Shown here: one piece after another, positions 1-32,631 of the stretch | Position numbering within the stretch: position 1 is the first letter of the stretch | Layout of the letters: every line of letters begins with the position of its first letter | Assembly (NCBI GenBank): GCA_029265255.1 | Contig: JAJUJQ010000015.1 | Coordinates: forward strand, 1-32,631 | Reading direction: 5' to 3' | DNA from: Spirochaetota bacterium | GTDB lineage: Bacteria > Spirochaetota > Spirochaetia > Treponematales > Rectinemataceae | DNA length: 32,631 nucleotides | Made by a program: the position numbers and the translations under genes | The notes under the pieces: model-generated | Seen by the model: the letters and a program-made list of their open reading frames with translations, nothing else | Told to the model about the DNA's origin: nothing | The model's database searches: none

Positions 1-578
1 ATACGTGTCGATGACGGTGTGCATATAGACTCGCCCCACACCCTTGAGGGTACCGACGAAAAAGGTATCCTGGGACAGTAATTGACCGGGACCGGAACTC
101 TCCACATGCCGCTCTTTGAAACTCGGATTGAGCTTCTCAATGTAGGCTACCTGCTCGGCGGTGAGCGCAATGCCACTTTCCGTCGATTTTCGCTCCAAAG
201 CCAGCCATCGATCATAACGGGTACCAAGACCATGCTCGATGAAGATTTTCTGAATGGTCACGTTGGATACGTAGGGCTCTTCCAGAGATAAAAGCTTCTC
301 GAGCTTATTACATCCGTAGGAGGGGTGTTCCAGTGCCAACGCGATGATGCGCGCTTCCACTTCTGGCTTGACCGCCTGGGGGTGATTCTTGTGAATGGGG
401 GGGGCAAATCCTTGAGGCCCTCAAGTCCATGGGTCTGAAATCGCCGCTTCCATTCGTAGAAGGAGGTGCGGTCCATGCCTCGCCTCCGGCACGCCTCCGT
501 TACGTTGCCGAGTCGTTCAGCAAGCTCCAACACGCTTAACCGCTGGTTCGCAACTTTTTCCGATGCTTCCAGTTCCAT
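1..578 (-). pseudogene. IS481-like transposase, partial, frameshifted
   Basis: The start is ATG at 578 (MELEASEKV). An N-terminal helix-turn-helix is visible (LAERLGNVTEACRRRGMDR, then FYEWKRRFQTHGLEGLKDL). The reading frame is lost at a run of eight C on the coding strand (G run at 397-404). After it the family sequence resumes in another frame (HKNHPQAVKPEVEARI, then GLGTRYDRWLALERKS) and reaches the first catalytic Asp region, QDTFFVGTLKGVGRVYMH, at the window edge. Six or nine C would restore one frame. Either this copy is dead, or the homopolymer was miscounted, or ribosomes slip there. The catalytic core lies outside the window. Confidence 0.75.
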
Positions 579-624
579 ACTCCTATTCCATACTATATAG
601 TAAGTATAGAAGATTAGGAATACA
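1..624 (-). mobile_element. IS481-like insertion sequence, partial (5' part)
   Basis: This is the start of an insertion sequence that reads leftward and runs off the window. Its outer end is placed at 624 because the reverse complement from there (TGTATTCCTAATCTTC...) also appears at 32492, where the second copy begins. Beyond those points the two flanks differ. The end starts with TG, as in many DDE-type elements. Over the 140 bases that can be compared, the two copies differ at 7 positions by eye, all in the first 100 bases, so they are separate diverged copies. The element lies inside a flippase gene. The family is inferred from the transposase it encodes. Confidence 0.85.
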
Positions 625-1323
625 GACTCTTCCCGTAACCCTGCTGTCCGGCACCAGCACCCGCGCCAGCACAGCAAGGTTCACCAGCTGCGACACCAGG
701 TTGGAAAACAGCCGCGCCCCGAGCGCTCTGTGTCCCGCAAAGCCCAGCCCAATCGACACCAGGTTGACGGCCAGCACCGGCAGCACCTTGTTGTACGAGA
801 GCACCGTAAACTGCCGCCTGCGCGTCAGCCAATAGTTCGCCGCCTGGATGATCCCCGTCAGCAGCAGGGTCACGGGCACATAGTACCAGTATCTCGCCAG
901 CCCCAGCGCGCCAAACCGCGCATAGATCTTCCGGCCCCACAGCGCGAACACCACCAGGGCAGCAAGCGACACCAGCGCGGCGAACAGCCACGAAAGCTTG
1001 AGCAGCGCAAAGCCTTCATCATCATCTTTGGGCAGTACGATCGCGAGCTCATACCGCAGGCAGACGATGACGCCGACGATGCCGGTGATGGAAGTAAAGA
1101 CGGCGAGCTCGCCGAACACCTCCGGGCTGAAGAGCCTGGTCTGGATGGGCGAAAAGAGAAAGCTCAGCGCCTGCGCGAGAGTGGTGCCGCCCACAAGGGA
1201 AAGGACTGATTTTTTGTCGCTTGAAAGCGAGGAAATACGGGCTTTGATGGTGTTCAACAACAGAGAACATCCTTGATTGGGTCGAGCAAGCGTGTTTTCT
1301 TTTTCAGCGCTACCAACCGCCAT
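625..1323 (-). pseudogene. polysaccharide flippase (Wzx/MATE-like), cut by IS
   Basis: This is the N-terminal part of an oligosaccharide or lipopolysaccharide flippase, a membrane protein that moves lipid-linked sugar units across the inner membrane. After about 35 leading residues the typical start appears (VLSLVGGTTLAQALSFLFSP, then TRLFSPEVFGELAVF), followed by hydrophobic segments around residues 75-95, 105-125, 145-165 and 180-200 and the loop RYELAIVLPKDD. Only about 233 native residues remain of the usual 400-480. At 624/625 the frame enters the insertion sequence and reaches a stop at 583-585 after 13 foreign residues. The missing 3' half should lie beyond the left edge. ATG at 1323 lacks a good ribosome site, so the start is uncertain. 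Confidence 0.75.
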
Positions 1324-1509
1324 TTCTGCCGGTCAAGATGTCTTATTGCGCAGGCGCATTTCTATCCCTTGTGGTCGTTGGGGCGAGATTCCAATTCCCC
1401 CTCGCCAGGCTATCGCGGCCGAAACGCGCTGACAGCATTTGCGCCGGGGGTTGAATGAGCAAAAGGCCAACCACGATGCTCGGCACAAGGTGTAGCGCCA
1501 ATTATTGCT

Positions 1510-1528
1510 ATGTTCAAAAATTGAACAT
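1510..1528. promoter_or_regulatory. 19-bp perfect palindrome, operator-like
   Basis: ATGTTCAA and TTGAACAT form a perfect inverted repeat around a central AAA. It lies in the 245-base gap between the stop of the caspase-like gene and the start of the cut flippase gene, about 190 bases upstream of the latter. The surroundings are AT-rich. No T run follows, so a terminator is unlikely. It could be a binding site for a dimeric repressor. The rest of the gap (1324-1568) shows no gene I can support. Confidence 0.4.
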
Positions 1529-1568
1529 TAATTATGATAAATTATGCCGTGGCTGAATTCAAGGGCCA

Positions 1569-3656
1569 TCAGCGGTTTTTCGTCCACTTTTCTCTGATAT
1601 CTCTGATCGATTGCAGAAGCCCGCTCTCTGGCTCACCTGCCTGGCGCAGGTTTTTCTCCGCCGCGTCGAGGTCCTCGAAACAGCGCTTGATGGTAGCGTC
1701 TTTCGCCTTAGACGCGGATTCGTTTTCCACCGTGAAATAGCGATAGAGGGCACGATAGAAATAGAGTAATCCCAGATCCCGGGGCTTGCCTTTTGCGCGA
1801 GCGATGGCGCTGTCGAGGAACGAAAGCCCTGCCTCGATCGAGGCTTTGCCTGGCTCGCCGAGCCAGTTGCCGAGAATATTTTCAAGCGTGGTGGCATCTT
1901 CGGCTACCGGGAAGCGTCGCAGCAGGTCCTCGCCAATTGCCTTCGCGCGGGTATGGTCTTGCGTGGTCACGGCGATACGGTGCCGTAGTACCAGCGCGAA
2001 CGAGTCGGCGGGGTAGAGCTGTTCCATGGCCGACAGATAGCGCTCGAGCGGTCCTTTCTTTCCGTTCTGAAAGGCAAGATCGGCGGCTTTTTGGTAGTAC
2101 TCCTGAGCCTCATCATTCGACCCGGCCTGGGAAATCAGAATATCGTACTGGCTGAGCGCATCGTCAATCATCAGCGCCGCGGACAGCGCTTCCGCGTAAA
2201 ACTGCCTGAGGGCGGCGTCGTCGGGCTCCCATTCGACTTGGTCGCGTAGAATGGCAACCGCGTCCATGCTCCGGCCCGCGTTCAGCAGCAGCTCAGCATA
2301 GTGCCGCACGCTTGTGGTATCGACCACAATATAAGATTCATTTGCCATGTCGAACCACCGAAGCCCTTCCTGGAGCACTTCTTCCTGCGGCAGCACGAAC
2401 GAACCAACGGCGTAATTGTATACATTGTAATAATAATCTCCCAACGCGAGCGCCAGAACCGGCGGTATCTCGACTCTTCGTCTTTCCAGTGCCTGCACCG
2501 CGCGCCTGGGGTCAAAATCGAAATGGGGCTCCTCCAGCCTGCCGTTGGCACGCGCCTGTTCGACATCGATATCAGGCGGTGTGTCGTAGAAGGTGAAGCC
2601 TAGATAATTGTCGGTGGACGAGCTGCCATCGAGCGCGACGCGGATTTTCTGAGCGAGGATATAAGGATCGCGATTGTCCGGGTCGGCCTCATCGAGGAGG
2701 CGCCAAGCCGAGAGCCATTTGCCATCCCAGACCAGCGCTTCGGCCTTGGCGATGCGTCTCTGGCTGGCAGGCGACGCCTCATCGAAGAAGGCTGGCAGCC
2801 AGTCGAGGTCCACATCATCGGCCCCGGGCTGCGCCATTCCCGCTCCCGACTGCATAGAGGCCGGCACGCCAGCCAGCGCCGCACCTTCCCCTGCCAGCTT
2901 CAAGAAGCCGAAGAATTGACTATAGATCGCGGGAATTTGCGCACCGCCTGTCTTCGCCTGGACACCCTCGCCAGTTCTGCGCAGCACCTCCGTGATGTCC
3001 AGCCCGGGTGTCGGCAGATGCCTGAGCAGTTCTTCGGTAAAAAGCCCGTTGCGGCCCGTGCCATCCTGCGCGACTTTCCCCGCGCTGGTGGAATACACCA
3101 CGATGCTGGCAGGTGGGAGCTGGCCGACGACCGCCAGCCCCCGGCTCGAGGAGGACCGTGCCCACGAGAAAGGATTGTCCCTGCAGGCATCCAACACGAT
3201 GATGTTCAGCTTGTTGCGCGCCTCGGAAAGGCTGTCGAGCACAAACTGCAGCGGTACAGCCCTGTTCCGCAGCATCGATTCAGAATTGAGCCGCGCGTCG
3301 AGGGGGATGAGGTAGTTTTCGCCATTTGACTGAATGCCATGCCCCGCGTAATAGAAGAAGCCAACCGAGTCTGGTACGACCTTAAGGCGGTCGCGGAAAC
3401 GGAGAATCGCGTCCTCCATGGTATAGAGGTCAGCGTCGGTCAGGATCTCGGCCTGAAAGCCGAGCGACGTGAGCGTAGCGCCAATGTCCATGGCGTCGTT
3501 CGCGGGGTTTCTGAGCGCGGCGCTGCCTTCGTACTTGCTGTTGCCGATCACAAGGGCGATGCGGCCGCCAGCGATATTTTGCTGGGCCGCCAGGGGCGCG
3601 AGCGCTCCGAGGCAGAGGATAACCGCGGCGATCGCCCCGGCACATAATCGACGCAT
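1569..3656 (-). CDS. secreted caspase-like (peptidase C14) protein with TPR-like tail
   Basis: This protein of 695 residues has a signal peptide at about 1-24 (LAPLAAQQ). A caspase-like domain follows at about 30-255. It starts with GGRIALVIGNSKYEG, has the catalytic His in FYYAGHG (His106) and the catalytic Cys in VLDACRDNPF (Cys158), and ends near YSQFFGFLKLAG. After a Gly/Ala/Pro-rich linker (255-285), a helical repeat-like tail fills about 290-695. Known relatives cleave after basic residues or act as signalling proteases, but the substrate here is unknown. The signal peptide points to the periplasm or outside. The tail is clearly related to the secreted protein at 28075-29466. ATG at 3656 follows GAGG by 8 bases. 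The gene appears monocistronic. Confidence 0.9.
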   Translation of the reverse strand: MRRLCAGAIAAVILCLGALAPLAAQQNIAGGRIALVIGNSKYEGSAALRNPANDAMDIGATLTSLGFQAEILTDADLYTMEDAILRFRDRLKVVPDSVGFFYYAGHGIQSNGENYLIPLDARLNSESMLRNRAVPLQFVLDSLSEARNKLNIIVLDACRDNPFSWARSSSSRGLAVVGQLPPASIVVYSTSAGKVAQDGTGRNGLFTEELLRHLPTPGLDITEVLRRTGEGVQAKTGGAQIPAIYSQFFGFLKLAGEGAALAGVPASMQSGAGMAQPGADDVDLDWLPAFFDEASPASQRRIAKAEALVWDGKWLSAWRLLDEADPDNRDPYILAQKIRVALDGSSSTDNYLGFTFYDTPPDIDVEQARANGRLEEPHFDFDPRRAVQALERRRVEIPPVLALALGDYYYNVYNYAVGSFVLPQEEVLQEGLRWFDMANESYIVVDTTSVRHYAELLLNAGRSMDAVAILRDQVEWEPDDAALRQFYAEALSAALMIDDALSQYDILISQAGSNDEAQEYYQKAADLAFQNGKKGPLERYLSAMEQLYPADSFALVLRHRIAVTTQDHTRAKAIGEDLLRRFPVAEDATTLENILGNWLGEPGKASIEAGLSFLDSAIARAKGKPRDLGLLYFYRALYRYFTVENESASKAKDATIKRCFEDLDAAEKNLRQAGEPESGLLQSIRDIREKWTKNR

Positions 3657-3674
3657 ACAATAACCTCTTACATA

Positions 3675-3702
3675 AGTATATGCTGAATAATAGAAAGTAC
3701 AA
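3675..3702 (-). promoter_or_regulatory. promoter of the caspase-like gene
   Basis: On the minus strand TTGTAC (3697-3702) and TATACT (3675-3680) are 16 bases apart. Transcription would start near 3668, at the edge of the AAGAGG ribosome site (3664-3669), giving a very short leader. Confidence 0.5.
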
Positions 3703-3782
3703 GTATTTGGTCCACCTGGGAGCTGGCCCGCGGGAATGGAAAAGCCTTGTCTATGCGCTGGGTGGATGAGTCGATGAATCCT

Positions 3783-3800
3783 GGGGCGGTTGCACGCCCC
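3783..3800 (-). terminator. GC hairpin after the lipoprotein gene
   Basis: GGGGCG and CGCCCC pair perfectly around a 6-base loop, about 40 bases past the lipoprotein stop. No T run follows on the minus strand, so it is at best a weak or Rho-assisted terminator or an RNA-stabilising stem. Confidence 0.3.
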
Positions 3801-3841
3801 TTGAGGTCGATGGTGATATAGAAAGGCGGGGCAGAGCGCGT

Positions 3842-4600
3842 TCAGATCTTCATTTTTTCTACGCCTTCCTCGATCGGGTCGATGAGGTCGTCAGTTACGT
3901 CGGCACCCGCGAAGGTAGCCGCGCCTTGCTGATAGGTGCACTCGCGGTTGCCTTTCTCATCTTCCTTGATGTGGAACGCCATGGCATCGAAGACAAACGT
4001 GCCGGTATCCTTGCCGGACACCGCGACGGTGCCGCTGATGGTCATGTCGGTTTCAGCGCTTTTCTGAACCGAGGTGGCCTGGCCGCCCAGCGTCCCTGGT
4101 ATGTCGAGTTCCCAGACATAGGTCGCCGCAAAATGCTGGGTGATTGTGCCGCTGAAGGTGTAGCCGCCGCTGGCATAGTGGTCATACGTGGAGGTCACGT
4201 CGCAGGTGATGGACATAGTGATCTTCCAGAGTCCCGGCCCGTTGGGGTCGTCCTTGGCGGGAGGCTCTGTGTAGGTTCCGATGGCACTCCAAGCGCCATT
4301 TTCCCATTTCTGAACCGCGGTATATGTTGTTGCCGGCTCGCTCACGCCGTATGTAAGGCCGGTCGCGATGGTTCCGGTTTCGCGGGTAGCGAGCGTTCTG
4401 ACAGCTGCGGAAAGCAAACCCTTGGGCGAAGCGCTTTCGTTTGCCGCTGTCTTCTGGGCTCCGAGCGCTTTCCCTCCCACTTTGACAAGCGCTCCTCCGA
4501 TAGCCTGATATTTGCTCATGAACAAGGACTCGAACAGCGAACATCCCGCGAGCAAAACTAGCGCTGAAATGATTGCCATGACGCCCGAAATCTTCCTCAT
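3842..4600 (-). CDS. predicted lipoprotein of unknown function
   Basis: I do not recognise this protein of about 252 residues. It begins with MRKISGVMAIIS and a lipobox, LLAGCS, with Cys near residue 20, so it should be lipid-anchored in the envelope. The mature part starts SLFESLFMSKYQAIGG and has no clear catalytic motif. The second half is rich in Thr, Ser and Gly in alternating patterns (YASGGYTFSGTITQHF, DMTISGTVAVSGKDTGTF) that suggest a beta-strand fold. ATG at 4600 is preferred over an upstream TTG because GGGGAGG stands 5 bases before it. It has its own promoter with a palindrome at the predicted transcription start. Confidence 0.75.
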   Translation of the reverse strand: MRKISGVMAIISALVLLAGCSLFESLFMSKYQAIGGALVKVGGKALGAQKTAANESASPKGLLSAAVRTLATRETGTIATGLTYGVSEPATTYTAVQKWENGAWSAIGTYTEPPAKDDPNGPGLWKITMSITCDVTSTYDHYASGGYTFSGTITQHFAATYVWELDIPGTLGGQATSVQKSAETDMTISGTVAVSGKDTGTFVFDAMAFHIKEDEKGNRECTYQQGAATFAGADVTDDLIDPIEEGVEKMKI

Positions 4601-4627
4601 CAATGCCTCCCCACACTGGTGAAATGG

Positions 4628-4669
4628 ATTCTTTCAAAGAATTATCATGGAGCCGGCTGAGGAATGCAA
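4628..4669 (-). promoter_or_regulatory. promoter plus palindromic operator of the lipoprotein gene
   Basis: On the minus strand TTGCAT (4664-4669) and GATAAT (4641-4646) are 17 bases apart. A perfect 15-base palindrome, ATTCTTT-C-AAAGAAT (4628-4642), begins inside the -10 box and covers the expected start of transcription. This is where a repressor would block RNA polymerase. The rest of 4601-4786 holds no gene I can support. Confidence 0.5.
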
Positions 4670-4786
4670 GGCGTGATGAAGACATGATCGCAGGATCGGT
4701 GCGAGAGGAAGGGGAGGAGGGTCTGGGAAAGGAAGGAGGTAGGGGATCTGCTGGCCACCTGCTTCCCGCATCGTCCCGCAATCATG

Positions 4787-5515
4787 TCAAGGTTCCATTA
4801 TGGTTACGGCTTCAATCACGTGGTGCACCATGCTGATGTAATCGAACACCGGCAGCCCTGTCGCCTTGCGAATGTCAGGCGCGAAGGGCGGCAGGTCGGT
4901 ACACTCAAGCACGAATGCCCTGATGGCTGGTTCCTGGCGCAGCGCTTCGACCGCGACACCCACTACTTCCCCGCGCACAGCTGGCAGGTCCATATCTTCA
5001 TCGGGCGCCTCGAAAATTTTGCGCCACTGCGCGCAGCCTTCCAGCCCCCGGATCACGAGGTTGTCCGTCCGCTCGATGCCAGCCGCCGCGAGATGCGCGG
5101 GTTTGAGCGCCGAGCCGTTCGCCGTGATAATGCACACCTTGGCGTTCTGCCCCACGATGTGCTGCACAAACGGCACTTGCAGCAGGCTTGAGGTAAAGAC
5201 CGGAACCGGCAGCGCCTCCGCCAGCTCATTCTGGAATATCGCGTTGAATCCGCAGCTGGTTGTGATAGCGCGAACACTAGCGGACGCCATTTCCTTACCA
5301 GCCGCGATCATGGCTTCAAGGGCCTTCGGGCTGGGATTTTCAAGAATCGTGTGGATATTGGCGCCCTTTACCCGGTACATCCATACCGGGAAACTGTAGG
5401 ATGCGGGGTTGGTACTGTTGCCAACGAGGCCTTCCAGCTGAGCCAGCCCCCTCGGCATTGCTCCTGGTTCCCAGCACAGAATACCAAGTGGCGGTGTGAT
5501 GGTCGTTTCATTCAT
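4787..5515 (-). CDS. Asp/Glu/hydantoin racemase-family protein
   Basis: The protein has 242 residues, the usual length for this family of cofactor-independent racemases and maleate isomerases. Two Cys-containing motifs, one per lobe, stand where the catalytic pair is expected: AITTSCGFN (Cys88) and FVLECTDLPPF (Cys205). TANGSALKP in the middle resembles the family's turn after a beta strand. It is the last gene of the amino-acid cluster, 54 bases after the saccharopine-dehydrogenase-like gene. ATG at 5515 is preceded by GGAGAG. The substrate is not readable from sequence. Its place in the cluster suggests an amino acid or a related keto or imino acid, but a non-racemase role (AroM-like or isomerase) is possible. 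Confidence 0.8.
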   Translation of the reverse strand: MNETTITPPLGILCWEPGAMPRGLAQLEGLVGNSTNPASYSFPVWMYRVKGANIHTILENPSPKALEAMIAAGKEMASASVRAITTSCGFNAIFQNELAEALPVPVFTSSLLQVPFVQHIVGQNAKVCIITANGSALKPAHLAAAGIERTDNLVIRGLEGCAQWRKIFEAPDEDMDLPAVRGEVVGVAVEALRQEPAIRAFVLECTDLPPFAPDIRKATGLPVFDYISMVHHVIEAVTIMEP

Positions 5516-5569
5516 GGTTTACTCTCCGTTGCACATGTGGTTTTCCAGTAACGCGCAGTCCGGCCTGTC

Positions 5570-6811
5570 TCAAGGCTCCAGCCTGCCGTCCCATGGCATT
5601 TCGGTACGGGTCAGGCCGATGCCGCGCTGCGCGAGTTCTTGCATGTACGGGTCAAAATCCACCATAGCGGGGCTGACGACGCCTTTGGCCGAAATTCTGC
5701 CGTCCAGAATCATCTGGGCACCGATAGACGCAGGGAAGCCGACGGTTCTCTGCATGGCGGTAAGGCCGCTCTTGAGATCGCGATAATCAATAATCTGATA
5801 GATCACCTGCACAGGCTTGCCCTGTCGGACACCCCGCACATCAGCGCGAATCAGCGCGACATCCCGCTCATTCGGGCCATAGAAAAATTCCTTGCGGCTG
5901 GAGAACAAGGCAGCGCAGAACGCGGTGGGCGCGACCGAGATATTCCCCACCTGCAGCGGCTCATCGGATAGGAAGCCGCACTTTGCCATGACACTCCAGA
6001 ACGCGGCGTGCCCTGGCCAGCGACAGATGTACCGCCCCATGCTCTTGACCTTGCCCTTGAGGCCAAAAATCCCCGCGAAGTGGCTGCTGTCGCCGTTGGG
6101 GAAGCACTCAAGCGGACCGCCCATCTCCGGAAGATCAAGGATATGCGTGTTCTGCGGCGCGAACATTTCGTCCGCCGGCACCTGCACTTCTCTTCCATCC
6201 TTGATGACGACCGCCGGGCGCAGATACGATCGCATCACTCCGATAATGGACCAGGTGAATTTGTAGTGGATGGGGTTGTTTGCCGCTGATTGTTCGGGGA
6301 AGCCTGCGCCATATGAATGAAAAGCGTGGACTTCGTCGAGTTCGTCAAGAGCCTTGCGCCCGACCACCAGGTCGATTCCCGGATCCATGCCGAACTCTTC
6401 GAGAATGGTCTTGCCTTTGGCCCGCATGGTGGCATCGATTTCTGCCAGTTCCTTTCTCTGCGCTTCGCGCTTCGCGGGATCCTGCTCGCCGGGATTGAGC
6501 AGGTACATGGTGGAAACAAGATTGACGCCGATCTTCGCGGCGATTCGCGCCACTTTCAGGGCGAACAGCCCCGGCAGAAGCTCGATGACAACATCAGCAC
6601 CCCGCATGATTTCGGCCAGGGCTTCTTCATTGGCGGCATCAAGCTGGACTCCCCGCACCCGCGGATCACCCAGCGATTTCATCGCTTCCACGATCGAAGG
6701 CTGACTGTCCGCTACTAGAATTTCGCCAATGGAGGCCGCCTTGCGCAAATCGACGAGGCAGGCCTGACCCTGCATGCCATAGCCAAGCTGTACCACACGC
6801 CATTGTTTCAT
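5570..6811 (-). CDS. saccharopine dehydrogenase-family oxidoreductase
   Basis: This enzyme of 413 residues has an N-terminal Rossmann fold (VVQLGYGMQGQACLVDL, a GxGxxG motif at about 9-14) for NAD(P). Its C-terminal catalytic domain has the family signature (AFHSYGAGFPE, then NNPIHYKFTWSIIGVMRSYL). Relatives include saccharopine reductase (LYS9) and lysine or carboxynorspermidine dehydrogenases, which make or break secondary amines between amino acids and keto acids. ATG at 6811 is chosen over one 30 bases upstream because GAGGAGG stands in front of it. Only 13 bases separate it from the preceding dehydrogenase gene, so they are surely co-transcribed. The substrate is unknown. Confidence 0.85.
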   Translation of the reverse strand: MKQWRVVQLGYGMQGQACLVDLRKAASIGEILVADSQPSIVEAMKSLGDPRVRGVQLDAANEEALAEIMRGADVVIELLPGLFALKVARIAAKIGVNLVSTMYLLNPGEQDPAKREAQRKELAEIDATMRAKGKTILEEFGMDPGIDLVVGRKALDELDEVHAFHSYGAGFPEQSAANNPIHYKFTWSIIGVMRSYLRPAVVIKDGREVQVPADEMFAPQNTHILDLPEMGGPLECFPNGDSSHFAGIFGLKGKVKSMGRYICRWPGHAAFWSVMAKCGFLSDEPLQVGNISVAPTAFCAALFSSRKEFFYGPNERDVALIRADVRGVRQGKPVQVIYQIIDYRDLKSGLTAMQRTVGFPASIGAQMILDGRISAKGVVSPAMVDFDPYMQELAQRGIGLTRTEMPWDGRLEP

Positions 6812-6824
6812 GGACACATCCTCC

Positions 6825-7958
6825 TCAGTGCGCGCTTTCATCCAATGTTTTTAGTACTGCCTCAGGCGGCTGCCATGGCCGCTCCTGCTTGCGGCCGGTC
6901 TCTTCCAGCGTCAGCACTCCATTGATACAGGTGAGTCCCCGTCTCAGATGCGGATTTGCCCGTAAGGCAGGCAATACGCCACGATCAGCAAGCTCGAGCG
7001 CGTATGGCAGGGTCGCTGCGCTCAGAAGAGACGTCGCGGTCGCAGCAAATGCCGATGGAATATTGTCGACACAGTAATGCAGTATTCCTTCTTCGCGATA
7101 GGTCGGCGCATCATGGGACGTTGCCCTGCAGGTTTCGATCGCGCCCGCCTCATCGCAGGCAATATCGACAATCATGGCATTCGGTTTCATGAGCCGAAGC
7201 ATCTCACGGGTCACCAAGTGGTCACGCCGAGCCTTGGGCCACAGAATGCAATTGAACAGTACATCAGAGCGCCGGAGACAGGCTTCCAGATTGGCAGGTG
7301 TCGAGAGCAATAGTTCGACATTCGGGGGCAAGCGCGAACGGGCGGCATCAAGCCGCTCGAATGATATGTCGAGAATAGTGACCTTGTTACCAAGGGCAGC
7401 CGCCATCTCGGCTGTACCCATGCCCGCATTACCAGCTCCGATAATGGTAAGCTCGGGCGTCCTTACGCCATTCACACGTGCGAGCATAAGCCCGCCGCCG
7501 CCATACATGCTCTGCAAATGCTGGCAGGCTATCAGAAAGCCTCCCCTCCCGGCTATTTCGCTCATGGGCCGCAGGAGGGGAAAATTGCCCGCCGCATCGG
7601 TGATATCTTCATAGGCGATGCCAATGCAGCCGGAGGCGAGCAGCGCGTCGGTCATTTCGCGATGCGCGTTGGAATGCAGATAGGTAAAGATGGCAAGATC
7701 ACGCCTGAGAAATCGATACTCAGGGGGTAGAATTTCCTTTACCTTGTAAATCAGGTCGGAATCCTTCCATATCGCCTCGGAAGGAGCCAGCCGTGCGCCA
7801 GATTGAACAAATTTTTCGTCATCAATGCCACTTCCCTTTCCTGCGCCGGGCTCCACCAGCACAGTGTGCCCGTGACGTACCAGCTCAGCGATCGCCGCAG
7901 GCGTGGCTGCGCAACGGTATTCGTTGTTCTTTATTTCTCTGGGTATTCCAATCACCAT
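6825..7958 (-). CDS. ald: alanine dehydrogenase-family protein
   Basis: The enzyme has 377 residues, close to typical alanine dehydrogenase (about 370), which converts L-alanine and NAD to pyruvate and ammonia. Visible family residues are Arg15 in IPREIKNNEYRCAATP, the Lys in DLIYKVKEI, the His in FTYLHSNAHREMTDALL, the NAD fold ELTIIGAGNAGMGTAEMA and the Asp in IVDIACDEAGAIE. Several stretches differ from standard enzymes (NCILWPKARRDHLVTREM), so a different amino acid substrate is possible. ATG at 7958 follows GGAGGAG and matches the family N terminus. An upstream in-frame ATG at 8009 has no support. It is the second gene after the operator. Confidence 0.82.
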   Translation of the reverse strand: MVIGIPREIKNNEYRCAATPAAIAELVRHGHTVLVEPGAGKGSGIDDEKFVQSGARLAPSEAIWKDSDLIYKVKEILPPEYRFLRRDLAIFTYLHSNAHREMTDALLASGCIGIAYEDITDAAGNFPLLRPMSEIAGRGGFLIACQHLQSMYGGGGLMLARVNGVRTPELTIIGAGNAGMGTAEMAAALGNKVTILDISFERLDAARSRLPPNVELLLSTPANLEACLRRSDVLFNCILWPKARRDHLVTREMLRLMKPNAMIVDIACDEAGAIETCRATSHDAPTYREEGILHYCVDNIPSAFAATATSLLSAATLPYALELADRGVLPALRANPHLRRGLTCINGVLTLEETGRKQERPWQPPEAVLKTLDESAH

Positions 7959-8042
7959 TGCCGACTCCTCCACATGCCGGACCTCCGGCACAGGGAGAGT
8001 GCGCCGCACGCACTCCTTCCACCGTGCCGGCTATCACTCGGC

Positions 8043-9461
8043 TTATTTCACTATAAAACCTAGAATTGCAAAGAGCACCGCGGACAGTCCTGCTGCGGTA
8101 AACGCATAGGGAATCTGGGTAGTGACATGGTCCATGTGATCACAGCTAGCTCCAAAGGAAGAAAGACAGGTTGTATCTGACACCGGCGAGCAGTGATCGC
8201 CAAAGCAGCCACCGGAGACCACCGCGCCTACTGTCACCAGCACGAGGGTGGAAATGGTATCGCCGGAAAGCTGCATGGCGAGTGGCAGCACAAACGGGGT
8301 AAGGATGGCATAGGTACCCCATGAGGTTCCCGTAAAGAACGAAATGAGAGCGCCTGCCAGGAATGTCGCCAGCGGCAGCATGCTGGGTGTCATCCAGTTC
8401 TTGGACATCTCGAAAATGAACTTCTGGGCACCCAGTGTCTTGGAAATGTCGTTGATGGCATAGGCAAGACCGAGGATGAGTATGGCAGGAATGACAGCCT
8501 TGATTCCCTTGATCGCGGTATCGGTGATATCCTTGATGCTCTTGAAATAGCCGCCAATGCTGAGCGCTACTGCCTGGTAGAGCACCGCCGCGATGAAGGC
8601 TTCCAGGGTTTTGGTGCTGTGTAGGATGAGATAGGTCCCCAACGCGATACCGATGACGATAAGCACCGGAACTATCAGGTAAATGAAAAGATTGGGGGTC
8701 TTGCCCTCAGCGGGCTCGATTTCTTCCAATTCAACACCGGAAAGCGGAGTCGCTCCGTCGCGGATAACTTTGCCTTCCTTCAGCGCCCGCTCTTCAGCTC
8801 GTTTCATGGGGCCGAAATTGGGGATGATCTGGTAGGCGATGAGACCAGCGATTGCGACAGCCAGAATTCCATAGAAGTTGAAAGGTATAGACCGAATAAA
8901 GGTGGTCATGCCGATCTCGGCATTCTGGATGGGGCCATAGCCTTTCAGCAAGCCCGCGATATACACCGCCCAGGCGGAGAGCGGAATGATAGTGCACACC
9001 GGCGCGCTGCCTGAGTCGAGCTCATAGGCGAGCATTTCCCGGGATACTTTATGCTTGTCGGTAAGGGGGCGTGCAATCGGGCCGCTGAACAGTGGCGAAA
9101 AATAGTCGCTGAAGAAGATGAACACGCCGAGCAGCCAGCCGAAACCCGACGCGGCCCTTCTGCTCTTGATTTTTTTCGACGCGACCTCGGCAAATGCGGA
9201 GATTACTCCCGCCCTCATGTAGAAGGCAATCATGATGCCAATGAACACTTCGATCATGACGACCCAGATAAAGTCCTCATTGCCAAGCGCGTGCTGCAGG
9301 AGCTTTGACATGCCGGTGGCAGGATCGAATCCTGCGATAATCACGCCGGCAAGACAGCCGATAAACAGCGAAATGATTGCATCCTTGGTGGTAAATGCCA
9401 GAATAAGGGTCAATACCACCGGCAGCAGGGAAATAATTCCCTTTGCGACGACTCCTTGCAT
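8043..9461 (-). CDS. NhaC-family Na+/H+ antiporter or amino-acid exchanger
   Basis: This membrane protein of 472 residues has about 11-12 hydrophobic segments. It has the features of the NhaC family (PF03553): FIGCLAGVIIAGFD near the start, FSDYFSPLFSGPIARPLTD, SGSAPVCTIIPLSAWAVY, FFTGTSWGTYAILTPF and SGGCFGDHCSPVSDTT. Family members exchange Na+ for H+ and some also exchange organic acids. Because it heads a cluster of amino-acid enzymes, I infer that it imports or exchanges their substrate, but sodium/pH control is the safer reading. AGAAGGAGG stands 8 bases before ATG at 9461. It is the first gene behind the operator-controlled promoter. Confidence 0.88.
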   Translation of the reverse strand: MQGVVAKGIISLLPVVLTLILAFTTKDAIISLFIGCLAGVIIAGFDPATGMSKLLQHALGNEDFIWVVMIEVFIGIMIAFYMRAGVISAFAEVASKKIKSRRAASGFGWLLGVFIFFSDYFSPLFSGPIARPLTDKHKVSREMLAYELDSGSAPVCTIIPLSAWAVYIAGLLKGYGPIQNAEIGMTTFIRSIPFNFYGILAVAIAGLIAYQIIPNFGPMKRAEERALKEGKVIRDGATPLSGVELEEIEPAEGKTPNLFIYLIVPVLIVIGIALGTYLILHSTKTLEAFIAAVLYQAVALSIGGYFKSIKDITDTAIKGIKAVIPAILILGLAYAINDISKTLGAQKFIFEMSKNWMTPSMLPLATFLAGALISFFTGTSWGTYAILTPFVLPLAMQLSGDTISTLVLVTVGAVVSGGCFGDHCSPVSDTTCLSSFGASCDHMDHVTTQIPYAFTAAGLSAVLFAILGFIVK

Positions 9462-9486
9462 GATACAGGCCTCCTTCTATGCATCT

Positions 9487-9520
9487 ATGTGCACAATGAT
9501 GTATACATCTAAGTGCACAT
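9487..9520. promoter_or_regulatory. 34-bp imperfect palindrome, likely GntR operator
   Basis: The two 17-base arms match at 14 positions. At the centre is a perfect 12-base palindrome, GATGTATACATC (9498-9509). A GTGCAC element lies 12 bases to either side (centres 9491.5 and 9515.5). It starts 6 bases after the -10 box of the antiporter promoter and ends before the ribosome site. GntR/FCD regulators bind such dyads, and one is encoded just upstream, so it is the likely repressor (inference). Confidence 0.7.
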
Positions 9521-9526
9521 GGCCGA

Positions 9527-9554
9527 ATTATAACGCATAATGTACAGCTGTCAA
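9527..9554 (-). promoter_or_regulatory. consensus sigma-70 promoter of the amino-acid operon
   Basis: On the minus strand TTGACA (9549-9554) and TATAAT (9527-9532) are both perfect and lie 16 bases apart. Transcription would begin inside the palindrome at 9487-9520. Such a strong promoter is normally held down by a repressor. Confidence 0.75.
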
Positions 9555-9611
9555 GCAAAATTTCAAGAAAAAACGAGGTCGGAACGCGCTGCGGGGATTC
9601 GGATTTCGTGC

Positions 9612-10259
9612 CTAGAACCCGTAAATGAGCATCTCGAAGGTTGTACGGATATGCTCTTCCATGAGGGCGCCCGCGGCCGCGGCGTCGCGGGATCGGATCG
9701 CCTCAAAGATCGCGCGGTGCTGCGACGGTGTTTTCTGGGGCGGCATATCTTCATGCTGAGTAAGATGATAGAAACTATCAAAATAAAAAATATAGAGATT
9801 GGATCTCCAGAATATGGTGCGGCACCATTGCTCGATGTACATATTGTGGGAAGCTTTGGCGATGCCGAGATGGAATGCCCGGTTGATCTGTGCCGTAAGG
9901 TCTTTGTCCCTCAGAGTCAAGGCGTCGGTTTCCGGCTGTATGATCCGATCGAGCTCTCGGATTTCATCCTCGGTGGCATTGCTGGCAGCGAGAGCCGCAG
10001 CCTTGCCTTCGGCTACCATGCGAGCCTGGAATACCTGCTCGGAATCCTGTGGTGTCGGCTGGGGAATATAGCATCCTTTTTTGGGCATTCTCGAGAGAAA
10101 GCCTTCGGTGACTAGCCTGCTGATTGCCCTGCTTACCGGAGTACGGCTCATGCCGAGGCTCTGCGCGAGATCGACTTCGAGCAGAAAATCGCCTGGTCTG
10201 TAATGACCGGCAAGAATGAGATGCACAATCTTCTGGTATGCAAGTTCCTCAGCTGTCAT
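9612..10259 (-). CDS. GntR-family transcriptional regulator (FCD type)
   Basis: The protein has 215 residues, the normal length for FadR/FCD-type GntR regulators. The winged helix domain is at about 1-70 (AYQKIVHLILAGHYRPGDFL, then LAQSLGMSRTPVSRAISRL and the wing GFLSRMPKKGCYI). An all-helical ligand domain at about 80-210 has the family's metal-site pattern (INRAFHLGIAKASHN and a late His in SQHRAIFEAI). Such proteins usually sense the amino or organic acid handled by nearby genes. The gene is in tandem with the antiporter operon, which has its own promoter and dyad 90-160 bases further on. The ATG at 10259 has only a weak GGA site. Confidence 0.9.
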   Translation of the reverse strand: MTAEELAYQKIVHLILAGHYRPGDFLLEVDLAQSLGMSRTPVSRAISRLVTEGFLSRMPKKGCYIPQPTPQDSEQVFQARMVAEGKAAALAASNATEDEIRELDRIIQPETDALTLRDKDLTAQINRAFHLGIAKASHNMYIEQWCRTIFWRSNLYIFYFDSFYHLTQHEDMPPQKTPSQHRAIFEAIRSRDAAAAGALMEEHIRTTFEMLIYGF

Positions 10260-10318
10260 AGATTATTCCATGTATTGAGTGATTTTTTCGATCGGATCGT
10301 GGACAATCCTTCCAAGGC

Positions 10319-10347
10319 ATTCAAGCACTGGTTGCCGAGGTTGTCAA
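10319..10347 (-). promoter_or_regulatory. possible promoter of the GntR gene
   Basis: On the minus strand TTGACA (10342-10347) is followed after 17 bases by TTGAAT (10319-10324), a weak -10 box. It lies in the 127-base gap after the VWA gene. Confidence 0.3.
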
Positions 10348-10386
10348 GGTCGAATAGAGATGCCGGGCTGGACTATTTGCTTTTTT

Positions 10387-12078
10387 TTATCTGCTCAGCA
10401 TTTCCGCCAGCTCTGCCAGCCGCACGAATTCGGCGCGATAGCCGTCGTAGTCCTTGCCTTTCGCGTCACGCGCGCGAGCGATTGTCGACTGCCATGACGC
10501 GCTGCCCCGCCAGCGACTTTCGCGCAACAGCATACCGAATTCGATCACCGCGGTGGCAAAGCGGAAATCGTCACCCTGGGCGGAAAGAGGAAGGAGGATG
10601 TCCTGCCCTTTCAGCCGGCTTGTCATGAGACGGCTTGTCTCGGCGCCATCGCCAGGGATCTTGTACCGCAATCGGAACACCAGCATGTCGTCGGAGGGGA
10701 CAAGCACCTGTTTCTGGAATTCCAGTGGTTCCGAGGCGGGCTTAGGCTGGGAGACACTTTGGGATGCGCTTTCAACACCAGCAGGTACGATTTCATAGAA
10801 AGCGGTGACAGTCTGTCCCGCCCCCATCTCCCCTGCGTCCTTTGTGTCATCGTTGAAGTCTTCGCGAGCGAGCAGACGGTTTTCATACCCTATGAGCCGG
10901 TACTGGCTGACTTTAGCCGGATTGAATTCGATCTGGATTTTGACGTCCTTCGCGACGGTATAGAGCGAACCCCAGATTTCCTTCATGAACACTTTCTTGC
11001 CTTCCAGCAGGGTGTCGATATACGCGAAGGTGCCATTCCCTTTATCGGCAATGATCTCCATGCGCGCGTCCTTATAATTGCCCATGCCGAAGCCTGCCAC
11101 GGTGAGAAAGATCTGTTCCTTTCGCTTTTCTTCGACAAGGCGTTCAAGTTCCGAGGTCGAGCTCACACCAACGTTGAAATCGCCATCGGTGCAGAGAATG
11201 ATGCGATTGTTGCCTCCATTGATAAAGTTTTTCTTCGCAACTTCGTAGGCGAGGAGGAGGCCTGCGCCACCGGCGGTCGAACCGCCAGCCTCGAGTTTCT
11301 CGATCGCCTCGAGGATGCGCTCCTTCTTCGAACCTGGAGTTGAATCGAGTACAAGCCCCGCGCTGCCGGCATAGGCAACAATCGATACGCGATCCTGGGG
11401 ACGGAGCTGCTGTACTAGCAGGCTGAGGCTGTCCTTCACCAGCGGCAGTTTTTCTGTAGTATCCATGGAACCGGATGTGTCGATAAGAAAAACCAGATTG
11501 GAGGCGGGAATATCCTCGGTTTTAATGGCGCGTGCCTTAATGGCAACGCGAAGGATATGGTGGCTGGGAGCCCACGGGGCTTCTGACATGGCGAACGTCA
11601 CCCCGACAGGGTGTTCGCCCTGTGGTTCCGGATAGTCGTATGTAAAATAATTGACCAGCTCTTCAATACGGACGGCATCCTTGGGAGGGAGTTGTCTCAT
11701 CTGCGTCAAATAACGGCGCACATTCGCGTAGCTGGCAGTATCGACATCGATGGAAAAAGTCGAAACCGGATTATCCAGAGCTGACAGAAAGGGATTATCC
11801 GTGATGCGCTGGTATTCTTCGGTGCTGAATTCACCGGCACTCGGGCTTTGAGCGGCTGACTCATATCCCGTGCTTCCCGGCACAGAAGTCGGCATGCCGG
11901 ATGGAGCTATCGCCTCGAGAATTATCCCCTTCTCGGCCGCGGGAGCCGGCAGGGCAGCTCCTGTGGGTGTAGACGACGCCGGAGCCGAAGCACATGCCAC
12001 CGCAAGCGCCACCACGGTCAGCACCGCGCCAGCTGACAAAAGCAACCTGAATCCGAACATCCCCGATTCTTTTTTCAT
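10387..12078 (-). CDS. VWA-domain lipoprotein (YfbK-like)
   Basis: This protein of 563 residues begins with a signal sequence ending in ALAVAC (Cys29). The signal is a relaxed lipobox of the kind accepted in spirochaetes, so lipid anchoring is likely. A Pro/Ala/Ser-rich linker runs to about 85. The VWA-associated N-terminal domain (about 85-190; FSIDVDTASYANVRRYL, RIEELVNYF), the VWA domain (about 193-370) with a complete metal-ion site (DTSGSMD at 200-206, then TDGDFNVG) and a C-terminal DUF3520-like domain (about 385-560) follow in YfbK order. The role in this family is unclear; protein binding at the envelope is likely. GGGGAGG stands 8 bases before ATG. It diverges from the MFS gene. Confidence 0.88.
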   Translation of the reverse strand: MKKESGMFGFRLLLSAGAVLTVVALAVACASAPASSTPTGAALPAPAAEKGIILEAIAPSGMPTSVPGSTGYESAAQSPSAGEFSTEEYQRITDNPFLSALDNPVSTFSIDVDTASYANVRRYLTQMRQLPPKDAVRIEELVNYFTYDYPEPQGEHPVGVTFAMSEAPWAPSHHILRVAIKARAIKTEDIPASNLVFLIDTSGSMDTTEKLPLVKDSLSLLVQQLRPQDRVSIVAYAGSAGLVLDSTPGSKKERILEAIEKLEAGGSTAGGAGLLLAYEVAKKNFINGGNNRIILCTDGDFNVGVSSTSELERLVEEKRKEQIFLTVAGFGMGNYKDARMEIIADKGNGTFAYIDTLLEGKKVFMKEIWGSLYTVAKDVKIQIEFNPAKVSQYRLIGYENRLLAREDFNDDTKDAGEMGAGQTVTAFYEIVPAGVESASQSVSQPKPASEPLEFQKQVLVPSDDMLVFRLRYKIPGDGAETSRLMTSRLKGQDILLPLSAQGDDFRFATAVIEFGMLLRESRWRGSASWQSTIARARDAKGKDYDGYRAEFVRLAELAEMLSR

Positions 12079-12189
12079 AGCCGGACCTCCCCGCTCAGAC
12101 GTTCTCTGCTATAGAAAGAACAAACAGCGCTCAATAAATGTATCACACGACATGAATATCCGCTCTTCCTCATGTCTGTCCGTTATACG

Positions 12190-12218
12190 TTGACGCCATG
12201 CGGCAATCTCCCTATCCT
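12190..12218 (+). promoter_or_regulatory. promoter of the MFS gene, apparently leaderless
   Basis: TTGACG (12190-12195) and TATCCT (12213-12218) are 17 bases apart. Only 7 bases separate the -10 box from ATG at 12226, so the transcript should begin at or next to the start codon. There is no ribosome site. Confidence 0.55.
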
Positions 12219-12225
12219 TTCATTG

Positions 12226-13410
12226 ATGGAAGCAGTGCGGACACAAGGCTCTCTAACCTTTCGCTTTGCTTTCGGATACGTGTCTCTGTTCTCCATCTAT
12301 GCTGTCTCTTCGCCTTATCTTCAGATCATGGTCCGGCGGCTTGGCTATAATCCTTCAGCCGTTGGCCTGTTTCTGGGCATGTTCGAGCTTATCGGCATAG
12401 GCGGGCCAATCGTCCTTGCCCGGATCGCGGACCACCAAGGCAGGTTCAGGCCTTTTCTTGTCATTTCGGGGATGATGGTTCTGGTCGGGCTGTGGATACT
12501 AGTGTCTTTCCGTATACCATGGCTCACGATACTGAGCCTCGGTCTTTTGTCGCTCGGACTTAAAACACCGATTCCTGTGCTGGATGCCTCGTTGTTCAGC
12601 GCAGCTGACGAAGCGGCAGCGCATGGCCGCCCAAAGCCGAGCTACGGTGTGCTGCGCGGCCTTGGGTCGGTTGGCTTTGTCGCGGTTACCCTGCTGCTTC
12701 AAAGCGTGCCTGGTTTCGAGACGGGCGCTCCGGCGCTCATGGCGCTGGTGATGGGTCTTCTGACCCTGCTCTTTGTGGCCGCTTCCTTCGCACTACCGGA
12801 GACTGGACATCGCGCAGCAGTGGCTTTGCCTCATTTCTTCAGCCTCAGATGGATCGACGCGCCATTCCTGATCGGCATGGCGGTCATCGCGCTGGGAAGA
12901 TTCGCCATGACCTCAGTAGGTTCATTTTTCTCGCTGTATCTTGTCGAAGAGCTTAAGTGGCACGCGATTGGCGCTATGTGGGCGCTCTCGGCAGGCGTTG
13001 AAATTCCCTTCATCGTCTTTTCCTGGAAATTTATTCAGAAACACAGCCCGATGCGCGCCATCGCGATCGCCTCATGCGCCATCGTGGTAAGGCTGCTGAT
13101 CTACGCGCTGTTACCAAGCCCCGGAGGGGCGATCGCGGGCCAGCTATTGCATTCGCTGTGTTACGGGCTGTTCCAGCCCGCTGCCATCGCCTTTGTCTCC
13201 TTGAAGACACCTCCCGCCGAGCGAACGACAGGGATGGCGATCTTCATGGGGTTGGGGGTCGGGCTCCCTTCGTTCCTGGGGAGCGCGCTGGGCGGTGCGC
13301 TCGTCGAGGTAATCGGCTATCGCGGCCTCTTTGCCGTCTTCGCGCTGTTCGCGATCGCGAGCCTGGCGGTATTCTGGAAATACCGAACAATGATGGAAAA
13401 AGTACGGTAA
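12226..13410 (+). CDS. MFS transporter (LacY/nucleoside symporter-like)
   Basis: This protein of 394 residues has about 12 hydrophobic segments. The order resembles the MFS_1-like group with LacY and HcaT: an opening FRFAFGYVSLFSIYAV, the first-half loop LARIADHQGRFRPFL in the place of the MFS motif A, SYGVLRGLGSVGFVAVTLLL and a C-terminal half starting near LPHFFSLRWIDAPFLIG. The substrate may be a sugar or a nucleoside. ATG at 12226 is preferred over one at 12172 because a good promoter lies between them and no ribosome site favours the longer form. The oxidoreductase gene follows after 124 bases and may act on the imported compound. Confidence 0.85.
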   Translation: MEAVRTQGSLTFRFAFGYVSLFSIYAVSSPYLQIMVRRLGYNPSAVGLFLGMFELIGIGGPIVLARIADHQGRFRPFLVISGMMVLVGLWILVSFRIPWLTILSLGLLSLGLKTPIPVLDASLFSAADEAAAHGRPKPSYGVLRGLGSVGFVAVTLLLQSVPGFETGAPALMALVMGLLTLLFVAASFALPETGHRAAVALPHFFSLRWIDAPFLIGMAVIALGRFAMTSVGSFFSLYLVEELKWHAIGAMWALSAGVEIPFIVFSWKFIQKHSPMRAIAIASCAIVVRLLIYALLPSPGGAIAGQLLHSLCYGLFQPAAIAFVSLKTPPAERTTGMAIFMGLGVGLPSFLGSALGGALVEVIGYRGLFAVFALFAIASLAVFWKYRTMMEKVR

Positions 13411-13476
13411 ATGCCTTGATTTCAGCCCTCATCCTCATGTTGTCCGCGGATGTTCCCGCGCGCCGAATTCACCCCG

Positions 13477-13506
13477 CTGACATCTCCCGGTTCACTGCAG
13501 TATCAT
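13477..13506 (+). promoter_or_regulatory. possible promoter of the Gfo/Idh/MocA gene
   Basis: CTGACA (13477-13482) and TATCAT (13501-13506) are 18 bases apart in the 124-base gap after the MFS gene. A second pair (TTCACT and TATAGA) overlaps it, so the exact site is unsure. Confidence 0.3.
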
Positions 13507-13534
13507 AAATTCGCTATAGAGTATGGAGGCAATC

Positions 13535-14560
13535 ATGAATAAAATCCGTTGGGGCATTCTGTCTGTTTCAAACCATTACCGAATGAGAGTACACCCACAG
13601 CTTGTGGGACCTGAAGGCGAGGCCGCGCTGACAGAGGTCGTCGCCCTCGCTTCACGTGACCGAGAAAAAGCCGAAGCCGCCGCGCGCGAGCTCGGCATCC
13701 CCAATGCCTGCGGTTCGTATGAGGAACTCCTCGCGCGATCCGACATTGACGCGGTGTACATCCCCCTTCCCAATCATCTGCATGCAGCATGGGTCAAAAA
13801 GGCGGCCGATGCCGGCAAGCATGTCCTCTGCGAAAAACCTTTTGCGCTCGACGCTGGCGAAGCCGCGGACGCAATCGCTCACGCTCATGCGCGAGGCGTG
13901 AAGGTCATGGAAGCCTTCATGTACAGATTCCACCCACAATGGATCCACGCGCGCGAGGTTGTTCGCTCTGGTGAGATAGGGCGGGTCATGTGTATCCATA
14001 TCCAATTTTCGTTCAACAATCGAGATCCTCGCAATATTCGCAACATGCTCGACGCGGGTGGTGGCGCGATTATGGATATCGGCTGCTATGCCTGCTCATC
14101 GAGTCGGTTCATCATAGGGAAAGAGCCACTGAGAGCGCTTTCACTGGTCAATCGCGACCCCGAATTTCGTACCGACGCACTGTCAGCAGGAATACTGGAT
14201 TTTGGCGAAGCGCACGCCCTCTTTTCTGTCTCGACACAAGCATTCCCCTCGCAGAGAGTCGAGATTGTGGGGACATCAGGCTCGATATCGATTCAAATTC
14301 CCTTCAATATGTATGCCGATGTACCAGCGGAGATGCGGATCGTGACCGGTGTCGGACCGCGGACGGTGAGGCTCGGCCCCGCGCCACAATACCGGCTCAT
14401 GTTCGATGCCTTTTCGCGCGCGATTCTTGAACACACGCTTGTTCCGACACCGCCGGAAGACGCGGTAGCGAACATGCGGGTTATCGATGCCCTGTTCAGG
14501 TCGGAGAAATCGGGCGGCTGGGAGCCTATTGATGTACCGCGCAGTGTCAGACAGGGGTAG
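13535..14560 (+). CDS. Gfo/Idh/MocA-family oxidoreductase
   Basis: The enzyme has 341 residues, typical for the family of NAD(P)-dependent sugar and polyol dehydrogenases. The N-terminal nucleotide domain (about 1-125) includes the central motif DIDAVYIPLPNHLHAAWVKK and the family signature GKHVLCEKPFAL, whose Lys is catalytic. The C-terminal domain has MDIGCYACSSSRFIIG, where an Asp/Cys/Tyr cluster sits at the expected active-site position of the GGG.. D.G helix. ATG at 13535 follows GGAGG by 5 bases. An ATG at 13523 overlaps that ribosome site and is rejected. The neighbouring MFS transporter suggests a sugar-like substrate. The gene ends facing ribA, with 42 bases between them and no clear terminator. 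Confidence 0.88.
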   Translation: MNKIRWGILSVSNHYRMRVHPQLVGPEGEAALTEVVALASRDREKAEAAARELGIPNACGSYEELLARSDIDAVYIPLPNHLHAAWVKKAADAGKHVLCEKPFALDAGEAADAIAHAHARGVKVMEAFMYRFHPQWIHAREVVRSGEIGRVMCIHIQFSFNNRDPRNIRNMLDAGGGAIMDIGCYACSSSRFIIGKEPLRALSLVNRDPEFRTDALSAGILDFGEAHALFSVSTQAFPSQRVEIVGTSGSISIQIPFNMYADVPAEMRIVTGVGPRTVRLGPAPQYRLMFDAFSRAILEHTLVPTPPEDAVANMRVIDALFRSEKSGGWEPIDVPRSVRQG

Positions 14561-14602
14561 CCAGCCCCCGCGTCACCAGATCTCGCCGTTCGCGTTCCAG
14601 GC

Positions 14603-15304
14603 TCAGTCTCTCCCGTGATCAAGCGTGAGGAAGTGCCCGAACCGTTCTTTCTTGGTGCGCAAATACTCACGATTATGCAAGTGAGGTGGCAGCTCATGAG
14701 GCACGCGTTCGGTCACCCGGATACCATACCGTTCGAGCTCAGCCACTTTTTCGGGATTGTTGGTCATGAGGCGGACGCTGGTGACTCCCACCTTGGCCAG
14801 CATGGCGGCAGGGATGGCATAATCACGCGCATCCGGAGAAAAACCGAGCGCGACATTCGCGTCCCAGGTATCGTAGCCGGCATCCTGCAGTGCATAGGCG
14901 CGCAGCTTGTTGACAAGGCCGATGCCGCGGCCTTCCGCCTGATGATAGAGGACAATACCCCTCCCCTCCTCTTGGATCCGTTCCAGCGCATGGTGCAATT
15001 GCGGACCGCAATCGCAGCGCAGGCTTCCTAGGGCGTCGCCGGTCAGACATGCGGAATGAACCCTGAGCAGGATGTTCTCTCCATTTCCAATGTCGCCTTT
15101 GACGATCATGATATGATCCTTGCCGTCTTTATTGTTGACGAACCCGATAATGCTGAAGTGCCCGTAGGCAGTCGGAAAATCCGCGACGGCCGCGACCATC
15201 ACACATACCGATTCCTCACAAGCGGCGCAATTGTCATGCCCGGGGCAATGGCGCAGAAACTCAATGTCCTGATGGATGATTTCTTCTATGCGCGGCATAT
15301 CCAT
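14603..15304 (-). CDS. ribA: GTP cyclohydrolase II with Cys-rich N-terminal extension
   Basis: The enzyme of 233 residues opens riboflavin synthesis by converting GTP to 2,5-diamino-6-ribosylamino-pyrimidinone phosphate, formate and pyrophosphate. The zinc site is clear (VHSACLTGDALGSLRCDCG, C-x10-C-x-C), as are the catalytic YHQAEGRGIGL stretch and MTNNPEKVAEL near the end. About 35 residues precede the usual start. They hold four Cys at 20, 26, 29 and 34 (HCPGHDNCAACEESVC), which is not part of the standard 196-residue enzyme. ATG at 15304 follows AAAGGA. No DHBP synthase (ribB) domain is fused. It lies 68 bases after the Nudix gene on the same strand. Confidence 0.92.
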   Translation of the reverse strand: MDMPRIEEIIHQDIEFLRHCPGHDNCAACEESVCVMVAAVADFPTAYGHFSIIGFVNNKDGKDHIMIVKGDIGNGENILLRVHSACLTGDALGSLRCDCGPQLHHALERIQEEGRGIVLYHQAEGRGIGLVNKLRAYALQDAGYDTWDANVALGFSPDARDYAIPAAMLAKVGVTSVRLMTNNPEKVAELERYGIRVTERVPHELPPHLHNREYLRTKKERFGHFLTLDHGRD

Positions 15305-15354
15305 ATGTGTTCCTTTCTCCGCTGGAGAGCGCGCGCCGGCAGGCACGTTTGCGG

Positions 15355-15382
15355 ATCATTATTCATAAATCATTATTCATAA
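15355..15382. repeat. 14-bp perfect tandem duplication
   Basis: ATCATTATTCATAA occurs twice in a row (15355-15368 and 15369-15382). The second copy contains the Nudix stop codon, so the first copy looks like a recent slippage duplication just after the gene. Confidence 0.8.
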
Positions 15383-16041
15383 ATATCATATTCCGGCATG
15401 CGCGGTGGAATGCCGATACTCTCATGCAAGAGGAAATAGCGCAGCGCCCTCACGGCCGACTCAAAGGCGATTTCATTCCAAGGAATGGCGTCGGTTCGGA
15501 CAAATTCCACGCACGAGAGCTCTTCGGGGTCCAGCGCAAGGTCCTCGCGGCTCATGATATTCCCGCGGGAGAAAAAGTACAGGTCGCAGGTAGCATACGG
15601 AATTCCCTGATACTGATACACATTCGGAAAGCTCGCAAGAAAATTGATGTGTGTGGGCGACCAGCCGATTTCCTCAAAGCATTCGCGAAGGGCCGCGTCT
15701 TCCGCCCGCTCACCTGGCTCCACAAACCCGCCCGGCAGCGCGTATTTGCTCTTCATTGGCTCCTTGTTGCGCCTCACAAGCAGAATAGTGCCTCTTGTCT
15801 CGATGATGATGCCAGCGGCAGTCGCCACATTATGAAAGTACTCGAAACCACAGGTCGGACATTTCCACATGCGGCTTCGGACGCTGTAGAGCCGGGGACT
15901 TCCGCACGAAGGGCAGAAATGGAAGGCTGTGGCAGCTGCTCCGATGCCACCGAGGCGTTCGAGGGTGTGAATGGTCTTTTCCTCGATCGCCCGGATGTCT
16001 TCTTCCGAGCAGGAGGCTGGGGGAGCCTTTGTCTTTTCCAT
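15373..16041 (-). CDS. Nudix hydrolase with N-terminal zinc ribbon
   Basis: The protein has 222 residues. A zinc ribbon at about 40-68 has CPSC (Cys43, Cys46) and CPTC (Cys61, Cys64). The Nudix box (GGFVEPGERAEDAALREC followed by FEEIGW) fits GX5EX7REUXEEXGU completely. The ribbon followed by Nudix resembles NudC-type NADH/RNA-cap pyrophosphatases and zinc-ribbon ADP-ribose enzymes, but the diagnostic SQPWPFPxS motif of NudC is absent, so the substrate is open. It is the first gene of a pair with ribA. A perfect TATAAT (16059-16064, minus) lies in the 27-base gap to the divergent uvrC. AAGG stands before ATG. Confidence 0.88.
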   Translation of the reverse strand: MEKTKAPPASCSEEDIRAIEEKTIHTLERLGGIGAAATAFHFCPSCGSPRLYSVRSRMWKCPTCGFEYFHNVATAAGIIIETRGTILLVRRNKEPMKSKYALPGGFVEPGERAEDAALRECFEEIGWSPTHINFLASFPNVYQYQGIPYATCDLYFFSRGNIMSREDLALDPEELSCVEFVRTDAIPWNEIAFESAVRALRYFLLHESIGIPPRMPEYDIYE

Positions 16042-16064
16042 CAGGAAACCTTATTTTTATTATA
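16035..16064. promoter_or_regulatory. shared, overlapping -10 boxes of Nudix gene and uvrC
   Basis: The seven bases TATTATA (16058-16064) read TATTAT on the plus strand for uvrC and TATAAT on the minus strand for the Nudix gene. For uvrC a -35-like TTTCCA lies at 16035-16040, with a 17-base spacer. The -10 box is 5 bases from the uvrC ATG. Both polymerases cannot occupy the site together. Confidence 0.5.
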
Positions 16065-16068
16065 CACT

Positions 16069-17991
16069 ATGTCAGAAGTATTGAGCGAGGGGAGCGGCGA
16101 ACAGCATCCAGAAACTGACGCCGCGCGTCGCGCGCGTCTTCGAGGGTTGGCGCGCAAAGCTCCGGATCGCCCCGGTGTCTACCTGATGCGTGATGAGACA
16201 GGGACTATTATCTATGTAGGCAAGGCGAAAAGTCTGCGCAGACGTCTCACTTCCTACTTCAGCGGGCGCAAGGATATCAAGACGCGGCAGCTGGTCGCCC
16301 ACATCCATCAGATCGAATGGGTTCTTGCCGCGCACGAATATGACGCACTTCTCCTTGAGAACAATTTTATCAAGGAAAACAGCCCGAAGTACAACATCAA
16401 CCTCAAGGACGGCAAGACCTATCCTTCCATCCGAATCACCAACGAGGATTTCCCCCGCGTATTCCGCACTCGCCGCATCATCAATGACGGAAGCGAATAT
16501 TTTGGCCCATTCCCAAGCGCGGAAGTGATCGACACCTATCTGGATCTCATTCGAAGGCTTTTTCCGCTCCGCAGGTGCGTGAGCATGAAAAAGAGAGCCA
16601 GCCCCTGTATGTACTACCATATCGGGCGCTGCCCCGGGCCCTGCGCCGGCAAAATCAGCAAGGAAGCATACCGCGAGCGTGTCGACGCGGTTCGCGCGTT
16701 GCTCTCCGGCAATACCGATGCCTTGCTGAAGGATCTGGAGCGTCAGATGAAGCAGGCAGCGCAGGAACTGCGCTTTGAGGAAGCAGCCCGCCTGCGGGAA
16801 GCGATCAAGGCTGTGCAGGCATTCATCGGGCATTCGAACGCGGTCGACTTCAACAATCCGGAAGACAGGGATTATATCGGCTGGGCGGCTGAAGGGGATC
16901 AGGTGAGCTTCATGGTCTTCCAGATGCGCGAAGGAAGGCTCAGACACCGTGACAGTTACATCGAGCCGCTTGTCGGGGAGGAGCAGGAAGCGCTGGAATC
17001 CTTCCTTGCGCGATATTATGAGGCGCATCCGGCGCCAGCCCGAATTTTTGTGCGAAGGCTTGAAGCGGTGGCAAGCGGAGACACACTTGACAGGACACGC
17101 GCTGAGGCACCTTTGCCGATTGAGCGACTGCTGTCTGCGCGCGCAGGCTTCAACGTATCGATTCTGTTGCCGGACAGCGAGCGTCACTGGGCGGTTATGA
17201 ATCTCGCGGTCCAGAACGCGAAAGAAGAACTGGCCAGGCGGCGCCGGGTGCATGGCGACCTTCGGGGAATTACCGAACTCAAAGCAGCGCTTGGGCTATC
17301 CGACCTACCCCTGCGTATCGAAGGATTCGATATCGCCCAGCTGGGTGGCAAACATACCGTTGCCTCGCTCGTTTCCTTCCGGAATGGCATCCCTGATAAG
17401 AAACATTATCGCTATTTCAGAATCCGCACGACCGAGGGAGAAATCGACGATTTCGCCGCCATGCGGGAAGCGGTAGCCCGTCGGTATACGCGGCTTATCA
17501 ACGAAGGCGCGGAGTTTCCCGATCTCATCCTCGTGGATGGTGGCGCGGGACAGGTGTCGGCCGCCAAGGAAATCCTCGACGAGCTCGGGCTCGATATCGA
17601 GCTGGCTGGTCTGGCCAAGAAAAACGAGGAAATCTGGCTTCCGGACCGGTCCGAACCGCTGGTCCTACCCAAAAATTCGCCAGCCCTGCGTATTCTTGTC
17701 GCGGTGAGGGATGAAACGCACCGGTTTGCGACAAGTCTTTCAAAGCGCCTGCGGTCGGGAGAAGCGACATTCAAGGTGCTGCAACAGGTGCCGGGTATCG
17801 GCGACGCCAGGGCACGCACCATATTGAAGGAGCTGGGGTCGCTGGAATCGGTCGCCGAGGCGGAACCGGCGTATATCGGCCGCATCGCGCGTGTCGGGAT
17901 CGAGACCGCGCAGCGGGTGGTGGAAGCAGCGCGGCGGGCTGCCGATACCGACGAAGGACTGGGGCCGTCGCCGTTGCCATTTGACCGATAG
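16069..17991 (+). CDS. uvrC: excinuclease ABC subunit C
   Basis: UvrC makes the two incisions around a DNA lesion in nucleotide excision repair, with UvrA and UvrB. This copy of 640 residues has all domains in order: GIY-YIG nuclease (about 30-110; [20 protein letters not shown]), the UVR domain that binds UvrB (about 210-245; [15 protein letters not shown]), an RNase H-like nuclease ([40 protein letters not shown]) and helix-hairpin-helix motifs ([17 protein letters not shown]). The Cys cluster between the first two domains is also present ([15 protein letters not shown]). ATG at 16069 is chosen because the protein family starts here and a promoter lies just upstream. There is no ribosome site. 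Transketolase follows after 41 bases. Confidence 0.96.
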
Positions 17992-18032
17992 TTACGTATC
18001 ATTGCTCAGAACAACTGAGGAAGGAGCCTGCG

Positions 18033-20036
18033 ATGAACATTCCGGCATTGGAATCGATTGCGCGTTCGGTACGAAGTCTCACCATCGACGCGATACAAAA
18101 AGCGAACTCGGGCCACCCTGGCATGCCTATGGGAGCAGCAGAACTGGGTGCCTACCTGTATGGCGTTGCCATGCGCTACAACCCAGCAGACACGCGGTGG
18201 CTGAACCGCGACCGTTTTGTGTTGTCGGCCGGCCATGGCTCGATGTTCCTCTATTCACTGCTCCATATGGCAGGATTCGAGGTATCTCTTGATGATATAA
18301 AAGCATTTCGTCAGGTTGGCTCAAAATGCCCGGGGCATCCGGAATATGGTGTCACGCCAGGTGTCGAGACAACGACGGGGCCGCTTGGGCAGGGAATCGC
18401 CACGGCGGTCGGCATGGCCATTGCCGAGCGCATGCTTGCCGCGCGATTCAATCGGCCTGGTCAGGAAATCATCGACCACTACACCTATGTGGTGGCCGGC
18501 GACGGCTGCCTCATAGAAGGTGTCGCGAGCGAGGCCTGTTCGCTCGCGGGGCATCTCGGGCTCGGCAAGCTCATTGTCTATTACGATTCAAATCGTATCA
18601 GCATCGACGGATCAACCGATATTTCGTTTACCGAAGATGTCGCGAAGCGCTTCGAGGCGTATGGTTGGCAGGTTCTGCGTGGCTCGATGTATGACTTCGT
18701 CAGCCTTGATCGGCTAACCACGCTCGCGCAACAGGAAAAAGAGCGGCCGAGCCTCATTATCCTCGATTCGGTGATAGGGAAAGGTGCTCCTACCAAGCAA
18801 AACACGAGTGGTGTCCATGGAGCCCCGCTCGGTGAGGACGAAGCCCGCAAAGCCAAGGAAGCGCTCGGCATCCCTCTGAACCAGCCCTTCTGGGTCGCGC
18901 CGGAAGCCTATCAGTATTTCGCGCAGCACCGCACCAAGCTCCAGAAGGAGTATGCCGCCTGGCAGGGACGATTTGCCGAATGGAGCAAGGCAAATCCAGC
19001 CATGGCCGAGGAACTGAAGCGCTGGTTGAGCGGCAAGGCCGCGACCGAGTTCGATCTGCCCGCCTTTAAACCGGGCGAGAAAGTGGCAACCCGCAACGCT
19101 TCGGGCAAGTGCATCGCCGCCGCTGCGAGATCCTGGCCGAACCTTGTTGGCGGCTCAGCCGACCTGACCGGTCCGAACGTGACTGCCCTGCCCCCCGCGG
19201 CCGACGGCACCCCCCTCATCTTTTCCCGCGCCAATCCGGCCGGCCGCTACCTGCACTTTGGTGTCCGTGAGCACGCCATGTCAGCCATTGCCAATGGCCT
19301 TTCGCTGTACGGCGGCCTCCGACCCTTCGTCGCCACCTTCCTCGTATTCGCCGATTACCTCAGACCAGCGCTTCGGCTCTCGGCACTTATGAAGCAGCCG
19401 GTCATTTACATTCTCACGCACGATTCCATCTACATCGGCGAGGACGGCCCTACTCATCAACCCATAGAGGCTCTTGCCTCGCTGCGCGCCATACCCAACC
19501 TTCGCGTCCTGCGCCCTGCCGACGCGGAAGAAACGGCAGTCGCCTGGCGCATCGCGATGGAGCGTATCGATGGCCCCACCGCCCTCGTGCTGAGCCGCCA
19601 GAATCTACCGGTGCTGGAAAAAGCGGATCCCGACTGGCCCTATACCATGGCTCTGGGCGCCTATGTGGTGCAGAACCCGTCCCGCATGCCGGATGTAACC
19701 CTAGTAGGATCGGGGTCCGAAGTATCGCTTGCCCTCAGCGCGGCGGACATCATCAGGGGAAAAAGGCCGGATCTTGCGATCCGTGTCGTCTCGGTACCGG
19801 ACAGACAGGCATTCTACGCAGCGCCCGCGCCGGTCAGAGAAGCGATTCTTTCGCCGGGCTCGCGTGTTTTCGTCGCGGAGGCTGGTTCCGCGATGGGGTG
19901 GGAACGCATCGCGCCGTCTGAGCACATACTCTCAATCGAACGCTTTGGCGAATCGGGTCCTGGCGACGCGGTCGCTGAACATCTCGGCTTTACAGCCCAC
20001 GCTTTTGCGGACATGGTGCTTGCTCACCTCTCCTGA
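18033..20036 (+). CDS. tkt: transketolase
   Basis: The 667-residue enzyme moves two-carbon units between sugar phosphates in the pentose phosphate pathway, using thiamine diphosphate. Visible landmarks are [16 protein letters not shown] at the N terminus, [14 protein letters not shown], the cofactor site [13 protein letters not shown] with a following Asn in [11 protein letters not shown], the pyrimidine-domain stretch [20 protein letters not shown] and [16 protein letters not shown]. Length is standard. ATG follows AAGGAG. It lies 41 bases after uvrC on the same strand and is probably co-transcribed, although the two functions are unrelated. Confidence 0.96.
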
Positions 20037-20246
20037 GCGCGCACTTTCCGGCTGAGGGCGTACAAGCTCCATAACGAAAGGCCTTGCGCGCCCTTAGCTG
20101 CTCAATTAGCCCGTTTCTTCGCATTGCGGGCTGTGCATCTTGCCCCGGCCCGGCTCTAACGTCCACACGGCAAGACTACATATCATTTCGGCCTTTACAT
20201 TTCGCCAATATGCAGATAATCTATTATATAAAAGAGCATAATTACC

Positions 20247-20318
20247 ATGAATTCGTATCCACCATTACAGAAAGTCACAACCAGGTTACGTCCTAACGAT
20301 GTGCAGGAGTGTGGATGA
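20247..20318 (+). CDS. possible small upstream ORF coupled to the sensor kinase
   Basis: A 23-codon frame (MNSYPPLQKV to VQECG) ends in TGA, which overlaps the kinase ATG at 20315 as ATGA. AGAG stands 9 bases before its ATG. The overlap is the form expected of translational coupling. The peptide resembles nothing I know, and such a frame can arise by chance. The rest of 20037-20308 holds AT-rich sequence with a TATTAT -10 candidate near 20223 and no other gene. Confidence 0.3.
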   Translation: MNSYPPLQKVTTRLRPNDVQECG

Positions 20319-22423
20319 GGATGGTGGAACTGCTTGATACCGAAGGGAAAACCCCTTTCCGATTCAAGCGCCTGCAACCGCTTGAGCGCATGGCGTTTAT
20401 CGCTGGCACCCTGTTTTTTTCGCTGCTCGGCGTGGCGGTTCTCTATTTGCAGATCAACTCAATGTTTCGCGCGAGACTTGATCAGCTTGAGCTCATCGCG
20501 CGTTACGAAACAGTCCAGCTCGAATCCTGGTATCAGGATAATATTACCGAAGCGGCAGAGCTATCCAATTCAAGGGATATCGCCTCGATCGCGCTGAACG
20601 CGATTAGAAGAGAGGACAGCGATTCGCTACGCATGATCGATATCACCCTTGAACCCATCAGGCGAATTAGGAATTACGCGGATGCCGTTCTCCTCGACCA
20701 GAACCTGAAGGTTATTTACTCACGGAGTTCTACTCGCAGCCAGTACGAAACTATTGACCGCGACTTCCTCTCCAAGGCTATAGCCGCTCGTGACAATCAC
20801 AAAGCTTTCATGACTGATCTCACGTTGATTCCGCCCTACGGTAAACCTGGTGTCTATTTTGTAGCGCCGCTCGTCATGCCTTCTTCTCCCGAGCCTTTTG
20901 CCTATGTGGTATACGTTTCCTACGCCAAGGATTACCTTTATCCTCTCATCCAATCCTGGCCTGGTTCTGAAAAATCAGGGGAAATCATTCTGTTGAGATC
21001 CGAGGGGACCATGGCGAGGCTTCTCAATCCTCCACGCAATGAAGCCCTTTCTCCTTTTTTCACGATGATCTCGGCAGATCAGCCGCGCAGCGCGGAAGCA
21101 CTGGCCATCGCGGGGAAACGCGAAGCCTTTGTCGCTAGGGATTATCGCGGGAAGCTGGTGTTCGCTACTACCAAAAATCTTGCCATACACGACTGGATTC
21201 TAATGGCAAAAATCGATCATGAAGAAGTCGTCCAGGGATGGCTGCCGCTCTTTGCCATTTTCTTGCTATATATCGTACTCCTTTTCGTAGCTTCGCTCGC
21301 TGCTGGACATCAACTGCTCTCCTCTCGCGCCATCGCCGCGTATCAGAGCCGACTCGCGCTTCTTCGGCGCGCTGAAAAGAGCGAAGCGTTGCTCAACTCC
21401 ATCTTGAATCGAATGCCTTCCCTTATTCTTGTCGTTGGCGATAATGGTTCCATTGTATTCAGCAATTCCATCTATAAAGCGCATTTTGGCCATCGAATAC
21501 CAGAATCGCTTCAAGAGATGCTTCGTCGCGACCACGAACACGACCCCGAAACCGCTCAGGCCACTCAATGGCAGCACCTCACTCGCCGTGTAGAGCTTGA
21601 GGACATTGAAGGAAAACAGCTGGTGATGGCCTGTATTCCATTTTCAATCACTCTCACGGATCAGCCCCGTCTTACAGGCCTTATCCTGCGCGATATGACT
21701 GAGATGGAAGAGAGCCTCGCAACAATCCACGCGTTGAACGAAAAGCTGCAAGAACGGCTGGACGAACAGACACGAAAAATTCTGTTCGCCGATGAAGAAT
21801 TGAGGGCAGTGACCGCAGCCATTTCCCACGATCTGGCATCGCCTTCGCGCACAATCCAATCCTTCAGCGAGCTTCTCGAACAGAAAGAAAAAAATACCCT
21901 TTCACCAGAAGGTCAGAACTATCTTGCGCGCATTCGCGATGCTTCTTCCCGCATGCTCAGGCTGCTCGAAGAATTACGGATTTTCCTTACTATCGATCGC
22001 ATGCCGCTGCAGAGGGAAGAGTGTGATGTGGGGACATTGGCGAGCGACATCATTTCGGAGTTTGTGCGCAGAAATCCAAATCGAACATACCAGATAACCA
22101 TTATGCCGGGGCTGCGATACTCCTGCGATCGAGCGCTCATAGCGATGGCGCTGCGCAATGTGATCGACAACGCCTTTCGCTACGCGTTCGAACACGACAC
22201 ACTCGTGCTGGAGGTCGGCAGCGAAGGGACCGATTCCTTCTATATCCGGGACAACGGCATCGGTATGAATACTGAGGAGGTCAATGCCGCGCTGCATCCG
22301 GTCGGTGGCACGAGCATGAAGGTCGGGCTCCCTGTTACCAGAAAGATCGTCGAGCGCCATGGCGGCCGCCTTGAGATCGAAAGCGAGCCTGGTAAAGGGA
22401 CTTTGGTTCGATTTAGGCTCTGA
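20315..22423 (+). CDS. membrane sensor histidine kinase with PAS domain
   Basis: This protein of 702 residues has two membrane helices (about 27-48 and 309-331) around a large outer domain of the Cache type (about 50-305; YETVQLESWYQDNI, then VYFVAPLVMPSSPEPFAYVV). Inside the cell a PAS domain (about 355-465; MPSLILVVGDNGSIVFSNSI) and a coiled coil (465-500) lead to the kinase. The phospho-accepting His is in ISHDLASPSRTI (His505). The ATPase has the N box NVIDNAFRYA, DNGIGMN and VGLPVTRKIVERHGG. No response regulator is nearby, so its partner is unknown. AGGAG lies 5 bases before ATG at 20315; ATG at 20321 is the alternative. Its end overlaps marC by 11 bases, tail to tail. Confidence 0.9.
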   Translation: MRMVELLDTEGKTPFRFKRLQPLERMAFIAGTLFFSLLGVAVLYLQINSMFRARLDQLELIARYETVQLESWYQDNITEAAELSNSRDIASIALNAIRREDSDSLRMIDITLEPIRRIRNYADAVLLDQNLKVIYSRSSTRSQYETIDRDFLSKAIAARDNHKAFMTDLTLIPPYGKPGVYFVAPLVMPSSPEPFAYVVYVSYAKDYLYPLIQSWPGSEKSGEIILLRSEGTMARLLNPPRNEALSPFFTMISADQPRSAEALAIAGKREAFVARDYRGKLVFATTKNLAIHDWILMAKIDHEEVVQGWLPLFAIFLLYIVLLFVASLAAGHQLLSSRAIAAYQSRLALLRRAEKSEALLNSILNRMPSLILVVGDNGSIVFSNSIYKAHFGHRIPESLQEMLRRDHEHDPETAQATQWQHLTRRVELEDIEGKQLVMACIPFSITLTDQPRLTGLILRDMTEMEESLATIHALNEKLQERLDEQTRKILFADEELRAVTAAISHDLASPSRTIQSFSELLEQKEKNTLSPEGQNYLARIRDASSRMLRLLEELRIFLTIDRMPLQREECDVGTLASDIISEFVRRNPNRTYQITIMPGLRYSCDRALIAMALRNVIDNAFRYAFEHDTLVLEVGSEGTDSFYIRDNGIGMNTEEVNAALHPVGGTSMKVGLPVTRKIVERHGGRLEIESEPGKGTLVRFRL

Positions 22424-23018
22424 ACTGCACGATATAGGCCGCAAGGCCGCTGAGCAGCATTTCTACCGCGATAGCTGTCAGGACAAGTCCCATAAGACGC
22501 TCGATCGCCGAAAGCCCCCGTGGGCCTAGCCATTCCTTCAGTTTGCCTGATAGAAAAAACGATACCATCGTGATGACGATCGCGATAAAAATAGCGCCTA
22601 CCCATTCAAGGCTTCGAGACGGATCGCTCTTCATGAGCAGCATGACGGTCGTGATCGCGGAAGGTCCTGCGATCAACGGGATGGCGACGGGCACGATAAA
22701 GGGCTCGCCACCGGGCTCGTCCTCGACAAGGCGTCCTCCGGTACCTGGGAAAATCATGTTCAGCGCAATCAGGAAGAGAATGACACCACCCGATACACGC
22801 AGGGTTTGGTCCGAGAGATCGAGCGCGCTCAGAAACACATGCCCGAAAAAGAGAAACCCAACCAGCACAAGAAAGGCGATGGCGCACTCGCGCAGAATGA
22901 CGGCGGTCCGCCGCTCTGGAGATACGTGCTTGAGCGAGGCGATGAAGAGAGGGATGTTGCCCAGTGGATCGGTGATGAGAATAAGCAGGATGGTCGCTGA
23001 AAGAAAGCTCTGTTTCAT
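22413..23018 (-). CDS. MarC-family integral membrane protein
   Basis: This membrane protein of 201 residues has six hydrophobic segments and MarC family motifs (LLILITDPLGNIPLFIASLK at the start, GGVILFLIALNMIFP, PVAIPLIAGPSAITTVMLL in the middle, SAIERLMGLVLTAIAVEM near the end). The family (PF01914) has no settled function, and its early link to antibiotic resistance was withdrawn. Its last 11 bases overlap the end of the sensor kinase gene on the other strand, leaving no room for a terminator between them. The start at 23018 follows the EamA transporter stop by 26 bases, so ettA, the EamA gene and marC probably form one unit. Confidence 0.92.
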   Translation of the reverse strand: MKQSFLSATILLILITDPLGNIPLFIASLKHVSPERRTAVILRECAIAFLVLVGFLFFGHVFLSALDLSDQTLRVSGGVILFLIALNMIFPGTGGRLVEDEPGGEPFIVPVAIPLIAGPSAITTVMLLMKSDPSRSLEWVGAIFIAIVITMVSFFLSGKLKEWLGPRGLSAIERLMGLVLTAIAVEMLLSGLAAYIVQFRA

Positions 23019-23044
23019 GGACCTTGCCTCCTTGCCGGTTGCCT

Positions 23045-23908
23045 TTAGGGAGCCGCGTCCGGCGCGATAGGCGCGTTACGGGTAACACTGATGACCGAAG
23101 AGACCGCGACGGCAGCGATGATGATGGTTCCGCCCAGAATCGCCCGTGCGCCAGGGGCTTCTCCAGTCACTAGATAGACCCACACAGGATTCAGGGCCGG
23201 CTCGATAATCGCGATGAGCGAACCCTGGATAGCGCTGATTCGCGTAATCGCATAGCTGAAGAGCAGCGCGGCAAAGCCGATCTGAACAATACCTAGGCCG
23301 AGCGCGGCCCCTGTCGCCTGCAGGCTGAAATGTGGCCTCGGCAGGAAGAGGGAGACTCCGATTCCGATGCATGCCGTCAGTATGTGTCCCAGCAGCAGAG
23401 ACTCAAGCGGAGAACCATCTTTCTGCCGCCTCATGAACAGAATGTGCACCGCGAATGTAAGGCCTGCGAGCACCGCAGCGATATCTCCGTTCAGATGCCC
23501 CAGGCTCAGCGAATCGGCAAAAAAGAATCCCATGCCGATCAGAATGGCGAACAGCGCACCAATCTGCTCGGGGAGCGGGCGTTCCTTCAATAAAATTCCT
23601 GATAATAACATCACATACACTGGAGCGCCGTACTGGAGGAGGATCGCGTTGGCACTGGTAGTATGCTTGTTCGCGTAGATGAACAGCAGCATGGTCAGAG
23701 AATAGGCGATCGCCGCGATGAGCTGGTTTTTGCTGAGCGTAATGCGCGGACGCCGCAGCACCGCGAAGATGAAAATCGCCGCGATGACGCTGCGCGCCCC
23801 CGCGATGGTTATTGGATTCCAATCAATCAGTTTGATGAAGAGGCCGCCGAGGCTCCAGCATATGGCCGTACCCACCATGGCCAGGGTGCCTTTGAAATCC
23901 TTTTGCAT
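23045..23908 (-). CDS. EamA/DMT-family transporter
   Basis: The protein has 287 residues and ten hydrophobic segments made of two EamA repeats. The first begins GTLAMVGTAICWSLGGLFIK and the second GDIAAVLAGLTFAVHILFM. Family members export amino acids or other metabolites, but the substrate cannot be read. An in-frame ATG at 24118 would add 70 residues that overlap ettA and do not look like this family. The start at 23908 is therefore chosen. It is 4 bases after the ettA stop, so translation of the two is likely coupled. A GGAG in the end of ettA can serve as its ribosome site. Confidence 0.9.
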   Translation of the reverse strand: MQKDFKGTLAMVGTAICWSLGGLFIKLIDWNPITIAGARSVIAAIFIFAVLRRPRITLSKNQLIAAIAYSLTMLLFIYANKHTTSANAILLQYGAPVYVMLLSGILLKERPLPEQIGALFAILIGMGFFFADSLSLGHLNGDIAAVLAGLTFAVHILFMRRQKDGSPLESLLLGHILTACIGIGVSLFLPRPHFSLQATGAALGLGIVQIGFAALLFSYAITRISAIQGSLIAIIEPALNPVWVYLVTGEAPGARAILGGTIIIAAVAVSSVISVTRNAPIAPDAAP

Positions 23909-23912
23909 GATC

Positions 23913-25595
23913 TCATCGCTCCAGCCGGCGGTACACAATGCGGTGCGGACGGTCTGCCTCGGCTCCGAGCCGCGCCCGCCGCCATTCGGCGTACTCGGTC
24001 CAGTTGCCGTCGAACCAGAATACTTCGGAATTCCCCTCAAAAGCCAGGATATGCGTGCACACACGGTCGAGGAACCACCGGTCGTGACTGACCACCATCG
24101 CGGCTCCGGCAAAATCATCCAGCGCTTCTTCCAGGGCGCGCAATGTGTTCACGTCGAGGTCGTTGGTCGGCTCGTCCAGAAGCAGTACATTCGCGCCTTC
24201 CCTGATCATGAGGGCAAGATTGAGACGGTTGCGCTCTCCGCCGGAAAGAATGCCGACCTTCTTCTGCTGATCAACTCCGGTGAAATTGAACCAGGCGCAG
24301 TAGGCGCGGCTGTTGACTTCGGTACGCGGCCCGAGCGTGATAGTGTCGTGTCCGTCAGACAGCGTCTCCCAGACTGTCTTGTCGGGATCGAGGCGGGCGC
24401 GCATCTGATCAGCGTACGCCAGCCGGACCGTGTCTCCGAGCCTGAGCGTGCCGCGGTCGGGCTTTTCCTTGCACGCGATAATGTTCAGGAGTGTCGTTTT
24501 GCCCGCGCCGTTTGGACCGACGATACCGACAATGGCACCGGGCGGGACCGAAAAGCTCAGATTCTCGAACAGCTCGCGGTCATCGAATGCTTTGGTGATG
24601 TTATCTGCCTGGATGACGATGTCGCCAAGGCGCGGGCCGGGTGGAATGACGAGGCGCACATCGCGTACTTTTTCACGCGTGTCTTCGTTGAGAAGCCTTT
24701 CGTAGCGTTCAATGCGTGCCTTGCTCTTGGCATGACGGCCCTTGGGACTCATGGAAATCCATTCGAGCTCCCGCTCAAGGGTCCGCGAACGCATGGAGGC
24801 TCCCTTTTCTTCCTGTTCGAGGCGTTGACGTTTTTGCTCGAGCCATCCGGAGTAATTGCCTTTCCAGGGGATGCCTTCGCCACGGTCGAGTTCGAGAATC
24901 CAGCCCGCGACATTTTCCAGGAAATAGCGGTCGTGGGTCACGGCAATGACAGTACCGGCGTAGTTGCGCAGATATTGCTCGAGCCAGGCCACGGTTTCCG
25001 CATCGAGGTGGTTAGTCGGTTCGTCAAGGAGAAGAATATCGGGTTTTTGAAGCAGAAGCCGGCAGAGGGCGACGCGGCGGCGCTCACCGCCTGAGAGCGT
25101 ATCGACCAGCTGCTCCGGAGGCGGGCAGCGAAGCACGTCCATCGAGAATTCAAGCTTGGCGTCGATATCCCAGGCATCGAGCGCGTCGAGTTTTTCCTGA
25201 ATCGCGGCTTGGCGCGTGGCAAGCGCGTCGAAGTCCGCGTCGGGGTCGCCGAACGCTTCGTTCACCCGCTCGAATTCCGCATGAAGGTCCATGATTTCTT
25301 TGACACCCTCCGCGACGATGTCGCGCACGGTTTTCCCCGGCTCAAGATGTGGCTCTTGGGGAAGATAGCCGATGGTATAACCAGGAGCGCAGGCCACCTC
25401 CCCGCTAAATTCAGTATCGAGACCGGCCATGATGCGCAGGAGTGTGGATTTGCCGGAACCGTTGAGTCCGATAACGCCGATCTTGGCGCCGTAGAAATAC
25501 GAGAGGCTGATATCCTTGAGGACTTGCCTAGTTCCGTAGCGCTTGGAGAGCCGATACATCGAGTAAATGATCTTCTTGTCGTCCTGTGTGGGCAT
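23913..25595 (-). CDS. ettA: energy-dependent translational throttle protein EttA
   Basis: EttA is an ABC-F protein with two ATPase domains and no membrane part. It binds the ribosomal E site and controls entry into elongation according to ATP level. This one has 560 residues (E. coli about 555). Domain 1 has GLNGSGKST, LSGGERRRVALCR and ILLLDEPTNHLD. The arm region lies between, with the linker EWISMSPKGRHAKSKARI typical of EttA. Domain 2 has GPNGAGKTT, LSGGERNRLNLAL and LLLDEPTNDLD. ATG at 25595 matches the family start (TQDDKKIIYSMYRLSKRYG); an upstream ATG at 25661 is rejected. A TATAGT lies just 6 bases before ATG, with no ribosome site, suggesting a leaderless mRNA. Confidence 0.95.
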   Translation of the reverse strand: MPTQDDKKIIYSMYRLSKRYGTRQVLKDISLSYFYGAKIGVIGLNGSGKSTLLRIMAGLDTEFSGEVACAPGYTIGYLPQEPHLEPGKTVRDIVAEGVKEIMDLHAEFERVNEAFGDPDADFDALATRQAAIQEKLDALDAWDIDAKLEFSMDVLRCPPPEQLVDTLSGGERRRVALCRLLLQKPDILLLDEPTNHLDAETVAWLEQYLRNYAGTVIAVTHDRYFLENVAGWILELDRGEGIPWKGNYSGWLEQKRQRLEQEEKGASMRSRTLERELEWISMSPKGRHAKSKARIERYERLLNEDTREKVRDVRLVIPPGPRLGDIVIQADNITKAFDDRELFENLSFSVPPGAIVGIVGPNGAGKTTLLNIIACKEKPDRGTLRLGDTVRLAYADQMRARLDPDKTVWETLSDGHDTITLGPRTEVNSRAYCAWFNFTGVDQQKKVGILSGGERNRLNLALMIREGANVLLLDEPTNDLDVNTLRALEEALDDFAGAAMVVSHDRWFLDRVCTHILAFEGNSEVFWFDGNWTEYAEWRRARLGAEADRPHRIVYRRLER

Positions 25596-25601
25596 GCGCA
25601 C

Positions 25602-25607
25602 ACTATA
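25602..25607 (-). promoter_or_regulatory. -10 box directly before ettA
   Basis: TATAGT on the minus strand ends 6 bases before the ettA ATG. The -35 region is weak (TCAACC with a 17-base spacer). Transcription from it would start at or beside the start codon. Confidence 0.4.
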
Positions 25608-25675
25608 CCGGAAATGTGCCCCATGGTTGAGGGGGGCACATGGATTTGCTGCAACTGTCACGATATGCTGGGAGC

Positions 25676-26044
25676 ATGGCTTCCGAGCTCACTCGTTCCA
25701 TCGTGCGAACCATCCGCGCGGTACCCTTTGGGAAAGTGGCATCATACGGCCAGATTGCCATGCTGGCGGGGCATCCACGGGGACCGGGCGGTGCGCGCGA
25801 AGTGGTAAGGATTCTGGCGTCGTTGTCAGAGAAGGAAAATCTGCCGTGGTGGCGAATCGTACGTAAGAATTTATCGATTGCGTTCAGCGACCCGGAATCG
25901 TACGCACTTCAGCGTCAGCTATTGGAAGCCGAAGGGGTGGGGTTCACTGCTGACGGAACCATCAGTCGCGACGCGCAGTGGTGCGGGAGAGCCTGCGAAT
26001 TCCAAGACGACAGATTCCGATTGCCCCCATACCCGACCAGCTAG
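25676..26044 (+). CDS. alkyltransferase-like (ATL) DNA repair protein
   Basis: The protein of 122 residues has the DNA-binding fold of O6-methylguanine methyltransferase: VPFGKVASYGQIAMLAGHP, then GGAREVVRIL with the Arg finger. The active-site PCHR of the true enzyme is replaced by PWWR (57-60), so no Cys accepts alkyl groups. ATL proteins, which have PWHR, bind alkylated bases and pass them to nucleotide excision repair. The uvrC gene is in this window but not adjacent. ATG at 25676 fits the family start and has TATGCT 6 bases before it. ATG at 25640, behind GAGGGGGG, would add 12 residues and cannot be excluded. It diverges from ettA. Confidence 0.82.
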   Translation: MASELTRSIVRTIRAVPFGKVASYGQIAMLAGHPRGPGGAREVVRILASLSEKENLPWWRIVRKNLSIAFSDPESYALQRQLLEAEGVGFTADGTISRDAQWCGRACEFQDDRFRLPPYPTS

Positions 26045-26081
26045 CGCAGCGGCACAGGGCTGCCCGCACTCGCGCCATTCC

Positions 26082-26891
26082 TTATTCCCAGTTGATGAGA
26101 TTCGCCGCTTCGATCTGCTTGAAATACCGCACTGTTCCTACGCGCAGCTCATTCGTCGCGTCCTCGTCGCAGACAATGATCGCCTTTGGATGCAGCTGCA
26201 AACAGCTCAGCGTCCACATATGGTTAACGCCCATTTCAACCGAATGACGCAAAGCCCTTGCCTTTTCGAATCCCGATACGAGAATGAGCACTTCGCGCGC
26301 ATCCATGATGGTACCCACCCCCACGGTGAGCGCCTGGGAGGGCACCTTATCCGGATCGCCCCCAAAGAAGCGCGCGTTTGAAAGCTTCGTGTCCCGGGTC
26401 AGCGTCTTGATGCGTGTCCGCGACGAGAGCGACGAACCCGGCTCGTTGAACGCGATATGCCCATCCGCCCCTACCCCGCCAACAAAGAGATCAATTCCCC
26501 CAGCATGTTCAATCGTCTGTTCGTAGCGGCGGCATTCTTCTTCGAGATTTGTCGCCATACCATTAAGAATGTGGACATTGGTCGGCTCGATATCGATGTG
26601 GGAGAAAAAATTGTCCCACATGAAGCGGTGATAACTCTGCGGATGGTCTTCGGGAAGCCCCACATACTCGTCCATATTGAATGTCATGACATGCCGAAAG
26701 CTGAGCCGCTTTTCCGAAACGAGGCGGATAAGCTCGCGATACATGCCAAGCGGGGTCGAGCCTGTCGGGAGACCGAGCACAAACAGCCTTGATTCGCCAT
26801 GTTCCCGATGATGCTCTCTGATCCGCTGCGCCACATGATGCGCCGCCCAGCGTGACACCGCTTGGTAATCATCCTGAATGATTACTCTCAT
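26082..26891 (-). CDS. nagB: glucosamine-6-phosphate deaminase
   Basis: The 269-residue enzyme converts glucosamine 6-phosphate to fructose 6-phosphate and ammonia. Family landmarks are [16 protein letters not shown] (phosphate loop), [19 protein letters not shown] with the catalytic Asp, [20 protein letters not shown] and [17 protein letters not shown]. Length matches E. coli NagB (266). Its ATG overlaps the nagA stop in ATGA, so the two are translated together, and AGGAG lies 5 bases upstream inside nagA. It ends facing the ATL gene with 37 bases between. Confidence 0.96.
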
Positions 26892-28069
26892 ATTGTCTCC
26901 TGCGCGTACACGATGCGCCCGTTCACGGCAGTCATCCGCACCTTAAAATTGCGGTCCGCCAAGACCATGCTGGCCCTGTACCCCGGGCTTATCATGCCCC
27001 GGTCTCGAAGCCCGAAGATACGTGCGGGATTGGCGCTGGCGGTTTTAATGGCACTTTCCAGCGGTACGCCGAACTCGACAAGATTTCTAATACCCTCAAT
27101 CATGGTGAGTGAACTTCCAGCGATGACCCCATCGCTGGCGCGGAAAAAAAGATTGTTCGAAAAATACACTTCCTCATCATTAGCAAAGAGCGGCCCTCCC
27201 GAATCCTGCTTGGTCGGCTTGAGGGAATCGGTCACCAGCACAATGTTCCCTTCGGGTTTGTCGCGAAAGAGAAGGCGAATAAGGTCGGGGTGCACATGGA
27301 GGCCATCGGCGATGATCTCGCAGCTCAGATCCGGCTGGATGAGCACCGCGCCGACCGCGTTTGGGTTGCGATGGTGAAGCCGGCTCATGGCGTTGAACAT
27401 ATGGGTCGCGTGGCGAATACCCGCCTGCATGCCTTCGATCATGTTTTCATAGCTGGCATCGGTATGCCCGGCCTGAAGCACAATGCCCAGCCGATTGCAG
27501 AAGAGCGCCAGCTCCCGCATGCCCTTGAGTTCCGGCGCGACCGTCATCGATACGATCCTGCCTTCCGATGCGTCCCACAGCCGCTGCATAAGCGCGAGGT
27601 CAACAGGCTGAACGAATTCCATCCTCTGAACACCGAGCATACTGGGCGAAATAAAAGGACCTTCCAGATGAATGCCGACGATCTCAGCGCCCTCTTCCTG
27701 TCCCATCGCCTCGACAACCGCCCGTATCGAAAGGATCATGTCCTCTTCAGCCATGGGGTAGATGGTAGGAATGAAAGCAGTGACACCCCATTGAGGCAGA
27801 ATCCGGCTCATCTGACGTATGGAATCGGCACGCATATCTTCGGTGCCATAGCCGCCTATGCCATGAATATGTGTATCGATAAGACCTGGAAACAGATAAG
27901 CGCCGCCGGCATCAAGCAACCGGACCTCGGGGCCGAATACTTTCTGCGAAAAGCGGCGCTCTGAAAAAATGTCGGTGATATCCGTACCTTCCACAAGCAC
28001 CGCACTGCGGTCCATGCGCGCATAACCCGCAATGACGGTGGCATTGTGGATGCACAGAGAAGGAGTCAT
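26888..28069 (-). CDS. nagA: N-acetylglucosamine-6-phosphate deacetylase
   Basis: The 393-residue amidohydrolase removes acetate from N-acetylglucosamine 6-phosphate, supplying the substrate of NagB. The metal and catalytic residues are visible: [11 protein letters not shown], the Glu in [11 protein letters not shown], His in [10 protein letters not shown], His in [13 protein letters not shown] and the catalytic Asp in [10 protein letters not shown]. It sits between the TPR-like gene (5 bases upstream) and nagB (4-base overlap), so the three form an operon. The pathway recycles cell-wall or chitin amino sugars. No PTS or other GlcNAc transporter is present here. No strong ribosome site precedes its ATG, which fits coupling to the upstream gene. 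Confidence 0.95.
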
Positions 28070-28074
28070 GACAG

Positions 28075-29466
28075 TCAGTTAGTAGCCCCTGAGGTGGCAT
28101 CAGTACCAGAAGGAGCGGGGGCTTCCTCGTATTCACTGGAAGCCGAGGTCGCGTCAGCCGGCGCGGCGCTGTCTGCTGGTGCTGCCTGTTCCTCATTGGC
28201 CTTAATGACCTGGTTCCATTCTTCCCTGAGCTGCTTTACAGTCTCAAACACCATGTTATCGCTGTCGTACACCGCACTGAAGTATTTTTCTGCCTGCGTG
28301 AGGTCTTCAAGCGCCAGCTTGAGGTCTTCTGTAGTTTGCGCCGTTTCGGCATGCATCAGCGCGCGATAGAAATAGAATCCGGAGAGCGCCTTGTCCTGAC
28401 CGGCATACTTTGCTATCGAGCGATCGAGGTAGTCGAATCCAGCCTGCGGATCCTGAGCGTTCAGCCAGGTGGACAGGAGCGAGCGCACAACATTCGGATC
28501 GGCATCGAATTTCGCGGTGACTTCATCCGCGGCGGCGGCGGCTTTCTCAGGCTGTTCCATCCTCACCGCTATGAGATGACGGATCAGGAACGGCACATAC
28601 TCGGTCGGATACCGGCCGATCATCGCGTCGACATAGAAATCGGTTTTCTGGGCGTCTGATGAATTGAGACCTGCCTTGATCCCTTCGATGAACGCGTTAT
28701 AAGTCGTGTCGTCCGTTCCGTTTTTCCCGATCACTCCATCAACGATAGGATAGACTTCATTGAAACGACCCATATTGTTCAGCGTACTTGCCAGTTTGAC
28801 GGCGAAGGAGGCCTCTTCTGGATACGCGGTGATGGCCTTTCTCAGCACTCTTTCCGCGCCTTCGAACAGCTGAAGATTGCCCAGCAATTCTGCCTGGTTC
28901 GAGAGGCTCCGCGACGTGTAGGTGTCATAGGCGAGGGCACGGTCATATTGCTCGACGGCTTTCTGCTGAACGGTCTCGCTGTCCTGGATCCAATCTTCGC
29001 CGTATTCTTTAAAAACTTGGTAGAGATAGTTGCCGAGCTCGTACGAAAGAACGGGAGGAATAACCTCACCGCTCGCTTCAAGGTTCTGTGCGAGATCAAG
29101 AGGATTGAAATCGGCGAGATTCTGCTCTGCAGGGGGATCGAGGCGGAGATCTTCCAGGCTCTTGCCTTCCGGCACATCAACAAAACCAAAGCTGATCAGC
29201 ATGCCATTCGCCACATTGCCCTCCAGAGCAAGGCGGATTTTTTCTGCCAGCACATAACCGTTTTTATTCTCGGGGTCCATCAGGGTGAGAAGGTTCCAAG
29301 CTTTGGACCACTGCCCCTTGGATTGCAGCACGCGTGATGCCGCGAGCCCCTCGCGCACGCTCTGATCGGCATCGGCATAGAACGAGGAAGGTGTCAGAAT
29401 TTCCTGGGCACCCGCCACAAGGGCCGTGGCGAGCAGGACCAGCATGATCACTGCGGATCTTTTCAT
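28075..29466 (-). CDS. secreted TPR-like protein, paralog of the caspase tail
   Basis: This protein of 463 residues has a signal peptide at 1-20 (LATALVAGAQE), helical repeats of TPR type from about 44 to 425 and a disordered Ala/Ser/Pro/Glu-rich end. Its repeat region lines up with residues 300-695 of the caspase-like protein: GQWSKAWNLLTLMDPEN matches GKWLSAWRLLDEADPDN, and YVLAEKIRLALEG matches YILAQKIRVALDG. IPPVLSYELGNYLYQV, GFYFYRALMHA and VKQLREEW also match. The protease domain is missing. I know no named family. It is the first gene of the nagA-nagB operon. AAGGAG lies 7 bases before ATG. Confidence 0.88.
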   Translation of the reverse strand: MKRSAVIMLVLLATALVAGAQEILTPSSFYADADQSVREGLAASRVLQSKGQWSKAWNLLTLMDPENKNGYVLAEKIRLALEGNVANGMLISFGFVDVPEGKSLEDLRLDPPAEQNLADFNPLDLAQNLEASGEVIPPVLSYELGNYLYQVFKEYGEDWIQDSETVQQKAVEQYDRALAYDTYTSRSLSNQAELLGNLQLFEGAERVLRKAITAYPEEASFAVKLASTLNNMGRFNEVYPIVDGVIGKNGTDDTTYNAFIEGIKAGLNSSDAQKTDFYVDAMIGRYPTEYVPFLIRHLIAVRMEQPEKAAAAADEVTAKFDADPNVVRSLLSTWLNAQDPQAGFDYLDRSIAKYAGQDKALSGFYFYRALMHAETAQTTEDLKLALEDLTQAEKYFSAVYDSDNMVFETVKQLREEWNQVIKANEEQAAPADSAAPADATSASSEYEEAPAPSGTDATSGATN

Positions 29467-29588
29467 TTAATTAGCTCCTTGCGATGTGAGACATGTCGCC
29501 AGTCTCTACAATTTCTCTCAAAAGAATACTGATGTTTTGGCATGAAAGCAACGCGGTGCGGAACCAGCTTGCCGCGTAGCTCCAAATA

Positions 29589-29618
29589 TTGCACAAACGG
29601 TGCCGTGACTGTTATTAT
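29589..29618 (+). promoter_or_regulatory. promoter of the CxxCxxCC protein gene
   Basis: TTGCAC (29589-29594) and TATTAT (29613-29618) are 18 bases apart. Transcription should start near 29625. This makes an in-frame ATG at 29589 impossible as the gene start on this transcript. The remaining gap to 29467 shows no gene. Confidence 0.45.
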
Positions 29619-29624
29619 CCGGCC

Positions 29625-29639
29625 GCCGCGTTTCGCGGC
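29625..29639 (+). promoter_or_regulatory. GC hairpin at the predicted mRNA 5' end
   Basis: GCCGCG and CGCGGC pair perfectly around TTT, exactly where the upstream promoter should start transcription. No T run follows, so it is not a terminator. Such 5'-terminal stems can protect mRNA from decay. Confidence 0.35.
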
Positions 29640-29672
29640 ATTCGCATCAATCGCATTCTTACGAGAACACTC

Positions 29673-30302
29673 ATGGACGACACTGTACATGACAACTTTC
29701 GTCATACATCGGCAGGAAGAAGACTCGGCGAGCTCAAGCAGCTCTATGCCGAAATCGCGCGTGCTCAAGAACGCTTTCTTGAGGCCGCCATATCCTCCGG
29801 TTTTTCCCTTTCGTGCCCTAAGGGCTGCGGTTCATGCTGTCATCATTTTGTACCCGACGTGATTCCGATCGAAGCGGAGCTCATTGCCTATCATGTTCTT
29901 ACGGAAGGAATTCAGGTACCGACAGACGCTCAATTCTGCCCATTCCACGATCCATTCAACGCAGAAGGGCACTGCCGCATTTATCCTGTCCGGCCGCTGA
30001 TCTGCCGATTTTTCGGCTTTAGCGCGGTTCGGGACAGAGATGGCCGACCGGCCTTCAGGCTGTGCCGCCATATGCCAGCCCCCAAAGGCCTTTCCTCCCG
30101 AACGCTCGACGCGGAACTTCTTGCTGCCACCTTCGGTGCCGCTCCTCCCGTCATGAGCGATTACACGCTCAAAGTCGCCGCGATCGATCCGGCCAGAGCC
30201 GGCTCGCGCGCCCTTCTCACTGCGCAACTGCCGGAGGCCCTTCAACGCGTCGGTACACTACTTAGATTCTGCGCCCAGTCGACCGAACCGGACGCCGCAT
30301 AA
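29673..30302 (+). CDS. YkgJ-type CxxCxxCC metal-binding protein
   Basis: The protein of 209 residues carries the cysteine pattern of PF03692, annotated as zinc- or iron-chelating: CPKGCGSCC (Cys48, 52, 55, 56), FCPFHD (Cys89), HCRIYPVRPLICRFFG (Cys101, 111) and LCRHM (Cys131). The function of the family is not established; some members are thought to act in metal-centre or protein modification. A start at 29589 would add 28 residues including two more Cys, but overlaps the promoter and lacks a ribosome site. No strong site stands before 29673 either. The deoxynucleoside kinase gene follows after 50 bases with its own possible promoter. Confidence 0.85.
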   Translation: MDDTVHDNFRHTSAGRRLGELKQLYAEIARAQERFLEAAISSGFSLSCPKGCGSCCHHFVPDVIPIEAELIAYHVLTEGIQVPTDAQFCPFHDPFNAEGHCRIYPVRPLICRFFGFSAVRDRDGRPAFRLCRHMPAPKGLSSRTLDAELLAATFGAAPPVMSDYTLKVAAIDPARAGSRALLTAQLPEALQRVGTLLRFCAQSTEPDAA

Positions 30303-30315
30303 TCCGACCACCACC

Positions 30316-30345
30316 TTGCGAACCGCAGGCGCCGCGCGCTAGTCT
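30316..30345 (+). promoter_or_regulatory. possible leaderless promoter of the deoxynucleoside kinase gene
   Basis: TTGCGA (30316-30321) and TAGTCT (30340-30345) are 18 bases apart, and 7 bases separate the -10 box from ATG at 30353. Both boxes are imperfect. No ribosome site is present. Confidence 0.35.
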
Positions 30346-30352
30346 GAGTACA

Positions 30353-31000
30353 ATGGCACGGAAATATGTGGTGATCGCTGGCAACATCGGAGCAGGCAAG
30401 TCGACGCTTGTGGAAATGCTCGCCACTCATCTCGGCTTCAACGCCTACTACGAACCAGTACAGGAAAATCCTTTCCTGAAAGACTTCTATGCCGACATGC
30501 TGCGCTGGGCTTTTCAGAGCCAGCTCTTCTTTCTCTCGAATCGGGCAGAGATGCACCGGCGGCTTTGCGACGATCCCCATTCGGTCGTGCAGGACCGATC
30601 GCTGTATGAAGACGCCGAGGTCTTTGCCCGAAACCTGTTTGAGCAAGGTATCATGGGCACGCGCGAATGGCATGTTTACCGGAATCTCTATACGACGCTG
30701 GCCGAGATCCTGCCCCATCCGAGTCTGGTGATCTACATCAGGGCTTCGGTCCCGACCCTCAAGGCCCGTATCGCGCGGCGGGGACGTGATTTCGAGGCAT
30801 CGATCCCGGATTCCTATCTTGAGAGCCTGAATCGGCTCTACGAAGAATGGATTTCATCGTTCACCCTGGCACCTGTGCTGACAGTACCGGGAGACACGCT
30901 CGATTTTGTTGCAGAGTCGAGAGATTTGCAGATGATACTCCGCACGGTCCGCAAGCGCCTGGAGGACAATCAGCCATATCTCTTCCCGTTCGAGATGTAG
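30353..31000 (+). CDS. deoxynucleoside kinase (dAK/dGK family)
   Basis: The 215-residue enzyme phosphorylates deoxynucleosides with ATP for nucleotide salvage. It has the P loop GNIGAGKST (10-18), the substrate-binding Glu in AYYEPVQENPFLKDFYAD, the family motif VQDRSLYEDAEVFA and a LID-like IARRGRDFE. Length fits the bacterial dNK family (PF01712). Whether it prefers deoxyadenosine, deoxyguanosine or deoxycytidine cannot be read. It lies 50 bases after the CxxCxxCC gene on the same strand and may also be read from that promoter. Confidence 0.92.
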   Translation: MARKYVVIAGNIGAGKSTLVEMLATHLGFNAYYEPVQENPFLKDFYADMLRWAFQSQLFFLSNRAEMHRRLCDDPHSVVQDRSLYEDAEVFARNLFEQGIMGTREWHVYRNLYTTLAEILPHPSLVIYIRASVPTLKARIARRGRDFEASIPDSYLESLNRLYEEWISSFTLAPVLTVPGDTLDFVAESRDLQMILRTVRKRLEDNQPYLFPFEM

Positions 31001-31043
31001 ACAGCTAAAAACGCGCGGATGCCGCTGTGGAGAGCTTAGTATC

Positions 31044-31135
31044 GCCGGGCGTGGAAAGCCGGGCTTGGGGGGAGGCCAGAGGCCAGGCTTGAAGAGCCGG
31101 GCCGTGGGAGGAAGCGGGGGGCGGGGGCCAGAGGC
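31044..31135 (+). repeat. G-rich degenerate repeat region with G-quadruplex motif
   Basis: GCCGGGC occurs three times (31044-31050, 31058-31064, 31096-31102) and GGCCAGAGGC twice (31074-31083, 31126-31135). Positions 31099-31127 fit the G-quadruplex pattern of four G3+ runs with loops of 4, 7 and 1 bases. The stretch lies between the kinase stop and the AT-rich gene, in the 253-base gap, where I see no gene. Confidence 0.5.
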
Positions 31136-31253
31136 GTGGCTAGGATCAGCGCGCGACAACAATTCCGTAGCGAAAAATGATTGCGAATAGTCTAGACTGT
31201 TCGCAACATAAGAATTAACTTTTCATATGTTGAACTTAAGGAGTACTTGCAGC

Positions 31254-32393
31254 ATGCAAAAAACAAAAATACTCATGCTGATGATCGAAGTCGGGCTTGG
31301 TCATAAAATACCCGCTATTTCAGTCCAAGAATCTTTGGAAGAAAAATATCCTGGTCGTTTTGATATTTCGATTATCGATTTCGCTAGGGAATGCGGAGCA
31401 AAAGAAGCCGATAAGCAGATGAAAACAGGATGGGATATTGCTCTCACATTCCCTCTGCTGGCAAGAATCGGCTATCTCTTTATAGAAATGAATAGGAAAA
31501 ATTTTGATTATATAGAAATTCTTTATAAAGATTTCATTATTAAAGGAATGAATTATCTTAAAATCAACACCCCAGAAGTAGTATTCGCCACACATCCGCT
31601 ATGCCTGTATATTGCATCAAAAGCAAAAAAACTATACTCGCTTAAATATACAATTATTTCATATGTCGTTGATCCCTTTGATGGGTACAGCCTTTGGGCA
31701 AATCCTGATTCTGACTTCTTTTTAGTAGCTTCTGACCAGTCAAAGGAAAGACTGATGAGCAACGGAGTCGATGGAGGAAAAATTATCAAGACTGGCTATC
31801 CCGTTCGTAAATCATTTTTCAATATCACAAAAACAAAAGAAACCATAATTAGAGAATTAGGATTGAATGAAAATTATCCCATTTTGCTAGTCACAGGCGG
31901 TGGACAGGGGATCTCCAAAGCATATTTATTCATCCGAATGATTAAGCAAATGAATCTGCCGATCAATATTATTGCTGTTGCCGGGAAAAATGAAAGGAGG
32001 ATGCAGTCTCTGCTAAAACTTCAAAAAATCCAGAACAACACCAAACTTGTTGTTTTTGGCTATATCACCAACATGAATGAAATGATTGCCGCTTCCGATC
32101 TGATTGCGGGAAAAGCTGGGGCATCAACATTTATGGAGTCTATTTTCATGAACAAGCCCATGATTTTTACAGAATGGGCAGCCTTTAATGACTGGTATAT
32201 TATCAACTTTGCTTTAGAATCCAATATCGGCTGGTATGCTCCAAATATTGTTTCATTCATGCAGACACTTGAAAAAATCCTGCATAATCCTAACCTTCTT
32301 CAAGAATACAGCTTGAGAATCAAGAACCTTGGTTTTATTAATGGATCAGACGCAACTGCTGATGTTCTTGCAAGGTTATGCTGCAATTCCTAA
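31254..32393 (+). CDS. AT-rich glycosyltransferase (MGDG synthase-like)
   Basis: This protein of 379 residues resembles the GT28 group that includes monogalactosyldiacylglycerol synthase and processive diacylglycerol glucosyltransferase. The N-terminal acceptor domain has MIEVGLGHKIPAISVQESL. The C-terminal nucleotide-sugar domain has LLVTGGGQGISKAYLF and GKAGASTFMESIFMNKPM. The product is probably a glycolipid, or a lipid-linked sugar. ATG at 31254 follows AAGGAG by 10 bases; ATG at 31227 has no ribosome site. The gene is far richer in A+T than the others (31501-31560 has 9 G+C of 60, against 43 of 60 at 19141-19200), so recent transfer is likely. It lies next to an insertion sequence. Confidence 0.85.
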   Translation: MQKTKILMLMIEVGLGHKIPAISVQESLEEKYPGRFDISIIDFARECGAKEADKQMKTGWDIALTFPLLARIGYLFIEMNRKNFDYIEILYKDFIIKGMNYLKINTPEVVFATHPLCLYIASKAKKLYSLKYTIISYVVDPFDGYSLWANPDSDFFLVASDQSKERLMSNGVDGGKIIKTGYPVRKSFFNITKTKETIIRELGLNENYPILLVTGGGQGISKAYLFIRMIKQMNLPINIIAVAGKNERRMQSLLKLQKIQNNTKLVVFGYITNMNEMIAASDLIAGKAGASTFMESIFMNKPMIFTEWAAFNDWYIINFALESNIGWYAPNIVSFMQTLEKILHNPNLLQEYSLRIKNLGFINGSDATADVLARLCCNS

Positions 32394-32424
32394 TATAGGC
32401 TTTATTGAGAGGAGGAAAGAAACA

Positions 32425-32491
32425 ATGAAAATATGTAATCATTTCTCCGCTAATAGAAATTCTTTTTTCGTCGCAATGATATCATTCAATT
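32425..32491 (+). pseudogene. start of a gene cut off by the right IS copy
   Basis: ATG at 32425 is preceded by a strong ribosome site (GGAGG, 32411-32415). The frame encodes MKICNHFSANRNSFFVAMIS and then enters the insertion sequence at 32492, reaching TAA at 32500-32502. The composition is AT-rich like the glycosyltransferase gene, which ends 31 bases before. It probably was the next gene of the same transferred operon. The product cannot be identified from 22 residues. Confidence 0.55.
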
Positions 32492-32631
32492 TGTATTCCT
32501 AATCTTCTATACTTACGATATAGTAAGGAATAGGAGGATGGAAATGGAAGCATCGGAAAAAGTTGCGAAGCAGCGATTAAGTGTGTTGGAGCTTGCTGAA
32601 CGACTCGGCAACGTAACGGAGGCGTGCCGGA
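32492..32631 (+). mobile_element. second IS481-like copy, partial (5' end)
   Basis: The end sequence (TGTATTCCTAATCTTC...) equals the reverse complement of the left copy at 624, but the element faces right and runs off the window. It contains an imperfect palindrome, CTTACGATATAGTAAG (32512-32527). Compared with the left copy it has 7 substitutions by eye in 140 bases, one of which gives a better ribosome site (GGAGG rather than GGAGT). Confidence 0.85.
32538..32631 (+). CDS. IS481-like transposase, partial (N terminus)
   Basis: The frame begins MEMEASEKVAKQRLSVLELA and continues LAERLGNVTEACR to the window edge. It matches the left copy except for two substitutions (Met3 for Leu, Lys11 for Asn). 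TAGGAGG overlaps the ATG at 32538, and ATG at 32544, 3-6 bases further on, could be the true start with GGAGG 7 bases before it. Whether this copy is intact cannot be seen, since the C run where the left copy shifts frame lies beyond the window. Confidence 0.75.
   Translation, partial: MEMEASEKVAKQRLSVLELAERLGNVTEACR

Follow-up and report, generated by a model that had tools for sequence, protein, structure and literature searches.

A spirochaete caspase-family protein carries a predicted TPR tail homologous to a stand-alone protein of the same genome

Many bacterial caspases with export-like starts are, to our knowledge, familiar from their sequences alone, which leaves the question of what directs them. 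The stretch of DNA analysed here (the window; 32,631 nucleotides from a spirochaete of the Rectinemataceae) poses it in a concrete form. It encodes a caspase-family protein with a long C-terminal tail (hereafter the fused protein) and, elsewhere, a smaller protein (the stand-alone protein) that an initial annotation, made from the sequence alone, had aligned with that tail. What is the tail, how did it come to be joined to a protease, and what might it do there? The features on which our answer rests are collected in Table 1.

Table 1. Coordinates of the features of the window and the evidence for each
Feature	Position	Strand	Basis
Caspase-family protein with TPR tail, 695 aa	1569..3656	-	PF00656 130.5 bits, cut-off 21.4
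Probable Sec export signal, residues 1-25 (MRRLC...PLAAQ)	3582..3656	-	read by eye
Caspase (Peptidase_C14) domain, residues 32-246	2919..3563	-	Pfam scan
Presumed catalytic His, residue 106 (YAGHG)	3339..3341	-	invariant in 12/12 aligned fused proteins
Presumed catalytic Cys, residue 158 (DACRDNP)	3183..3185	-	invariant in 12/12 aligned fused proteins
Low-complexity linker, protease to tail, residues about 251-285	2802..2906	-	low pLDDT, variable length
Tail, predicted TPR superhelix, residues 286-695	1572..2801	-	BLASTP, hhalign, structure model
Lipoprotein-like gene	3842..4603	-	nothing in Pfam or NCBIfam at E ≤ 1e-5
Von Willebrand factor A protein, YfbK type	10387..12078	-	
nagB, glucosamine-6-phosphate deaminase	26082..26891	-	TIGR00502 403 bits, cut-off 236.9
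nagA, N-acetylglucosamine-6-phosphate deacetylase	26888..28069	-	TIGR00221 405.7 bits, cut-off 225.65
Stand-alone exported-looking TPR protein, 463 aa, tail paralogue	28075..29466	-	BLASTP, hhalign, model
Stand-alone part homologous to the tail, residues 28-419	28210..29385	-	BLASTP
C-terminal peptide DATSGATN of the stand-alone protein	28078..28101	-	absent from fused protein

The tail and the stand-alone protein are co-linear homologues

The two reading frames were recovered at the annotated positions, each on the minus strand. The fused protein starts with a basic stretch, a hydrophobic core and small residues before a glutamine, and the stand-alone protein also has an export-like start (both read by eye); hence both are probably secreted, as had been proposed. 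The Pfam scan of the fused protein lists PF00656 and, up to E ≤ 1, no CHAT model, and NF047832 (caspase, EACC1-associated type) scores 54.5 bits, under its cut-off of 140. A search of PDB sequences with the whole fused protein returned 10 distinct matches at E ≤ 0.01, all of them MALT1 paracaspases found through the caspase half, and no TPR chain was among these matches. MALT1, an animal signalling protein, is the best solved sequence match of that half (E 4.5e-13) and lacks such a tail. We take His106 to be catalytic, as in caspases. For orthocaspases, an excerpt of one account states the role of the catalytic His and describes cleavage after positively charged residues (PMC6426788).

The initial annotation had matched residues about 300-695 of the fused protein with about 44-425 of the stand-alone protein and quoted five pairs of blocks. 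All five pairs are present in the order given, and the limits are correct within about 15 residues: BLASTP aligned residues 289-693 with 28-419 at 28% identity and 48% positives, with 13 gap positions and, as a single comparison, an E-value of 2e-46. The suggested profile comparison was carried out with hhalign, and a 12-row alignment of caspase tails matched a 24-row alignment of stand-alone proteins with probability 100 and E 4.6e-64 over 397 columns. The tail and the stand-alone protein are thus confirmed as co-linear homologues, far beyond chance.

Could this likeness be that of any two TPR proteins, as the initial annotation had allowed? As the whole explanation this is ruled out, because the N-terminal piece alone aligns over 125 residues without gaps at 36% identity and E 2e-27; the C-terminal piece alone gives E 3e-20. 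The fused protein as a whole, too, singles out the stand-alone protein while reaching no TPR chain of the PDB at E ≤ 0.01. When PDB TPR chains were matched to the profiles, the best-scoring stretch of every chain in the 60 rows listed, of 329 and of 102 matches, started at profile position 150 or later. Structural matches cover the N-terminal part too, from model residue 34, which points to a TPR-like shape there. Both window proteins are predicted to form TPR superhelices with an identical set of 22 helices and strands in the same order, including two short strands inserted after the third helix, an agreement that is not independent since the two structure inputs share alignment rows. Among the 50 best rows of each fold search, those recognisable by title are helical-repeat proteins. 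No caspase-titled PDB row is among the 50 listed for the fused model, which means little, since matches to the TPR part take up that list and the caspase is modelled poorly. That model has a pTM of 0.61; parts of its caspase fall under pLDDT 50, linker residues 251-280 have a mean pLDDT of 28-32, the linker varies in length among aligned fused proteins, and the placing of caspase against tail is untrustworthy. Since a superhelix of helix pairs is predicted for both proteins, the fold does not appear to be a new one.

The initial annotation knew of no named family for the tail, and this holds in part. No Pfam or NCBIfam cut-off is passed by the tail or by the stand-alone protein of the window, TPR_16 (21.3 bits against 32.7) and TPR_14 (19.3 against 23.5) falling short in the stand-alone protein and TPR_8 (13.4 against 25.7) in the fused one; many relatives, however, come with a precomputed label for generic TPRs, PF14559 or PF13428 for instance.

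Distribution and gene neighbourhood

A tail found in all phyla, the other outcome that had been envisaged, is not what the searches returned. Every match in the protein searches that bears an organism name is from a spirochaete (Rectinema, Rectinemataceae, Spirochaetales, Spirochaetota, Treponema and others); most matches are unnamed. These searches score the roughly 8,000 candidates that share most short words, and one further search filled with generic TPR proteins. A scan of one genome per species across 84,980 species, based on an exact pattern that misses distant relatives, gave 15 loci, 13 with spirochaete titles and two titled 'bacterium'.

We then tallied both forms in 30 genomes of the family-level group around one genome, G001; all genomes surveyed are draft assemblies with no completeness given. 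The stand-alone form (E < 1e-50, open frame below 600 residues; the copies in G403 and G406 are cut by contig ends) was found in 25 of the 30 and the fused form (frame of 696-787 residues) in six (G001, G003, G007, G008, G012 and G415), which bears out the view of the tail as an independent domain occurring both joined to a caspase and alone. Five of the six also have the stand-alone form. The sixth, G415, has no intact copy, and a contig of it starts with the 3' end of the stand-alone gene, followed by nagA. In 20 of the 30 genomes the stand-alone form occurs without any fused form found. Over 390 genomes of the order, a match across caspase and tail together was present in at least six, identical to those above, with at most two candidates scored per genome. 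Over the phylum, with at most four, matches at E ≤ 1.3e-13 came from at least 20 of the 392 genomes. Apart from G001, G006, G012, G257 and G341, the 15 remaining genomes have mostly proteins of about 400 residues, to which we gave the working label Treponema-type for distant relatives of this length. Eleven of these were read (10 from the phylum search and one from G002) and 10 aligned; most retain the LAxKI, F-x-F, PxL and LGxYY blocks. G002 has a stand-alone protein linked to nagA and a second, Treponema-type copy elsewhere (L072). The phylum search also yielded an additional fused protein in G341 (locus L064), outside the 30 family-level genomes, which may reflect transfer or a deeper origin.

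In the window, 5 bases separate the end of the stand-alone gene from nagA, and nagA and nagB overlap by 4 bases. The family group provides 27 loci for comparison (two from G408 and one fragment in G415); in 25 of them the contig continues for more than 132 bases beyond the gene. At 22 of these 25, a nagA match in the same orientation occurs downstream. The match ends are never more than 1304 bases apart, and in 14 loci they are within 170 bases; the three misses are both G408 copies and G410. The distance exceeds 1 kb in five loci. In four of these, from the distant members G257, G402, G406 and G411, a BadF/BcrA-type gene on the opposite strand lies between the two genes (L071 10187-11104, L145 7061-7981, L147 10213-11124 and L151 1499-2404). 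With the G257 gene as query, these genes were found at 46-62% identity, and the 20 loci searched held no further match. They perhaps encode an N-acetylglucosamine kinase; the G257 gene scores 63.9 bits against that model, which has a cut-off of 370.

How much does this linkage mean? In close relatives it is partly general synteny, because the surrounding order (ABC-F, EamA, MarC, deoxynucleoside kinase) is kept as well. Its persistence in members with a tail just 28-31% identical is better evidence for a tie to nagA. Even so, the tie to amino sugars may be purely positional, given that nagA is absent at three of the 25 loci and that the fetched flanks of Treponema-type loci gave no nagA match in 11 of 11. 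NagA and NagB are cytoplasmic, whereas the stand-alone protein looks exported, which also counts against such a tie.

No neighbour is common to all loci of the fused gene, and in the loci read it is not beside nagA. The window, G001 and G415 share one region around it, G003 shares genes with G001, and G008 and G012 share another region. A lipoprotein-like gene adjoins the caspase gene in the window. In G415, the last 42 residues of its product have a match that lies upstream of the fused gene, at a distance of about 2.7 kb; the window also encodes a von Willebrand factor A protein (Table 1).

History of the fusion and of the caspase

To place the fusion in time, we compared a tree of tails with a tree of caspase domains. 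The tail tree has 43 rows (37 of the 49 genome-search rows, the two window proteins and four rows from protein searches) and was built by a quick method with a midpoint root and no bootstrap. All 11 fused tails form one branch (SH-aLRT 100), all 11 Treponema-type rows another (SH-aLRT 100) and 14 nagA-type rows a third, weak one (SH-aLRT 82); fused and nagA-type rows group together at SH-aLRT 98. Twelve rows were excluded: four more of the nagA type, three fragments, three generic TPRs, a duplicate and an odd lipoprotein. In the caspase tree (20 domains, with several long branches among other caspases and one row only 38% filled), all 10 fused proteins group together (88/90, not starred), and its first branches are those of the tail tree: G008 and G012, then G341, then the rest. 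Because the fused tails are one clade and their caspases group with the same first branches, the most likely history is one duplication of the tail, one fusion after it, and then descent. On the tail tree, tail and stand-alone protein are paralogues whose separation is older than the divergence of the genomes that have both. That just six of 30 genomes show the fused form may be due to gene loss, to transfer into or out of G341, or to gaps in the drafts.

The two halves of the fused protein have changed to different degrees. In 14 fused relatives, identity to the window protein is 68-88% over the caspase half and 34-65% over the tail (one more row, P0169, was set aside because its halves could not be separated). 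PF00656 matches occur in 27 of the 30 family-level genomes; G257, a 4.7 Mb draft, has 11 (loci L118, L138 and others). Ten other caspases chosen from these PF00656 loci, six of them cut by the end of the fetched stretch, were scanned with Pfam at E ≤ 1e-5: two carry ankyrin repeats (L117, L123), three PEGA (L115, L139, L140) and five nothing beyond the caspase. The ankyrin and PEGA caspases have export-like starts (by eye) and belong to the same family-level group. We read these proteins as one protease kind whose C-terminal binding parts have probably been exchanged, the TPR tail among them, although the fast evolution of the TPR domain may reflect relaxed constraint and nothing else.

The linker is poor in Lys and Arg (103 of 4789 residues, or 2.2%, against 7.9% in the tail; 13 of 104 linkers have none), in a set where three of 107 proteins could not be split and many rows are near-copies. 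Protection from self-cleavage was considered as a reason and dropped, since few linkers are fully free of these residues and low-complexity sequence is perhaps poor in them anyway.

Possible roles of the tail

We suggest, with a probability of about 0.5, that the fused protein is an exported caspase-family peptidase whose TPR tail recognises one or a few envelope proteins and in this way controls access to the protease. The protein would be exported to the periplasm, the superhelix of the tail would hold its partner there, and the tail, as the partner-choosing part, would set what the caspase meets. The tail itself would have arisen when an exported TPR adaptor already resident in the cell was duplicated; the other copy still heads the tail-nagA-nagB row. 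This stand-alone copy would then be the older adaptor, working without this protease and, because of nagA-nagB, possibly in amino-sugar or peptidoglycan turnover. By analogy, protease and adaptor might serve in one chain as LbcA or NlpI do for periplasmic proteases.

LbcA of Pseudomonas aeruginosa is, according to an excerpt of its description, a spiral of TPRs that might wind around a substrate and hand it over to CtpA (PMC8764530). It differs in being a separate lipoprotein, CtpA is a C-terminal processing protease and not a caspase, and the only kinship seen is that of TPRs: the LbcA chain 7rqf is among our profile and fold matches, where many other TPR chains score better. In NlpI-Prc of Escherichia coli, a TPR adaptor cradle is said, in the text excerpted, to dock the peptidoglycan hydrolase MepS onto the periplasmic protease Prc (PMC5686067). 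NlpI has four TPRs and is a homodimeric lipoprotein, and its PDZ protease is separate. Unlike these lipoproteins, neither window protein has a lipobox Cys at its signal end (by eye); such a Cys is present in two distant relatives, L101 and L074.

Closer in make-up are the prokaryotic caspase homologues (orthocaspases and bacterial metacaspases; Peptidase C14), with which the fused protein shares PF00656, the His-Cys pair, an N-terminal hydrophobic signal and C-terminal protein-binding repeats. An excerpt of a 2012 survey of 671 such sequences gives TPR_1 in 7.0% and TPR_2 in 5.8% and has spirochaetes among the named phyla, so on its account caspase plus TPR is an already known architecture class (PMC3501461). 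What sets the window protein apart is that its tail belongs to a family of its own, a paralogue of which stands alone in the same genome, and open-access literature, searched by titles and the starts of abstracts, held nothing on this pair. The initial annotation had put the tail forward as a candidate undescribed system. The tail family, its stand-alone twin and the history of the fusion do seem undescribed as far as the literature searched goes, but the TPR fold and the caspase-TPR class are known. A further outcome is the delineation of a family of exported-looking TPR proteins in spirochaetes, to which the profile libraries searched give a generic TPR label or none.

The tail might instead regulate its own protease, covering the active site or driving self-assembly until a ligand releases the caspase. 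The flexible linker between the halves would suit such a switch, and excerpted accounts of TPR-CHAT (Craspase) describe a caspase-like protease that likewise has TPRs in one chain and is controlled by a bound partner. TPR-CHAT, though, has a CHAT domain and a CRISPR effector as partner, where the window protein has PF00656 and an export-like signal, and no predicted contact between the two halves is trustworthy. Because a stand-alone homologue exists without a protease, binding of an outside partner is likelier as the older role, and we regard the switch as unlikely. Quite unlikely, in our judgement, is that the two TPR proteins are unconnected scaffolds that took different partners after duplication, the caspase being a housekeeping envelope protease with a loose tail. 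The paralogues share only 28% identity, and the surroundings of the fused gene described above fit this; yet the N-terminal block and the inserted strands are retained in both, suggesting some common contact. At positions conserved in at least 90% of each group, counts that depend on the alignment, 26 are common, 14 fused-only and 13 stand-alone-only. Such group-specific positions, although they fit separate partners, allow a shared partner equally well.

The initial annotation had suggested that the two proteins could share a partner or compete for it. Could the stand-alone protein be a competitor or inhibitor, binding the partner of the tail or the caspase itself and so limiting the protease? 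The binding parts are homologous and five of the six fused-form genomes have both, with the remnant beside nagA in G415 accounting for the sixth. Co-occurrence says little here, however, because the stand-alone form is so common in the group with or without a fused form; moreover, the genes lie 24 kb apart in the window and the group-specific positions speak of divergence since the split, which makes this very doubtful. Most speculative, and hardly probable, is that the caspase captured a copy of the cell's own envelope adaptor as integrated bait, so that whatever binds, cleaves or disturbs the adaptor would engage the caspase, be it a phage, toxin, predator, host factor, or failing amino-sugar and peptidoglycan turnover. 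Integrated decoy domains work as such bait in plant immune receptors. If the same held here, the ankyrin and PEGA caspases would form a set of exported sensors acting through a common executioner. In PADLOC at E ≤ 0.01, the fused protein gave a single match, to a general caspase model (E 1.7e-10), and the stand-alone protein none, so that a place in an anti-phage system is neither supported nor excluded.

For the reading that we prefer, a partner-choosing tail, the locus is a favourable test case: one genome has the binding domain both joined to a protease and by itself, the fusion was apparently a single one, and an amino-sugar operon is linked. Comparing the ligands of the two TPR domains would tell whether bacterial caspase tails choose substrates.

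The nagA-nagB linkage and the related caspases with other tails were absent from the initial annotation, as was a C-terminal peptide of the stand-alone protein, DATSGAT[EN] (with variants DATSASTEW and DATTAATN), which follows a Pro/Ala/Ser-rich linker of variable length. Neither the aligned fused tails nor the aligned Treponema-type proteins show it. At the DNA level, a degenerate pattern of the peptide, allowing one mismatch, matched six of 11 genomes, once each and always at the end of the stand-alone gene, and the reversed control gave no match in the same 11. These confined matches and partial conservation (a loose pattern fits 34 of 60 stand-alone proteins, the misses including the cut-short P0023, P0025 and P0058) lend no support to a general sorting signal. 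The peptide is possibly a docking end.
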